A DNA stretch of 64,000 bases, taken from NCBI GenBank assembly GCA_017456555.1, contig JAFTJF010000007.1, positions 1-64,000 of the forward strand, read 5' to 3'. The stretch's first letter is position 1, and the number at the start of each line of letters is the position of its first letter. A model generated the notes under the pieces. That model had not been told where the DNA came from. It saw only the letters and a list, made by a program, of their open reading frames with translations, and ran no database searches. Position numbers and translations under genes: made by a program. Positions 1-64,000 of the stretch are shown in pieces. The DNA is from Clostridia bacterium (GTDB taxonomy: Bacteria > Bacillota > Clostridia > TANB77 > CAG-508).

Positions 1-103
1 AATTTTGGTAGTTTATAACTACCGCTTGGTTTCTCTTAAAGGATATTTATTGTTTACTTTTCAATGTACTTTTTTCTTTTCACAATTCCTGTGAACAGTC
101 ATT
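1..103 (-). promoter_or_regulatory. Transcribed leader, probably of an rRNA operon beyond the left edge
   Basis: Read on the minus strand, the DNA after the third promoter holds a small inverted repeat (TTCACA/TGTGAA), the string AGTACATTGAAAAG near 57-70, and a hairpin GGTAGTT/AACTACC at 7-23. Strings like GTACATTGAAAA are common in rRNA leaders and spacers of low-GC Gram-positives. No coding frame fits. The rRNA assignment is inference because no 16S sequence lies within the window; a tRNA or other stable RNA operon is the alternative. Confidence 0.5.
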
Positions 104-132
104 ATTTTAACACTGTTTTATTTACTTGTCAA
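104..132 (-). promoter_or_regulatory. Tandem promoter P3 (closest to the left edge)
   Basis: Minus strand reads TTGACA (127-132), a 17-base spacer and TAAAAT (104-109), an almost perfect vegetative sigma-A promoter. A and T tracts directly upstream (133-190) resemble an UP element. It is the last of three near-identical units that all fire out of the window to the left. Confidence 0.85.
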
Positions 133-240
133 CACTTTTTTTAAATATTTTTAAAATATTTTTTTGAAGTATTTTTTAAGTATTTTTTTAGGTTAAATCA
201 ATGTACTTTTTGTTGTTTTTTTGTTTCAACAACGAAAATT

Positions 241-269
241 ATTTTAACACTTCTTAAACATATTGTCAA
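241..269 (-). promoter_or_regulatory. Tandem promoter P2
   Basis: TTGACA (264-269), 17-base spacer, TAAAAT (241-246) on the minus strand. The spacer ends in GTGT as in the other two copies, and the same A/T-tract block follows upstream (270-315). Conservation of the whole unit points to duplication of one strong promoter. Confidence 0.85.
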
Positions 270-374
270 CACTTTTTTAAAAATATTTTCAAATATTTTT
301 TGAAGTATTTTTTTACATATTTTCGATGTCAAATTTTGTTATTTTTTGCTGTCTTTTGACGAGCAACTTTTGAT

Positions 375-403
375 ATTTTAACACCACATTTGTATATTGT
401 CAA
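375..403 (-). promoter_or_regulatory. Tandem promoter P1 (most upstream)
   Basis: TTGACA (398-403), 17-base spacer, TAAAAT (375-380) on the minus strand, with an A/T-tract block upstream (404-450). Together with P2 and P3 it makes a triple promoter, an arrangement typical of stable RNA operons in fast-growing low-GC bacteria. Confidence 0.8.
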
Positions 404-661
404 CAACTTTTTTAAAAATTTTCAAATTTTTTTTGACTATTTTTTTAAAGTTATTTTCCCAAAAAATACCTAACCCAAACCTAATATATATTATAAGAAG
501 AAAATCACAAATTATTACATTATTAATATGAAAATAATAATTAAATAATATTCACATACAAATATAAAAGAATTTTATTCATTTTACATTATATATTTAC
601 TTTATACATATTATAATTATATCAAAATTTTATAACTCTTCATTTCTATTCATATATACAT

Positions 662-693
662 AAAAAAGAACCTCTAATTTCTTAAAGGTTCTT
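662..693 (-). terminator. Terminator of eno
   Basis: Arms AAGAACCT (666-673) and AGGTTCTT (686-693) with a T run in the minus-strand direction (A run at 662-667). It lies 39 bases after the eno stop codon. Confidence 0.85.
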
Positions 694-731
694 TCTTATT
701 ATATATATGTTATTTTTTAACAATATTTAGA

Positions 732-2048
<1,317 letters not shown>

Positions 2049-2071
2049 CTAAATTTTTATTGTTTATCTTG

Positions 2072-2096
2072 CTATTCTTTTAGCAAGTATAATTCA
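2072..2096 (-). promoter_or_regulatory. Hairpin in the eno 5' leader
   Basis: Inverted repeat CTTGCTA/TAGCAAG within the untranslated leader, between promoter and ribosome binding site. It has no T run, so it is unlikely to terminate; it may stabilise the mRNA. Confidence 0.35.
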
Positions 2097-2132
2097 TTAT
2101 GCTTTGGCGAAAACTTTCCGTCGCCGTCTTGA

Positions 2133-2161
2133 ATTGTATCACATAGTAAATATATTTTCAA
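2133..2161 (-). promoter_or_regulatory. Promoter of eno
   Basis: TTGAAA (2156-2161), 17-base spacer, TACAAT (2133-2138) on the minus strand, about 95 bases upstream of the eno start codon. Good sigma-A match. Confidence 0.7.
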
Positions 2162-2300
2162 GTACTTCTTCAAAACTTTGATATATTTTTATCGAGTATT
2201 TAACAAACACTTTTCAATATTATATATGTAATATCTTTTACACATACTTATAATAATCATATATATACCTTCTTCAATAACGCCATTTATTTCTAATCTC

Positions 2301-2329
2301 TTGTCAAACGCTATTTTTTTCATTATAAT
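2301..2329 (+). promoter_or_regulatory. Promoter of the pseudouridine synthase gene
   Basis: TTGTCA (2301-2306), 17-base spacer, TATAAT (2324-2329). The start codon at 2336 falls exactly where transcription would begin, so the mRNA may be leaderless; no Shine-Dalgarno sequence is visible. Confidence 0.7.
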
Positions 2330-2335
2330 ATTAAC

Positions 2336-3211
2336 ATGAGAAAAATAATTGTAAATGAAAAATATAATAATAAGAAATTAAATAGTTTTATATTAGATAC
2401 TTTTCCTAATCTAAATAAAAACACATTATTTAAAGCTTTAAGAAAAAAAGATATAAGAGTTAACGGAAAAAGAGTATCTGATGATGTAGTAGTACACTCT
2501 GGAGATGAAATCACAATTTTTATAATTGATGATTTTCTTTATGGTACTTCTAATTTTAATATAGATGTTGTATATGAAGATGAAAACATTGTGGTATTTA
2601 ATAAACCAGAAAATTTATCTGTAACTGATGACAATATTTCAAATATAACTTTAACAAGTATAGTAAAAGAAAAATATGGAAATAATTTAGAACCTTGTCA
2701 CAGACTAGATAGGAACACAAAAGGATTAATTATTTATGCAAAAAATAAAGAAGCTTTAGAAATTTTATTTGATAAATTCAAAAATAAGGAAATCGAAAAA
2801 CATTATTATACTAAAGTATATGGAATATTAAACAAAACTCATGATATTTTAAAAGCTTACCTATTTAAAGATAGTAAAAAAAGTTTAGTTTATATTTCTG
2901 ATGTTCCAAAAAAAGATTATTTAGAAATAATAACAGAATACACAGTTTTAAATAAAGACATAAAAAATAATACAACAACACTTGATATAAATTTACACAC
3001 AGGAAGAACACATCAAATAAGAGCTCACCTATCTCATATTGGCTACCCAGTACTTGGAGATGGAAAATACGGAACAAATGAAATTAATAAAAAATTCGGA
3101 CTAAAAAATCAATTTTTATATAGTTACAAATTAAAATTCAATTTTAAAGGAAACAACGGAATTTTAGATTATTTAAATAATAAAGAAATTATTTTAGAAA
3201 ATATAAAATAG
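2336..3211 (+). CDS. RluA-family pseudouridine synthase
   Basis: Isomerises uridine to pseudouridine in rRNA or tRNA. The first 65 residues look like an S4 RNA-binding domain (DIRVNGKRVSDDVVVHSGDEI). The catalytic domain contains HRLDRNTKGL (about 122-131), the RluA motif with the catalytic Asp, and LHTGRTHQIRAHLSHIG later on. Length (291) is normal. Plus strand, alone, with its own promoter and terminator. The ATG at 2336 lacks a ribosome binding site and sits at the predicted transcription start. Which uridine is modified cannot be told from sequence; the subfamily RluC/RluD/YlyB is unresolved. Confidence 0.9.
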   Translation: MRKIIVNEKYNNKKLNSFILDTFPNLNKNTLFKALRKKDIRVNGKRVSDDVVVHSGDEITIFIIDDFLYGTSNFNIDVVYEDENIVVFNKPENLSVTDDNISNITLTSIVKEKYGNNLEPCHRLDRNTKGLIIYAKNKEALEILFDKFKNKEIEKHYYTKVYGILNKTHDILKAYLFKDSKKSLVYISDVPKKDYLEIITEYTVLNKDIKNNTTTLDINLHTGRTHQIRAHLSHIGYPVLGDGKYGTNEINKKFGLKNQFLYSYKLKFNFKGNNGILDYLNNKEIILENIK

Positions 3212-3231
3212 CATAATATACAAATACAAGA

Positions 3232-3262
3232 GAAGCTTGTTAAGATAACAAGCTTCTTTTTT
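3232..3262 (+). terminator. Terminator of the pseudouridine synthase gene
   Basis: Perfect 10-base arms GAAGCTTGTT (3232-3241) and AACAAGCTTC (3247-3256) followed by TTTTTT. Confidence 0.9.
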
Positions 3263-3272
3263 CTAATATTTA

Positions 3273-3551
3273 TAAATAATAATTTGTCGAGCTATTACTT
3301 TTAAGATTTTCTGTGACGGATATTTATAATATATTTAAATCGAAACCCCACAAACGAAAGGTTAGAAAATATATTAAGAAAATTTGAGGGTTGTTCACGA
3401 CTTAATTTTCTTGAAAAGAAAATTAAGAAAGATGAAAGCGGCTCAAATTTTGTTAATTAGATTTTCTCCTTAAGTGAGTGTGAAATAAAATATATTATAA
3501 ATATTTCAGTTACAGAAAAATTATATTATCTATTCTACAAATTATTATTTT
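3273..3551. repeat. Long imperfect palindrome, MITE-like
   Basis: The two ends are inverted copies: AAATAATAATTTGT at the left recurs inverted at about 3537-3550; TTTCTGT then ATATTTATAATATATTT (3308-3336) recurs inverted at 3488-3517; further inside AAAATTTGAG (3379-3388) pairs with CTCAAATTTT (3442-3451), and CTTAATTTTCTT (3401-3412) pairs with AAGAAAATTAAG (3416-3427). No open frame. It fills the gap between two convergent genes. Could be a non-autonomous mobile element or a structured RNA. Confidence 0.6.
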
Positions 3552-3557
3552 TTATTC

Positions 3558-4307
3558 CTATACTATTTCCTCTAACTTTTCCAATATATAATGACTTATT
3601 AATTGATATCCCTCTTCTTTCAAATGAATCCCATCATTTTGTCTATAAATAGTTCCTTTTCCCTCAAACTTATCAGCAACATCAATATAATTCACATTTC
3701 TTTTTTTACACAAAACTTTAATTTGCTCTTCAAGTTTATCTCTTCTTTCCTTCATCTCAGGTTTAACCGAACCATCTAAAGTAATTACATCAATTGTCTC
3801 ATCATCAATCAAAAACATTTGTAAATAACAAAGTTTTGCTTCAGGAAACCTATTTTGTAATTCAACAATTACCTCTTCTAAATCACCAATTACTGTATTT
3901 TGATCTGAAATCGCATTTGGGTTTTCATCAACAACTCCAATTTCCTTTTTTAAAGAATTATCAATAAATCCAAGCCCATAACTAATAATATCATTAGCTC
4001 CACCATTAAATACAATAATATCTGGATTTCCTTTTAAATTTTTAGCTTGATTTATTAGCACAATATCATCTGTACCAGTATTATCTGTAATTGTACAACC
4101 ACTTCTACTATTATTTATAATTTTTGAATTTGGCAGGCTTTCAGAAAAATAATATTCAAAACTTTTAGAATCATTTCCATGTCCTTGAATCAATGAATCT
4201 CCTAAAAAAGCAATTGTTTTTCCATCTAATCTATCATCCACAAAATTACTTATTATCGCAATTATACATATTAATAATATAATAAAAATTGTTATATATT
4301 TTTTCAT
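3558..4307 (-). CDS. SGNH/GDSL-family hydrolase, membrane-anchored
   Basis: Predicted serine esterase or deacylase of the SGNH fold. Residues 5-25 form one hydrophobic segment (signal anchor or signal peptide), so it acts outside the membrane. Block I is IAFLGDSLIQGHG with the nucleophile Ser, block III is FNGGANDI with the Asn, and block V is QNDGIHLKEEGY with the catalytic Asp and His. The GAAGAGG site fits the ATG. Length 249 is usual. Substrate is open: lipid esters, wall or polysaccharide O-acetyl groups are all possible. It stands alone, 223 bases after ftsH on the minus strand. Confidence 0.85.
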   Translation of the reverse strand: MKKYITIFIILLICIIAIISNFVDDRLDGKTIAFLGDSLIQGHGNDSKSFEYYFSESLPNSKIINNSRSGCTITDNTGTDDIVLINQAKNLKGNPDIIVFNGGANDIISYGLGFIDNSLKKEIGVVDENPNAISDQNTVIGDLEEVIVELQNRFPEAKLCYLQMFLIDDETIDVITLDGSVKPEMKERRDKLEEQIKVLCKKRNVNYIDVADKFEGKGTIYRQNDGIHLKEEGYQLISHYILEKLEEIV

Positions 4308-4439
4308 TTGTTCCTCTTCTGTTTTTATATTTCTTTCATTTTATATAAAACCATAAAAAAAATCAAATATAAAATATTATTCAAATACTTAATCTGAAAT
4401 TTCCTACTTTTGCAGCAACCATTATACAAATATAGACAC

Positions 4440-4472
4440 AAAAAAGATGAAGATTTTTAAATCTTCATCTTT
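4440..4472. terminator. Terminator after ftsH
   Basis: Arms AAAGATGAAGATT (4443-4455) and AATCTTCATCTTT (4460-4472), with a long T run when read on the minus strand. It closes the ftsH transcript. Confidence 0.85.
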
Positions 4473-4529
4473 CTCATTATAATTTACTTAATTTCATTTT
4501 TTTTAGATATCTATCTTATTATAAATATC

Positions 4530-6374
4530 TTATTTAAAAAATTCTTCAAATTCTTCACTTGTTATTTTCTCTTTTTCTAATAAAGTAAGTGCTACTCTAT
4601 CTAAAGTATCCATATTTTCTAAAAGGATTCTTTGTGCTGTTTCATATGCATTATCTATTAACACTTGAATTTGATTTCCAACTTTGTCTATAACTTTATC
4701 TCCAAAGATTTGTAATTCATATGGATCATCAACTTTTAAAGAAATTGGACCTAAACTATCATCCATTCCATATATAGTAAGCATATCTTTGGCAATTCCA
4801 GTCGCAACTTCTATATCATTACTTGCTCCAGTTGATATTTCATTTAATGCTATTTTTTCAGCAGCTCTACCACCCATTAAAGCAACCATTTTTTCTAATA
4901 GTTCTGTTCTTGATACATAATATTTATCTTCATTTGTTTTATACATTGTGTATCCACCAGCTAAACCTCTTGGTATAATAGAAACTTCTTTTACGTCAGT
5001 TTGAGTTGGTAAAAATTTACTTACTACAGCATGTCCTGCTTCATGATAAGCTGTTAATTTTTTATCTTTATCTGAAATTACTCTATTTGTTTTTTCTAAA
5101 CCTACAGTTATCTTCTTAACTGCATTTTCAATATCATCATTTGATATTTCTTTATGTTTTAATCTTGTTGCAATAATTGCAGCTTCGTTTAAAACATTTG
5201 CAAGTTCAGCTCCAGTAAATCCAGCTGTATCTCCTGCAATTGATTTAAAATCAACATCATCTGCAAATTTTTTGTTTTTGCTATGAAGTTTTAATATTTC
5301 TTCTCTTCCTATTAAGTCTGGTGCAGGAATTGTTACTTGTCTATCAAATCTTCCTGGTCTTAATAAAGCTTTATCTAACATTTCTGGTCTATTTGTTGCA
5401 GCTAAAACTATAATAGTTTCTGTTGTATCAAATCCATCCATTTCAACTAATAATTGGTTTAATGTTTGGTTATTTTCTGTTTCTGAACCACTATTACTTG
5501 TTCTTCTAGAACCTATAGCATCAATTTCATCTATGAAAATTATACATGGTGCCATTTTTTTAGCTTTTTCGAATAATTTTCTAACTCTTGATGCACCAAG
5601 ACCTGCAAACATTTCGATAAATTCAGACCCACTCATTGAAATAAATGGAACTCCTGCTTCTCCAGCAATTGCTCTTGCAATTAAAGTTTTTCCAGTTCCT
5701 GGTTTTCCATATAATAAAATTCCTTTAGGAATTTTTGCTCCCATATCTAAATATGCTTTTGGTTTTTTCAAAAAATCTACAATTTCGATTAATTCGCCTT
5801 TTTCTTCATCAAGACCTGCAATATCGTCAAATCTTACATCTGGAGATTTACTTCCATCTTCTCCACCATAAACTTTTCCGCTATCTCCTCCAAGTCCTTG
5901 CATCTTAATCATCATAACCATTAAAACTACTAGCAAAATTGTTGGTAATAATGAAAATAATGTATCTGAAATTCTAAGTACTGGATTAACTGGTTCTTGT
6001 ATTAATTCAATTTTCTTTCCTTCTTTGTCAACTTTTTCTTGAACCATTTCCATAAAAGCTTGTAAGCTTGGAACTAAAACTATTTTTTCTCTTTCTTCCT
6101 CTTCACCTTCACCTTTAAGAATAACATTAATTGTTGCACTTCCTGAAGTCATTTTTATTTTTTCTACTTTATCTTCATTTATTGAAGTAATAACTTCAGT
6201 ATAAGGAATTTCTTTTTCATCTTTTTCTTTATTAATTACATACATGCTATAAATAGACATTAATATACATGCTCCTAATGCAATTAATAATAAAATAGTT
6301 TTTGTTGATTCAAAATCTCTTGGTTTCTTTTCTTTTTGTTTTCTGCTTTTTGGTTTCTTTTTGTTATCTTTCAT
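4530..6374 (-). CDS. ftsH: ATP-dependent zinc metalloprotease FtsH
   Basis: Membrane AAA protease that degrades misfolded membrane proteins and selected regulators. Two membrane segments (about 28-47 and 128-150) flank an external domain. The AAA module has Walker A GKPGTGKT, Walker B IIFIDEID, and the second-region RPGRFDR arginine-finger stretch. The protease domain has the zinc motif HEAGH. A basic Lys-rich N-terminus precedes the first membrane segment. Length (614) is typical. It follows the DUF1189 gene by 22 bases, and a terminator comes after it, so it is the last gene of that transcript. In sporulating bacteria FtsH is needed for sporulation. Confidence 0.97.
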   Translation of the reverse strand: MKDNKKKPKSRKQKEKKPRDFESTKTILLLIALGACILMSIYSMYVINKEKDEKEIPYTEVITSINEDKVEKIKMTSGSATINVILKGEGEEEEREKIVLVPSLQAFMEMVQEKVDKEGKKIELIQEPVNPVLRISDTLFSLLPTILLVVLMVMMIKMQGLGGDSGKVYGGEDGSKSPDVRFDDIAGLDEEKGELIEIVDFLKKPKAYLDMGAKIPKGILLYGKPGTGKTLIARAIAGEAGVPFISMSGSEFIEMFAGLGASRVRKLFEKAKKMAPCIIFIDEIDAIGSRRTSNSGSETENNQTLNQLLVEMDGFDTTETIIVLAATNRPEMLDKALLRPGRFDRQVTIPAPDLIGREEILKLHSKNKKFADDVDFKSIAGDTAGFTGAELANVLNEAAIIATRLKHKEISNDDIENAVKKITVGLEKTNRVISDKDKKLTAYHEAGHAVVSKFLPTQTDVKEVSIIPRGLAGGYTMYKTNEDKYYVSRTELLEKMVALMGGRAAEKIALNEISTGASNDIEVATGIAKDMLTIYGMDDSLGPISLKVDDPYELQIFGDKVIDKVGNQIQVLIDNAYETAQRILLENMDTLDRVALTLLEKEKITSEEFEEFFK

Positions 6375-6396
6375 AAATTACACACATTCCTTTTTA

Positions 6397-7479
6397 TTAT
6401 ATTTCAGAACCATCTGGTTCACGATTTTCTTCTGAAGTTTGAGTATCTTCCTCTGTTTTTTCTTCTTTTTTCTCTTCTGTATTATCTTTATTTTCGTCTT
6501 TGTTTTCCTCTTCTTTGTTTTCTTCTAAAGTCTTTTCTTCATTCATTTCTGCTTTTACTTGTTTTTGAACTTCAATAATTTTTTGTAGTTCTTCTCTTTG
6601 TTTTAACAAATCGTATTTTATCATAAATATTGCAGCAATTACATAGATATAAGCAATTAATAAACGTATTGCTTCAAAATATGGAACACTAAATCCAGTA
6701 GTAATTAATACAACATCTAAAATCGTATCTAATATTAATGGTAATGTTAAAGCATAAATAGACAATGTCATCATTGGATCCATTTTAAAATTAACACCAC
6801 ATATTCTAGCAGATATTAATCCTAACAATGTAAGTACAAATACATCACTAAGTATAAACATTAGATTTACAAATACTAAAGCTATAAATATAATTATTGA
6901 ATATGTTACTACAATTCTTAAAATTCCAAACTCCTCTAAAGTTTTTACTAACTCTTGTTTGTTTGAAATTTTAAATTCATTTTCAAGATTTATTGGGTCT
7001 GTTTCTGTATTAATAGTTGTTAAACTATCATAAGAATTTTCAAGTTCTGAACCTTCATATGAGAAAATAAATTTATCTCTTAATAATATAATTCCACTTG
7101 ATGCATCATATAATTTATTTCTATATTGTTCTTCTTGTTCTTTAGAAATTTCATTTCCTGTATCAACTACTATTTTGAAATCAAATTCTTCATCATAACC
7201 TTCTTCATATCTTGTTGTTTCTAAAATTCCATTTGAAAAACTAAAGTCTGGAAATTCATTTTCTATATAGTTATTTGCTTTATTTAACATTTTTGTCATA
7301 TCATAAGCTACACCACATGTAACTAAAAAAGAAATTAGTACAGTTAATAAAAATAAGTATTTAAATGCTACTGATAATTTTTCTCCTAAGAAAAATCCAT
7401 AATCTTCTAATTCAAATATTGATTTTTTTACTCTTTGAAAAAACTTCATTTCTTTTTTATCTTTAGATTTTGTTTCCAC
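6397..7479 (-). CDS. DUF1189-type polytopic membrane protein
   Basis: Function not known. The N-terminus (KFFQRVKKSIFELEDYGFFLGEKLSVAFKYL) resembles the DUF1189 family. Hydrophobic segments lie near 40-60, 190-225, 235-260 and 265-295, with an external loop of about 120 residues after the first. The last 60 residues are an acidic Glu/Lys-rich cytoplasmic tail. The GTG start overlaps the alr stop codon (TAGTG) and has a GGGAG site inside the end of alr, which points to translational coupling. The neighbours suggest an envelope role, but that is inference from position. Confidence 0.65.
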   Translation of the reverse strand: METKSKDKKEMKFFQRVKKSIFELEDYGFFLGEKLSVAFKYLFLLTVLISFLVTCGVAYDMTKMLNKANNYIENEFPDFSFSNGILETTRYEEGYDEEFDFKIVVDTGNEISKEQEEQYRNKLYDASSGIILLRDKFIFSYEGSELENSYDSLTTINTETDPINLENEFKISNKQELVKTLEEFGILRIVVTYSIIIFIALVFVNLMFILSDVFVLTLLGLISARICGVNFKMDPMMTLSIYALTLPLILDTILDVVLITTGFSVPYFEAIRLLIAYIYVIAAIFMIKYDLLKQREELQKIIEVQKQVKAEMNEEKTLEENKEEENKDENKDNTEEKKEEKTEEDTQTSEENREPDGSEI

Positions 7480-8582
7480 TATACATACTCCCTTCTAATT
7501 ACCTCGTTTATAAGTAGTGGAGGCACATTTAGAATTACTTCATCTCCTGGGTTTATATCATCGCTATCTGTTATATCAATAGTAGCATGACACAAACCTA
7601 TTCTACCAATAATTTTATATTCTTTTCCATTTATTTTTACTTTACAATGATTATCTTTAAATAATTTTTTTACTTCCATTAATATTGCAATTATATTATT
7701 TTTAAATGTAAAATCTTCTCTTTTGTCTGCTCTATTAAATCCATCCATATGCCCAACAGGAATTGTTGCAATTTTTGTTTCCCTTTTTGTTACATAAGTA
7801 TTTCCATAACTTATAGTATATCCTTTTGGAACATTTTTTATTTCAGCAATCTTAGTTTTCAAAACACCAATTGGTATTAATTCTGTATTTTTCAAAAGAG
7901 TTCTTCCTTGAAAAAGAGAACCTATTCTAACTGCATCTAATCTCATTTCTGGATATTTTAAAAATGCAGTTGAAGCACATATATGTAAGATTTTAGGTCT
8001 TAATGATTTTTCTTCAAGAACTTTTACTACTTCCATAAATCTATTAAATTGAATTCTTGTCCATTTCTCATCAATAGCTTTTGCAAAATGAGAAAACATA
8101 CCTTCTATTTCTATGTTTTCCGCATTTTCAAAAACTTTTAATATTTCTTCTATATTTGAATATAAGATTCCATATCTTCCAAAACCTGTATCAATTTTTA
8201 AATGTGCTTTATATTTTTCTTTATTTAAATCTTTCAATACTTTTTTTAGTAATTCAAGTTCTTCAAAACTTCCAATTGTTACTGTTATATCATTTTCTAC
8301 CATCATTTTCAATTCTTCTTCAATTGAAGTTGGCGAAAGCATTAAAACTTCTTCCTCAATTCCTGCTTTTCTTACTTTTAAACCTTCTTCATAGGTTGCA
8401 ACAGCTAAAGAATTTATTCCGTTTTCAATTAGAAATTTAGAATATTGTACGATATCCAATCCTCCGCCATTTCCTTTAACAACAGCATAAATTTTTGTAT
8501 TAGGAGTTTTTTCAGAATTTATTTTTTTTACTACTTCTATATTATTTATAAAATTCTTTTTATCTATTTCTACTACTTTCAT
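7479..8582 (-). CDS. alr: Alanine racemase (divergent)
   Basis: PLP enzyme that makes D-alanine for peptidoglycan. The 367-residue protein has the barrel start AVVKGNGGGL with the PLP lysine at residue 36, and ISYGNTYV with the second catalytic base, the Tyr equivalent to Tyr265 of the Geobacillus enzyme. Two blocks are altered: the usual AVVKANAYGHG has become KGNGGGL, losing its Tyr and His, and the usual GRICMDQ block reads GRIGLCHATID. It may therefore be a divergent Alr or a related amino-acid racemase. Its stop overlaps the next gene. It sits among wall genes (FemAB-like, PBP1A). Confidence 0.85.
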   Translation of the reverse strand: MKVVEIDKKNFINNIEVVKKINSEKTPNTKIYAVVKGNGGGLDIVQYSKFLIENGINSLAVATYEEGLKVRKAGIEEEVLMLSPTSIEEELKMMVENDITVTIGSFEELELLKKVLKDLNKEKYKAHLKIDTGFGRYGILYSNIEEILKVFENAENIEIEGMFSHFAKAIDEKWTRIQFNRFMEVVKVLEEKSLRPKILHICASTAFLKYPEMRLDAVRIGSLFQGRTLLKNTELIPIGVLKTKIAEIKNVPKGYTISYGNTYVTKRETKIATIPVGHMDGFNRADKREDFTFKNNIIAILMEVKKLFKDNHCKVKINGKEYKIIGRIGLCHATIDITDSDDINPGDEVILNVPPLLINEVIRREYV

Positions 8583-8658
8583 AAAATACCCTTTTTGAAA
8601 ATTACAATATTTATTATAATCTATAATTCCTTAAATTTTCATTAATTTAGTTATATTT

Positions 8659-9717
8659 CTATTTCTTTGTTGTTAATTTCTTTTTCAAAGTTCTTAAAGT
8701 TCTAAATGCTTTTTCAGAAAATTTATATAATTTATATACTAAAGGTTTATATGGAATATAGATTTCTCCAATAAATTCTGTAAAATCAGCATTAAAGCCT
8801 TTTTTAAATCTATATAAACCATATTGTGGATGAGATTCATCTACAACTCCTGAAACTCCTCTAAAGTCATACATATCTGCACCCATTTTTATTGCTTCTT
8901 GAATCATTGTCCATTGAAGCAAATAGTTTGGCATTAAATTTCTATGTTTGTTACTGCTTGCTCCATACAAGTACCAAACTTTGTTACCATACATAATTGG
9001 TATTATTCCTGATATTGGTTTATCTTCATGATAAGCCATTAAAAGTTTCATATGATTTGGAGCCATTTCATCATACATTTTCTCGAAATATTCTAAAGAT
9101 CTAATAATAAAATTATCTCTTTCTCCTGTTTCAATCATTATTTCATGAAATGCTTTTAAATCTTCTCTTGTTCCTTCTTTTATAACAACACCTTTTTTAG
9201 TTGCTAAACGAACATTATATCTTGTTTTTTGATGAAGTTCTGCAAAGATTTGCTCTTCTGTTTTTCCTTTTAAATTTAATCTAAAAACAAATCTTGGTTG
9301 AATTTCATCTTTAAAATCTTTGCTATCATCTTTTATTTTAAAACCATATTTTGTAATTATTTTTCTAAATTCTTCATCAGATTTTAAAATATCAGGTTCA
9401 ACTCTTAAAACAAAAGCTTTATATTTTTTTGCTAAAAGATCTGCTCCATCTCTTAATTCTTTTATAACTTCTTCATTATAAAGATCACAAACAGGTCCTC
9501 TTGCAGAATACATAATATTTCCAAATATAGGAATTTTTCTAACCCATACACAAAGACTGCCTCTTATTTTACCATCTTTGTCTTCTGATAAAATAACTTC
9601 TTTTTTCCAACTTGTTTTTACATTTCCCCATTCAAGAGATTGTTGGAAATTACATCTTTCATGAGATTCCAAAAATTTCTTATATTCTTCTTTATCTTTT
9701 TCTTCTAATAGTCTCAA
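8659..9717 (-). CDS. FemAB-family peptidoglycan bridge aminoacyltransferase
   Basis: Members transfer amino acids from aminoacyl-tRNA to the stem peptide of lipid II or peptidoglycan. Characteristic stretches: FQQSLEWGNVKTSW near the N-terminus, the GNAT-like cores MYSARGPVCD and PNYLLQWTMIQEAI, and DFRGVSG with the conserved C-terminal block YGLYRFKKGFNADFTEFIGE. Length 352 lacks the long coiled-coil arm seen in FemA, thus closer to FemX or VlmA-like short forms. The start is TTG with GGAGG nine bases upstream. cysS, 27 bases upstream, is co-oriented and probably co-transcribed. Which amino acid is added cannot be read from sequence. Confidence 0.85.
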   Translation of the reverse strand: MRLLEEKDKEEYKKFLESHERCNFQQSLEWGNVKTSWKKEVILSEDKDGKIRGSLCVWVRKIPIFGNIMYSARGPVCDLYNEEVIKELRDGADLLAKKYKAFVLRVEPDILKSDEEFRKIITKYGFKIKDDSKDFKDEIQPRFVFRLNLKGKTEEQIFAELHQKTRYNVRLATKKGVVIKEGTREDLKAFHEIMIETGERDNFIIRSLEYFEKMYDEMAPNHMKLLMAYHEDKPISGIIPIMYGNKVWYLYGASSNKHRNLMPNYLLQWTMIQEAIKMGADMYDFRGVSGVVDESHPQYGLYRFKKGFNADFTEFIGEIYIPYKPLVYKLYKFSEKAFRTLRTLKKKLTTKK

Positions 9718-9744
9718 AACTTTAATCCTCCAAAATAATTTTAT

Positions 9745-11130
9745 CTATTGTTTTTCTACAATTGTTCCTTCTTTGCTATCTTTAACAGTATAACCATTTT
9801 CTATTAAAATATCTCTAATTCTATCTGATTCAGCCCAATTTTTATTTGTTCTTGCTTCATTTCTTTCTTGAACTAATTTTGTTATTTCTTCAGGTAGAAC
9901 ATTTTCTTGTTTTTGATAATTTTTTAAATCTAATCCTAAAACTTCATCAAATTTTAATAAAAGATTTTGTAATTTTTTTGATTTATTAGGATTTTTTACA
10001 ACATCCCAAACAACACTCATCGCAACCGGCATATTTAAATCATCATTAATTGCTTCTAAGAATTTTTCTTCATATTCTTTTATAGCTTCATCAGAAACAT
10101 CTTCATTTCCTTCTGCGTGTTTTAAATATCCTTCTCTTAATCTATTTAATGCTACTTTTGCAGCATCCATAGCTTCAAATGTAAAATTGATTTGAGCTCT
10201 ATAGTTTGATGTAAAATTAAACATTCTATAAACTAATGGCTCGTATCCTTTTTCTTCTAAGTCTTTTAAAGTATATAGATTATTTAAACTCTTAGACATT
10301 TTTCCACCATTTATTTGTAAGAATTCAACATGCATCCAATAATTTGCTGGTGTTTTTCCTGAAAAACCTTTACTTTGTGCAATTTCATTTTCATGGTGAA
10401 TTGGAATATGATCAACTCCACCAGTGTGAATATCAAATTGATCACCCAAGTATTTATACCCCATAGCAGAGCACTCTAAATGCCAACCTGGATAAGATTT
10501 TCCAAAGAAAGAATCCCATTTCATAATATGATTTTCTGGTGCTTTAATCCAAAGAGCAAAATCTGAAATATTTCTTTTGCTTTGATCAAATTCTACTCTT
10601 GCACCAGCTTTTTGTTCATCAACATTTCTATTTGATAACACACCATATTTATCTAGTTTTGATGTATCAAAATAAACTGTATCTTCTGTTTGATAAGAAA
10701 ATCCATTTTCTATGATTTTTTTAACATATTCTTCCATAACATCAATATGTTCTGTTGCTCTAGCAATAATCTCTGGTCTGTCTACATTTAATTTATCAAT
10801 ATCAGCTAAAAATGCATCCATATAAAATTGTGCTATTTCAAATGGATCTTTGTTTTCTCTTTTAGCTGCTTTCATCATTTTGTCTTCACCTTCATCAGCA
10901 TCTGATACTAAGTGACCAACATCAGTGATGTTCATAACATGTTTTAAATTATAACCATTATATTTTAAAACTCTTCTTAAATTATCCATAAATAAATATG
11001 CTCTTAAGTTTCCTATGTGAGCAAAATAGTAAACAGTAGGACCACATGAATACATTCTTATCTCTTTCTCATTTAGAGGTTTAAACTCTTCTTTTTTTCT
11101 TGTAAGCGTATTAAAAATTTTTATACTCAT
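9745..11130 (-). CDS. cysS: Cysteinyl-tRNA synthetase
   Basis: Charges tRNA-Cys. Class I signatures: the HIGH variant HIGN following YSCGPTVYYF (whose Cys is a zinc ligand), WHLECSAM, GGVDHIPIHHENEIAQS (zinc ligands) and KMSKS. Full length at 461 residues. AAAGGAG precedes the ATG. No T-box leader is visible in the 77 bases upstream, so regulation is probably by read-through from the PBP gene or a weak local promoter. Confidence 0.98.
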   Translation of the reverse strand: MSIKIFNTLTRKKEEFKPLNEKEIRMYSCGPTVYYFAHIGNLRAYLFMDNLRRVLKYNGYNLKHVMNITDVGHLVSDADEGEDKMMKAAKRENKDPFEIAQFYMDAFLADIDKLNVDRPEIIARATEHIDVMEEYVKKIIENGFSYQTEDTVYFDTSKLDKYGVLSNRNVDEQKAGARVEFDQSKRNISDFALWIKAPENHIMKWDSFFGKSYPGWHLECSAMGYKYLGDQFDIHTGGVDHIPIHHENEIAQSKGFSGKTPANYWMHVEFLQINGGKMSKSLNNLYTLKDLEEKGYEPLVYRMFNFTSNYRAQINFTFEAMDAAKVALNRLREGYLKHAEGNEDVSDEAIKEYEEKFLEAINDDLNMPVAMSVVWDVVKNPNKSKKLQNLLLKFDEVLGLDLKNYQKQENVLPEEITKLVQERNEARTNKNWAESDRIRDILIENGYTVKDSKEGTIVEKQ

Positions 11131-11162
11131 ATGTTCATCTCCTTTACTTTTTTATAACACTC

Positions 11163-11184
11163 GAGCGGATTTTTAGGTCCGCTC
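11163..11184. terminator. Hairpin between PBP1A and cysS
   Basis: Arms GAGCGGA (11163-11169) and TCCGCTC (11178-11184). The U-rich tail (CTTATTTT) is on the plus-strand side, whereas both flanking genes are on the minus strand, so it may be only a weak attenuator for them. Confidence 0.35.
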
Positions 11185-11202
11185 TTATTTTAATTAAATT
11201 AA

Positions 11203-14150
<2,948 letters not shown>

Positions 14151-14267
14151 AAATCCTCCTTTGTCTTTCAAAAATATAATTTTTATAATCACATTTTTTC
14201 ACTATTTTAACAAATGTATTATATTACAATTCAGTAAAAAGATAAAGCCTTTTTTGTTATTTTTTTC

Positions 14268-15134
14268 TTAATTTTCAAGCAAAAAAATCTCGTCTATTCC
14301 AGTAAAAATCTGTGCTCCCTCTGAAATTAGTTTATTAGTACCACTAGAATTTAAAGATGTTATATTTCCTGGAACTGCAAAAATATCTTTTCCCTGTTCT
14401 AAAGCATAGTTAACAGTAATTAAACTACCACTATTTTCTTTTGCTTCAACCACAATTACCTTCTTGGAAAGTCCACTAATAATTCTATTCCTCATAGGAA
14501 AATTATATTTCTCTGGTTTGGTCCCTAACTTAAATTCAGAAATTATAGTTCCATCATTTTCTAAAATTCTTTCAAAAACTTTTTTATTTTCAAAAGGATA
14601 AATATCATTATCACCAATACCAGTTCCCAAAACAGCAATCGTTTTCCCAACATTACTATCCAAAGCACCCAAATGTGCATATTTATCAATACCTAGAGCC
14701 AAACCACTAACAACGTTTACATTCCTATCAGCAAGTTCTTTAGCAATTTTTCTAGCAACAAATCTTCCATAATAAGAAGCATCACGTGAACCAACAATAG
14801 AAGCACAATCTTCATAAAGATTTTCAAGTCTCCCTCTTACATATAAAAAAGCAGGCCTATTTTCAATAACCTTTAAAGAGTTTGGATATTTTTCAGAATT
14901 ACACAAAATCAAACTAATCCCATTTTTCTCCATAAAACAACTATATTTATCTAAGTTCCTCTTTTTAACATCATCAAAAATTTTCTGAGTACACTTTTCA
15001 GAAAACTCCAAATCTTCCAAATCTCTTTTATTCAAACTCCAAATAATTTCAGAACTCTCAAACTTCTCTAATAATTTTAATTTATTTTTATTACTAATAT
15101 CTAAATTAGAAAACCAAATATCATATAAATTCAA
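14268..15134 (-). CDS. dprA: DNA-processing protein DprA
   Basis: Loads RecA on incoming single-stranded DNA during natural transformation; widely kept also in bacteria not known to be competent. The Rossmann-type core has the nucleotide-binding GSRDASYYGRF (like GSR..S.YG), SGLALGIDKYAHLGAL, GTGIGDNDIYPFEN, and YNFPMRNRIISGLSKKVIVVEA. I place the start at TTG 15134 (NLYDIWFSN), which has AAAGGAG seven bases upstream; the further in-frame ATG at 15203 lies inside the folD terminator. 288 residues, with no fused C-terminal helix domain visible. No topA neighbour, unlike in many genomes. Confidence 0.92.
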   Translation of the reverse strand: MNLYDIWFSNLDISNKNKLKLLEKFESSEIIWSLNKRDLEDLEFSEKCTQKIFDDVKKRNLDKYSCFMEKNGISLILCNSEKYPNSLKVIENRPAFLYVRGRLENLYEDCASIVGSRDASYYGRFVARKIAKELADRNVNVVSGLALGIDKYAHLGALDSNVGKTIAVLGTGIGDNDIYPFENKKVFERILENDGTIISEFKLGTKPEKYNFPMRNRIISGLSKKVIVVEAKENSGSLITVNYALEQGKDIFAVPGNITSLNSSGTNKLISEGAQIFTGIDEIFLLEN

Positions 15135-15190
15135 GTAAAAACTCCTTTCTGTGATTTTGGGACGGAGAAAAAAATCATCCTCAAATCCCA

Positions 15191-15217
15191 CAAAAAAGAG
15201 CATAGAAAATTCTATGC
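15191..15217 (-). terminator. Terminator of folD
   Basis: Arms GCATAGA (15200-15206) and TCTATGC (15211-15217), then a TCTTTTTTG run on the minus strand. Confidence 0.85.
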
Positions 15218-15234
15218 CCCTTATTATATTATTT

Positions 15235-16083
15235 TTAATTTAATTTTAGTTTCGCAGCCTTAACCACATTGTTCAAAAGCATCGCAATTGTCATAGGCCC
15301 AACCCCACCAGGAACTGGAGTAATATGACTAGCCTTATCAAAAATAGCATCATAATCCACATCACCACAAATTGAACCATCATCTAATCTGTTAATTCCA
15401 ACATCAATAACAACTGCCCCATCTTTAACCATATCAGCCTTAACAAATTTAGGTTTACCAATAGCTGCTATAATTATATCTGCTCTTTTAATAACCTCTC
15501 CAATATCTTTTGTTCTAGAATGACAAACTGTAACTGTAGAGTTCTTATTAAGCATACATTGAATCATAGGTTTTCCTACGATATTACTTCTTCCAAGAAT
15601 AACTGCATTTTTTCCTTCTGTTTCAATATTATATTCTTCAAGCATTTTTATTACACCATAAGGTGTACAAGAAACAAATGCATCTTCTCCAATTGTTAAA
15701 TTTCCAACATTTATAGGATTAAATCCATCAACATCCTTATTTGGCGAAATTGATCTAAATGCTTTATTTACATCTATATGTTTTGGAACTGGACATTGTA
15801 ATAAAATACCATGAACAGAATCATCTTGATTTAGTTTTTCTATTGTTTCCAAAAGCATTTCTTCTGAAATTGTTTCTTCAAATAAAAATTCTTCAAATTC
15901 AATTCCTACTTTTTCACATGCTTTAGATTTATTTCTAACATATACTGTTGATCCTGGATCATTTCCAACCATTATTACTGCAAGTTTAGGATTAATTCCT
16001 TTCGCTTTTAATTCCTCAACATCTTTTTTTAGCTCTTTTCTTACTTTTTTTGCAAGTTCTTTTCCATCAATTATTTCTGCCAT
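15235..16083 (-). CDS. folD: Methylenetetrahydrofolate dehydrogenase/cyclohydrolase FolD
   Basis: Bifunctional folate enzyme linking 5,10-methylene- and 10-formyl-tetrahydrofolate with NADP. Catalytic YVRNKSKACEKVGI holds the Tyr and Lys; QCPVPKHID, DVDGFNPINVG, the cofactor loop GRSNIVGKP and the C-terminal TPVPGGVGPMTIAMLL are all present. 282 residues, full length. The gene follows the wall protein by 31 bases; its AGGAGG is 27 bases from the ATG but a 17-base palindrome lies between (see findings). Confidence 0.97.
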   Translation of the reverse strand: MAEIIDGKELAKKVRKELKKDVEELKAKGINPKLAVIMVGNDPGSTVYVRNKSKACEKVGIEFEEFLFEETISEEMLLETIEKLNQDDSVHGILLQCPVPKHIDVNKAFRSISPNKDVDGFNPINVGNLTIGEDAFVSCTPYGVIKMLEEYNIETEGKNAVILGRSNIVGKPMIQCMLNKNSTVTVCHSRTKDIGEVIKRADIIIAAIGKPKFVKADMVKDGAVVIDVGINRLDDGSICGDVDYDAIFDKASHITPVPGGVGPMTIAMLLNNVVKAAKLKLN

Positions 16084-16092
16084 TTTTTCTCT

Positions 16093-16116
16093 TTGTTAGA
16101 ATCTAACAATCCTCCT
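16093..16116 (-). promoter_or_regulatory. Distant ribosome binding site with intervening hairpin before folD
   Basis: On the minus strand AGGAGG (16111-16116, overlapping the stop of the preceding gene) is followed by the palindrome TTGTTAG-ATT-CTAACAA (16093-16109) and then nine bases to the ATG. Folding of the palindrome would reduce the effective spacing to about ten bases. Confidence 0.5.
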
Positions 16117-17449
16117 ATCTTACTTTTTTAACATAAATTATACTTGCTATAACTCCTGCAATTGCTATAAATGTAACAACTGCATAAACAATATTAGCAA
16201 TATTAGTTCCAACTTCTGGTAAAACTCCAACATCTTCTTCTAACTCTTTTAATCTATCTTCTTCAGACATTTGTGTTGGGTCATCTACAATATTTTCATT
16301 TCTTACTGAATTATTAACAGTATTATTAACTGTATTATTTGCTACAGTATTTTCTTCTTCATCTTCCTCTGGTTTTTCTACAACTAATAATCTTGAAGCA
16401 ACATATACTGTTTTTCCATTATATATAATTCTTGACCAGCCATTATCTGCATAACCAGTTCTTTCAACTGCTTGTCCTTTAGTTAAATATCCTACTTTTT
16501 CACTATCTGTTGACCAACTTGCTCTTAAATTACAATTTTGTTTTGCATAAAGATTTTCATGTGTATCTTTAAAAACAACTTCTTCCTCTTCTTCTGGTTC
16601 TGTTTTTGTTAAATACTCACTATATACATAAGCTGTTTGTCCATTATATTCAACTTTAGACCAACCGTTATCTCCTATAGCTTTTCTTGTAAATTTTGTA
16701 TCTTTTTCTACAGTTGCTATTTTTTCACTATCTGTAGAATAGCTTTTTCTTACATTACATTTTTGTGTTGTATATACAGTTTCATTCACATCAGTAAATT
16801 TTGGTTCTTTTGAAGTTGTTGTTCCAGAATTATTATCTGTTGAAGTACTTCCATTATTTCCTGTTGTTGAACCTGTTCCTGTATTACTTCCAGTATTTGA
16901 CCCTGAATTTGTACCAGTACCTGTGCCAGTTCCTGTTCCGCTTCCTGTACTTGAATTCGAACCACTTCCAGTATTTGAACCTGTTCCACTATTACTTCCT
17001 GAACCTGTATTAGAACCTGTTCCAGAACCAGAATTATTTGAAGTTGTATCTCCAACTATTGTTAGTGAACCACTTTTGGTTCCACCTTGTTCTATATAAC
17101 CACCTTCACTATTTCCTATATTTATTGATGTAACACTAATTTTAGTAGTACCTGCAACTTTTGCAGAGAAGGTTACTGAGTTTGGAAAATCTGCCATACC
17201 ACTCATATATGTTAATGTTTTAGAAGCTGTTGTTCCATCACTGTAAGTTACTGTAACTTTAGCATCTGCCCCATATGCGCCAGATGGTAAGATTAAAGAT
17301 ACTGTAAAATTTTCTCCTACTTTTACTGATGCAGGACAATTTATTCCAGCAACACTATCTGCTGCATAAATATTAGTAGCAAATACAGATAAAATTCCAA
17401 TTGTTATTATTAATAAAATTAATGAAATTTGAGATATTACTTTCTTCAT
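16115..17449 (-). CDS. Secreted SH3b-domain protein with a C-terminal sortase signal
   Basis: A cell-wall-anchored protein of unknown role. Residues 1-29 form a signal peptide. Next comes an Ig-like domain of about 100 residues, then a Gly/Ser/Thr/Asn linker (about 135-215). Two bacterial SH3 domains follow: one from VYTTQKCNVRKSYS to AYVYSEYL, the other from LYAKQNCNLRASWS to VYVASRLL; such domains bind peptidoglycan or other wall polymers. After an Asn/Val-rich acidic stretch the end reads LPEVGTN, a hydrophobic segment and KKVR, the layout of a sortase substrate (variant of LPXTG). The sortase gene is immediately upstream. Confidence 0.85.
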   Translation of the reverse strand: MKKVISQISLILLIITIGILSVFATNIYAADSVAGINCPASVKVGENFTVSLILPSGAYGADAKVTVTYSDGTTASKTLTYMSGMADFPNSVTFSAKVAGTTKISVTSINIGNSEGGYIEQGGTKSGSLTIVGDTTSNNSGSGTGSNTGSGSNSGTGSNTGSGSNSSTGSGTGTGTGTGTNSGSNTGSNTGTGSTTGNNGSTSTDNNSGTTTSKEPKFTDVNETVYTTQKCNVRKSYSTDSEKIATVEKDTKFTRKAIGDNGWSKVEYNGQTAYVYSEYLTKTEPEEEEEVVFKDTHENLYAKQNCNLRASWSTDSEKVGYLTKGQAVERTGYADNGWSRIIYNGKTVYVASRLLVVEKPEEDEEENTVANNTVNNTVNNSVRNENIVDDPTQMSEEDRLKELEEDVGVLPEVGTNIANIVYAVVTFIAIAGVIASIIYVKKVR

Positions 17450-17488
17450 TTTTCACCCGTCCTCTTTTTACATTTTCTTTTGAATATT

Positions 17489-18184
17489 TTATACTTCCTC
17501 TGCTTTTACAATCAATCTTGTTGTTGAAGCATTTTCACATGTTATTAATGTTATTTCAATTTTTTCATCATCTTGTAATAAACATTTTAAATCATCAGCT
17601 TCTGCTGAATATATTTCTGTAATTTTATATTTGGTTTCTTTTAAATCTGGCTCAACTATAGTAAAGAAATCTCCAACTTCCATTTCTGATAATTTTTCAA
17701 AAACACCACTTTTATTGTGTCCAGCTATACAGAAATTCCCATAATTATTTAAACTTCCACCATATAATCTGATTACACCATTATCTAAAGCTGCATCTTC
17801 AGTTGAATCAAGAATATATTGTTCAACATCTAAATCCTCTATAATAATTTTTCCTAATACATCATAACCATTATGTTTTTCAATTAATCCTTCAGAAACT
17901 GTTGTTGAACCAAGTGTGTTTGTAGTATTTGTTTCTTCTTTTTTACTTCTAAAACCAATAATAGCTATTATCACAACAATTATACCAATTACAACTCCAA
18001 TAATTATTGCTTTTTTCTTAGTAAATCCTTCTTCATAATCATCTTGCTCATACATTTCTTGATTGTTGTAATTTGGTTCATATTTTTCTTGATTATTATC
18101 GTTTTGTTCATAATTTTTTGGTGTATAATTGTAATCTGTATCAAAAGAATATTTTGAATCAGCTGAGTGTTTTCCAGGCGCCAT
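17489..18184 (-). CDS. Sortase (class D/E-like)
   Basis: Transpeptidase that links secreted proteins to the wall. About 65 cytoplasmic residues rich in Asn, Tyr and Gln come first, then a membrane segment (about 68-90), then the sortase barrel. Catalytic His is in CIAGHNKSG, Cys in LITCENAS and Arg in TTRLIVKA. 231 residues. Good AGGAGG site. It lies 15 bases after uppP and 39 before its likely substrate, the SH3b protein carrying LPEVG, so enzyme and substrate are probably made together. Subclass is my judgement from size and the TLITC context. Confidence 0.88.
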   Translation of the reverse strand: MAPGKHSADSKYSFDTDYNYTPKNYEQNDNNQEKYEPNYNNQEMYEQDDYEEGFTKKKAIIIGVVIGIIVVIIAIIGFRSKKEETNTTNTLGSTTVSEGLIEKHNGYDVLGKIIIEDLDVEQYILDSTEDAALDNGVIRLYGGSLNNYGNFCIAGHNKSGVFEKLSEMEVGDFFTIVEPDLKETKYKITEIYSAEADDLKCLLQDDEKIEITLITCENASTTRLIVKAEEV

Positions 18185-18199
18185 TTTAAATTCCTCCTT

Positions 18200-19027
18200 T
18201 TATCTTATGAATATTAATCCTAATATTATAATTCCAAGTATTACTCTATATATTGCAAATATTTTAAAACTACCTTTTTTCAAGTAATCCATTAAAAATT
18301 TAACAACTATTAATCCAACAATAAAACTTGATAAAACACCAATCCAAAATGGAATTGAAGTTAGAGCAAATTTTGTTATATCAACTAAAACTGCTGCTGC
18401 AACTATTGGTGTTGATAAAAGAAAAGAAAATTTAGCAGCACTTTCTCTATCAATTTTTAAACTTCTAGCAACTGTCATTGTAATTCCAGAACGTGATACT
18501 CCTGGAAAAGCTGCTGCTAAAGCTTGTGAAAGCCCTATTAATAAAGATTGTTTAAAAGTTATATTTTCATATTTATGTTTATTTTCTGCTTTTTTATCTA
18601 CTATTGCTAAAATTATTCCCATAACAATTAAGGCAATAGCAATCATTCCCATTTCTACTTTAAAGTTTCCATTTATTATCATTTCTGAAACTTCGTCTAA
18701 AACTAATGCTAAAATTCCAGCTGGTATTGTTGCAATAACTAAATACCAAAACATTTTTCCTTCAACTGAATCTTCTTTTTTAACAACTTTTTTAAATCCA
18801 GCTTTTATTAATTTTATCCAATCTTTTATAAAAAATAATCCAATTGCAATTAATGTACCAAAATGAAGTGCAACATCAAATGAACCTCCAAAATCTTCCA
18901 CAAATTGTGGGTTTTGTGTCCAGTTAAAAATCCATGGTATAACATTTAAATGTGCTGAACTTGATACTGGTAATAATTCTGTTAATCCTTGTACTATACC
19001 TAATATTAAAGCCTGTAATACAGTCAT
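18200..19027 (-). CDS. uppP: Undecaprenyl-diphosphatase UppP (BacA)
   Basis: Integral membrane enzyme that dephosphorylates undecaprenyl diphosphate so the lipid carrier of wall synthesis can be reused; gives bacitracin tolerance. Signature GIVQGLTELLPVSSSAHL near the N-terminus (catalytic Glu) and AAFPGVSRSGITMTVAR later (Ser and Arg). Eight or so membrane segments, 275 residues. GGAGG precedes the ATG. First gene of the likely uppP-sortase-wall protein-folD run. Confidence 0.96.
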   Translation of the reverse strand: MTVLQALILGIVQGLTELLPVSSSAHLNVIPWIFNWTQNPQFVEDFGGSFDVALHFGTLIAIGLFFIKDWIKLIKAGFKKVVKKEDSVEGKMFWYLVIATIPAGILALVLDEVSEMIINGNFKVEMGMIAIALIVMGIILAIVDKKAENKHKYENITFKQSLLIGLSQALAAAFPGVSRSGITMTVARSLKIDRESAAKFSFLLSTPIVAAAVLVDITKFALTSIPFWIGVLSSFIVGLIVVKFLMDYLKKGSFKIFAIYRVILGIIILGLIFIR

Positions 19028-19098
19028 TTTTATCCTCCGTTTATTTTTCTAATTTATAAATATTTGTATTTTAAAAGTTTCGTTTTATAATCTAAATT

Positions 19099-19962
19099 TT
19101 ATAGTTCTTTTAAAACATGATATAATGTTTCTTTTATGAATTCAGCAGATGTAAGTGGTGCAACTTTAGCTGGTAAAGATAAAGCCCAAATTACTTTTAT
19201 TCCTTTTTCTCTAGCAGCTCTTCTATCTACTCCACCTGGATTAGATGCTAAATCAACAATAATAGTTTCTTTTTTTATTAAATCTAATCTTTCTGCATCC
19301 AAAATTTGGAATGGTATTGTGTTTATTATTATATCAAATTTGTTAAGATTTTCATTTAAATCATTTAGGTGAACTGGATTATAACCGTAAGCTTTTATCC
19401 ATGAAATATCTTCATTTTTTCTAGCTTCACAATATACTTTAGCTCCAATTCCATCAAGCATTTTAGCTAAAACTTTTCCTATTCTACCAAATCCCATAAC
19501 AAGTACATTTGAACCATGAACAGTTCTTTGTGTTTCTTCCATAGCAATTTGAATTGTTCCTTCTGCAGTTGCTATTGTGTTTAATACAGAAAATTCTTCT
19601 CTTTTTAATAAATCTGTATATTGAATTCCATTTCCTTCTAATTCTTCTCTAATATTAATGTTTCCAGCAATTAAATATTTGTCTTTTAAAGCTTGAACAA
19701 AATCTGTTAATTCAACATTATTTCTTCCAAATGGTGTTGAAAGTCTTTTTCTATCACTAGATAATGGAATTGGGCCAACAACTATTTTTGAATTGCTAAC
19801 TGCTTCTTCTAATGTTGGACACATTTCTACACTTTCTAAATTTAATAATTCTTCTGAATTTTCAAGTCCATAAGTAAAAACTTTATATCCATCCTTATCT
19901 AACATTTCTATAAGTTTTACTATACGTAAATCTCCACCAACTACTGTTATTGATTTTTCCAT
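19099..19962 (-). CDS. dpaA: Dipicolinate synthase subunit A
   Basis: With DpaB makes dipicolinic acid, the calcium chelator of the spore core, from a lysine-pathway intermediate. N-terminal ITVVGGDLRIVKLIEML and a second Rossmann motif VLVMGFGRIGKVLAKML typical of DpaA/SpoVFA. The C-terminus has VDLASNPGGVD and the end SAEFIKETLYHVL. I start at ATG 19962 (MEKSITVV), which has AAAGGTG seven bases upstream; a GTG three codons earlier is part of that site. 287 residues. No dpaB is next to it, unlike the usual dpaAB pair. Expected in the mother cell under SigK-type control, but no such promoter was recognised. Confidence 0.88.
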   Translation of the reverse strand: MEKSITVVGGDLRIVKLIEMLDKDGYKVFTYGLENSEELLNLESVEMCPTLEEAVSNSKIVVGPIPLSSDRKRLSTPFGRNNVELTDFVQALKDKYLIAGNINIREELEGNGIQYTDLLKREEFSVLNTIATAEGTIQIAMEETQRTVHGSNVLVMGFGRIGKVLAKMLDGIGAKVYCEARKNEDISWIKAYGYNPVHLNDLNENLNKFDIIINTIPFQILDAERLDLIKKETIIVDLASNPGGVDRRAAREKGIKVIWALSLPAKVAPLTSAEFIKETLYHVLKEL

Positions 19963-20031
19963 AGATTTCACCTTTTACCTCTCTTTTTATAATTTAAACT
20001 TATGTATATTTTTAATTAATATAACTTGAAA

Positions 20032-21342
20032 TTAATTATTTCCCAAGTCTTTTAACTTTTCTTCTTTTGTTTTATCTTTTTCTTCTATTTCTTTTTCTTC
20101 AATCGCTAAATCTTTTTTTCTTTTTTCTTTATTAAAAATATAATCTAGTTTTTCATCAATTTTTTGTTTTGATACACCATCACTCATTTCTTCAACAAGT
20201 CTTGCTGTATATTCAAGATATTTTCTAGCCTCTTCTTCTTGTTCTTTTAAAATTATAGATTTTTCTACAATTTCATCATCATGCTCTTCTTCAACATCTT
20301 CTTTTTCATCCATTTTCACAGATACTGTTATATATTCTTTTATCTTCTCAAAGCTCTTTTCTTTTTCAGCAAGTTTTAAAAGTTTTGGTTCTATTTCTAT
20401 TGCTTTATTTAAAAAGTTTATTGCTTTATCTTTATCACCTTTTTGCACATATATCTTAGCTAATTGATAATAAGACATTGCTTCTAGTTCACCATATAAA
20501 CTGTTTTCAAAATATTTTTCAGCAGTATCGTAATCTCTTTGAATAAATGCAATTAAACCTAAGTTGTAATTTGCACCATACATCTTATGATTTATTGCAG
20601 CAGCTTTTTCATACATTTCTTTTGCCATTTGGAAATCACTTAATCTTGTATATACAATTCCTAAATTATAATACAAATCAAAATCTCCTGGCTTATAAAT
20701 TAATGCAGCATTATATACATTTGCTGCTTCTTTAAATCTTTCTTGCTCACATAAAAGTTCTCCAAGTAAACAAGATGCTTCATAGCAATCTGGCTTTGTT
20801 TTAACTAATGTATCTAACATTTGAATTGCTTCATCTTTTTTACCTAAATCTCTTAATAAATCTGCAATTTTAAAATATGATTTATAATCTTTTTTATTTA
20901 TATCTACAGCTGTTACATATTCATCTATTGCTCTTCTCATTCCGCCTTCTTTTTCATAGCATTCAGCTAGCAATTTATGGCCTAAATAACTTTCTGGATA
21001 TTTAGTAACAAGTTTTACTAAAATTGTTTTTGCTGTTTTAGTATCACCTATCATCATAAAAAACTTTGCAGCTGCAACACTTAATAATTCTGAAAAATTG
21101 AACCCTTTTGCTTCCATAATTATTATTGCTAAAGGTATTATTATTGAAAATATATATCTGATTGTCCACCAAAATCCATTTTCTTCAATTCCAAGTTTTA
21201 TTTCCACAAAACTAACTGTAATTCCTATAGCTTGCAATACTAATAAAATTATGTAATTTGCATCATTTCTTCTAATTATTTTGAAAAATATTATTATGAA
21301 TAATGAACATGCTAGTAAACTAAAAATTAATTTTTCAAGCAT
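20032..21342 (-). CDS. Membrane-anchored TPR-repeat protein
   Basis: Probably a scaffold for protein assembly; partner unknown. Three hydrophobic segments lie in the first 85 residues. From about 95 to 340 there are roughly seven 34-residue TPR units, for example YKSYFKIADLLRDLGKKDEAIQML and DFDLYYNLGIVYTRLSDFQMAKEMYEKAAAI. The last 90 residues are highly charged Glu/Lys coiled coil. GTGGAG precedes the ATG. Stands alone with its own promoter. Confidence 0.8.
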   Translation of the reverse strand: MLEKLIFSLLACSLFIIIFFKIIRRNDANYIILLVLQAIGITVSFVEIKLGIEENGFWWTIRYIFSIIIPLAIIIMEAKGFNFSELLSVAAAKFFMMIGDTKTAKTILVKLVTKYPESYLGHKLLAECYEKEGGMRRAIDEYVTAVDINKKDYKSYFKIADLLRDLGKKDEAIQMLDTLVKTKPDCYEASCLLGELLCEQERFKEAANVYNAALIYKPGDFDLYYNLGIVYTRLSDFQMAKEMYEKAAAINHKMYGANYNLGLIAFIQRDYDTAEKYFENSLYGELEAMSYYQLAKIYVQKGDKDKAINFLNKAIEIEPKLLKLAEKEKSFEKIKEYITVSVKMDEKEDVEEEHDDEIVEKSIILKEQEEEARKYLEYTARLVEEMSDGVSKQKIDEKLDYIFNKEKRKKDLAIEEKEIEEKDKTKEEKLKDLGNN

Positions 21343-21397
21343 AATTTTTTCTCCACTTCTACATCCTTGTTTTAAGTACTTCTCATAATTCTCAATG

Positions 21398-21426
21398 ATT
21401 ATATCATATAGTGTTTTTTAAAACAA
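21398..21426 (-). promoter_or_regulatory. Promoter of the TPR gene
   Basis: TTGTTT (21421-21426), 17-base spacer, TATAAT (21398-21403) on the minus strand, 56 bases before the start codon. Confidence 0.65.
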
Positions 21427-21548
21427 GAAAAATAAAGCAAAATATTCATTAATTCCTTAATATTTAAATTAATAAAATTCGACAATTTACAACATTTATC
21501 TTTTTTTATTTTGAGCAATTTCATAGCGATAGTTATAATTATCTCTAT

Positions 21549-21590
21549 GAAAAAAGAGTATATAAATCTCGATAATTTATATACTCTTTT
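21549..21590. terminator. Terminator of the NRPS-kinase-regulator operon
   Basis: Arms AAAAGAGTATATAAAT (21552-21567) and its inverse (21575-21590) with TTTTTT in the minus-strand direction, 30 bases after the response-regulator stop. Confidence 0.85.
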
Positions 21591-21620
21591 ATAATAATTT
21601 ATATTAATTCTTTTTATAGA

Positions 21621-22688
21621 TTAACATGGAAATTTTGCTCTTATTTCATTTATTTTATCTAATTTATTTTCTAAAATGTTTAGCATAACATTTGCAGCTT
21701 CTGGATCGAATTGTGTTCCTATCCCTTCTTTAATTTGATTTTTTACATATTCTAAATCCATTTCATCTCTATAAGAACGTTTTGATGTCATTGCATCAAA
21801 TGCATCTGCAACACTTACAATTCTTGCTAAAAATGATATTTGATCTCCTTTTAATTTTTGTGGATATCCATTTCCATCATATCTTTCATGGTGTGAATAA
21901 ATAATTGGAACAATATCTCTAAAAATTGAAGATGTTGATACAATTTGTTTTCCTATTGATGGATGTTTTTTCAACTCATTGTATTCTTCATCTGTTAGTT
22001 TAGATGGTTTTAATAAAATTGTATCTGATATACCTATTTTTCCAATATCATGGAATAATCCACCAATTCTTAATGTTGCAATATCTTTATCATAAAGCCC
22101 CAACTCTTGTCCTATTAAAACAGAATATGCAGAAACTCTATCTGAATGGCCTCTTATATAAGTATCTTTTGCTTCAACTGTATATCTTAACATTTGTATT
22201 GTTTCTAAATATGCTTTTTCAATTTTATCTTTTGAAGCTTTTAATTCTTCATTCATTTCTTTTATTGTTTGCATTTGTTCTATAGATTTAAATGCAGATT
22301 CAATAAGCAATAATAATTGATCAAATTTATCTTCTTTTTCACAATAAGCTTGAATTGATAATCTTTTTATTGTTTCTAGTGGTGGCACTAAATCCTTATG
22401 ACCTGTAAGTAAAATAATATATAATTCTTTATTAAATTTTCTAATTTCTTCAACAACAGTATCTCCATGTATTGGTGACATCATAAAGTCTAATAACATT
22501 AAATCATATTTTTCATTTTTTACTTTTTCTATAGCTTCATATGGATCTGTACATCCAACTAATGTATATCCAGAGTGTCTTAAAAATACAGATAATGAAT
22601 CTATAATTCCAATCTCATCATCAACTGCTATAATTTTATAATTTTTATTTTGATTTTCATTTTCATTTTGTTGTGCTGAAAGTCTCAT
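21621..22688 (-). CDS. Response regulator with HD-GYP cyclic-di-GMP phosphodiesterase
   Basis: Receiver domain (about 15-130): acidic pair in AVDDE, phospho-acceptor Asp in LMLLDFMM, Thr in LLTGH, Lys in YCEKED. A helical linker leads to the HD-GYP domain with HSDRV, FHDIGK, HHERYDGNGYP, and VADAFDAMTSKRSYR, all metal and catalytic residues kept, so active hydrolysis of cyclic-di-GMP is expected. Start at ATG 22688 (MRLSAQQ), GGAGG six bases upstream; a TTG five codons earlier overlaps that site. The gene starts 20 bases after the kinase stop and is surely co-transcribed. 355 residues. Confidence 0.93.
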   Translation of the reverse strand: MRLSAQQNENENQNKNYKIIAVDDEIGIIDSLSVFLRHSGYTLVGCTDPYEAIEKVKNEKYDLMLLDFMMSPIHGDTVVEEIRKFNKELYIILLTGHKDLVPPLETIKRLSIQAYCEKEDKFDQLLLLIESAFKSIEQMQTIKEMNEELKASKDKIEKAYLETIQMLRYTVEAKDTYIRGHSDRVSAYSVLIGQELGLYDKDIATLRIGGLFHDIGKIGISDTILLKPSKLTDEEYNELKKHPSIGKQIVSTSSIFRDIVPIIYSHHERYDGNGYPQKLKGDQISFLARIVSVADAFDAMTSKRSYRDEMDLEYVKNQIKEGIGTQFDPEAANVMLNILENKLDKINEIRAKFPC

Positions 22689-22707
22689 AGTATACCTCCA
22701 CAATTTA

Positions 22708-24711
22708 TTAATTATTCATTGGTAAATATATTTTAAATTCTGTACCTTTGTTTGAAGTTTCAAGTTTTATATCACCATTAAATTTTGCTTTTATCATTGA
22801 ATATGACATAAACACTCCAAGTCCAGTTCCTTCTTTACCTTTTGTTGTTATCATTTCTTTAAATAATTTATCTTTTATATTGTCTGGGATTCCTGGTCCA
22901 TAATCTTTTACAGAAATTAAAATTTTATTATTTTCTAATTTTGCACTTAAATCTATCGATTTATTTGGTTCCTTTTTATAAGCTTGTATAGCATTAGAAA
23001 TTAAATTGTTTAATACTTGTACTAAACTATTTATATTTCCTTTTAAAATCACATCATTGCTAACATCATTTTTTATATTTAGAGTTACTAATGCGGATTG
23101 AAGTTCGTGTTTCATTAAAATATTTGTGTGGCTAAATAATTCTTTTATAGTGAAATCAACGGTGTCATCTCCAGATAAATTAACAGCTTGTCCTTTTACT
23201 GTTGTAATTACTTCAGACATATATGATAATTGACCTTTAATTTTTTGAAGCCAAACTTTCATATCACTCGCAATTTCATGCATATCTTGTTCATTAACTT
23301 GTGGATTTCCAATTGATGCATCAAACTCATTTACTAAATCTGTTAGACCTGCTACACCACCAGATATAGAGAATATTGGTGTTTTTAAACTGTGTGCAAT
23401 ACCACCAACCATTTGTCCTAAAGATGCTAAACGTTCTCTTTCTACAAGCATATTTTGTTTATTATGAATATCTTCTATTTGAGCATTATTTAATTTTTGA
23501 ATATCATTAAATGCAACAACTAAATCTCCAATTTCATCATTTGAAACTACTGGTAAAAGAATTTCTTTTCCACTTTCATTACAAATATTTCTAAATCCTT
23601 TATGAATTTGTCTTAAAGATTTTGAAATAGATGATGAAAATATTGCTATTATTATTGCACTAATTGCAGCTAAAAATAATGCTGTTAAAACTAAATAATT
23701 TAAAGCTGTTTTAGAAAAAATATCATATAAAATTCCTATATAAACATTTCCTGTATCTGTTTTTAATTTTATAGAACTTCCTTGAGTATCTACTCCATAG
23801 CTATCATATAATCTTCCATTATTTTGTTCAGAAATTTGAATTGTATACTCTACAATAAAATTACTTATTTCTTCACCCTTTAGCATTTCATAAGTTTTAT
23901 CTTGATTTAAAATAAATACTCTATCAGTATCATTATATAATTCAAAACCATTTGCAATTTCTTTTATTTCAGCGTTTGTATAAACTTTTTCTGTGTCAAA
24001 TTTCTCTGTTAAAATTTTATTATATACGCTATACAAAACATCTTCTTTTTCTATTACACTTACTGAATATCCAACTAAAGCTGTAAGAATAATTGCAGCT
24101 ATACAAATTGGAAATACTAGTATCATAATTCTTTTTCTTAAGCTAACTCTAAAACCAATGTCTGAACCTTCAATATATGTTTGTGTTAAAATTTCATCAT
24201 ATAAATTCTTTGAAAATATGAAAGACACAACACCTAACAATATTGAAAATGATGCTAATAATATTATTATTTTTGCAATCATTATACTTAAGTGGCTACC
24301 CGTTAAAGATAAAACTAGTATTGTTATTATTGATGGTGTTAAAATCTCAAACATATAAAATTGATATGGTAGTGTTAAACATTTTTTTCTAATTAATTTT
24401 ATTTGTTCTTTATCACTATATCTTTTGGTTAAAGACATTTTATACCATTTATCAATATCTTTTAATGCAAACTTTGTGAAAAATACGATTCCTAATACAA
24501 TTACAATTCCTAAAATCAAAAATTGTGTATTAAAAGATATGTATGACATTTGAACATCAAATGGAGTATTTATTGTTCCTGGTCCATAATTTAAAATTTT
24601 AGGTATTATCATCATCAAAATTAATATAATTATAAATGCTATAGCAGCATATCTAAAAGAAATTATATTACTTGGTGTACTATTCCATTTTATTTTTTTC
24701 TTATTTCTCAC
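22708..24711 (-). CDS. Membrane sensor histidine kinase
   Basis: About six membrane segments (near 20-40, 65-88, 122-140, 143-166, 195-220 and 337-362) with one external sensing domain of roughly 115 residues between the last two, then a HAMP region (NDEIGDLVVAFN), an H-box GGIAHSLKTPIFSISGG, N-box NNLISNAIQAY, and G-boxes DYGPGIP and GTGLGVFMSYSM. A complete kinase of 667 residues. Four upstream membrane segments before the sensor are more than usual and could themselves bind a lipophilic ligand. GTG start with GGAGGG; 20 bases behind the NRPS and 19 ahead of the HD-GYP regulator. Confidence 0.92.
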   Translation of the reverse strand: MRNKKKIKWNSTPSNIISFRYAAIAFIIILILMMIIPKILNYGPGTINTPFDVQMSYISFNTQFLILGIVIVLGIVFFTKFALKDIDKWYKMSLTKRYSDKEQIKLIRKKCLTLPYQFYMFEILTPSIITILVLSLTGSHLSIMIAKIIILLASFSILLGVVSFIFSKNLYDEILTQTYIEGSDIGFRVSLRKRIMILVFPICIAAIILTALVGYSVSVIEKEDVLYSVYNKILTEKFDTEKVYTNAEIKEIANGFELYNDTDRVFILNQDKTYEMLKGEEISNFIVEYTIQISEQNNGRLYDSYGVDTQGSSIKLKTDTGNVYIGILYDIFSKTALNYLVLTALFLAAISAIIIAIFSSSISKSLRQIHKGFRNICNESGKEILLPVVSNDEIGDLVVAFNDIQKLNNAQIEDIHNKQNMLVERERLASLGQMVGGIAHSLKTPIFSISGGVAGLTDLVNEFDASIGNPQVNEQDMHEIASDMKVWLQKIKGQLSYMSEVITTVKGQAVNLSGDDTVDFTIKELFSHTNILMKHELQSALVTLNIKNDVSNDVILKGNINSLVQVLNNLISNAIQAYKKEPNKSIDLSAKLENNKILISVKDYGPGIPDNIKDKLFKEMITTKGKEGTGLGVFMSYSMIKAKFNGDIKLETSNKGTEFKIYLPMNN

Positions 24712-24731
24712 AAGTATCCCTCCGATTAATT

Positions 24732-27700
24732 TTAAATAAAATTCACTTCTCTCATGTATTTTACTATTTTTTCTATATATTTTTTATCTATTTTTTTCCA
24801 CTCTGATTTTAATAAACTTAAATATTTTTTTGTATATTCTGATTTTATATTTACTGAGAAATTATAGTCAATAGAAATATTTGAGTTTTTTGTATTATTT
24901 ATATCATTTATAATTCCAAATAAAATTTGAGCATTTTTACTTTTTGAAATTTCAACAATTCTTTCTTGAAAATCTTTTTCTGAAACTTTTTCTATATTAA
25001 TTCCGAAAGAAACTAATACATCAATTATTTCTTTTATTTCAACAAAATTGTGATTATACAAATGAAATACTTTATTATCTGCTATTTTATTTTTTGCAAG
25101 ATTTATTATTGCTTTAGAACAAGTATCTACTGGAGTAAATTCAATTTTTTGTTCCAACATTTCTTCAGATACACAACCTAATACTACCATAGATTTTATT
25201 CTTGTATAAAAAGCATTTTCATTTATATTTTCTTGGAATTTTCCATCTAGAGCTCTACCAGATAAAATTCCAATTCTATGAATTTGTGCAACTAAGCTTT
25301 TTTCCATATATTCTAAAACAATTTTTTCTGCTTCAAATTTACTATTAACATATACATTGTCCATATAATTTTGTCCAATATATAAATTATTTTCAGAAAA
25401 TTCGACATTTCTATTATCTTGTTTTACTAAATAATTTCCAGAAACACTTATTGATGATATATGTATAAATCTTAGCTTATTTTCATAAGAAAATTCTGCA
25501 ACATTTCTTGTTCCCTCAATATTTATGGTTTTAAAATCTTCATAATTGCCATAATGTTTTACTCTTGCTGCTGTATGGATTACTGTTGATACACTATTTT
25601 TTATTTCTTTTATTATATTTTCATCAAGACCGATATTTTTCTCAGAAATAGAGCCATCAACAACCAATACTCTTTTATCTAAATAATTTGACAAATCTTC
25701 ATCAAAATAGAATTTATATTGTTCAATTAATCTATCTTTTGGTGACTTATCTTTTTTACCTCTAACTAAACAATATATTTTTGAAGTTGTAGTTTTTAAA
25801 ATTTCATTTAATAAATGAATTCCAATAAAGCCATTAGCTCCTGTTAAAAATACATTTCCTAAAACTTCATTATCTAAATCTTTCTTATCTAGTACTTCTG
25901 ATAATTCATCTATATTATGTTTAAATTTATCTGGTATTTGAGCATCTTGTTCTTTATAAGTCGAATTATTACTGTCAATATTTTCAGCTAAAGTTCTTAT
26001 TGTTGTATATTTATAAAAATCTTGTGTATTCAAATTATAATTATATTGAAGTAATAATGTTTGAACTTCTATAATTCCTAAAGAGTCTAATCCAAGAACC
26101 ATAAATGGAGTATCTATATCGACCTCTTCAACTTCTAAAGTTTTACATATAATCTTAGATAACGTTTTTTCTGTTTTTGTTTTACCTTTTTCTATATTTG
26201 ATGTTTCAAGTTTTATTTTTGGAAGTTTTTTTCTATCAAGCTTACCATTTGGAGTAAGCGGAAATTTATCAATTTTAAAATATACTGCTGGTATCATATA
26301 GTTAGGCAAGTCTTTTAGTAAAATTGATGTTATTTTATTTGTATCTTGTTCTTCTTCTGAAATATAATAGCAAATTAAATATTTTTGATTTTCATCTGCA
26401 ATTACAACATTATTTAATATTTCAGGAATTTGGTTTATTTTATTTTCAATTTCTTCAAGTTCAACTCTATAACCACGAATTTTAACTTGGAAATCTGTTC
26501 TTCCCAAATGAACAATTTCTCCACTATTTGTATAATAAGCTAAATCATTTGTATTATATATTATTTGATTTTTCTCAAATGGAGATTTTACAAACTTTTC
26601 TTTTGTAAGTTCTTCTCTATTTAAATATCCATTTGATACACCATCTCCACCAATATATAATTCACCTGGTGTATATGTTGGAAGTAAATTTTTATCTTTA
26701 TCTAATATATAACATTTTGTATTTGCAATCGGTTTACCAATTGTAATCATATTTTTTGATTTTATTTTTTTAATAGTTGACCACACTGCTGTTTCTGTTG
26801 GCCCATACATATTAAATATATTTGCTTTTGTTAAGTTTTCAAATTTTTCTACAAGCCCTTTTGGAAGCCCTTCACCACCAACCATTATATCTGTCATATT
26901 TTTAATAAATTCTGTTGTATTTTTATTTTCTAATAATGCTTTAAATCTTGATGGAGTTGTTTGAATCATTGTTACATTATTTTCTAAACATACTTTATTT
27001 AATTTTTCAGAATTATTTTGCTCTAACTCATTTGCCAGTACTAAAGTCATTCCAGAAGTTAAAGCTCCCCAAAATTCTAAAACAAATATATCAAAACATA
27101 TTGTTGTTATTGAAACCATTACTTTTTCAGGAGCAAATTTAATTATTTCTTTTGTTCCTAGTAAAAAGTTATTTATATTTTTATGTTTTAGCATAACTCC
27201 TTTTGGTTTCCCAGTTGAACCAGAAGTATATATTAAATAAATTAAATCTTCTGGTTTTATACTTTCTTCAACTTCAACATTTTCTCTATTATAAGCAGTT
27301 GACTCTAAGCCAATATCAACTTTTTTAATATTTAATTTTTCATTTATAATTTTTTGAGTTTTCTTATTAGATAATAGCATTTTAGCACCACTATCTAATA
27401 ACATATATTCTATTCTCTCTTCTGGATATTCTGGATCTATTGGAAGATATGCCCCACCAATTTTTAATATTGCTAAAAGTCCAATTGCAAGTTCTAAAGA
27501 ACGATTAACACAAATACCTATAATATCTTTATATTTTGCACCTTCTAGTTTTAAACTATTAGCTAAAATATTAGATTTTTCATCTAATTCTTTATATGTC
27601 ATACTTCTATTTTCAAAAATTACAGCTTCTTTTTCTGGGTATTTTTTTACCATTTCTTTAAAATATTTTATAACATTTTTGTTTTTATTATATTTTAAAG

Positions 27701-29042
27701 TTGTATCATTAAAATCCACTAAAAGCTTTCTTTTTTCGTTTTCAGTAATTATTTCAATATCTTTAATTAAAACTTTATCAGTATCTAAAATTCTATTAAT
27801 CATTTCCATAATTCTAGAATGCATATTTTTTACATATTCATCAGAATATTTCAATTTTTTAAAATCATAACATACTGTTAATATTCCTTCTTCATCTAAA
27901 TCTAAAAATTGTATAGTCATATCATCAGTTACATTTTTATTAAATGCCCATCTTGTTGAATATTTGTATTCAGTTTCGTTGTTAGCTTTTGTTAATTGAT
28001 ATGAAAGAACAATGTTATATAAATTTGGAACTGAAGAATCTTTTTTTCTTAGCTCTTCTAATAACATTTGATATGGATATTTTTGATGTCTAAGTAAAGA
28101 AACAGTATCTTTAGAAATTTCATTTGCAAAACTAATAAAGTCTGTATCTGGTTCCACATTTACTTTAAAAGGAACAACATTTACAAACATTCCTACAATG
28201 TTTTTTTCTTTAAAATTAGTTCTATTTAATATTGGAGTACCAATACTAAATTCCTTTGAATTAATGATTTTTGAAATATAAACCGAATAAACAGCCATAA
28301 GGAAATTAAATACTGTAAGCTTATTTTTATTACAATATTCATTAATTAATTTCATTTTGGCTTTAGGAATAGAGAAAGTTAATCTTTCTCCAAGGCATGA
28401 AAATTCTGTATTTTTCTCAGAACTATCTGAAGGTAAAATTGCTGGATTTATATTATTTGAAAATAACTCATTCCAGTATTCTTTATCTTTTAAAAATTTT
28501 GAACTATTAAAATATTCTTTTTCATTTTCTGCATAATCAATATATGAAAATTCTACATCTTCACTAGCAATATTATTTTTTATATTTGAATATGCTTTCA
28601 TTATTTTTCTACAAGTTAAACCTAAAGTCCAACCATCAGAAAGAATGTGATGAATGTTTAATAAAAATCCACCAGCACCATTTTCAAATCTAAAAATTTT
28701 AAATTCATATAAAGCTGACTCAAATAAAGAAAAATGTTTTGCCATAAGCATATTTTCAATTTGATCAACTTCTGATTTATCTTTTATATCTATAATTTCA
28801 ATATCTGGAATTGTTTTCTCAGATATAAATTGTTTTACTTCATTTGCTTTTTGAATTAATTGAATATGAAAAACATCATTTTCTTTTATTACTGTTTCTA
28901 TTGCTTGTTTCAAAGCATCAAAATCAAGAACAGAATCTATAATTGCTGTTCCACAAATATTATTAACAGAAGTATTTTTATAAAACTTTTCTGTAAGTAG
29001 TATTGATTTTTGTGGATATGTTAAACTAACTAATTTTTTCAT
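24732..29042 (-). CDS. Single-module NRPS: condensation-adenylation-carrier-reductase
   Basis: Condensation domain with HHILSDG (131-137). Adenylation domain with IYTSGSTGKPKG (about 604), MYGPTETAVW, GRTDFQVKIRGYRVE and TPNGKLDRKKLP. Aligned by eye to GrsA, the pocket residues are D651, I, L, Q, M, G, M, V, W and K, very close to the known glycine code DILQLGLIWK. Carrier domain LGLDSL with the phosphopantetheine Ser at 987. Thioester reductase (about 1060-1436) with TGANGFIG and YVNSK. Expected release is as aldehyde or alcohol. With a leading condensation domain and no second module, the likely product is an N-acylated (or N-aminoacylated) glycinal or glycinol. First gene of a three-gene operon. 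No phosphopantetheinyl transferase or export gene nearby. Confidence 0.93.
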   Translation of the reverse strand: MKKLVSLTYPQKSILLTEKFYKNTSVNNICGTAIIDSVLDFDALKQAIETVIKENDVFHIQLIQKANEVKQFISEKTIPDIEIIDIKDKSEVDQIENMLMAKHFSLFESALYEFKIFRFENGAGGFLLNIHHILSDGWTLGLTCRKIMKAYSNIKNNIASEDVEFSYIDYAENEKEYFNSSKFLKDKEYWNELFSNNINPAILPSDSSEKNTEFSCLGERLTFSIPKAKMKLINEYCNKNKLTVFNFLMAVYSVYISKIINSKEFSIGTPILNRTNFKEKNIVGMFVNVVPFKVNVEPDTDFISFANEISKDTVSLLRHQKYPYQMLLEELRKKDSSVPNLYNIVLSYQLTKANNETEYKYSTRWAFNKNVTDDMTIQFLDLDEEGILTVCYDFKKLKYSDEYVKNMHSRIMEMINRILDTDKVLIKDIEIITENEKRKLLVDFNDTTLKYNKNKNVIKYFKEMVKKYPEKEAVIFENRSMTYKELDEKSNILANSLKLEGAKYKDIIGICVNRSLELAIGLLAILKIGGAYLPIDPEYPEERIEYMLLDSGAKMLLSNKKTQKIINEKLNIKKVDIGLESTAYNRENVEVEESIKPEDLIYLIYTSGSTGKPKGVMLKHKNINNFLLGTKEIIKFAPEKVMVSITTICFDIFVLEFWGALTSGMTLVLANELEQNNSEKLNKVCLENNVTMIQTTPSRFKALLENKNTTEFIKNMTDIMVGGEGLPKGLVEKFENLTKANIFNMYGPTETAVWSTIKKIKSKNMITIGKPIANTKCYILDKDKNLLPTYTPGELYIGGDGVSNGYLNREELTKEKFVKSPFEKNQIIYNTNDLAYYTNSGEIVHLGRTDFQVKIRGYRVELEEIENKINQIPEILNNVVIADENQKYLICYYISEEEQDTNKITSILLKDLPNYMIPAVYFKIDKFPLTPNGKLDRKKLPKIKLETSNIEKGKTKTEKTLSKIICKTLEVEEVDIDTPFMVLGLDSLGIIEVQTLLLQYNYNLNTQDFYKYTTIRTLAENIDSNNSTYKEQDAQIPDKFKHNIDELSEVLDKKDLDNEVLGNVFLTGANGFIGIHLLNEILKTTTSKIYCLVRGKKDKSPKDRLIEQYKFYFDEDLSNYLDKRVLVVDGSISEKNIGLDENIIKEIKNSVSTVIHTAARVKHYGNYEDFKTINIEGTRNVAEFSYENKLRFIHISSISVSGNYLVKQDNRNVEFSENNLYIGQNYMDNVYVNSKFEAEKIVLEYMEKSLVAQIHRIGILSGRALDGKFQENINENAFYTRIKSMVVLGCVSEEMLEQKIEFTPVDTCSKAIINLAKNKIADNKVFHLYNHNFVEIKEIIDVLVSFGINIEKVSEKDFQERIVEISKSKNAQILFGIINDINNTKNSNISIDYNFSVNIKSEYTKKYLSLLKSEWKKIDKKYIEKIVKYMREVNFI

Positions 29043-29075
29043 ATTCTACATCCTAAAATATTTTATCACAACAAA

Positions 29076-29103
29076 ATTATATCTTAACTTCCTTAAAAAT
29101 CAA
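29076..29103 (-). promoter_or_regulatory. Candidate promoter of the NRPS operon
   Basis: TTGATT (29098-29103), 16-base spacer, TATAAT (29076-29081) on the minus strand. Transcription would begin about 27 bases before the ATG, which has a modest AGGAT site. Confidence 0.6.
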
Positions 29104-29181
29104 GATACTTCTAGTATTTGTATAAAATATATTTTTATAAAATTTTATATAAAAAATTTACACAATATTTAATTTATCTTT

Positions 29182-29478
29182 TTAATAATATTTAACAAAC
29201 AAATATATTATTAAAGCAATTTCAGCAATTAAAATTGTTGGCATACCAACTGTAAATTTTAATTTTTTAGTCTTATGTCTAAAAGTATACATACCAGCTA
29301 TTGTTCCAATTCCACCACCAAGTAAGCAAAGCATCATTAAAGTGCCTTCTGGAATTCTCCACCAATCTTTTTTAGCTTTCAATTTATCAATCCCCATAGC
29401 AAGAAATCCAATAACATTTATAGTAAGTACATAAATTAAAACATATTTCCAATTAATTAATCCAAGCAAAGCTTTCAT
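29182..29478 (-). CDS. DUF1294 small membrane protein
   Basis: Short membrane protein of unknown function, 98 residues, with about three hydrophobic segments. The DUF1294 hallmarks are MGIDKLKAKKDWWRIPEGTL and LGGGIGTIAGMYTFRHKTKK. Start chosen at ATG 29478, which has AAAGGA eight bases upstream; the ATG five codons earlier overlaps that site. It stands alone between the NRPS operon and a long palindrome. Confidence 0.8.
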   Translation of the reverse strand: MKALLGLINWKYVLIYVLTINVIGFLAMGIDKLKAKKDWWRIPEGTLMMLCLLGGGIGTIAGMYTFRHKTKKLKFTVGMPTILIAEIALIIYLFVKYY

Positions 29479-29520
29479 AATCTTTCCTTTCATAATCTCT
29501 ATAAAATAATTTAAAGAAAT

Positions 29521-29740
29521 TAATATTTATTTAGTAATTATCAAATTAATTATATTATGGATGAAGTTTTGGAATTGAAAGTACTTTGAACTTAGAAGTT
29601 CTTAGAGAAATTTTTGTAGGGAATCTCAAATTTACTTTGAGGGCGCTACAAAAATTAATCCTAGAACTTCTGTAAAAAGTACTTGATTGTAAAAACTGAA
29701 GTAATAATATAATAATTTGATAATCAATTAAATAATATTT
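29521..29740. repeat. Near-perfect 220-base palindrome, MITE-like
   Basis: Left and right halves are inverted copies over nearly their full length: TATCAAATTAATTATATTAT (left) matches the inverse at about 29708-29727; AAGTACTTT and AGAAGTTCT (29579-29602) recur inverted at 29661-29683; ATTTTTGTAG (29610-29619) pairs with CTACAAAAAT (29646-29655). The centre is about 26 bases with CTCAAATTTACTTTGAG. No frame. It lies after polC and upstream of the DUF1294 gene, so it could also end polC transcripts. Confidence 0.65.
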
Positions 29741-29779
29741 AACTATATAAAATCATATATACTTTATTTGATAATACTT

Positions 29780-32700
29780 CTACACAAATAAACTCATTTG
29801 ATTTGATTTTGTCATACCTTTTAAGCAACCAAACTTCTCTAAAAGTTCAGTAACAGATTTACCAATTTTAGAACGAGCTTGCATATCCTCAATACACTCA
29901 AAAGGCTCTTCACATCTAGCCGCATAAATACTCTCAGCAGCAACATTTCCAAGACCTGCAATTGAGTTTAATGGTGGACGAAGTTTTCCATCTTCAATTA
30001 AGAATTTTGTACTATGTGATTTATATAAATCAACAGGTAAAAATTCAAAGCCTCTTTCATACATTTCATGAACAAGCTCTAAATCATCATACATTTCCTT
30101 GTCTTTTGGAGCAGCATTATTGCCAAGAGAATTAATTTCTTTCATCTTTTCTTCAACAACTCTTTTTCCATTTATCATAAATTCAGCATCAAATGCTTTT
30201 GCTCTTATTGAAAAATATGCAGCATAATAAGCAAGAGGCATATGAACCTTAAACCAAGCAATTCTAAAAGCATTTGTAACATAAGCTGCAGCATGGGCTT
30301 TCGGGAACATGTATTTTATTTTTTCACAAGATTTTACATACCAATCCGGTATATCAAAATCTTTCATTATTTGTTTGAAACCTTCCCATTTTTCAGGATC
30401 TTTTAAAGCTTTTCCTTTACGAACAGTTTCCATTATTTTGAAAGCTTTATCTGGTGGTAAACCTCTTTTCATTAAATAAACCATGATATCATCACGACAA
30501 CATATTGCTTCTTTTAGAGTAACTACCCCTTCTTCAATTAAAGTTTGAGCATTACCTAGCCAAACGTCAGTACCATGTGATAAACCAGATAAACGAATTA
30601 ACTCGTCAAATGTAGTTGGACGTGTGTCCACAAGCATTCCTCGAGCAAATTTTGTACCATATTCTGGTATACCAAAAGTTCCAACTTCTGACCCAATTTG
30701 TTCTGGTGTAACACCTAAAGCATCAGTCGAATTGAATATTGACATAGTTTCTTTATCATCTAAAGGTATCTCAGTTGGTGCAATTCCACTTAAATCTTGA
30801 AGCATACGAATAACAGTCGGATCGTCATGACCCAGAATATCAAGTTTCAATAGGTTTGCATCTATTGAGTGATAATCAAAGTGAGTTGTTACAATATCAG
30901 AACCAGCATCATCTGCAGGGTGTTGTACAGGAGTAAATTCGAAAATCTCTCTTCCCTTTGGAACAACTATAATTCCACCTGGGTGTTGTCCTGTAGTTCT
31001 TTTTACACCAACACAACCAGTAGAAACTCTGGCAACTTCTGCATTTGGTTTTATTATATTTCTTTCTTCGAAATAATTTTTTGCATATCCAAAAGCTGTT
31101 TTATCAGCAACTGTACCAACAGTTCCAGCTTTAAATGTTGTACCTTTTCCAAATATAACCTCTGTATATTTATGAGCTTTTGCTTGATATTCACCTGAGA
31201 AGTTTAAGTCAATATCAGGCTCTTTATCTCCATTAAATCCAAGAAATGTTTCGAATGGAATATCCATTCCATCTTTAGCAAGCTTTGTTCCACATTTTGG
31301 ACAATCTTTATCTGGAAGGTCAAACCCATTTCCAATTCCATAATCTGTAAAATCTGAATATTTACATTTTGGACATCTATAATGTGGTTGCAGAGAATTT
31401 ACTTCTGTAATACCTGTCATAAACGCAACAAGTGATGACCCTACAGAACCTCTAGAACCTACTATGTAACCATCTTCGTTTGACTTCCAAACCAACTTTT
31501 GAGCTATAATATACATTACGGAATATCCGTTATTTATTATAGAATTTAATTCTTTATCAAGTCTTGTTTGAATCAATTCTGGAAGTGGATCTCCATATAA
31601 TTCATGTGCTTTTTCAAATGTAATTCTTTTAATATCTTCCTCGCATCCTGGAATATGAGGTGGACATTTTTCAGGTGAAATTGGTCTTATTCTTTCACAC
31701 ATATCTGCTACTTTATTTGTATTTGTTACAACAACTTCATAAGCTTTTTCTTCACCTAAATAACTAAATTCTTCAAGCATTTCTTCTGTTGTTCTTAAAT
31801 ATAATGGTGCTTGATTATCTGCATCATCATATTTTTGACCAGCTTGAAGTATTCTTCTATATACTTCATCTTGTGGATCCATAAAGTGAACATCACAGGT
31901 AGCAACTACCGGTTTGTTCATTTTTTCTCCTAATTCCACAATTTTCTTATTGAAGTTTCTTAAAGTGTCCCAACCTTCAACTTGTCCTTCACGAATCATG
32001 TATTCATTATTTGCTAAAGGTTGAATTTCTAAATAATCATAATAACTTGCAATTTCTTCTAAATCTTCATCAGATTTTCCTTGTACAATTGCTCTATATA
32101 ATTCACCTGCTTCACAGGCACTTCCTATAATTAAACCTTCTCTATATTGATTAAGCATTGATTTTAAAATTCTAGGTTTTTTATAGAAATAATCTAAATG
32201 TGAATAAGATACTAATTTATAAAGATTTTTTAGACCAACATAGTCTTTTGCTAAAATTATCATGTGATATGCTGGTAATTTTCTAAAATCTGTTTCAAAA
32301 ACATTATCAAAATCATCTATAGTTTTTGCATCTCTATCTTTTGCTTTTAATATCATTTCATTAAATACTTGTACTAAAGTTTTTACGTCATCTAAAGCAC
32401 GGTGAGCAACTTCAACTTTTATTCCTAATTTATCAGCTATAAAACCTAATTTATATCTTGAAAATTCTGGGAATATAGCTTTTGCTAAACGAAGTGTATC
32501 TATATGAGTAAAATTAAATGGTAATCCTAATTGTTCACAATTGTATTTCATATATCCAATATCAAAATCAGCATTGTGAGCAACTAATACAGAACCATTC
32601 ATAAATTCCAAAACTTTTGGCATTATTTTATCTATTGTTTCTGCATCTTTTACCATATCATCTGTTATATGAGTAACTTCTACAACTTCTGGTGGTATTG

Positions 32701-34204
32701 GTTTTTCTGGATTTACAAAAGTTTCAAAAGTATCTATAATTTCACCATTTTTAATTTTTATAATTCCTATTTCAGTTATTTTTTCTGTTATATGTGAGAT
32801 ACCTGTAGTTTCTAAGTCGAACACACAATATTCTGTATCTATGTCTTGACCTTTTGAATTTACAACTGCAGGGTCTTTATCTGGACAGAAATAAGCTTCT
32901 ACACCATATATAACTTTTATAACATCTCCAACTTTTCCTAAAAGTTTATGAGCATCCGGAAAACTTTGAACAACACCATGGTCTGTGATTGCAATTGAGT
33001 TCCATCCCCAAGAAATCGCTCTTTTTATTAAATCTGCGCATGGAGTAATCGCATCCATTTGGCTCATTTGAGTATGCATATGAAGTTCAACTCTTTTTTC
33101 AGGAGCGTTATCCATTCTCTTTTCTTTTTTGAAACCAGTTGATTCTAATATGGTATTTGCCATAATTTCAACTTCTCTTGAATATGGACTATATTTTGCT
33201 TGCCCTTCAATTCTTAGTCCTTTTGCAGAAGATATTCTTCCTTTAACTTCTTTAAATTTATCTTTTTGTAAAAATGCTTTACATCCAATTGTACTTGTTC
33301 CATCAAAAAGATTAAACATTAATATAACTTTTTCATCTTTAATATCTCTTGAATCTATTGAACCTTCTAAAATTTCTCCATCAACGCAAACTCTCATATC
33401 TGCATCTTCAGTCATTGGAATATTTTCTATTTTTACAAGTTCAGTTCTAATCATCATGCTTCTGCCTAAAATTAAAGGTGAAGCTTCATCTTTAACTTCA
33501 GGAGCTTTATTTTGATGTGCTTCAATTTTTGCAGCAAGCTCTGGATTTTGTTTTCTTAATTCTTCTTTTAATTTTTCTTCTTCTTCACGATTTCTTTCTT
33601 TTTCAGCTTCTTTTTCTTGTTTCTTTCTCTCTTTTGCTTGTTCAACTTCAATTTGAGCTTGTCTCTCAAGTTCCATTAAAGCTTCTTTTTCTTCTTGTTT
33701 TCTTCTTTCTATAAGTTCTTTTTCAAAATCTTTTGAAACATTTTCTGTGAACTCAACAGTATATTGTTTATTATAAAGATTTCCAAGTAAATGCTCTAAA
33801 CCTTTATCGAATTTTTGCGCAATCAAAAAAGAAGCACCCTTCATAGCTAGCTTTACATTAACATTTGAGTCATTTATTTCTATTTTGCTATTTGTTAAAA
33901 TTGCTTTACTAAAAGGTTCTTTTTTGGCAATATATTTTATTATATTATTCCAATTTTCTGATATGGTTTGTTCTATTTCTAAATCTTTATAATTTATATC
34001 AATAGAAGCCTTACTTACCTTAAAAGCATTTACCAAATATTCTTCAAAACTCTCTATGTCTTGTAAAGTAATAACCTTTGAAGATGCTATCTTTATTTGT
34101 AATTTATTTGTTTTTTTATATAAATTTATATTCTCAATTTCTGCTTCTATTAAATTATTATCAACCACATAATCATTGAAAACTTCTTTTATATATTTTG
34201 GCAT
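29780..34204 (-). CDS. polC: DNA polymerase III, PolC type
   Basis: Replicative polymerase of low-GC Gram-positives with built-in proofreading. Order of domains: N-terminal and charged coiled-coil region (about 160-235), OB fold, PHP start at VELHMHTQMSQMDA, inserted DEDD exonuclease beginning FDLETTGISHITEKITEIG, second PHP part, zinc-binding Cys pairs CPKCKYSDF and CPKCGTK, catalytic Asp pair in EPDIDLNFSGEYQ, and fingers/HhH end. 1474 residues, normal. AGAGG site before the ATG. Last gene of the run pyrH to polC. Confidence 0.98.
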   Translation of the reverse strand: MPKYIKEVFNDYVVDNNLIEAEIENINLYKKTNKLQIKIASSKVITLQDIESFEEYLVNAFKVSKASIDINYKDLEIEQTISENWNNIIKYIAKKEPFSKAILTNSKIEINDSNVNVKLAMKGASFLIAQKFDKGLEHLLGNLYNKQYTVEFTENVSKDFEKELIERRKQEEKEALMELERQAQIEVEQAKERKKQEKEAEKERNREEEEKLKEELRKQNPELAAKIEAHQNKAPEVKDEASPLILGRSMMIRTELVKIENIPMTEDADMRVCVDGEILEGSIDSRDIKDEKVILMFNLFDGTSTIGCKAFLQKDKFKEVKGRISSAKGLRIEGQAKYSPYSREVEIMANTILESTGFKKEKRMDNAPEKRVELHMHTQMSQMDAITPCADLIKRAISWGWNSIAITDHGVVQSFPDAHKLLGKVGDVIKVIYGVEAYFCPDKDPAVVNSKGQDIDTEYCVFDLETTGISHITEKITEIGIIKIKNGEIIDTFETFVNPEKPIPPEVVEVTHITDDMVKDAETIDKIMPKVLEFMNGSVLVAHNADFDIGYMKYNCEQLGLPFNFTHIDTLRLAKAIFPEFSRYKLGFIADKLGIKVEVAHRALDDVKTLVQVFNEMILKAKDRDAKTIDDFDNVFETDFRKLPAYHMIILAKDYVGLKNLYKLVSYSHLDYFYKKPRILKSMLNQYREGLIIGSACEAGELYRAIVQGKSDEDLEEIASYYDYLEIQPLANNEYMIREGQVEGWDTLRNFNKKIVELGEKMNKPVVATCDVHFMDPQDEVYRRILQAGQKYDDADNQAPLYLRTTEEMLEEFSYLGEEKAYEVVVTNTNKVADMCERIRPISPEKCPPHIPGCEEDIKRITFEKAHELYGDPLPELIQTRLDKELNSIINNGYSVMYIIAQKLVWKSNEDGYIVGSRGSVGSSLVAFMTGITEVNSLQPHYRCPKCKYSDFTDYGIGNGFDLPDKDCPKCGTKLAKDGMDIPFETFLGFNGDKEPDIDLNFSGEYQAKAHKYTEVIFGKGTTFKAGTVGTVADKTAFGYAKNYFEERNIIKPNAEVARVSTGCVGVKRTTGQHPGGIIVVPKGREIFEFTPVQHPADDAGSDIVTTHFDYHSIDANLLKLDILGHDDPTVIRMLQDLSGIAPTEIPLDDKETMSIFNSTDALGVTPEQIGSEVGTFGIPEYGTKFARGMLVDTRPTTFDELIRLSGLSHGTDVWLGNAQTLIEEGVVTLKEAICCRDDIMVYLMKRGLPPDKAFKIMETVRKGKALKDPEKWEGFKQIMKDFDIPDWYVKSCEKIKYMFPKAHAAAYVTNAFRIAWFKVHMPLAYYAAYFSIRAKAFDAEFMINGKRVVEEKMKEINSLGNNAAPKDKEMYDDLELVHEMYERGFEFLPVDLYKSHSTKFLIEDGKLRPPLNSIAGLGNVAAESIYAARCEEPFECIEDMQARSKIGKSVTELLEKFGCLKGMTKSNQMSLFV

Positions 34205-34218
34205 ATTTTCCTCTTCTT

Positions 34219-34794
34219 TTATTCTTCCTCAATTGGTCCTACTATTTCACCAATTTGTTTTAAAACTTCTTCAACATTTTCTATATTTTTAATTTGGAAT
34301 CCGTTTAAATATCCAGAACCTGGAATAACTCCTTTGGCATAAACACATAAGTCACCAAATCCAAATTTCTTTTGTCTACGGGTTTGGAAATATCTTACAT
34401 CAGCAATTTCTGAATATTTTACAACTTTAGTTACATCCATAAATAAAAATTTAAAAGTATATACAGCTTTTTTCTCATAAAAAACTGCTTTTGTAGCCAT
34501 TGCTAATCTTTTATCTACAAAAAGCACTAGTCCAATAACTGCTGCAAATATTAATACAACAGCTAGTGCCTCTAAAAATCCACCAGCAGACACACATAAT
34601 ATTATTGAAAGTATCGCTAAAATGATTAATTCTGTGCATTTTGATATTTCATAATTAATAGAATATTTTCTTTTTAATTTTAATTTTTCGTTAGTATCTT
34701 TTTTTAAATCTTCTTCCTCTTGGAATTCTTTGTAACAGTTAGTACAAATATCTCCATCTTTTTTTAATTTAGCTCCACAAATTCTACATTTCAT
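34219..34794 (-). CDS. Zinc-ribbon membrane protein with PH-like domain
   Basis: Function unknown. The N-terminus is a zinc ribbon (CRICGAKLKKDGDICTNC). Two hydrophobic segments (about 55-75 and 78-92) follow, and then a domain whose pattern (KKAVYTFKFLFMDVTKVVKYSEIADVRYFQTRRQ) resembles bacterial PH domains. A Glu-rich end. It is 14 bases ahead of polC and 21 after rasP, so part of that operon. No function should be assigned from position alone. Confidence 0.65.
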   Translation of the reverse strand: MKCRICGAKLKKDGDICTNCYKEFQEEEDLKKDTNEKLKLKRKYSINYEISKCTELIILAILSIILCVSAGGFLEALAVVLIFAAVIGLVLFVDKRLAMATKAVFYEKKAVYTFKFLFMDVTKVVKYSEIADVRYFQTRRQKKFGFGDLCVYAKGVIPGSGYLNGFQIKNIENVEEVLKQIGEIVGPIEEE

Positions 34795-34814
34795 AATTCT
34801 TCACTCTTTCCTTA

Positions 34815-35823
34815 TTAAAAAATTCTTAAAATATCTTTATAAGACACATAAAGTGATAGTAAAATTAATAGTAAAAAGCCAGCTGATTGTATCCCTAATT
34901 CTATTTCTTCTTTTAGTGCTTTTCCTCTTATTCCTTCAATAATTAGTAAAACTATTCTTCCTCCATCTAATGCTGGAATTGGCAAAAGATTTGTTACTCC
35001 TAAAGATAAGGAAATTAAACATAATAAATATATAAAATTATATATTCCATCAGATTTTACTACTATTTCAGAAATTCCGATTGGTCCTGTCATTTGATCG
35101 ATTTTTATATTTCCAGTAAACAATAATTTTACTGATTCAAACATTGATTCAACAAAATTTACTGTTTCCCAAAATCCATAATATAATTTTTCTTTCCAAG
35201 TTGCATCAATTAAAGCAACTTGAATACCTAATATATAAGTATTTTCTTCGTATTCTGTTGGTTTTACATTGAATTCTAATTCTTCGCCATTTCTTTCAAC
35301 AACCACTTTAACTTCACTTCCATCAGATCCATATAAAGCACTTGATATATCTGATTTTAATCTAATTTTCTCATCATTTATTTTTATGATTTTATCACCG
35401 AATTTCAATTCCTACTAAATTAGCTTGTGCTTCTGGAATAATCTCACTAACTGTTGTTGAAATATTATATCCAGAAAAGATTGATAAGAAAAAGAATACA
35501 ATAATCGCAAAAATAATATTTACTATTGCACCTGCTGCAACAATTATTATTCTATGAAGAACTTTGGCTTTATTAAATGAGCCTTCATCTTCACTTCTTT
35601 CTTCTTCTCCAAGCATTTTTACATATCCACCAAAAGGAATACATCCAACAGTATATACAGTTTCTTTTCCCTTTTTAGTAAATATTTTTGGTCCAAATCC
35701 TATAGAAAATTCTTCAACTTTTACTTTGAAAAATCTTGCTGCTAAGAAATGACCTCCTTCGTGTATAAAAACTAAAAATCCTAATAAAAATATTATTTTA
35801 AAAGCGTTAATTAAAAATGTCAA
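34815..35823 (-). pseudogene. rasP: Site-2 protease RasP/RseP, interrupted by a one-base frameshift
   Basis: Intramembrane zinc metalloprotease that cuts anti-sigma factors and remnant signal peptides. The N-terminal part (35823 to 35395, TTG start with GGAGG) has FIHEGGHFLAARFF with the HExxH motif and ends in a PDZ domain at NLVGIEIR then TGA. The C-terminal part (35408 to 34815) continues the PDZ in another frame (GDKIIKINDEKI) and ends with the second zinc site LPIPALDGGR. Removing one A in GAAATTCGGTGAT restores GIEFGDKIIK, the expected family sequence. So a single gene carries a one-base insertion near 35400: assembly error, real mutation, or recoding. No other signs of decay. Confidence 0.85.
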
Positions 35824-35833
35824 TTTATTCCTC

Positions 35834-36658
35834 CTACAAAATTATTAGAATTAACATATAAGCAAATGGTGCTATAAACATTACACTATCTATTCTATCT
35901 AACATTCCACCATGTCCTGGGAATAAGTTACTATAATCTTTTACTTCAAAAAATCTTTTAATAACAGACGCTGAGAAATCACCAATTTGCCCAATTACAC
36001 TTAATATTATACTCATAAGTGCTATCCATAAATATGGCACTGAAAATCCAAAAATTGTATTTATGATTAATGTATAAAGTAAACATAGGACTAAAGCTCC
36101 AACTATTCCTGCTACACACCCTTCTATTGATTTTTTAGGACTTACTTTACTAAATTTATGTTTTCCAAATTTCATTCCTACTAAATATGCAAACACATCT
36201 GTTCCCCAAGCCGAACAAAATACATACCATATTAATATTTTTCCTGAAACTTTACCTTCAATTCCAAAAATAGCTGCTAAAAATACTAAAAATGAATATA
36301 CATATACAATTCCTAATAATGTATAAGCAACATCTTGAAATGTTATTTTCATATCAGTTACTATAACATGAAAAAACAAAATCATTAATAATACTGGTAT
36401 TGCAAACAATAGCATATTCATATACAAACTTACTGGAATTACATGTATAAATGCAATTCCCAAAACACTTAAATAACTAATCCATTTAATTACATGAACA
36501 TCTTTATGCGCAACACATTTTATATATTCATTCATTGCAATTAGTGCAACTATTGTAACAATTACATCAACTATATATTTATTTGCAAATGCAAGCACAG
36601 CAACAACAATAGGAAAACCTATAAGTGCTGTAATAACTCTTTTCATCATTTTTTCCAC
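35834..36658 (-). CDS. cdsA: Phosphatidate cytidylyltransferase
   Basis: Makes CDP-diacylglycerol, the precursor of phospholipids. A polytopic membrane protein (about seven to eight segments), 274 residues, with the C-terminal signature FPGHGGMLDRIDS. The annotated GTG start has AAGGA close by; an ATG three codons later (36649) is equally plausible. 10 bases ahead of rasP and 20 after uppS. Confidence 0.95.
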   Translation of the reverse strand: MEKMMKRVITALIGFPIVVAVLAFANKYIVDVIVTIVALIAMNEYIKCVAHKDVHVIKWISYLSVLGIAFIHVIPVSLYMNMLLFAIPVLLMILFFHVIVTDMKITFQDVAYTLLGIVYVYSFLVFLAAIFGIEGKVSGKILIWYVFCSAWGTDVFAYLVGMKFGKHKFSKVSPKKSIEGCVAGIVGALVLCLLYTLIINTIFGFSVPYLWIALMSIILSVIGQIGDFSASVIKRFFEVKDYSNLFPGHGGMLDRIDSVMFIAPFAYMLILIIL

Positions 36659-36678
36659 ACTATCCTTCGTTTTATATT

Positions 36679-37386
36679 TTATTTTGCACCAAATTTTCTG
36701 TTTCTTTTAGAAAATACATCTATTGCATTATCTAAATCTTCATTTGAAAAGTCTGGCCAAAGTTTATCTAAAAACAAGAATTCAGAGTATGTAGATTGCC
36801 ATGGTAAGAAACCACTTAATCTTAATTCTCCACTTGTTCTTATTAATAAATCTGGATCAGGATCATCTTTAGTATATAAGTATTTAGCGAATAGCTCTTC
36901 TGAAATATTTTCTAGTTCTACTTTTCCATCTTTAACGTCTTTTGCAAGATTTTTAGCAGCATTAGTTATCTCATCTCTACCACCATAATTTAATGCTATA
37001 TTAAAAATTGTTCCTGTATTGTTTTCTGTTCTTTTTATTGTTTTTGCAATACTTTCTTGCAATGATTCTGATAATTGAGTCATATTACCTAAAACTCTAA
37101 TTACTATATTTTCTGTATCTGCTTCTTTTGCAAAATCGTCTAAATAAGTTTCTAGTAAATTCATTAATGCACTTACTTCTTCTTCACTTCTTTTCCAATT
37201 TTCTGTTGAAAATGCATATACAGTTACATATTTTATACCAATTTTATTTGCGTATCTTACAACTTTTTTTAAAGTTTCAGCTCCTTGTTTGTGTCCAAGT
37301 TTTACTGGCAAATTTCTTTGTTTAGCCCATCTTCTATTACCATCCATTATGATAGCAATATGTTTTGGCATAATTCTTTCTTCCAT
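36679..37386 (-). CDS. uppS: Undecaprenyl diphosphate synthase
   Basis: cis-Prenyltransferase that builds the C55 lipid carrier of wall synthesis. Has AIIMDGNRRWAKQRNLP (catalytic Asp and Arg), GHKQGAETLKKVV, TVYAFSTENWKRSEEEV, and the end RTSGELRLSGFLPWQSTYSEF. 235 residues, full length. Co-oriented with frr (11 bases) and cdsA. UppP, which recycles the same carrier, is also in this window. Confidence 0.97.
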   Translation of the reverse strand: MEERIMPKHIAIIMDGNRRWAKQRNLPVKLGHKQGAETLKKVVRYANKIGIKYVTVYAFSTENWKRSEEEVSALMNLLETYLDDFAKEADTENIVIRVLGNMTQLSESLQESIAKTIKRTENNTGTIFNIALNYGGRDEITNAAKNLAKDVKDGKVELENISEELFAKYLYTKDDPDPDLLIRTSGELRLSGFLPWQSTYSEFLFLDKLWPDFSNEDLDNAIDVFSKRNRKFGAK

Positions 37387-37397
37387 ATTTACTCCAA

Positions 37398-37946
37398 CTA
37401 TATACTCATTATTTCTTTTTCTTTGTTTTCTAATAATTTGTCTATTTCTGCAACATATTTGTCTGTTAATTTTTGAATTTTATCTTCAAAATCTGCTTTT
37501 TGGTCTTCTGTTATTTCTGATCTTTTTTGTTCATCTTTAACTTCGTCCATACCATCTCTTCTTATAGCACGAACACTAACTTTTGCTTCTTCAGCAAGTT
37601 TTCTAACGTCTTTAGCTAATTCTTTTCTTCTATCAGCTGTTAATTCAGGGAAATTTAATCTAATAACTTTTCCATCATTGTTTGGATTTAATCCAATATC
37701 AGATGCTAAAATAGCTTTTTCAATTGCTTTTAATACACTAGCATCCCATGGTTGAATAACTATTGTTCTAGCTTCTGGAACTGAAATTCCAGCAACTTGG
37801 TTAATTGGAGTTGGAACTCCATAATACTCAACAGTAATTCTGTTTAATATTGCAGGATTTGCTCTTCCTGCTCTAACTTCTGATAAATTTTGGCTAAATA
37901 CATCTATTGATTTTTGCATTCTTCCTTCTAATTCTTGTAAATTCAT
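37398..37946 (-). CDS. frr: Ribosome recycling factor
   Basis: Splits post-termination ribosomes together with EF-G. 182 residues, with RAGRANPAILNRITVEYYG, PWDASVLKAIEKAI and LTADRRKELAKDVRKLAEEAKVS-type helices. GGAAG before the ATG. Sits between pyrH and uppS as in most Firmicutes. Confidence 0.97.
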   Translation of the reverse strand: MNLQELEGRMQKSIDVFSQNLSEVRAGRANPAILNRITVEYYGVPTPINQVAGISVPEARTIVIQPWDASVLKAIEKAILASDIGLNPNNDGKVIRLNFPELTADRRKELAKDVRKLAEEAKVSVRAIRRDGMDEVKDEQKRSEITEDQKADFEDKIQKLTDKYVAEIDKLLENKEKEIMSI

Positions 37947-38011
37947 AACTTTAACTTCCTTTCAATTTCATATATATTTTTTGTTGCATTAACTAATTTA
38001 TGCAATTTATT

Positions 38012-38719
38012 TTAAGATACTACTGTACCTACATTTTCACCTTTTACAGCTCTTACTATATTTTCTGGATCACTAATTGCAAATACTAATAATGGAATAT
38101 TATTATCTTTGCATAATGCTGTTGCTGTTGAATCCATAACTTTTAAATCTTGATCTAAAACTTCTCTATAAGAAATTTTGTCATATTTTACAGCAGTTGG
38201 ATCTAATTTTGGATCTGCTGAATATACTCCATCTATTGTTTTTGCTAGTAATATTACTTCTGATTCTGTTTCAGCTGCTCTTAAAGCTGCTGCAGTGTCT
38301 GTTGAAAAGAATGGATGCCCTGTACCACAAGCAAATATCACTACTCTTCCTCTATCTAAATGTTTTTCTGCTTTTCTTTTTATATAAGGTTCTGCAATTT
38401 CTCTCATTTCTATTGCAGTTTGTAATCTTGTGTATAGTCCTCTGTACTCTAAAGCATCTTGAAGTGCTAAACCGTTCATTGCTGTAGCAAGCATTCCCAT
38501 GTAATCAGCTGTAGCTCTGTCGTTCATTTTTTTACCATTTTTTAGTCCTCTCCAGAAGTTTCCTCCTCCGACAACTATTGATACTTGAACTCCCATATCT
38601 ACAATTTCTTTAACTTTATCACATATTGCTCCAACAACTTCTGGATCAATTCCATGACCTTCTTTTCCAGATAAAGCTTCACCGCTTAATTTTAATAAAA
38701 CTCTTTTATAGGCTACCAT
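38012..38719 (-). CDS. pyrH: UMP kinase
   Basis: Phosphorylates UMP to UDP; hexameric amino-acid-kinase fold. [11 protein letters not shown] at the start, [27 protein letters not shown], and [19 protein letters not shown] are signature blocks. 235 residues. AAGGAG site upstream. First gene of pyrH-frr-uppS-cdsA-rasP-zinc ribbon-polC. The 240 bases upstream contain several TATAAT-like strings but no single convincing promoter. Confidence 0.97.
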
Positions 38720-38959
38720 TACCCTTCTCCTTTTATATTTAATTTTAAAAATTAAGTATACAATTATACTTTTTGTATTCTATCATAAAAGTTTTTATTT
38801 TTCACTATTTTTTTACATATTTTTTATATTTTTAAATAAGCTTCAAGCTTAGTGATAACATAACTTTCCAATACTTGTTTTATGAAAAGTTTTATTTAAA
38901 AATTTTATTTATTTCTCATAAAAACAAACTTTTCTCTATTCAATAAATTTTATTAAAAA

Positions 38960-39487
38960 TTATATTTCATACTCAGCAATTTCTCCGTTTTTTAATCCTA
39001 AGTTTAAAAATTTTCCATCTTCTGGTATTCCCTTAAAATATGCATAAAATGCTTTAGAAACACCACTATGAGCAACCACCAATACACTTTCATGTTTTTT
39101 AGTTTTTAATTCTTCTAAAAATTCATGAACTCTTGAGAATAAATGTTTTACACTTTCTTCTGTTCCAAATTGAACTTCTGAATAATAGTTCCAATATTCA
39201 TCTCTATCGGTTGTATCCCATGGTCTTCCTTCCAAATTTCCTGGATTTCTTTCTTCAAGTCTTTTATCAAAAATAGTTTCTATTTTATTTCTATTAATAA
39301 TTTCTGCTGTATGTTTTGCTCTTAAAAGAGGTGAGCAATATACTACATCATACTTTAAATCCTTTATTTTTTCTGACAGTTCTTCTGCTTGTTTTATTCC
39401 ATTTGAATTAATATCTTCCTCAAAAAAATTATAAACTTTAGCTAAATTAGAAGCAGTTTGACCATGTCTTACAATATAAACTTTCAT
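38960..39487 (-). CDS. Histidine phosphatase (phosphoglycerate mutase-like)
   Basis: Phosphatase of the histidine-phosphatase superfamily. YIVRHGQTASN carries the catalytic His; LEERNPGNLEGRPWDTTDRDEYW and VVAHSGVSKAF the second His. 175 residues. Substrate unknown; the glycolytic mutase of this organism is GpmI encoded elsewhere in the window, so this is more likely a phosphatase of small molecules. Shares direction with the Nudix gene 74 bases upstream. Confidence 0.85.
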   Translation of the reverse strand: MKVYIVRHGQTASNLAKVYNFFEEDINSNGIKQAEELSEKIKDLKYDVVYCSPLLRAKHTAEIINRNKIETIFDKRLEERNPGNLEGRPWDTTDRDEYWNYYSEVQFGTEESVKHLFSRVHEFLEELKTKKHESVLVVAHSGVSKAFYAYFKGIPEDGKFLNLGLKNGEIAEYEI

Positions 39488-39561
39488 ATATATTCTCCAA
39501 AATCTATTATTAATCTTATTTTATTAGTTTAAAAAAGTAAAATACCTTTTCATATTTTAAC

Positions 39562-40002
39562 TTATAAATTAAAATCTTTAATTAGTTTTTCTTTAAATTC
39601 TTCTGGTATTAATCTAATATTTTTTATTTCATCTTTTGGTACAATGGTTGGAATATATTGACCTCTATGTGCATATTTAGGATCTCCTGAAAATTCTGGA
39701 CCAGTTCCTGTTCCTAAAGTCCCACTTACATATTTACACAAAAATAAATACTCATCAAGTTCATCACCAATTTGTCTAAAATATAATTTTTCTTTTACTT
39801 CAACAACTATTCCAAATTCCTCTAAAACTTCTCTTGCAACTCCTTCTTCAAAAGATTCCTCTCCTTCTACTCCACCTCCAGGAAAAACATAATATTCTCC
39901 AAAAGGTTGATTTGAATTTTCTTTTGGCTTTACATTCATTCTATGCATTAATGCATATCCATTTTCCATTTCAACTAATCCTGCTACTCTAGTTCTTTTC
40001 AT
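39562..40002 (-). CDS. Nudix hydrolase
   Basis: Hydrolyses a nucleoside diphosphate linked to another group. The Nudix box is GGGVEGEESFEEGVAREVLEEFGIVV split over residues 41-66 with all Glu ligands present. 146 residues, AGGAGG site. An unusual stretch TLGTGTGPEFSGDPKYAHRG is probably a substrate loop. Substrate not predictable. Confidence 0.85.
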   Translation of the reverse strand: MKRTRVAGLVEMENGYALMHRMNVKPKENSNQPFGEYYVFPGGGVEGEESFEEGVAREVLEEFGIVVEVKEKLYFRQIGDELDEYLFLCKYVSGTLGTGTGPEFSGDPKYAHRGQYIPTIVPKDEIKNIRLIPEEFKEKLIKDFNL

Positions 40003-40096
40003 TTTTTCTACCTCCTAAAAATTCTATAACTAGCATATCTAAATCTTTTCCTTTTGTCTATATATATTTATAATATTTTTATATGTATAAACATAC

Positions 40097-40127
40097 AAAA
40101 AAAGATATATGAAAATCATATATCTTT
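40097..40127. terminator. Terminator of greA
   Basis: Arms AAAGATATATGA (40101-40112) and TCATATATCTTT (40116-40127) with a T run on the minus-strand side. Confidence 0.8.
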
Positions 40128-40135
40128 AATTTACA

Positions 40136-40612
40136 TTATTTTTTTATTGATAATATTTTTAGTTTTATAATTCCAACAGGAGCTTGAACTTCTACTACAT
40201 TATTTCTTTTTTTACCAAGTAGAGCCATTCCAATTGGAGATTCATTTGATATTTTGTTAGCTACAACATCAACTTCTGTTGAACCAACAATTGTATATTC
40301 TACAGTTTCATCAAATTCCATATCTAAAACTTTAACAATGTTTCCTACTTGAACAACTTCTGTATCAATTTCAGATTCATCTATAATTTTAGCATATTTG
40401 ATTTTTTCTTCTAATTCAGCTATTTTTATTTCGTTATTTGCTTGAGCATTTTTGGCTTCATCATATTCTGAATTTTCTGATAAATCTCCAAAACCTAAAG
40501 CAACTTTTATTCTTTCAGCAATTTCATATCTTTCAACTGTTTTTAATCTTTCCAATTCTTTTTCTAAATTATCGTAACCTTCTTGTGTTAATAAATATTC
40601 TTTTTCTCCCAT
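40136..40612 (-). CDS. greA: Transcription elongation factor GreA
   Basis: Stimulates RNA cleavage in backtracked RNA polymerase. 158 residues: N-terminal coiled coil with [17 protein letters not shown] and [16 protein letters not shown] (acidic tip), C-terminal FKBP-like domain ending [30 protein letters not shown] before the ATG and a clear promoter upstream. Confidence 0.96.
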
Positions 40613-40652
40613 TTCAAAGGCCTCCTTTATTGTTACTTCATATACTTAAATT

Positions 40653-40681
40653 ATAATAAGGTTTATTTTTAGTTTTGTCAA
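40653..40681 (-). promoter_or_regulatory. Promoter of greA
   Basis: TTGACA (40676-40681), 17-base spacer, TATTAT (40653-40658) on the minus strand, 40 bases upstream of the ATG. It abuts the stop codon of the preceding gene. Confidence 0.75.
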
Positions 40682-40682
40682 G

Positions 40683-41600
40683 TTAATTTGCTATTTTTTT
40701 TGATAATTTTAAATATTCATTTTTCCTAATTCTTCCATTTTTACCATTCAAAAAACTTATATTAATTTTATCATTTTTTATTTCTCTTTTTATATTCTCT
40801 GGACTTGTCTTTTTATATATTAAACTTTCATAAAAAATAACATTATTAAAATCATTTAAGTAAATACTATTTCTTATATATTTTCTTGGAAGGATTAAAT
40901 CAAAAAATTTAACATTAATCCCTTCAAAAGTTTTTTCTTTTATATTTATTTCATCATTAAAATTTATAATACATGACTTTGAGTTTATATTGTATTTGTT
41001 TAATTCTTCTTCTCCAAAATCAAAATTTAATATAATATCACTTCTACTTAAAGATTTTTGATAATTATTATTTATATTTAAAATTATTCCTTGTTCATTA
41101 TAAAGCTCTTTTTCTATTTTTTTAAATTTATTTTCATTTTGAGTTATTAAATTTAATACACGAACTTCTGGAGCTAAATCTAAAATAATTTGTTTTATAA
41201 CTCTATCTATATCATTTGATAATAGTGAAATTTCTTGATATCCTAAATTTCCTTTTTTAGAATTACACACATATTTTACAATATCTATGCACATATGTTT
41301 AAATAACCATTTTCCATCAAAAAACTCCACTTGTTCTTGGTTTAAAAATTCAACAAATTCAGTATTTTCTATTAGTTCGTCTGATATACATACCTTTGTA
41401 ATACATTTTACTTTTATATATTTTGATAACTTTTCATAAGTGTACTTTTCCAAATTAGGTAAAATCAATAAATTTCCATTCTCAATTTTTTCTTCTTTTA
41501 ATTTCACAAATTTATACTTAAATTTATAAAATCTATTCTTTATAAATTTTAATTTTTCTTCATCTTTACTAATCCCATTTTCTAATTTTATATATACCAA
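40683..41600 (-). CDS. Unrecognised 305-residue protein
   Basis: I do not recognise the family. It is Lys/Asn/Ile-rich, soluble, without signal peptide or membrane segment. The middle (residues about 115-215) has an alternating strand-helix pattern, VRVLNLITQNENKFKKIEKEL and then SRSDIILNFDFGEEEL, that looks like a Rossmann-type fold, and the C-terminus is basic. The best start is TTG 41600, five bases after GAGGTGA; an in-frame GTG at 41609 lies inside that site. Codon use fits the neighbours, so it is probably native. Confidence 0.6.
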   Translation of the reverse strand: MVYIKLENGISKDEEKLKFIKNRFYKFKYKFVKLKEEKIENGNLLILPNLEKYTYEKLSKYIKVKCITKVCISDELIENTEFVEFLNQEQVEFFDGKWLFKHMCIDIVKYVCNSKKGNLGYQEISLLSNDIDRVIKQIILDLAPEVRVLNLITQNENKFKKIEKELYNEQGIILNINNNYQKSLSRSDIILNFDFGEEELNKYNINSKSCIINFNDEINIKEKTFEGINVKFFDLILPRKYIRNSIYLNDFNNVIFYESLIYKKTSPENIKREIKNDKINISFLNGKNGRIRKNEYLKLSKKIAN

Positions 41601-41703
41601 AAAAATCACCTCATAATTATATATGAAATGTTTTTTTATTTATTACATTTCTTTAATTTCAAACTTATAAAAATAATTTTATAATTAATAAATTTCAATA
41701 CGA

Positions 41704-41732
41704 TTTACAAATCATATAAAATAGTTTATAAT
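41704..41732 (+). promoter_or_regulatory. Promoter of the 131-residue protein gene
   Basis: TTTACA (41704-41709), 17-base spacer, TATAAT (41727-41732). A leader of about 90 bases follows, in which ATTACAC (41787-41793) can pair with GTGTAAT (41813-41819), enclosing the GGGAG ribosome binding site. Confidence 0.7.
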
Positions 41733-41828
41733 TCCAAAGTACCAATTAAGGTATATATTTTTGGATGGTAAGGCCAATATCATTCATTACACATCAAGTT
41801 CAATTGAAGGGAGTGTAATATTTCCGGC

Positions 41829-42224
41829 ATGAAGTTTAGCAAAAAGAAAAAAGCTAAAATGCGAAAATACAATCAACGGAGAATTAATCGAACCTGCAAG
41901 AATATGATCGGATGTCATGTTGATTTTGAGCGTGGCTATGTTGTCAAAGACCAAGCTAAGATTAACAACATCATGTATCTTCTTGTTCAAGTGGAAAACG
42001 GTCAATATGCAATTTATAAAATTGTTAAGGTTGGAGAATATGTTAGACTTTCTGCAAAGAAAGTTCTTCGAAATCAGAAAGCCTTTTCAAATTACGTATA
42101 TTGGTACGATAATAGTACAATTGAAATTTCCTCCGAAGGTAATATCGAGTCTGTCAAACGTACTTCCAGGCATATAGCATGGAAAAACGATAAACCCGTT
42201 TATATTTATATTCTCGAAGGATAA
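41829..42224 (+). CDS. Unrecognised basic 131-residue protein
   Basis: Function unknown. The first 30 residues are strongly basic (KKKKAKMRKYNQRR), followed by a beta-rich body with KIVKVGEYVRLSAKKVL and ending YIYILEG. No membrane segment. GGGAG lies 15 bases before the ATG, longer than normal. Codon choice (CGG, CGA, TCC, GTC, ATC) differs from the AT-rich neighbours, and the gene is on the plus strand with its own promoter and terminator, so recent acquisition is likely. A minus-strand frame across it is only a shadow. Confidence 0.6.
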   Translation: MKFSKKKKAKMRKYNQRRINRTCKNMIGCHVDFERGYVVKDQAKINNIMYLLVQVENGQYAIYKIVKVGEYVRLSAKKVLRNQKAFSNYVYWYDNSTIEISSEGNIESVKRTSRHIAWKNDKPVYIYILEG

Positions 42225-42273
42225 AAAAGTCCTCAAGCTATTATATTGGCCATAATAGCTTGAGGATTTTTTT
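42223..42273. terminator. Bidirectional terminator between the 131-residue gene and the alcohol dehydrogenase
   Basis: Arms CCTCAAGCTATTAT (42231-42244) and ATAATAGCTTGAGG (42252-42265), flanked by an A run on the left and TTTTTTT on the right, so it works in both directions for these convergent genes. Confidence 0.9.
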
Positions 42274-42274
42274 A

Positions 42275-43429
42275 TTACATTGCTTCTCTATATAATCTAA
42301 TGAAGTCTTCTTTTGTTACTTCTCTTGGATTTCCTGGCATACATGGATCTTCCATTGCTTTTTCAGCTAACATTTCTATATCTTCTTCTTTGCATCCTGT
42401 ATCTTTAACTGTTTGAGTAACACCAACTGATTTTGATAATTCTTGTATCATCCATACAAATGTATTTATAACATCTTGGTCATTTAAATCTCTTGCATCT
42501 GGTCTTCCGATATGGCAAAGAATTTCTCTAAATCTATCTGCACAAACTACACCATTGTATCTCATAACAGTTGGAAGTATTATAGCATTTGCAACTCCGT
42601 GTGGTGTATCATATACAGCACCTAATTGGTGTGCCATTGAGTGAACTATTCCAAGTCCAACATTTGAGAATCCCATACCTGCAATGTATTGAGCTAAAGC
42701 CATATTTTCAATAGCTACTGGGTCTTTTTCATTAACAGCTTTTGGTAAGTTTTCAAATATTAATTCAATTGCTCTCATATGGAACATATCTGACATTGTA
42801 TTATGAGCTTTTGTTATATATCCTTCAACAGCATGTGTTAAAGCATCAAGTCCTGTTGCAGCAGCTGTTCCTTTTGGTAATGATTCCATTAATTCAGAAT
42901 CTACTATTGCTAAAACTGGTATATCATGTGGATCTACACATACCATTTTGATTTGTCTTTCTTCATCTGTTATAACATAGTTTATTGTTACTTCTGCTGC
43001 TGTTCCATGTGTTGTAGGTAATGCTATAACTGGCATTCCTTTATTTACTGTATTTGATAATCCATTTAATGATACTACATCATATCTATCTGGATTTGTC
43101 ATTATTATTGATATTCCTTTTGCAGTATCCATAGCTGATCCACCACCAACTGTAACTATAACATCTGCTCCTGTTTCTCTACATTTATTAACACCATCTT
43201 GTACATTTTTTACTGTTGGATTTGGTTTTACATCTGCATATACATCATATGCAATTCCAGCATCTTCTAAAACTGAAATAACTTTTCCTGCTACTCCACA
43301 ATCTAATAAAGTTTGATCTGTTACAACTAAAACTTTGTTAAATCCTCTTGTTTTAATTTCATTTGCAAGTTCAACTCTTGCTCCTCTTCCAAAATAAGAT
43401 GTTTCATTTAGAATAAATCTTTCTGCCAT
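42275..43429 (-). CDS. Iron-containing (group III) alcohol dehydrogenase
   Basis: NAD(P)-dependent reductase of aldehydes, similar in layout to lactaldehyde:propanediol oxidoreductase (FucO) and 1,3-propanediol dehydrogenase. Cofactor loop VGGGSAMDTAKG, metal ligands within GLDALTHAVEGY and GIVHSMAHQLGAVYDTPHGVANA, end CMPGNPREVTKEDF. 384 residues, full length. Strong AGGAGGA site. Substrate cannot be settled; fermentation product formation is likely. No diol dehydratase genes nearby. Confidence 0.92.
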   Translation of the reverse strand: MAERFILNETSYFGRGARVELANEIKTRGFNKVLVVTDQTLLDCGVAGKVISVLEDAGIAYDVYADVKPNPTVKNVQDGVNKCRETGADVIVTVGGGSAMDTAKGISIIMTNPDRYDVVSLNGLSNTVNKGMPVIALPTTHGTAAEVTINYVITDEERQIKMVCVDPHDIPVLAIVDSELMESLPKGTAAATGLDALTHAVEGYITKAHNTMSDMFHMRAIELIFENLPKAVNEKDPVAIENMALAQYIAGMGFSNVGLGIVHSMAHQLGAVYDTPHGVANAIILPTVMRYNGVVCADRFREILCHIGRPDARDLNDQDVINTFVWMIQELSKSVGVTQTVKDTGCKEEDIEMLAEKAMEDPCMPGNPREVTKEDFIRLYREAM

Positions 43430-43607
43430 CTTTTGTTCCTCCTCTTTTTATTAATTTTATTTTAAAAAAAATTATAAACACACATTTACTTTTGTATAAA
43501 ATGTTATTGTCAGTTTATATAAAAAATATAATCATAATTATAACATCATATAAATTATCACATATAGAAAATATTTTTTCAAGCATTTATTTTATTATTA
43601 TATTAAT

Positions 43608-43636
43608 TTGCAAAAAGTCAAAAATTATGCTAATAT
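43608..43636 (+). promoter_or_regulatory. Promoter of the metallo-beta-lactamase-fold gene
   Basis: TTGCAA (43608-43613), 17-base spacer, TAATAT (43631-43636). The 115-base leader has a small hairpin CGTAA/TTACG near 43661-43679. The rest of the 321-base gap between this gene and the dehydrogenase is AT-rich with nothing else recognisable. Confidence 0.6.
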
Positions 43637-43750
43637 ACTTTGGTCAGTTGCATATTTTTTCGTAATGGGCTAAGTTACGAGCAGTAAACAATGTTAGCAA
43701 CTTACAGTATCTATATTCACAAGAGCAAAACAGAAAGGAGTCTCGCAACT

Positions 43751-44446
43751 ATGGAATTAACATTCTTGGGTAGAGAAACTGGCTTGGCAGTAAATCACAC
43801 ATCTGCCTACTTTGTTACTGGCAACAACGAACTAGTCGTAATCGACTGTTCAGTATCAGCTTTTCAAAAGCTAAAACAGCTTCGGCTGAAGGACTATACT
43901 CACATATATGTCCATATCACTCACACACATAGTGATCATGTGGGTGGCTTAAGCCTTTTTGTACAGTATATGTACTTCACTCTCCACAGAGTAATCACCA
44001 TCATTGCACCTTCCAACACAGTTAAACAGGATATCAAAACCCTGCTTTCTATCGAAGGATGTGCCGATGACTGGTTCGTTATCACAGATGTGGAAAAGTG
44101 CAATAAAAACTGGGTTAATGCTTCCATTTTAACAGATCACACTCCTCAGCTTCACGGAAAATGTTTCGGCTATTCTTTAAGTATCAACGGAAAAAACATC
44201 ATTTACACCGGTGATACAAACACTCTTGAACCTTTCGAAATCGATATTTTAGGTTGTGACGAACTTTATGTTGACGTTGCAGTTGGCAAAAGTCCTGCTC
44301 ATCTCAATCTAGTAGAAGCTCTCGAAAAGTTCCTCGAGTTTGCCTCTAATGGCACGAAAGTGTATCTTATGCACTTAGATAACATTCAGATGGCTGAAGA
44401 AATTGTTGCTGAACTTGATGGAATCGAGCTCGTTCAGGTGGAATAA
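43751..44446 (+). CDS. Metallo-beta-lactamase-fold hydrolase
   Basis: Soluble metal-dependent hydrolase of unknown substrate. Metal motif HITHTHSDHVGGLSLF, later YTGDTNTL (Asp ligand) and YLMHLDN (His). 231 residues from ATG 43751 (MELTFLG), which has AAAGGAG ten bases upstream; an in-frame ATG 60 bases earlier has none. The gene is on the plus strand, richer in G and C and in codons such as CTC, ATC and CGG than its neighbours, resembling the 131-residue gene 1.5 kb upstream: both look acquired. Confidence 0.85.
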   Translation: MELTFLGRETGLAVNHTSAYFVTGNNELVVIDCSVSAFQKLKQLRLKDYTHIYVHITHTHSDHVGGLSLFVQYMYFTLHRVITIIAPSNTVKQDIKTLLSIEGCADDWFVITDVEKCNKNWVNASILTDHTPQLHGKCFGYSLSINGKNIIYTGDTNTLEPFEIDILGCDELYVDVAVGKSPAHLNLVEALEKFLEFASNGTKVYLMHLDNIQMAEEIVAELDGIELVQVE

Positions 44447-44465
44447 TTTATGTGTGAAACATAAA

Positions 44466-44495
44466 GGCGGATTTACCAAAGTAAATCCGTCTTTT
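44466..44495 (+). terminator. Terminator of the metallo-beta-lactamase-fold gene
   Basis: Arms GGCGGATTTAC (44466-44476) and GTAAATCCGTC (44481-44491) with TTTT following. Confidence 0.85.
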
Positions 44496-44601
44496 CCTAT
44501 ATTTTCAAAACTTTTATATTTATTTATTTTTAAATTTACTATAGACTTTTTTTTCTTTTTTGTATATTATATTTATATCGTATTGTTTTTAGGAGGATTA
44601 T

Positions 44602-44973
44602 ATGTCTAAGTCTATAAAAATTTGTTTAATTTTATTTTTATTATTGATATTATCTATTAATTTTAATTTTGTACAAGCAACCTCAGATGAAGAAATTACA
44701 GAACCAGAAACTCTTTCTGAAGGTGCTGAAGAAAATATTGAAGAAACCAATTTAGAAGAAGAAACTCCAGAATCAGACGTTCCTACACCAAGTAATCCTA
44801 GTACTTCTACTTTAGATACATTATCAACTTCTTCCGTAACAAAAGTTTCTAATATCAATAGTTATGAACAAGCAAATTTACAATTAAATAACATTTTATC
44901 AATAATCTTAATTGCAATCGGTGTTTTATTAATTCTATTTGCAATAGCACTTTTAATAAGATTATCAAAATAA
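44602..44973 (+). CDS. Small secreted acidic protein with C-terminal membrane anchor
   Basis: Unrecognised. A signal peptide (1-26) is followed by a Glu/Thr/Ser/Pro-rich external part (about 27-80) and one membrane segment (about 97-118) ending RLSK. No sortase motif. AGGAGG precedes the ATG by six bases. Convergent with the next gene and sharing a terminator; possibly a partner of it, since both are small exported proteins with a C-terminal membrane segment. Confidence 0.7.
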   Translation: MSKSIKICLILFLLLILSINFNFVQATSDEEITEPETLSEGAEENIEETNLEEETPESDVPTPSNPSTSTLDTLSTSSVTKVSNINSYEQANLQLNNILSIILIAIGVLLILFAIALLIRLSK

Positions 44974-44986
44974 TTAATATATATGT

Positions 44987-45014
44987 AAAACGGCTTTTTA
45001 AAAAGCCGTTTTTT
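44987..45014. terminator. Bidirectional terminator between two convergent genes
   Basis: Perfect palindrome with arms AAAACGGCTTTTT and AAAAAGCCGTTTT (44987-45012) and T runs on both sides. Confidence 0.9.
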
Positions 45015-45021
45015 GTTTTGT

Positions 45022-45528
45022 CTAGCTATTAGATTGAGTTGCATAATACCATATTGCAGCAAAAATAATAACAGCAGCTACAACCAATATAATCCACATC
45101 CAAGTTGTTGTTGTCATTGTATTTGTTCCTGTATACGTTGTTGTTCCTTCTGCTGTAGTTCTTGTTGTATTATAATTTCCGTTATTTTGATTCATCATAT
45201 TATTTCCTGTATTTTCAATTCCGTTCATTCCATCTTTTACTCCATTATTAACAGTGTTTCCCATATTATTAATTCCATTACCTACATTATTTCCTATATT
45301 TCTAACTCCATTTCCAACATTATTAACTCCATCTTTTACCATATTTCCTGTATCTTTTACAACATTCCCTGAAACTACATTTTTTACACTATCTTCTGTT
45401 TTGTCTATTGATTGCATAATTTCATTTCCTAGATTTATAGAATTTTCATTATTTGCTGCAAAACAAATTCCTGAAAACATAAAAATTACTAATATAGCTA
45501 AACTACAAATTAAAGATTTCTTTGCCAT
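45022..45528 (-). CDS. Exported Asn/Gly/Val repeat protein with C-terminal membrane segment
   Basis: Unrecognised. Signal peptide (1-25), then short degenerate repeats of the type NMVKDGVNNVGNGVRNIGNNVG (7- and 11-residue periods, likely a long amphipathic helix), a Thr-rich stretch, and a membrane segment (about 140-160). ATG 45528 (MAKKSLIC) has GAGGT six bases upstream; the frame extends further up but through the spoIIIA terminator. 168 residues. The helical repeat resembles those of small stress or spore-associated proteins only in general pattern. Confidence 0.7.
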   Translation of the reverse strand: MAKKSLICSLAILVIFMFSGICFAANNENSINLGNEIMQSIDKTEDSVKNVVSGNVVKDTGNMVKDGVNNVGNGVRNIGNNVGNGINNMGNTVNNGVKDGMNGIENTGNNMMNQNNGNYNTTRTTAEGTTTYTGTNTMTTTTWMWIILVVAAVIIFAAIWYYATQSNS

Positions 45529-45540
45529 ATTATTACCTCT

Positions 45541-45583
45541 AAAAAAATAAACTATATGAAAACTTAATTTCATATAGTTTATT
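45541..45583 (-). terminator. Terminator of the spoIIIA operon
   Basis: Arms AATAAACTATATGAAA (45546-45561) and its inverse (45568-45583) with TTTTTTT on the minus-strand side. It lies 115 bases after spoIIIAH and just before the ribosome binding site of the next gene, so it could also attenuate that gene. Confidence 0.85.
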
Positions 45584-45698
45584 ATTAGTTTTTAATATAA
45601 AAATATTCTAGAAAATTTTGAAAATCGTTTATAATTTTTTACCTTACTTTATTTTAACTTATAAATTATTAAATAATTTAATTATTTCTATCTATAAA

Positions 45699-46343
45699 TT
45701 AATATTTATTACTTATGTTTATATTCTTAATTTCTACATTTAATTCTCTTTCTATTATATTTTGTATTTTTGAAATTTCTTCTTTATTTAATGTATATGA
45801 TTTTACAACAACACTTACAACATTATCATTAACTAAAATAACAACATCTTCAAAGCCTTTGTTTTTTATCAAATTTTCTGAAATCATTATTCCATTTTTT
45901 ATTTTTGTTATATTAGAAATTTCTCCTGCTGCAATTGCTTTTTGATCTTGTGGAGTTTCTGAAGAATCAATTAATTTTTGATATGTTTCAAGCATTTCAG
46001 AATACATTCTATCTCTATCCAGTCTTGTTTCTTCAAAATAATTATTTTGTTCCTCTAATTTTTCTACCGAATTACTTTTTTCACTATCAATTTCTTCCAT
46101 GTTTAATTCTTCATTAGAAACAATTGCACTATTTGAAACTATTGCATCTGCATTTACTAATTGAACATCACCTAAATTAATTTCATTTCTCGCTTCTGAT
46201 ATTTCTTCTTTCGGAGCTGATGCCACTTCTAGTGTTTTATTTTGTTTATCATCAAAACTATAATTGAAATAACCAATACCAATTAATAAAAAACCAGTTA
46301 AAATTAATCCAATTTGTTTTATATATTCTTTATTATATTTCAC
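45699..46343 (-). CDS. spoIIIAH: Stage III sporulation protein AH
   Basis: Mother-cell membrane protein whose external YscJ/FliF-like domain meets SpoIIQ of the forespore and forms part of the feeding-tube channel. One membrane segment (about 10-28), a variable linker, and the C-terminal ring-building domain (YSEMLETYQKLIDSSETPQDQKAIAAGEISNITK and later EDVVILVNDNVVSVVVKS). 214 residues. GTG start with GGAGG. Last gene of the operon, two bases after spoIIIAG. Confidence 0.93.
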   Translation of the reverse strand: MKYNKEYIKQIGLILTGFLLIGIGYFNYSFDDKQNKTLEVASAPKEEISEARNEINLGDVQLVNADAIVSNSAIVSNEELNMEEIDSEKSNSVEKLEEQNNYFEETRLDRDRMYSEMLETYQKLIDSSETPQDQKAIAAGEISNITKIKNGIMISENLIKNKGFEDVVILVNDNVVSVVVKSYTLNKEEISKIQNIIERELNVEIKNINISNKY

Positions 46344-46345
46344 AA

Positions 46346-46927
46346 TTATTCCTCCATTTCGAAAACTTGAATTTTATGAGTAGCAACTCCAGTAACAGCT
46401 TCAACAGCAGCAATTATATTACTTTTTACATTAGAATTCGAAGCTCCTTCTGCTGTTATAATTGCACCTTCTACAACAGGCATAACTATTTTCTCTGTTA
46501 CAATTCCAGAATCATTATCTGAAATAACTTCTTTTTGCATATTCTCTGTTTCTGTAACTTTACTCACTCCAGAAGTATCTTTTTCTTCAATAGTACTAAC
46601 ACTTGAATTAATATTATAAATTGGAATTCTTGAACTTGTTTGAGTATATGTAAGAAGAACAGAAACATTTCCAACACCTGAAATTTTACTTAAAATATTT
46701 TCTAATCTTTTTTCCAAATCATTATTATCTATTGTTTCTGAGGAAGAAAGTTCTTCACTTGCAAGTTCCACTCCTGTTTGATTTTGATAATCCGCTTCCA
46801 CATTTTCTTCCTCTTCTAAAATTTTATTAATAACAATTAAAGTAATAATTAAAATAATCAAAAATGATACAAGATTTTCTATTTTTTTATCTTTGTTAGT
46901 AAAAATTTTTTTAATTTTATCTAGCAT
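46346..46927 (-). CDS. spoIIIAG: Stage III sporulation protein AG
   Basis: Ring-forming channel component. One membrane segment (about 18-38); the external domain begins LEKRLENILSKISGVGNVSVLLTY and ends GASNSNVKSNIIAAVEAVTGVATHKIQVFEM, the family signature. 193 residues. GGGGGA site. Confidence 0.93.
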   Translation of the reverse strand: MLDKIKKIFTNKDKKIENLVSFLIILIITLIVINKILEEEENVEADYQNQTGVELASEELSSSETIDNNDLEKRLENILSKISGVGNVSVLLTYTQTSSRIPIYNINSSVSTIEEKDTSGVSKVTETENMQKEVISDNDSGIVTEKIVMPVVEGAIITAEGASNSNVKSNIIAAVEAVTGVATHKIQVFEMEE

Positions 46928-46935
46928 AAATCCCC

Positions 46936-47436
46936 CTATTTAAAACTTAATAAAATCTTATCTTCATTAACTAAATAATTTTGTTTTAAAATTTCAAAAA
47001 TATCTTGATAATTTTTATCAAAATTTTCATTTTTTAAATTCGTTTGATTATTTTTATCTTGCAAAATCTCAATTTCAATTTTTTCGATATTTTCATAATT
47101 AATATCTAATAAAATACCAACCTCTTCTACTTGATATCCTAATCCTTCTATATCTTGTTTTATGCTTCCTTCTATTCCAAGAATATATATATCTTTCATA
47201 TCATAATTTAAATTGCTATTGACTTCTTCAAATTCTTGCTCAAATATTTGATTAAATTCAAAATCATAATTTAATATTTCTAGTATTGGATTTAGTGTTA
47301 CAAAAATTATATAAATTCCAATAATAACTTTGGCATATTTTTTATTATTTCCATTTGGAATTAAACTTTCAATTATAATGCAAAGAACTATAGCGATTAT
47401 TAATTCTTCACACCACTGTCTTATTTTTAAAATCAT
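46936..47436 (-). CDS. spoIIIAF: Stage III sporulation protein AF
   Basis: Membrane component of the sporulation channel. Two N-terminal hydrophobic segments (about 8-26 and 35-55), then a soluble acidic domain with QDIEGLGYQVEEVGILLDINYENIEKIEI. 166 residues. Weak ribosome binding site inside the end of spoIIIAE, so translation is probably coupled. Confidence 0.9.
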   Translation of the reverse strand: MILKIRQWCEELIIAIVLCIIIESLIPNGNNKKYAKVIIGIYIIFVTLNPILEILNYDFEFNQIFEQEFEEVNSNLNYDMKDIYILGIEGSIKQDIEGLGYQVEEVGILLDINYENIEKIEIEILQDKNNQTNLKNENFDKNYQDIFEILKQNYLVNEDKILLSFK

Positions 47437-47440
47437 ATTT

Positions 47441-48517
47441 TTACCTAAACATAAGTGAACTATTTGTGATTTTTATAACAATTGTTATTCCTATAATGAA
47501 CATTATAGAAACAGAAATTAAAATAGCTAGCAATATTTTATAGCTATCTGCAATATTTCCCAGCAATTTAACTATTTTTGTATCTGCTACAATTTCACAA
47601 ATACTAGAGGTTATATTAAACGCAAACCATAATATAGAAATTTTTATAACAGGAATTAAACTAATTCCAATTATAATTATTACTCCAATAATTCCTACTG
47701 AATTTTTTAATATATTCGCACATCCAATTACAGTTTCAACTGTATCTCCCATTATTTTTCCTACAACAGGAATAAAATTAGAAACAGCAGCTTTAGCAGT
47801 TTTACTAGTTAAGCCATCAACAGAACTACTTAATGTCCCTTCAATCGATAATACACAAGTAAAAACAGTTAAAATAATTCCTAAAATCCAAATTATTGAT
47901 GATTTAAAAAACTTTGATAATCTATCGATTTGAACTTTATCTGAAATATTAGAAATTATAGATAATGTAATTGAAATTAATAGCATTGGCATTAAAAATA
48001 CATTTATAAAATTACCAATAAAATTTATTAAAAATATTAATATTGGTTGTGTTATGTTTGTTGTAACTAAATTTCCTGTTGTAATCATTAGTGTTACAAA
48101 TATTGGTACAAGCATATTCATAAAATTTATAATTTCATTTATAGAATCTTTAGTAATATCTAAAATTGATACAAAAGAATTAACAATGATTGTAACAATA
48201 GCAAGATATTGAATAAAATAAGCGATTTGACTTGATGATGTATTTCCTAAATTTTCTATAATAGCTTTAAATATACTATGTATAATAATTATTATTAAAA
48301 CACTTGCTAATATGTTTAAAGCAGAATTTATCTCTTTTAAAAATAGATTTCCAAAATCACTAAATTTAAAAATATTATCAATATTTCCTGTTAAACTACT
48401 TGCAAATAATTCTGAAATATCTACATCTGGAAAAACATTTTTGGTATATTTTTCTGCCTGTTTTAAAAAATCATTTATTCCTAAAGTTGAAACTTGAGAA
48501 TTTAAAATTTCTTCCAT
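47441..48517 (-). CDS. spoIIIAE: Stage III sporulation protein AE
   Basis: Polytopic membrane protein with an export-gate-like fold. Signal-like start is short here; about seven membrane segments; blocks SALNILASVLIIIIIHSIFKAI, GNFINVFLMPMLLISI, and VDGLTSKTAKAAVSNFIPVVGKIMGDTVETVIGC are characteristic. 358 residues. GGAG before the ATG. Confidence 0.95.
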   Translation of the reverse strand: MEEILNSQVSTLGINDFLKQAEKYTKNVFPDVDISELFASSLTGNIDNIFKFSDFGNLFLKEINSALNILASVLIIIIIHSIFKAIIENLGNTSSSQIAYFIQYLAIVTIIVNSFVSILDITKDSINEIINFMNMLVPIFVTLMITTGNLVTTNITQPILIFLINFIGNFINVFLMPMLLISITLSIISNISDKVQIDRLSKFFKSSIIWILGIILTVFTCVLSIEGTLSSSVDGLTSKTAKAAVSNFIPVVGKIMGDTVETVIGCANILKNSVGIIGVIIIIGISLIPVIKISILWFAFNITSSICEIVADTKIVKLLGNIADSYKILLAILISVSIMFIIGITIVIKITNSSLMFR

Positions 48518-48525
48518 AAAAACTC

Positions 48526-48906
48526 CTATGGCAACAATTGAGTTAATGAACTTAACGTGTTTGAAATTATTGGAATAGACATTGATATAACTATAATTTT
48601 TCCACCAAAATCAATTTTATTTGCAATAGAACTTTCTCCTGAATCTTTACATATACTAACTGCATATTCTGTAAGAATTGATATTCCTGTAATCTTTAGA
48701 AGTACTTCAATAAATCCATTATTATACTTCAAAGAAAATTCTTTAATAAATTTAATTATAGAATTTATTGTTTCCAAAGAAAAAAATATTATTATCGCTC
48801 CACCAATAAGTACACAATAAATTGCATATTCTTTTTTATATTCTTTTAAAATAATTGAAACAATTAATGTTAAAAAACCTATTCCTATAATTTTTAAAAT
48901 ATCCAT
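48526..48906 (-). CDS. spoIIIAD: Stage III sporulation protein AD
   Basis: Four-segment membrane protein of the channel base, 126 residues, with DILKIIGIGFLTLIVSIILKEYKKEYA at the start. The start codon overlaps the spoIIIAC stop (TAATG). Confidence 0.93.
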   Translation of the reverse strand: MDILKIIGIGFLTLIVSIILKEYKKEYAIYCVLIGGAIIIFFSLETINSIIKFIKEFSLKYNNGFIEVLLKITGISILTEYAVSICKDSGESSIANKIDFGGKIIVISMSIPIISNTLSSLTQLLP

Positions 48907-49100
48907 TATAAATTAAACACCGTCCTAACAGTTTCAAACAAAGTACTAATCTCTTTTACAACTACCGTAAGTACAATAACAATTCCTGCCAAAGTAGTCA
49001 TCATCGCTTGATCTTCTCTTCCAGCTTTTGTTAGAACTTGATGAAGTACTGCTACTAAAATTCCAATTCCTGCAATTTTAAATAATAAATCAATATTCAT
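48906..49100 (-). CDS. spoIIIAC: Stage III sporulation protein AC
   Basis: 64-residue two-segment membrane protein (LLFKIAGIGILVAVLHQVL and GIVIVLTVVVKEI). Start at ATG 49100, which has GGAG five bases upstream; the frame is open 42 bases further up but inside spoIIIAB without a binding site. Confidence 0.93.
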   Translation of the reverse strand: MNIDLLFKIAGIGILVAVLHQVLTKAGREDQAMMTTLAGIVIVLTVVVKEISTLFETVRTVFNL

Positions 49101-49108
49101 AAAAACTC

Positions 49109-49612
49109 CTATACCAAAATTATGCAAATTCCAAGTCCACAAATAACACCCATACTTTTATATAATTTAGAATTTTTTGATTTTTCATATTCTGCTTTTT
49201 CAATTTGCTTCTCTATTAAATTTTGTGTTAATAAAATCTCACTAACTTGTCCTTCTATATCTGTTTTTCCAAGCAATTTTCCAAACATCTTTATTACATC
49301 TATATCTTCTTTATTAAAAACTTCATGAAACTCATCTACTGAAATTTTCCAAGCTTGATTTATTTCATCTTCACTTTCTATTACTAATTTAAATATATTT
49401 TTTTCTTCCAAATATATAATTTTAGATATTTCTTCAAAAATATTTTTTATTGGTTCATAAGTAAATTCAATTTTTGTTTTAAACATTGTAAGAGCATTTT
49501 GAAATTTCTTTAATTCTATTAGCCTTGTTTCAAATTTTTTAGCCTTTATAATCCCAATATAAGAACAAATTATTATTATAAAAATCATATTAATACCTTT
49601 TATTAGATTCAT
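49109..49612 (-). CDS. spoIIIAB: Stage III sporulation protein AB
   Basis: Helical membrane-associated protein resembling type II secretion GspF. N- and C-terminal hydrophobic segments; RLIELKKFQNALTMFKTKIEFTYEPIKNIFEEIS is typical. Of two adjacent ATGs the second (49612) is best spaced from AGGAG. Overlaps the end of spoIIIAA by 23 bases. Confidence 0.92.
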   Translation of the reverse strand: MNLIKGINMIFIIIICSYIGIIKAKKFETRLIELKKFQNALTMFKTKIEFTYEPIKNIFEEISKIIYLEEKNIFKLVIESEDEINQAWKISVDEFHEVFNKEDIDVIKMFGKLLGKTDIEGQVSEILLTQNLIEKQIEKAEYEKSKNSKLYKSMGVICGLGICIILV

Positions 49613-50588
49613 CATTTTCTCCTAATAAAAATTCAATTCCAGTCATTTCTTCTTTAATGTTTTCTTCTTGTTTTTTATACTGCATTTGCTTTTTTTCTAA
49701 TAAATAAAAATCTTTTATATTTCCTTTTATTTTCGTATCTAAAAAGAATATTGCTTCAAATATATGATTGTTTATTAATTCTTTAATCATTGGATTTAAA
49801 TACAAATCGTCAAAGTTTTCTCCATGTGCTGTAAAAATTCCTTTACATCCAGAACATATTGCATAATTGATTATTTGAACATCTTCTAAAGTTCCAATCT
49901 CATCTGCAACAATAACTTGAGGAGCCATACTTCTTATTAACATTTTCATTCCTATACTTTTTGAAACATTATCTATTACATCTGTTTTTATTCCAACTTC
50001 ATTTTGTGGTACTCCTTTATACAAAGCTGCAATCTCACCTCTTTCATCTACAACTCCAACATTTATTCCTTTAAATTTTAAATTCTTTATTCCACTTGAT
50101 ATTTGTTTTACTAAATCTCTTAATATTGTAGTTTTTCCGCTACCAGGAGGAGAAACAATTAATGTGTTTAATACAGTATTATTTTTTAAATCCAACATGT
50201 TTTCTAATAAATTTTCACTACATCCTGAAATCTGTTTAGAAATTCTAAAATTCAAACTATTTATATAATTTATATTTATTACTTTCTCATTTTCAATAAC
50301 ACATGAACCAGAAATTCCAACTCTATGTCCACCAGTTATAGTCACAAAACCTTCCGCTATTTGTTTTTGATAACTATATATCGAATTTTCACATATATGT
50401 TGTAAAATACTTAAAATTTCTTCAGAAGTTGTTAAATATCTTATAATTTTTTCATTTGAGTTATATTTTAAAATAATTGGTTTCTGTACTCGAACCCTAA
50501 TTTCTTCTAAAGTTTCTTTTTTATCTTGAATTTCATTTTCTAAAAGAGTCTTTATTTTTGAAGGAAAATATTTTAAAATTTGTTCCAT
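49590..50588 (-). CDS. spoIIIAA: Stage III sporulation protein AA (secretion-type ATPase)
   Basis: ATPase expected to power the mother-cell channel. Walker A VSPPGSGKTTILRDL, Walker B VIVADEIGT, and the N-terminal LEEIRVRVQKPIIL and GHRVGISGSCV blocks match SpoIIIAA. 332 residues. First gene of the operon; a SigE promoter is expected between 50590 and 50690 but I could not point to one with certainty. Confidence 0.95.
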   Translation of the reverse strand: MEQILKYFPSKIKTLLENEIQDKKETLEEIRVRVQKPIILKYNSNEKIIRYLTTSEEILSILQHICENSIYSYQKQIAEGFVTITGGHRVGISGSCVIENEKVININYINSLNFRISKQISGCSENLLENMLDLKNNTVLNTLIVSPPGSGKTTILRDLVKQISSGIKNLKFKGINVGVVDERGEIAALYKGVPQNEVGIKTDVIDNVSKSIGMKMLIRSMAPQVIVADEIGTLEDVQIINYAICSGCKGIFTAHGENFDDLYLNPMIKELINNHIFEAIFFLDTKIKGNIKDFYLLEKKQMQYKKQEENIKEEMTGIEFLLGENDESNKRY

Positions 50589-50698
50589 AGTCTGTCCTTT
50601 TCTTTAAATTTAATATTAATAATATATATTCATTCCAAAAATATTTAGAACTTTAAATTCAGATTTTTAATATTAACTATCGTTGGAGGCAGGCATCG

Positions 50699-50734
50699 AC
50701 AAAAAAGGAGTATGGTAAAAACCATACTCCTTTT
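50699..50734. terminator. Terminator of the glycolytic operon
   Basis: Arms AAAAGGAGTATGGT (50703-50716) and ACCATACTCCTTTT (50721-50734) with TTTTTTT in the minus-strand direction, just after the YezG-like gene. Confidence 0.9.
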
Positions 50735-50739
50735 ATATT

Positions 50740-51483
50740 TTATTTTTTCCAATTCAATATTTGATTATTATATGTTACATCGTCATCATCTTCATCTATA
50801 ACATCATCAATTTTATTTTTCTTGAAAAATCCTTTTTTCTTTTTCTCTTTAGGATCACTATCTGATTTTGATTGAGCTATTGCCTCTTCTACAGTTAGCG
50901 TTTTTTCGAAATCTACAATGTTTTTAACAGGTTGTTTATATATTCCTTCTACATAAGTATCTTTTCTTAATGGAATTTGCTTTTCAGTATATTTTAGATA
51001 TTTATCAATTATCTTTTTATCTTTTCTGCTCAATAATTCGCTATCTTCTTTAAGATAATTATATCTCCAAATTACATGACGTTCATAAGAATCAAATTCT
51101 GAGTTTTTCAAATCTTCATAATCAAATTCTATTTTAAATTTAAAATTTTCTATTGAAATATTTATATTACTCCAAACTTTTCTCTTTGTTTTTATTGCAC
51201 GTTCACGCAAAAGTTTTATTAAATTATATACATCTGTAATTAATTTTGAATATTGTTCTTCATCAATATTAAATATTGATGGAATTTCATAGCCATTAAC
51301 AAATTTTTTCTTTATTATACCTTTTGGTAAATAGTAAAAATACATTTCTCCAACAGGTTTTTGATTTGGCATGTCAATTACAGAAGCATATAAATATATA
51401 CTTTCCCATTTTTCTGGAATTATATAAAATAACTTTTTTTGTATTTCTGAATACAAAATTTTTTCTTCTGGTAAACTTATCAT
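50740..51483 (-). CDS. YezG/DUF600-family immunity protein with C-terminal extension
   Basis: YezG proteins neutralise the nuclease domain of LXG toxins such as YeeF of Bacillus subtilis. Family blocks here: IIPEKWESIYLYASVIDM, KFVNGYEIPSIFNIDEEQYSKLI, KFKIEFDYEDLKNSEFDSYERHVIWRY. The family part ends near residue 165; about 80 further residues are charged, with a Lys run (KEKKKKGFFKKNK) and an Asp run (DEDDDD). No toxin gene is next to it: it stands 16 bases behind gpmI as the last gene of the glycolytic operon. AGGAG site. Either an orphan immunity gene or a protein that has taken another role. Confidence 0.75.
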   Translation of the reverse strand: MISLPEEKILYSEIQKKLFYIIPEKWESIYLYASVIDMPNQKPVGEMYFYYLPKGIIKKKFVNGYEIPSIFNIDEEQYSKLITDVYNLIKLLRERAIKTKRKVWSNINISIENFKFKIEFDYEDLKNSEFDSYERHVIWRYNYLKEDSELLSRKDKKIIDKYLKYTEKQIPLRKDTYVEGIYKQPVKNIVDFEKTLTVEEAIAQSKSDSDPKEKKKKGFFKKNKIDDVIDEDDDDVTYNNQILNWKK

Positions 51484-51499
51484 AAATTTCTCCTAAAAG

Positions 51500-53032
51500 T
51501 TAGTTTTGAATCAAACTTTCTCCTGTCATTTCATCAGGTTTTTCTAAGCCCATTATATCTAACATTGTTGGTGCTAAATCAGCTAATCTACCTTCTCTTA
51601 GCTTTTTATTGCTTGGTAATCCAACTATAGCAAGTGGAACAGGATTTGTTGTGTGAGCTGTTTGTGGCTCTCCTGTTTTATAATCAATCATTTGCTCACA
51701 GTTTCCATGATCTGCTGTTATTAATAAAGTACCATTTACTTCATTTATTGCATCTACTACTTTTTGTGCACATTCATCAATAGCTTCTAATGCTTTAACA
51801 ACTGCATCTGTATTACCTGTGTGTCCAACCATATCTGGGTTAGCAAAGTTTAATATAATAGAATCATATTTTTCTGATTTAATTGCTTCAACTACTTTAT
51901 CGCAAACTTCGTAAGCACTCATTTCTGGTTTTAAATCATATGTTTCAACTTTAGGTGATGGAACTAAAATTCTATCTTCACCTTCATATTGTTTTTCTTC
52001 TCCACCATTAAAGAAGAATGTTACGTGTGCATATTTTTCTGTTTCAGCAATTCTTAATTGTTTTAATCCTCTTCTTGAAATGTATTCTCCAAATGTATTT
52101 CTAATTTCTTCTTTCCTATAAGCAACTTCAACATTTGGCATTGTTTCATCATAAGGAGTCATACAAACAAAATATGTGTTTAATTTTTTTGTTTCGAATC
52201 CATCGAATTCTTTATCAACAATTGCTCTTGTTATTTCTCTAGCTCTATCTGGTCTAAAATTAAAGAATATTACTGAATCTCCATCTTCAATTTTTGCTAC
52301 TGGTTCTCCATTTTTATTTGTTATAACTGTTGGTTTAACAAATTCATCAAATACTTCTTTTTGATAAGATTCTTCAATAGCAGAAACTGCAGATAAAGCT
52401 TTTTCTCCAACTCCATTAACCATTGCATTATAAGCTTCTGATACTCTTTCCCATCTCTTATCTCTATCCATTGCATAGAATCTTCCAGATAAAGTTGCAA
52501 TTTGACCTACACCTTTTTCTTTGATTTTTTCTTCTAATTCTGCAATATAGCTTTCTCCAGATGCTGGTGGAGTATCTCTTCCATCCATAAAGCAATGTAC
52601 ATATACATCTTCAAAATCTTTTCTTTTTGCTAATTCTAAAAGACCATATAAATGACGATTATGGCTATGTACACCACCATTAGATAATAATCCCATTAAA
52701 TGTAATTTTGAATTATTAGCTTTACAATTTTCAATTGCTTTTACAAATTCTGGTCTGCTAAAGAAATCTCCATCTTCAATAGCTTTAGTAATTTTTGCTA
52801 AATCTTGATATACAATTCTTCCTGCACCAATATTTGTGTGACCAACTTCAGAATTTCCCATTTGTCCTTCTGGAAGTCCTACTTCTAATCCACTTGTGTG
52901 AATTATTGTATTTGGATTTTTTGTTAATATTTCATTTAAATGTGGGATATTAGCTAATTTTACACCATTTCCTTCTTCTTTTTCGTTGATACCAAAACCA
53001 TCTAGTATCATTAACATTGTAAGTTTTCCCAT
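51500..53032 (-). CDS. gpmI: Phosphoglycerate mutase, cofactor-independent
   Basis: Converts 3- to 2-phosphoglycerate with two manganese ions. [18 protein letters not shown], the catalytic Ser in [52 protein letters not shown] and [11 protein letters not shown]. 510 residues, full length. 36 bases after tpiA. Confidence 0.98.
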
Positions 53033-53068
53033 AATATTATTTCGTCCTCTTTTCTCCTAAAAACTGTA

Positions 53069-53821
53069 TTATTTATTATAATTTACTATTTTACTAAATT
53101 CATCTGGTTTTAAACTTGCTCCACCAACTAATCCACCATCAATATCAGATGTTGAGAATAATTCTTTAGCATTTGAAGATTTTACACTTCCACCATATTG
53201 AATAATAACTTCTTCAGAAACTTCTGCTCCATAAATTCTTTTTAATTCTTCTCTTATTGCTTTTATTGAATTATTAGCATCTTCTGAAGTAGCTGTTTTT
53301 CCTGTTCCTATAGCCCAAATTGGTTCATAAGCTATAATTGTTGCTTTAACTTGGTCAGGAGTTAATCCTTCTAAAGCAAGTCTTGTTTGAGAAGTAATAA
53401 TTTCTTCTGTTTTTCCAGCTTCTCTTTCTTCTAAACTTTCTCCAACACATACGATTGGTTTTAATTCATTTTCAAAAGCAGCTTTTAATTTTTTATTTAC
53501 AGTTTCATCTGTTTCATTATAATATTGTCTTCTTTCAGAGTGGCCTATAATAACATATTCAACTCCTATTGATTTTAACATTTTTCCTGAAACTTCTCCT
53601 GTGTAAGCTCCTGTTTCAGCAAAGTGCATATTTTGTGCACCTATTTTAATATTTGTTCCTTGTGCATTCATTAAGCAATAGAATAAATCTGTGTATGGAA
53701 CACATAAAATAACTTCTGCATCAGCATCTTTAACTAATGGTTCAAAAGCTTGAATATAATCAATTGCTTCATTTGGAAGCATGTTCATTTTCCAGTTTCC
53801 TGCAATAACTTTTCTTCTCAT
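53069..53821 (-). CDS. tpiA: Triosephosphate isomerase
   Basis: Interconverts dihydroxyacetone phosphate and glyceraldehyde 3-phosphate. GNWKMN with the Lys, IIGHSERRQ with the His, AYEPIWAIGTG with the Glu, and the C-terminal YGGSVKSSNA and GGLVGGASLK. 250 residues. AGGAGG site, 11 bases after pgk. Confidence 0.98.
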   Translation of the reverse strand: MRRKVIAGNWKMNMLPNEAIDYIQAFEPLVKDADAEVILCVPYTDLFYCLMNAQGTNIKIGAQNMHFAETGAYTGEVSGKMLKSIGVEYVIIGHSERRQYYNETDETVNKKLKAAFENELKPIVCVGESLEEREAGKTEEIITSQTRLALEGLTPDQVKATIIAYEPIWAIGTGKTATSEDANNSIKAIREELKRIYGAEVSEEVIIQYGGSVKSSNAKELFSTSDIDGGLVGGASLKPDEFSKIVNYNK

Positions 53822-53832
53822 AAAAAGACCTC

Positions 53833-55017
53833 CTATTTATCTTGTAAAGCTTCAATTCCTGGTAATTTTTTACCTTCTAAGAATTCTAGTGATGCTCCAC
53901 CACCTGTAGAAATGTGTGTGAATTTTTCTGCTAATCCTGCTTTTTCAACAGCTGCAGCTGAATCTCCACCACCAATTATTTTAACTGCATCTATATCAGC
54001 TAATGCTTTTGCTATGCTGTTTGTTCCAATAGCAAATTGATCAAATTCGAATAATCCAACTGGTCCGTTCCAGATAACTGTTTTTGCATTTTTTAATTCG
54101 TTTGCATACATTTCAATTGTTTCTTGACCAATATCATATCCTTCCCATCCATCAGGAATTTCTGTATATTTAACTGTTTTACTTTCTGTATTTGGATCAA
54201 ATTCTTTACCAACTTTTGTATCAACTGGTAACATTAATTTAACACCTTTAGCTTTAGCTTTTTCCATTAATTCTTGAGCTAAATCTAATTTATCTTCTTC
54301 ACAAATTGAATTTCCAACACTATATCCCATTGATTTAAAGAATGTGTAAGCCATAGCTCCACCAATCATTAATACATCAACTTTTTCAATTAAGGCTTCA
54401 ATAACACCAATTTTATCAGAAACTTTTTTACCACCTAAAATAGCCATAAATGGTCTTTCAGGATTTTCTAAAGCTGTTCCTAAAAAGTTTAATTCTTTTT
54501 CAATTAGGAATCCAGATACTGCAGGTAAAAAGCTTGCAACACCTGTTGTTGAACTATGTGCTCTATGAGCTGTTCCGAATGCATCATTTACAAATACTTC
54601 TGCTAAAGAAGCAAATGCTTTTGATAATTCTTCATCATTTTTTTCTTCTCCTGCTTCATATCTTACGTTTTCAAGAAGCATAACTTCTCCTTCTTGTAAG
54701 TTAGCAGCTAAGTTTCTAGCATCTTCTCCAACAACATCTTTAGCTAGTTTTACTTCTAATCCTAATAATCTAGAAAGTTCTGCAGCTACTATGTCTAAAG
54801 AAAATTCTGGTTTTACTTGTCCTTTTGGTCTTCCTAAGTGAGAGCATAAAATTACTTTACAATTATTTTCTAATAAATATTTAATTGTAGGTAATGCAGC
54901 TACTATTCTTCTGTTATCTGTGATAACTCTTTCTTCATTATAAGGTACGTTAAAGTCACATCTAACTAATACTTTTTTTCCTTTTAAATCAATATCTTTT
55001 ACTGTTTTCTTATTCAT
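53833..55017 (-). CDS. pgk: Phosphoglycerate kinase
   Basis: Makes ATP from 1,3-bisphosphoglycerate. [41 protein letters not shown], and [14 protein letters not shown] prefer ATG 55017 (MNKKTV), nine bases after AGGA; the ATG two codons earlier is too close to it. 394 residues. Second gene of the operon; the gap-pgk spacer holds competing hairpins. Confidence 0.98.
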
Positions 55018-55049
55018 TTTCATTTTCCTTTCTTAATTTATATAAAAAT

Positions 55050-55096
55050 GAGCTAGCAATAAAGGTCCGCCCTCCACCACTAGCTCTTTATTGCTA
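55050..55096 (-). promoter_or_regulatory. Competing stem-loops in the gap-pgk spacer
   Basis: On the plus strand GAGCTAGCAATAAAG (55050-55064) and CTAGCTCTTTATTGCTA (55080-55096). CTTTATTGCTA can pair with TAGCAATAAAG, or CTAGCTC with GAGCTAG, but a simple hairpin cannot hold both. A GC-rich loop lies between. Possible processing, pausing or partial termination site setting the gap to pgk ratio. Confidence 0.5.
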
Positions 55097-55101
55097 TTTA
55101 A

Positions 55102-56121
55102 TTATCCTAATTCAGCAAAATATTTAATTGTTCTTACCATTTGGCTTGTGTAAGAATTTTCGTTGTCATACCAAGCAACAACTTGTACTTGATATAATCC
55201 GTCTTCTACTTTAGCAACCATTGTTTGTGTTGCATCAAATAAAGATCCGTGTGTAATACCGATAATATCTGAAGAAACTAATGGTTCTTCTGTGTATCCA
55301 TAAGATGCATTAGAAGCTGCTTTCATAGCTGCGTTGATTGAATCAACTGTAACTTCTTCATTTGATCTTACTGTTGCGATTAATATTGTTGAAGATCCTG
55401 TTGGAACTGGAACTCTTTGTGCAGATCCGATTAATTTTCCGTTTAATTCTGGAATAACTAATCCAATTGCTTTAGCTGCTCCTGTTGAGTTAGGAACGAT
55501 ATTTACAGCTGCTGCTCTAGCTCTTCTTAAATCTCCTTTTCTATGTGGTCCATCAAGTACCATTTGGTCTCCTGTATAAGCATGAACTGTTGTCATAATT
55601 CCTGATTGGATTGGTGCATAATCATTTAATGCTTTAGCCATAGGTGCTAAACAGTTTGTTGTACAAGATGCTGCAGAAATAATATTATCTTCTGCTGTTA
55701 ATGTTCCTTCGTTTACTCCATAAACGATTGTTGGTAAGTCTTTTCCTGCTGGTGCAGATATAACTACCTTTTTAGCTCCTGCTGTGATATGAGCTGATGC
55801 TTTTTCTTTTGATGTATAGAAACCTGTACATTCTAAAACAACGTCAACTCCGATTTCTCCCCAAGGTAAGTTTGCTGCATCTTTTTCTGCATAGATTTTG
55901 ATTGTTTTTCCATCAACTGTAATAGAGTCTTCTCCTGCTACTACTGTATCTGCTTTATCATATCTTTTTTGTGCAGAATCATATTTTAAAAGATGAGCTA
56001 ACATATCAGGACTTGTTAAATCGTTAATTGCAACGATTTCATACCCTTCTGCTCCAAACATTTGTCTAAATGCTAGACGTCCAATACGTCCAAAACCATT
56101 TATAGCTACTTTTACTGACAT
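55102..56121 (-). CDS. gap: Glyceraldehyde-3-phosphate dehydrogenase
   Basis: NAD-dependent glycolytic enzyme. [14 protein letters not shown], catalytic Cys in [21 protein letters not shown] with the His, and [12 protein letters not shown]. 339 residues. TGGAGGA precedes the ATG. First gene of gap-pgk-tpiA-gpmI-yezG-like. No cggR-type regulator gene upstream; instead an alpha-2-macroglobulin gene. Confidence 0.98.
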
Positions 56122-56177
56122 AATATAAATTCCTCCACTTCTGATACTTTGAATGTCTTTTTTAGTATCTCTTTTAT

Positions 56178-56228
56178 TTTGGTCTTTTTGACCAAAGATA
56201 TTCTATAATATTTTATCGAACTTTTCAA
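56178..56228 (-). promoter_or_regulatory. Promoter and operator-like palindrome of the gap operon
   Basis: Minus strand: TTGAAA (56223-56228), 17-base spacer, TAGAAT (56200-56205), then the perfect inverted repeat TTTGGTC-AAAAA-GACCAAA (56178-56196) over the predicted transcription start. It may be an operator for a repressor or a 5' stabilising stem. Confidence 0.65.
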
Positions 56229-56270
56229 GTACTTTTTACAATTTTGTTACAATGACAATTTATATAATCA

Positions 56271-56310
56271 AAAAAACAAAAAGTGGAAATAATAAATTAC
56301 TTCCACTTTT
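56271..56310 (-). terminator. Terminator of the macroglobulin gene
   Basis: Arms AAAAGTGGAA (56279-56288) and TTCCACTTTT (56301-56310) with TTTGTTTTTTT on the minus-strand side. Confidence 0.85.
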
Positions 56311-56318
56311 TAATTCTA

Positions 56319-59300
56319 TTATTCTGTTATTCCTATATTTACAGGATTACAAATTCCTTCTACATCAGGATTATAATAATCAAAAAATCTTATTGCTGCT
56401 CCAGTAATTGTTTCTGGATATAATGCTCTATATTGAATATCTAAAGTAATTTCTCTTCCCACTTCAAAGCTTCTTAAATAGATATTAATTTTATTGTAAT
56501 TATATTCATATTTTTCTATTAATCCTTTATATTTAAGATTTAATAAAGATTCTTCAATAGGAGTAGTTCCTTGTGGTATGTTTATTTCTAATAAACCATT
56601 TTCAATATATTCTTCATTATTTTTTACAGTTATTGTTTGATTTAATATATCATTTACTTTTGCAAATGCATTTGTATTTATTGTTTGATTTACTTCGTCT
56701 ACAGTTTGCTCTGTTCTTATATTTTGTGTTACTACTAGATTTTCATTTTTCTCTAAATCATCATATTTTTGATAATAATTTTTTATTATCTCATATGTTA
56801 TTTTTCCTTTTTTCATATCTATAGAAAATCTATTTTCTTTTGATACATTATCAAATTCCAATTCATAAACATCTAATGCATTTTCTTTTATATCAATTTT
56901 TTGTTCTTGGTCATTTAATTTTACAGTAATTGTTTGATCTTTTAAATCTGAATTTTGAGTATAACTATTTATAGCTTTTAATGCTAATATTGTTCCTTGA
57001 GTTGTTCCCCAAGAACCTCTTGCATCTTTTTGACTTACTAAAAATTCAATAAATTCACTATTGTTTTTCTCATTTGAATTTAATTTTGTTAAAGCCATTG
57101 ATGTTAATGCTGTTGCTTGAATATTTTGATATTTTCCTCTTGTTCCATAGTAATCTGTAATTCCTGAAGTTATATAAGCACCATTTTCTGAAGTTTGTAT
57201 ATTTTGATTTATCATTTTTAAAACTTCATTTGCTAAATTTTTATTTTCTGTATTAGCAAAAATATTTGCAAGTAATGCTAAAGTATAATTATCACTTATT
57301 TCATCAATTTTATTTTCTAAGTAGCTTACTGATTTTTCAAGCCTTTCATCTTTTGGTACAACTTCTGATAATGCCCATATAATATATGCATTCATTGCTA
57401 AATCATTATTTGAAGCAGCTCCACCAATATAAGTAGAGTTATAATCAAAAGTTCCATTTACATTTTGAACATCAAATAAATATTCAATCATATCCATAAG
57501 AACACTTTCTTCAACCGGATATACTTCTGAAAGTTCATCAAATTCCATTAATCCGAATGCTGTTATTACTGGTTCTGCTGGTGCATCTCCATATAATGAA
57601 TAGCCACCTTTTTCTGATTTTACTTCATATGTTAACAATTTTTGGTATCCTTTAGAAATATATTCTAAAGCCATTTCTTCTAGCTCTGCATTATTTAAAT
57701 CATTTTCTCTTAAATATTTTAAAACTAGAATATCTGGATAAAGTGATGATGAGGTTTGTTCAAAACATCCTGTTGGCATTGCTAACATTGCATCTATATT
57801 TTCAATTATTTGAGCCACAGGTGAAGCATATAATTTTACTTTTATTTTTTGAGTTCCATCTATTGCCTTTTCATTAAAAATAATATCTTGTGAATATTTA
57901 TTTTCAATCATTCCACTTGAAACAACATCATTTTTTTCAAAGCCATTTGGTTTTACTACTAAAGATTTTTCAACAATATCTGAAATCTCTCCAGATTTTG
58001 ATTCTATTCTTAAAGTGTTATTTCCAGCTTTTAATATTTCAATTGGTAGGTAAATCATTTTACTTGCATTTGGTTCTACTGAAACTTGTTTTTCATATTC
58101 ACCTATTGTCATCCAATCATTCTCTTTAACATTTAAATCTATTGTTAATTTATTTTCTGTATAATTATATAAAGTTACAGGAATGCTTACTTTATCAGTA
58201 ACAACGGAATTTGCTGGAAGAGTATAATCTATAAAGAATTCTTTAAATACTTTAAAACTTCCTGTTGCATATCCTATATTTCCATCTTTTGTATTTCCTA
58301 CAGTTTGAATATTCCATGTTGTTATATTGTCACTTATTTGTGTACTTAAATTAACTTCTCCATTTTCTGTAACTAATTCTGGTATAAAAGCTAAGCTTTC
58401 TAAGAATATATTTCTAACATTTTCTTGGGCATCTATTTCTTTTTCAGATTCGCTTTCTACAACTCCATCTTCTAAAGCAATATCTTCTGTTACACTTGAT
58501 TCTAATTTTGAATCTTGAGAGATATCAAAATCAAAGATTGAAGATGTTGTAGACTCGCTTTTTGAAGCTCCAATTGAATCTGTTGCAAAGTTCATCGCTG
58601 AATCAAGGCTAGGATCTGAAAAGTTTGTAATAGTTCCTGATTCTTGTATAACACCACCCATTGACATTGAATCATTTACTGTTATATTTCCTGCAAAATT
58701 CGATGTAAATGTCATTATTATTACAATTATTATTAATAAAACTCCAACTAGCATTCCAGCCAATTCTGATGCATTTAAATTAAGTACTATTTTTCCATCT
58801 TGAAGTTTTGTTTTTGTTTCTTTTAATATAAATTTTCTATAAACAAAATATATTGCAATAACTATTAATAAGCTAAACTCTGTAATTTCTGATAATGCAA
58901 TTGTAGAAATCCAAAATACTACTGCTTTTGAAATTATAGAAGAGAATTCATAAATTTTTGTTAAAGGTTTATTTAATTCTTTTTTTCTACTTAATGATTT
59001 TAATATTGCAAATTCTAATAATGTTAGTAAAATTAATACTCCTAATATTAAAGCAAACATTTCATCAATATATGAATCAAATATTAATGTAAATACTCCT
59101 GAAATTAAATATACTCCAATTAGTGCAAATAATGGAACTACAATTAATTCAGCTATCATTTTAAATATAAAATCACGTTCTTTATATAAGAATAATAAAT
59201 AAGCAATTATAGCAAGTACAAGTATTGTAAATACCATAAATCCATTACTCATTACATTGAAAGTTTCAAATGCATATAATGCCATTAAAACAAATATTGC

Positions 59301-61361
59301 ACAAACATCAATTATTGGTACAAATACTTTCGCAAATTTTTCTTTCTTTTTAGAAATAACTCTAAATATGATTAATATTACCCATACTAATGTTGACATT
59401 ATTCCCAATGCTAAATATTGGTCTGTATTTGTATTTCTATAAGTTTTGTTTACTATATTTGGTGCAGTTGTTTTTTGTTTTAATAAAACAGAATTTAATG
59501 CCAAATCTGAAGATTCATCTATTGCCATTGCATATAAATCTGCAGCAGTCATTCCATCATCTAAAACTATATCTTCTAATGCAAGTTTTATATTATCTAT
59601 TGATAAATCATTTTCAGCTAAAGATAATATTGCTTCATCTAAAATACTTACAAGCAATGCTGAATCAACTTTTTCATTTGATTCATTTGTTGTTACAAAT
59701 TTTACATCTAATGTATCACCCGGTTTATATTCTTCTTTACTTGGCTCAACAGAAATATTTAATTCTTTATTTGGTTTTATAAAAATTGTTTTTTTAGAAT
59801 AATTCGCTAAAGAATTATAGTTATAATCATATGTGTAAAATCTATTTGAATTTGATCTAGTATTTGGAACATATATATCTACAATTCCAGATACATCTTC
59901 TAAATTAATTTTTACACTTTCTTCATCTGTTGCTATTGTTTTTATTAGCTCATTAGCTTTAAAAACATATATATTTTTAGTATTTGTATCAACTTTTGAA
60001 TTTATAGTTATTTCAATATCTTCTCCAACATTGTATTTAACTTTATCTGTTTTTATTAAAGCTGAAAAATTACTATTTATTAAAGCTTTATGATTTTTAG
60101 ATACTTTATTTCCGTTCATATCTTCTGATTCAACAGTTATTATTTGATATTCTGTAGTTTCTAAATTTTCTGTTTCACTAGCTGTTAAAGTAATTTTTCC
60201 AATTCCATTTTCATCTGAAATTACTTGCTTTGAAACATTTCCAATTTTTACTGTTGAATAAGTTTTAATAGGAGTTCCTGTTACTTCTTTTGTAATAACA
60301 TATATATCATTATCTATTCCTTGAGCAATTTCTGAATATTCAGGAATTACTTCTATTTCATATAAATCTGTTCCACAGAAAATTGTTTTTGATTCTTGAA
60401 CTAAATAGTTAGAAGTATCTGTTACTGAAAAATCTAGAGCTATTTTTGAAGCTTCTTTAAATTCATGTTCAAAAACAAAGCTACCATTTTCATCTGTAAT
60501 TCCTACAACATCTTTTCCATTAATAGTTCCTTTTATTTCTGCGTTCTTTACGGGTTCACCAAAGAAATATTTTCCTGAAACTGTAATTTTAGCTGTTTCT
60601 CCAACAATATACGCTTCTTTATCTGTAGATACAGAAACTTCAAAATTTGGTGTTATATATGGATTTACAGTAAAGTTTTTACTTACCTCTTGTCTTCCAG
60701 TTTCAACTTTTAGTTTGTAAGTTCCACTATTTACTTCATCAGCCAATTTAAAATTTCCTGAAACAATACCATATTCTGAAGACATTGCTTCATTTATATA
60801 AACTCTATTATCATTTCCATCATATATTGAAACTTTTATATTTTGGCTTACTGGTTCATTTTCTTTTTTTGAAACCATTAAAACTCTAAAGTTTATTTCA
60901 TCACCTGGTTTATAAATTCCTTTATCTAATGATATTATTACATTTGATTTAATATCATTTACGATTGTTATTGGAATTTCAGCTGTGTCCAAATAAAATC
61001 CTGATTTTGATTTTACTTTTAAAGTATACTTACCAGATTCTAAATCCTTTGGTAAACTTAAAGAAATTTCTCCTTCTTCACCTTTTTCAATTTCACATTT
61101 TGCTGAAATATCTTTTACTTTTTTATTATCACTATCATATAGATTTGCTGTTATTTTACTTTCCATTGATTTATAAGTATCAGTATTTGTTACAGCAATA
61201 GTGGCATTTATATCTGTTCCACTGTAATAATTTGTACTTGTTTTTACTGTTATTCTTTGTTTTCCTTTCGCAAAAAAAGACCAAAAATAATAACAAGAAA
61301 AAACTATAAGTAAGGCAATTATTATATATAATATGATTTTACCTACTTTTTTCTTAGTCAT
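56319..61361 (-). CDS. Alpha-2-macroglobulin-family protein with an internal membrane block
   Basis: Bacterial macroglobulins trap proteases by a bait region and a reactive thioester. A membrane anchor (8-30) is followed by several MG-like beta domains (such as GKYTLKVKSKSGFYLDTAEIPITIV and DKGIYKPGDEINFRVLMVS). The thioester motif GCFEQ is present with Cys at 1199, inside the helical toroid domain, and a receptor-like domain closes the protein. Unusually, residues about 645-890 contain around eight membrane segments, placed between MG domains, and just after comes a Ser/Glu-rich stretch that may be the bait. 1680 residues. GGGAGG site. Monocistronic. Confidence 0.88.
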   Translation of the reverse strand: MTKKKVGKIILYIIIALLIVFSCYYFWSFFAKGKQRITVKTSTNYYSGTDINATIAVTNTDTYKSMESKITANLYDSDNKKVKDISAKCEIEKGEEGEISLSLPKDLESGKYTLKVKSKSGFYLDTAEIPITIVNDIKSNVIISLDKGIYKPGDEINFRVLMVSKKENEPVSQNIKVSIYDGNDNRVYINEAMSSEYGIVSGNFKLADEVNSGTYKLKVETGRQEVSKNFTVNPYITPNFEVSVSTDKEAYIVGETAKITVSGKYFFGEPVKNAEIKGTINGKDVVGITDENGSFVFEHEFKEASKIALDFSVTDTSNYLVQESKTIFCGTDLYEIEVIPEYSEIAQGIDNDIYVITKEVTGTPIKTYSTVKIGNVSKQVISDENGIGKITLTASETENLETTEYQIITVESEDMNGNKVSKNHKALINSNFSALIKTDKVKYNVGEDIEITINSKVDTNTKNIYVFKANELIKTIATDEESVKINLEDVSGIVDIYVPNTRSNSNRFYTYDYNYNSLANYSKKTIFIKPNKELNISVEPSKEEYKPGDTLDVKFVTTNESNEKVDSALLVSILDEAILSLAENDLSIDNIKLALEDIVLDDGMTAADLYAMAIDESSDLALNSVLLKQKTTAPNIVNKTYRNTNTDQYLALGIMSTLVWVILIIFRVISKKKEKFAKVFVPIIDVCAIFVLMALYAFETFNVMSNGFMVFTILVLAIIAYLLFLYKERDFIFKMIAELIVVPLFALIGVYLISGVFTLIFDSYIDEMFALILGVLILLTLLEFAILKSLSRKKELNKPLTKIYEFSSIISKAVVFWISTIALSEITEFSLLIVIAIYFVYRKFILKETKTKLQDGKIVLNLNASELAGMLVGVLLIIIVIIMTFTSNFAGNITVNDSMSMGGVIQESGTITNFSDPSLDSAMNFATDSIGASKSESTTSSIFDFDISQDSKLESSVTEDIALEDGVVESESEKEIDAQENVRNIFLESLAFIPELVTENGEVNLSTQISDNITTWNIQTVGNTKDGNIGYATGSFKVFKEFFIDYTLPANSVVTDKVSIPVTLYNYTENKLTIDLNVKENDWMTIGEYEKQVSVEPNASKMIYLPIEILKAGNNTLRIESKSGEISDIVEKSLVVKPNGFEKNDVVSSGMIENKYSQDIIFNEKAIDGTQKIKVKLYASPVAQIIENIDAMLAMPTGCFEQTSSSLYPDILVLKYLRENDLNNAELEEMALEYISKGYQKLLTYEVKSEKGGYSLYGDAPAEPVITAFGLMEFDELSEVYPVEESVLMDMIEYLFDVQNVNGTFDYNSTYIGGAASNNDLAMNAYIIWALSEVVPKDERLEKSVSYLENKIDEISDNYTLALLANIFANTENKNLANEVLKMINQNIQTSENGAYITSGITDYYGTRGKYQNIQATALTSMALTKLNSNEKNNSEFIEFLVSQKDARGSWGTTQGTILALKAINSYTQNSDLKDQTITVKLNDQEQKIDIKENALDVYELEFDNVSKENRFSIDMKKGKITYEIIKNYYQKYDDLEKNENLVVTQNIRTEQTVDEVNQTINTNAFAKVNDILNQTITVKNNEEYIENGLLEINIPQGTTPIEESLLNLKYKGLIEKYEYNYNKINIYLRSFEVGREITLDIQYRALYPETITGAAIRFFDYYNPDVEGICNPVNIGITE

Positions 61362-61447
61362 AGAAACCTCCCATTATCTTTTGTTTATACCATTATTTTA
61401 CAGATAATCAATATTTTTTACAATATCATTTATGTAACAATTTATTC

Positions 61448-61486
61448 AAAAAAAGAGTTTGTTTAAAACACGTTTAAACAAACTCT
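61448..61486 (-). terminator. Terminator of the 84-residue gene
   Basis: Arms AAGAGTTTGTTTAAA (61453-61467) and TTTAAACAAACTCTT (61472-61486), T run on the minus-strand side. Confidence 0.9.
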
Positions 61487-61524
61487 TACCTTATACTTTA
61501 TTTACAACTTAAACTTTGAAAAAA

Positions 61525-61779
61525 TTAATTTTTCTTTTTAAACCAATTAAATATATTGATTTCTTGGAATAAGAAATCATGTAATTCTGGGAATTTTACT
61601 TCTTGGAATAAAAAGTCATGAACTTCTGTTAACACTTTTTCCTCTTTTGGTGTTAATTCTAATACTATTGGTTTATTCCAATCTAATTCATTAAAGAATT
61701 TTTTAACTTTTCCCCATGTACCAACAACCATTGGTAAATTTCCTGCATTCTCTGTTTCAACTAATTTATATTCTTTCAT
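61525..61779 (-). CDS. Unrecognised 84-residue protein with an internal duplication
   Basis: Function unknown, soluble. The second half repeats a 13-residue unit: VHDFLFQEVKFPE then LHDFLFQEINIFN, coded by a 39-base tandem duplication (61561-61639). The first half (ENAGNLPMVVGTWGKVKKFFNELDWNKPIVLELTPKEEKVL) is full-length and unrepeated. GGGAGG site and its own terminator support a real gene. Confidence 0.75.
   Translation of the reverse strand: MKEYKLVETENAGNLPMVVGTWGKVKKFFNELDWNKPIVLELTPKEEKVLTEVHDFLFQEVKFPELHDFLFQEINIFNWFKKKN
61561..61639. repeat. 39-base tandem duplication
   Basis: TTCTTGGAATAAGAAATCAT and, 39 bases on, TTCTTGGAATAAAAAGTCAT: two copies with a few changes, in frame within the 84-residue gene. 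Confidence 0.85.
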
Positions 61780-61908
61780 TATTATAATTTCCTCCCTAGT
61801 ACAAAGTATTTCTACTTATATATTTTATACTATATAACGAAAGTTTTATCAATAAAATTTAAATTAAGTTTATATTAATTTTTAATTACCAATTTGTTAC
61901 ATTTTGTA

Positions 61909-63204
61909 TTATTTTGCAATTAAAGTCAAATCCTCTTTACCTATTATTTCAACTTCTTTGATTTCATTATCAAAATTTTCTTCTGACTTCATTTTTACCA
62001 TTATGTAGTTTGCAGTATGTCCTTTATAGAAATCCCCATCTTTTTCTTCAAATAAAACTTCTACTTTTTTTCCAATATATGTATCCAAATATTCATTTTC
62101 ATTTTTATCAGATAATTCAAGCAATCTTTTACTTCTAATTTCTTTTACATCTCCTTGAATTTGATTTTTCATGGCTTCTGCTTTTGTTCCTCTTCTTGGA
62201 GAGTATTTAAAAACATGCATTTTATAAAATTTTATTTTTTCTAAGAAATTATATGTTTCTTCAAACTCTGCTTCTGACTCATCCGGAAAACCAACAATTA
62301 TGTCTGTTGTTAAAATAACATCATTGTAATTTTTTCTTAATCTTTGAACAATCTCTTCAAATTCTTTTATTGTATATCTTCTATTCATTCTTTTTAAAGT
62401 TTCTGTACATCCACTTTGAAGAGATAAATGAAAATGATGACATATTTTGTCTAATTTTGTAAGTCGATTAATAAATTCTTCTGTAATTAATAAAGGTTCT
62501 ATCGATCCAAGTCTTATTCTTTCTATTCCGTCCATTTTATTAATTTCTTCTAATAAATCAATTAATCTATACTCTTCCTTAAAATCTTTTCCATATGATG
62601 CAACATGAATTCCTGTTATTACAACTTCTTTTATTCCTTTTAAAGCTATTTCTTTTATTTCTTTAATAACACTTTCCGGATTTCTACTTCTTACTCTTCC
62701 TCTAGCATAAGGAATTATACAATAAGAGCAAAATCTATCACATCCATCTTGAACTTTTATTACAGCTCTAGTTTTTTCTGTATATGTTACACTTCCAAAA
62801 TCTCCATATTCTTTGTTTTGCATAACATCATCTATTTTATCTAATTTTTCTTTTTCATTTATATACTCTTCCACATATTTTACAATATTTGTTTTTTCAT
62901 TAGTTCCAAGTACTAAATCTATTTCTGGAATTTTTTCAATTTCATCTTTAGCCACTTGAACATAACATCCAACTGCAACAACAATAGATTCTTTATTATT
63001 CTTCTTTGCTTGTCTTAACATTTGTCTAGATTTTCTATCTGACATATTTGTTACTGTACATGTATTTATTACATAAATATCTGCACTTGAGTCAAATTCA
63101 CAAATATCATATCCATTGTTTTGAAAACTTTGAATCATTCCATTTGTTTCATATTGATTAACTTTACAACCTAAAGTTAAAAATGCAACTTTTCTTTTTT
63201 CCAT
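61909..63204 (-). CDS. mtaB: tRNA t6A37 methylthiotransferase MtaB
   Basis: Radical SAM enzyme that adds a methylthio group to t6A at position 37 of tRNAs reading ANN codons. N-terminal MTTase domain with LGCKVNQYET and NTCTVT Cys ligands; radical SAM cluster CDRFCSYCIIPYARGRVRSR; TRAM domain at the end. 431 residues. Start ATG with AAAGGAAG. Close family members MiaB and RimO differ in the start motif, so MtaB is favoured. Confidence 0.93.
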   Translation of the reverse strand: MEKRKVAFLTLGCKVNQYETNGMIQSFQNNGYDICEFDSSADIYVINTCTVTNMSDRKSRQMLRQAKKNNKESIVVAVGCYVQVAKDEIEKIPEIDLVLGTNEKTNIVKYVEEYINEKEKLDKIDDVMQNKEYGDFGSVTYTEKTRAVIKVQDGCDRFCSYCIIPYARGRVRSRNPESVIKEIKEIALKGIKEVVITGIHVASYGKDFKEEYRLIDLLEEINKMDGIERIRLGSIEPLLITEEFINRLTKLDKICHHFHLSLQSGCTETLKRMNRRYTIKEFEEIVQRLRKNYNDVILTTDIIVGFPDESEAEFEETYNFLEKIKFYKMHVFKYSPRRGTKAEAMKNQIQGDVKEIRSKRLLELSDKNENEYLDTYIGKKVEVLFEEKDGDFYKGHTANYIMVKMKSEENFDNEIKEVEIIGKEDLTLIAK

Positions 63205-63240
63205 TTATAGATTCTTCCTTTCTAAAAATTAAATTATTCC

Positions 63241-63280
63241 TTTTAAAAGAAGCACTTAATTTTTTTAAGTGCTTCTTTTA
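63241..63280. terminator. Terminator of the mreB-type gene
   Basis: Arms AAAAGAAGCACTTAA (63245-63259) and TTAAGTGCTTCTTTT (63265-63279); the T's of the tail partly lie in the stem. Confidence 0.75.
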
Positions 63281-63309
63281 AGAGTTGTATAAGTATAAGG
63301 ATTTTATTA

Positions 63310-64000
63310 TTATTTTCTCATTCTATCAATACTATCTAGGTTATCTAAAGCTTTTCCTGTTCCTTTAGCAACACATGAAATAGCATCTTCTGCGATCATT
63401 ACATTTATTCCTGTTTTTTCTTGTAATAATCTATCTAAGCCATCAATTAAGCATCCTCCACCTGTCATGTAAATTCCTTTATCACTAATATCTGCTGCAA
63501 GTTCTGGTGGTGTTCTTTCTAAAACTGAGTGAACAGCATCTATAATTAGCATTGCAGGTTCTTCTAATGCTTCCATCATTTCACTTGAATAAACTGTTAT
63601 TGTTTTTGGAAGACCAGTTATTAAATCTCTTCCTCTAACATCCATTTCCATATCTTGAATTTTTGGAAATACACAACCAATTTGTTGTTTTAATTCTTCT
63701 GCTGTTCTTTCACCAATCATTACATTGTGTCTTTTCTTTAAATATTTGATAATATATTCATCAAATTTATCTCCAGCAACTTTTATTGATGAACTTACAA
63801 CAGAACCACCAAGAGAAATAACTGCGATATCAGTTGTTCCACCACCAATATCTACTATCATATTTCCACATGGTTTTGATATATCTATTCCTGCACCTAT
63901 TGCAGCAGCTATTGGTTCTTCTATTAAATAAACTTTTCTAGCTCCAGCATTTGATGCAGCATCTATAACTGCTTTTTTCTCAACTTCAGTAACTTGAGAA
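63310..64000 (-). CDS. mreB: Rod shape-determining protein MreB/Mbl (3' part)
   Basis: Actin-like protein that directs lateral wall synthesis. The reading frame runs open to the right window edge: upstream of the internal Met it codes VEKKAVIDAASNAGARKVYLIEEPIAAAIGAG. Actin-fold motifs DIGGGTTDIAVISLGG, GERTAEELKQQIG, GLPKTITVYSSEMMEAL, and YMTGGGCLIDGLDRLL. Only about 230 C-terminal residues are in the window; the start is outside. MreB, Mbl and MreBH cannot be told apart from this part. Confidence 0.93.
   Translation of the reverse strand, partial: SQVTEVEKKAVIDAASNAGARKVYLIEEPIAAAIGAGIDISKPCGNMIVDIGGGTTDIAVISLGGSVVSSSIKVAGDKFDEYIIKYLKKRHNVMIGERTAEELKQQIGCVFPKIQDMEMDVRGRDLITGLPKTITVYSSEMMEALEEPAMLIIDAVHSVLERTPPELAADISDKGIYMTGGGCLIDGLDRLLQEKTGINVMIAEDAISCVAKGTGKALDNLDSIDRMRK

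Follow-up and report, generated by a model that had tools for sequence, protein, structure and literature searches.

A three-gene operon on the minus strand

The window, a stretch of 64,000 nucleotides of a Clostridia bacterium (contig JAFTJF010000007.1, positions 1 to 64,000), carries three closely spaced genes predicted to encode an NRPS, a membrane histidine kinase and a receiver-HD-GYP regulator (Table 1). The same-strand arrangement with short gaps that had been proposed in the first-pass annotation was confirmed: NRPS and kinase gene are separated by 20 bases, and the gap between kinase and regulator gene measures 4 or 19 bases, according to which start codon is assumed for the regulator. 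These gaps are too short to accommodate a further gene, e.g. for a ribosomal precursor peptide, and no exporter-like gene was found in the operon by Pfam. The genes between positions 20032 and 29493 encode a TPR protein, the regulator, the kinase, the NRPS and a DUF1294 protein.

Table 1. Features of the operon in the window.
Feature	Position	Strand	Remarks
Candidate promoter	29076..29103	minus	TTGATT-16-TATAAT; not above chance by itself
NRPS gene	24732..29042	minus	single-module C-A-T-R, 1436 aa; first gene of the operon
Condensation domain	27720..29033	minus	HHILSDG; residues 4-441
Adenylation domain	26208..27677	minus	pocket code DILQMGMVW(K) by alignment; Pfam + alignment
Carrier (T) domain	25983..26165	minus	GLDSLG; residues 960-1020
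Thioester reductase domain	24735..25856	minus	TGANGFIG + YVNSK; TIGR01746
Membrane histidine kinase gene	22708..24711	minus	667 aa, GTG start
Sensor half of kinase	23572..24711	minus	residues 1-380; membrane segments + external domain; co-varies with NRPS
Stretch where swapped cassettes end in relatives	23437..23565	minus	kinase codons about 383-425
Conserved kinase core	22711..23514	minus	DHp + ATPase; co-varies with regulator
Receiver-HD-GYP regulator gene	21621..22703	minus	360 aa, TTG start, or ATG at 22688
Receiver domain	22308..22634	minus	D28 D29 D72 T100 K123; Pfam Response_reg + residue check
HD-GYP domain	21699..22190	minus	HD 218-219, HHERYDGNGYP 271-281; Pfam HD_5/HD
AU-rich intrinsic terminator hairpin	21552..21590	minus	17 bp + U run; z -4.04

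Of the one promoter and one terminator assigned previously, the terminator is supported by the z-score of the AU-rich hairpin, which is absent from the list of the consensus terminator scan, a scan that requires three G-C pairs. A promoter-like site is present as well, but such sites are not enriched in the region (95 observed versus 87.9, sd 10.0, in shuffled sequences).

The domain content assigned to the three proteins was reproduced by Pfam. In the NRPS the order is Condensation, AMP-binding, PP-binding and NAD_binding_4, i.e. a single module with one A and one T domain that is terminated by a reductase. Residues 1063-1436 matched TIGR01746 with 200.9 bits (cut-off 213.35), and the best NCBIfam match was the aureusimine synthase model NF047350, to the second module of which residues 7-1432 aligned with a score far under the cut-off. 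We take the pocket code of the adenylation domain to be glycine-like. An attempt to derive this specificity from module 2 of LgrA, the closest relative of solved structure, was discarded; that alignment gave different pocket letters.

Five hydrophobic stretches precede the kinase core, one of which (residues 118-170) is long enough for two segments. Read in this way, the kinase would have the six membrane segments and the external sensor domain previously ascribed to it, the predicted external stretch spanning residues 223-334 approximately. The protein matches HATPase_c in Pfam and stops after this domain, so that it is not a hybrid kinase. Pfam and PDB profile searches returned no convincing relative of the type A sensor half. 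In the regulator the HD and HHExxDGxGYP motifs are intact, as had been claimed, and no DNA-binding domain was detected by Pfam.

Linkage of NRPS, kinase and regulator across genomes

Among 390 genomes of the family, NRPS and kinase core occurred together in 292, the NRPS alone in nine, the kinase alone in one and neither in 88 (Fisher p 9e-76). Three of the nine NRPS-only genomes were inspected and all three turned out to be cut at contig ends. NRPS homologues without the kinase had been named as evidence against a link; with both genes in 292 of the 302 genomes having either, the link survived this check.

The adjacency of the two genes is conserved in relatives as well. Of 80 loci anchored on the kinase, 76 have the NRPS immediately upstream; three of the remaining four begin at or within 260 bases of a contig end, and the fourth (L053) encodes a kinase-regulator pair without NRPS and has other genes in this place. 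Conversely, of 40 loci anchored on the NRPS, 37 have the kinase, whole or in pieces, on the downstream side, and the three misses are located at contig ends. Co-occurrence and adjacency are thus far above chance, and a chance neighbourhood was rejected. Outside the family, all 17 kinase-positive genomes of the order sample also possess the NRPS, and three of the 17 loci deviate from the gene order. The regulator was not found within 3 kb downstream in 26 of 98 systems, a figure that includes loci cut by a contig end, broken reading frames and genes on the opposite strand, and in seven NRPS-anchored loci it is encoded elsewhere in the genome.

From the 88 genomes with neither NRPS nor kinase, 12 were searched with the regulator. 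In five genomes without NRPS and kinase the HD-GYP domain is retained while the receiver is decaying (receiver sites damaged in 5/5, HD-GYP sites kept in 5/5). The receiver sites are intact in all 74 systems examined. The genes of an HtrA-like protease, an AMP-binding ligase, a Tex protein and a DUF975 protein were considered as operon parts in relatives. They were judged to be flanks, since the first three are on the opposite strand in most tabulated loci having them, and since the protease and DUF975 genes persist in the relic loci (4/5 and 3/5, respectively).

A mosaic of two inherited units

In single-module systems the computations show that the NRPS and the sensor half of the kinase are inherited and swapped as one unit and that the kinase core and the regulator are inherited as another. 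The sensor half, which spans residues 1 to about 390, co-varies with the NRPS but not with the kinase core, and the core in turn co-varies with the HD-GYP regulator but not with the NRPS. The corresponding rho values in 25 single-module representatives are 0.63 for sensor and NRPS, 0.73 for core and regulator, -0.03 for sensor and core and -0.28 for NRPS and regulator, with the co-variation switching at kinase residues 380-410. At the DNA level, two upstream genes are 95.6-96.3% identical between loci L073 and L044; no similarity is detected across the NRPS and 391 kinase codons, after which the identity returns to 95.0% over 4.4 kb. In this pair, kinase core plus regulator share about 96% identity and the NRPSs about 29%. 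Chromosomes that are about 95% identical on both flanks hold unrelated cassettes of NRPS and sensor half, all of which end within one shared stretch of the kinase gene.

The two-module systems, which have the order CAT-CAT-R, show a weaker mosaic: their 7TM part is correlated with the core (0.51) and the regulator (0.48) as well, and their NRPS modules follow one another only loosely.

The exchange extends to the class of the sensor. One-module NRPSs pair with one sensor class and multi-module NRPSs with a non-homologous 7TM class (50:2 for single-module and 0:41 for multi-module systems; Fisher 2.1e-24); type B relatives encode two or more modules. Exceptions are L088 (= L150) and L152, in which a 7TM sensor accompanies a single-module NRPS. 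On a careful tree of the chassis 11 of 12 independent pairs agree with this pairing and none opposes it (p 0.001), while a quick tree provided only six independent pairs, five of them agreeing (p 0.06). Because of broken frames, L072 and L079 were assigned by hand to the multi-module, type B group for the trees. The AU test rejects type A as a single clade on the chassis.

The idea that the pocket residues themselves match the ligand was not retained: with the rest of the A domain controlled, the nine specificity residues added no co-variation with the sensor (partial 0.055, p 0.20). In a comparison intended to be at similar C+R distance the mean sensor distance was 0.537 for like and 0.721 for unlike codes, although the C+R distance also differed (0.506 versus 0.588).

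A proposed signalling circuit and its relation to known systems

We consider it probable that the operon constitutes a self-signalling circuit with exchangeable pherotypes, in which the synthase travels with its matched receptor. The NRPS would link a single amino acid with an acyl group or a different donor, and would release the product reductively as a small aldehyde or alcohol, for which the hypervariable sensor half of the adjoining kinase would be the receptor. Binding of the ligand would alter the phosphorylation of the conserved receiver and thereby the phosphodiesterase activity of the HD-GYP domain, which would result in a shift of c-di-GMP. The product chemistry, the direct binding, export or re-entry, the direction of signalling, c-di-GMP as substrate and any density-dependent behaviour are putative. 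That the kinase senses the NRPS product, as suggested in the first-pass annotation, receives indirect support at the sequence level, since NRPS and sensor half co-vary and are swapped jointly.

The joint swapping could also arise by hitch-hiking, if NRPS and sensor half were exchanged merely as neighbours, with the kinase core as the nearest homology and no match of ligand and receptor. The breakpoints are located where homology resumes, the pocket residues add no signal, and the modules of two-module NRPSs are so loosely linked as if they recombined too. However, hitch-hiking predicts surviving mismatches, and these were found in 0/41 multi-module and 2/52 single-module systems with a clear class. 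Furthermore, type A pairs with close NRPSs have far sensors in 1/99 cases, a borderline one, and pairs with close sensors have far NRPSs in 0/74. As a neutral process it would also leave unexplained the decay of the receiver in kinase-less genomes and the presence of the pair in 292 genomes, and we regard it as unlikely. It seems even less probable that the kinase reads another cue, such as the envelope state, diet or a host or competitor molecule, while the NRPS product serves as an effector, e.g. a protease inhibitor. Dipeptide aldehydes of gut NRPSs with reductive release act on host proteases, and an HD-GYP output need not mean quorum sensing. The formation of dipeptide aldehydes by gut NRPSs is described in PMC12327764. 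Nevertheless, neither the sensor class following the module count on the chassis tree nor the co-divergence of sensor and NRPS is predicted by such a role, and the regulator lacks a DNA-binding domain for acting directly on the operon.

The signal circuit might hold and still have an output other than c-di-GMP turnover, such as another nucleotide or a scaffold role of the HD-GYP domain. The machinery in this genome is sparse, with one intact-looking GGDEF-family protein (motif GGDDF) and no PilZ match in an assembly that is 88.5% complete. On the other hand, all 74 systems retain the HD-GYP residues that were checked, apart from one that lacks D276, the five relics retain them likewise, and an RR-GGDEF protein is present in 341 of 390 genomes; a different output is rather improbable. 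The claim that the pair changes c-di-GMP is favoured by the intact motifs and the single GGDEF-family protein, from which we infer this output, but not by any PilZ match. A c-di-GMP synthase travelling with the system was rejected, since the RR-GGDEF protein is this widespread and also occurs in NRPS-negative genomes such as G055, G077 and G112.

The products known so far from the reductive NRPSs of gut Clostridia are protease-inhibiting aldehydes. There is perhaps an even chance that these products are first of all a bacterial language, with cassettes of synthase and receptor half, including different sensor folds, being swapped on a kinase-HD-GYP chassis that hundreds of uncultured species have in common, and that the product in the window is an N-acyl-glycinal or, if fully reduced, a host-like N-acylethanolamine, as the adenylation pocket code suggests. 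The exchange of enzyme and sensing half between species as a matched unit suggests that many uncultured gut Clostridia make and read their own small-molecule language. The mosaic predicts that each NRPS product activates its own accompanying sensor half and no other. Should this hold, roughly three quarters of the genomes sampled from this large gut family would have a quorum-sensing-like system of NRPS signals, which would offer matched pairs of synthase and sensor as a natural toolbox and would lead directly from a small molecule to an HD-GYP enzyme.

Gut dipeptide-aldehyde NRPSs, many of clostridial origin, also employ reductase release. Their clusters (ruminopeptin, pyrazinone family) resemble the two-module relatives but differ from the NRPS of the window by having two modules, and the available part of PMC12327764 names neither a kinase nor an HD-GYP protein as a partner. 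Pvf, valdiazen and leudiazen are described as NRPS-dependent small autoinducers (PMC10194917; PMC5878181). The former source, as far as available, assigns an N-oxygenase to the pvf cluster, leaves the receptor to future study and mentions no linked kinase; the N-oxygenase PvfB is absent among the immediate neighbours in the window (20032-29493).

That no system with this exact set had been described held for the NRPS version within a narrow open-access search, but not for the logic, which is that of RpfF/RpfC/RpfG in Xanthomonas DSF signalling. Where that system has the crotonase-like enzyme RpfF, an NRPS is present here, and a simple kinase takes the place of the hybrid kinase RpfC. Synthase, sensor kinase and receiver-HD-GYP regulator correspond, with the NRPS as presumed signal synthase, and DSF binds the N-terminal sensor region of its kinase according to the available part of PMC5391125.

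In agr, a variable signal and sensor stand against a conserved kinase domain and regulator. As in ComQXPA and agr, signal maker, histidine kinase and regulator are encoded on one strand in one operon, and a variable synthase and sensor half contrast with a conserved core and regulator, at least in single-module systems and more weakly in two-module systems; the N-terminal part of ComP is likewise variable (PMC4008528, in the part available). Unlike those systems, which use a processed ribosomal peptide and a DNA-binding regulator, the present one would use an NRPS as signal maker and an HD-GYP enzyme, and sensor-fold classes themselves are exchanged. By analogy, the locus appears to be the agr/ComQXPA pherotype pattern in which the synthase is an NRPS and the output, an HD-GYP protein, follows the Rpf/DSF logic.

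Operon structure and conservation in relatives

Three closely spaced genes on one strand had been described in the first-pass annotation as encoding a C-A-T-R NRPS, a histidine kinase and a receiver-HD-GYP regulator. Both the arrangement, with intergenic gaps of 20 bases between NRPS and kinase and of 4 or 19 bases between kinase and regulator, and the domain content according to Pfam were borne out, as was the terminator, an AU-rich hairpin closing the operon (z -4.04). A candidate promoter site is likewise present, but it is no better than the chance level for such sites. Among NCBIfam models the NRPS came closest to the aureusimine synthase (its second module) with 771.8 bits, far under the 2500-bit cut-off, and the Condensation family has one match in the window's own genome (1.67 Mb in 13 contigs, 88.5% complete).

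Features of the operon, GGDEF matches of the same genome (G000) and regulator relics in relatives
Feature	Location	Strand	Characteristics
NRPS	window, 24732-29042	minus	Condensation, AMP-binding, PP-binding, NAD_binding_4 (Pfam)
Histidine kinase	window, 22708-24711	minus	HATPase_c (Pfam)
Receiver-HD-GYP protein	window, 21621-22703	minus	Response_reg and HD (Pfam)
RR-GGDEF protein (L112)	G000:C10:12655-13581		GGDDF
GGDEF-like protein (L113)	G000:C3:77950-78291		motif lost (RYMGPKF)
Receiver-HD-GYP relics (5)	L171-L175		decayed receiver
HD-GYP domain alone (2)	L176, L177		

The flanks of the operon, namely DUF1294 upstream (29182-29493) and a TPR protein and a dipicolinate synthase subunit A-like protein downstream (19099-21342), are unlike those of most relatives seen and are common to the near relatives L032 and L215. 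Frequently in relatives, L034 and L088 among them, the regulator is followed by a gene of about 255-265 aa that is DUF975 by Pfam in L034. In a close relative (L032 and L009/L200, G371) a break in the NRPS frame separates the carrier from the reductase domain (1083 + 369 aa); its kinase and regulator frames are whole.

The adjacency of NRPS, kinase and HD-GYP regulator, which the first-pass annotation suggested looking for in related Clostridia, was recovered in the relatives. The NRPS is located directly upstream of the kinase on the same strand in 76 of 80 kinase-anchored loci; three others (L070, L092, L094) start at or within 260 bases of a contig end, and L053 carries other genes upstream, including a UvrD helicase. 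Among 40 NRPS-anchored loci, hand-picked for genus spread and deliberately including three genomes missed by the kinase search (G072, G302, G321; L150 and L088 are one contig), the kinase follows whole or in pieces in 37, the remaining three (L136, L139, L147) being contig ends. The regulator lies downstream on the same strand in 26 of the 35 of these loci with room to judge, on the opposite strand in one (L131), as a fragment in one (L155) and not nearby in seven, all of whose genomes have one elsewhere (62-66% identity). The NRPS-kinase gap has a median of 13.5 bases in 98 deduplicated systems, 72 of which have the regulator within 3 kb downstream; the other 26 include loci cut by contig ends, frames that are broken and regulators on the opposite strand.

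Among 390 genomes sampled from the family CAG-508 the NRPS was detected in 301 (E 1e-60 or better) and the kinase core in 293 (E 1e-45 or better), with both in 292, the NRPS only in nine, the kinase only in one (G073, 68% complete) and neither in 88. This overlap was compiled by hand, and its totals match those of the two single searches. NRPS homologues lacking the kinase and regulator would, according to the earlier annotation, make the link a chance one; NRPS without kinase was met in nine genomes against 292 with the pair, and in each of the three examined (G072, G302, G321) the locus is interrupted by a contig end, situated just past the NRPS (L139), within the kinase (L146) or within the NRPS (L147). 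In a sample of 385 genomes of the order TANB77, 273 of them kinase-positive, all 17 kinase-positive genomes outside the family also encode the NRPS (E 1e-40 or better). The NRPS is followed by the kinase or its start in 14 of these 17, including G436 with a kinase core only 36% identical; G422 has the order kinase-NRPS-regulator, and no kinase was seen within the 1.5-kb flank of the NRPS in G414 and G410, the NRPS of the latter being truncated by a contig end.

Sensor classes and exchange of the NRPS-sensor part

Two sensor classes were distinguished. Type A kinases (about 667 aa), with a first half like that in the window, occur in most single-module systems, and type B kinases (about 600 aa) go with multi-module NRPSs; in L100, the one type B kinase that was scanned, a HisKA_7TM region and a weak match to PAS were found. 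Among the 98 systems, one-module NRPSs were accompanied by type A in 50, type B in two and an unclear class in two cases, and NRPSs of several modules by type A in none, type B in 41 and an unclear class in three (Fisher test for clear cases, 2.1e-24). The kinase frames of two of the five unclear systems (L072, L121) are split, and those of the others are taken to be split as well. The type A sensor half of the window gave no Pfam match over the cut-off, 29 type A members gave only weak, scattered ones, and the type A sensor-half profile no convincing match to solved structures. H440, N569, N573, D603, G628, G630 and G632 are kept in 36 of 36 aligned type A kinases.

The kinase frame breaks at an identical site in three copies, two in L121 (G029) and one in L159 (G328). 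The site consists of a Leu codon and then C-GGA-CAA (alternatively C-GGC-CAA), where the conserved protein sequence ERLASL-GQ is picked up again in the +1 frame; the site is in frame in 23 matches from 19 of 20 further loci of the same genus. CGG accounts for one of 18102 codons counted in the window genes. The break has the look of +1 frameshifting on a rare codon. In eight loci of that genus (L202-L205, L213, L214, L218, L121) the NRPS and the regulator are separated by two kinases in tandem, which in L218 and L121 belong to different sensor classes; such loci may be intermediates of cassette exchange.

Within the kinase, the sensor half (residues 1 to about 390) tracks the NRPS and the core tracks the regulator. 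This was seen in 34 rows, the window and 33 of 46 single-module type A systems with a regulator (13 dropped), in which the mean p-distance was 0.28 for the core, 0.21 for the regulator and about 0.7 for the sensor half. Core and regulator distances correlate with rho 0.81 and the sensor half with the NRPS domains C, A and R with 0.33 to 0.60, whereas NRPS versus core or regulator gave -0.12 to 0.16 and sensor parts versus core or regulator 0.00 to 0.19. By sliding-window comparison the switch point lies at residues 380-410. Sets of 25 and 20 rows with one representative per NRPS cluster gave the same pattern (sensor-NRPS 0.63 and 0.66, core-regulator 0.73 and 0.71, all with permutation p at the floor of 0.0005; four cross-comparisons all below 0). 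Close NRPSs (<0.40) with far sensors (>0.55) were met in one borderline case in 99 comparisons (74 type A pairs), and close sensors with far NRPSs in none of 74 comparisons in the wider type A set. The mosaic is weaker in two-module systems, for which 25 of the 43 type B systems, those having both a regulator and an unbroken NRPS (2380-2560 aa), gave core-regulator 0.71, 7TM-reductase 0.53 and PAS-module 1 0.50, and also 7TM-core 0.51 and 7TM-regulator 0.48.

The same boundary is visible in the DNA of L073 and L044. Upstream, their HtrA-like protease and AMP-ligase genes (names by Pfam) are 95.6% and 96.3% identical, with two extra genes between them in L073; from the AMP-ligase gene to the NRPS similarity is limited to one 89-base stretch, and across the NRPS and 391 kinase codons none was found. 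Beyond codon 391 the loci are 95.0% identical over 4399 bases comprising the kinase core, the regulator and the Tex gene. The two NRPSs have the A-domain codes DFWNLGPIF and DVYYGGMVG. Strong similarity resumes at kinase codons of about 383-425 in five more single-module pairs and five A/B pairs with close core and regulator; some of these pairs also have brief matches of 65-79% identity within the NRPS, and in L063/L049 around the NRPS start as well. Identity between the one-module type A system L042 and the two-module type B system L099 is 89.8% over the kinase from codon 418 onwards and 93.1% in the regulator.

In the tree built from core and regulator together (36 type A and 35 type B rows, 71 in all; type and module labels of L072 and L079 assigned by hand) the sensor type changes 12 times, of which at least five changes are forced by supported branches, and type A as a single clade is rejected (p 2e-5). 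A careful tree gave 13 changes and 12 independent pairs differing in module number, the sensor following in 11 and opposing in none (p 0.001); a quick tree gave six such pairs, with the sensor following in five (p 0.06).

Relic regulators, output and predicted product

Twelve genomes negative for NRPS and kinase were searched for the regulator. A full-length relative (50-55% identity) is kept in five (G235, G055, G190, G009, G202) and a fragment with the HD-GYP domain only in two (G214, G226); G112 has at best a 33% relative, G014 and G015 have a distant HD-GYP match only, and nothing was found with the regulator query in G077 and G006. The usual neighbours stay at the five relic loci (protease in four, DUF975 in three), and because the locus is still in place the absence of NRPS and kinase is read as a probable loss, its direction being taken from the loci. 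In every one of the five relics one or more of the receiver residues D28, D29, T100 and K123 are gone (D29 in four, T100 in four), and the checked HD-GYP residues are intact. All five receiver residues, these four and D72, are kept in 74 of 74 systems with a kinase, selected by a receiver threshold of 60% and a length >300 aa; only three HD-GYP neighbours, all fragments, fell under that threshold. Mean identity of relics to systems is 0.25-0.44 in the receiver, versus 0.85 among systems, and 0.63-0.69 in the HD-GYP domain, versus 0.75.

Judging from its motifs the regulator would presumably hydrolyse c-di-GMP. Of the two GGDEF matches in the window's own genome, L112 with GGDDF is the one candidate that looks like an intact diguanylate cyclase, and L113, to go by its altered motif, appears to be a degenerate cyclase. 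A second HD-GYP protein (motif read by eye) is present besides the operon regulator, and PilZ gave no match in this 88.5% complete genome. The RR-GGDEF protein occurs in 341 of the 390 family genomes and is therefore not tied to the operon.

The A-domain pocket code of the NRPS, DILQMGMVW(K), was taken from alignment positions which we assume to be the code positions, and presumably resembles a glycine code; the codes differ widely among relatives. In 99 NRPSs, 94 first C domains match HHxxxDA, DS or DG and 48 later ones HHxxxDG, a motif split that fits a separate, perhaps acylating, class of first C domains. The predicted product is most likely an N-acyl amino aldehyde or alcohol.

Comparison with known systems

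Autoinducers made by NRPSs and aldehydes made by gut NRPSs are described in PMC10194917 and PMC12327764, respectively. In the open-access literature searched we found no paper uniting NRPS, kinase and HD-GYP in one signal circuit. The titles of all 80 kinase-anchored records speak of metagenome assemblies, which could be why these systems have gone unstudied. In agr a hypervariable synthase and sensor are combined with a conserved core and regulator. PMC4008528 describes the same mark for ComQXPA, which has it in common with the operon. The logic of synthase, kinase and receiver-HD-GYP protein is, according to PMC5391125, that of the Rpf/DSF system.
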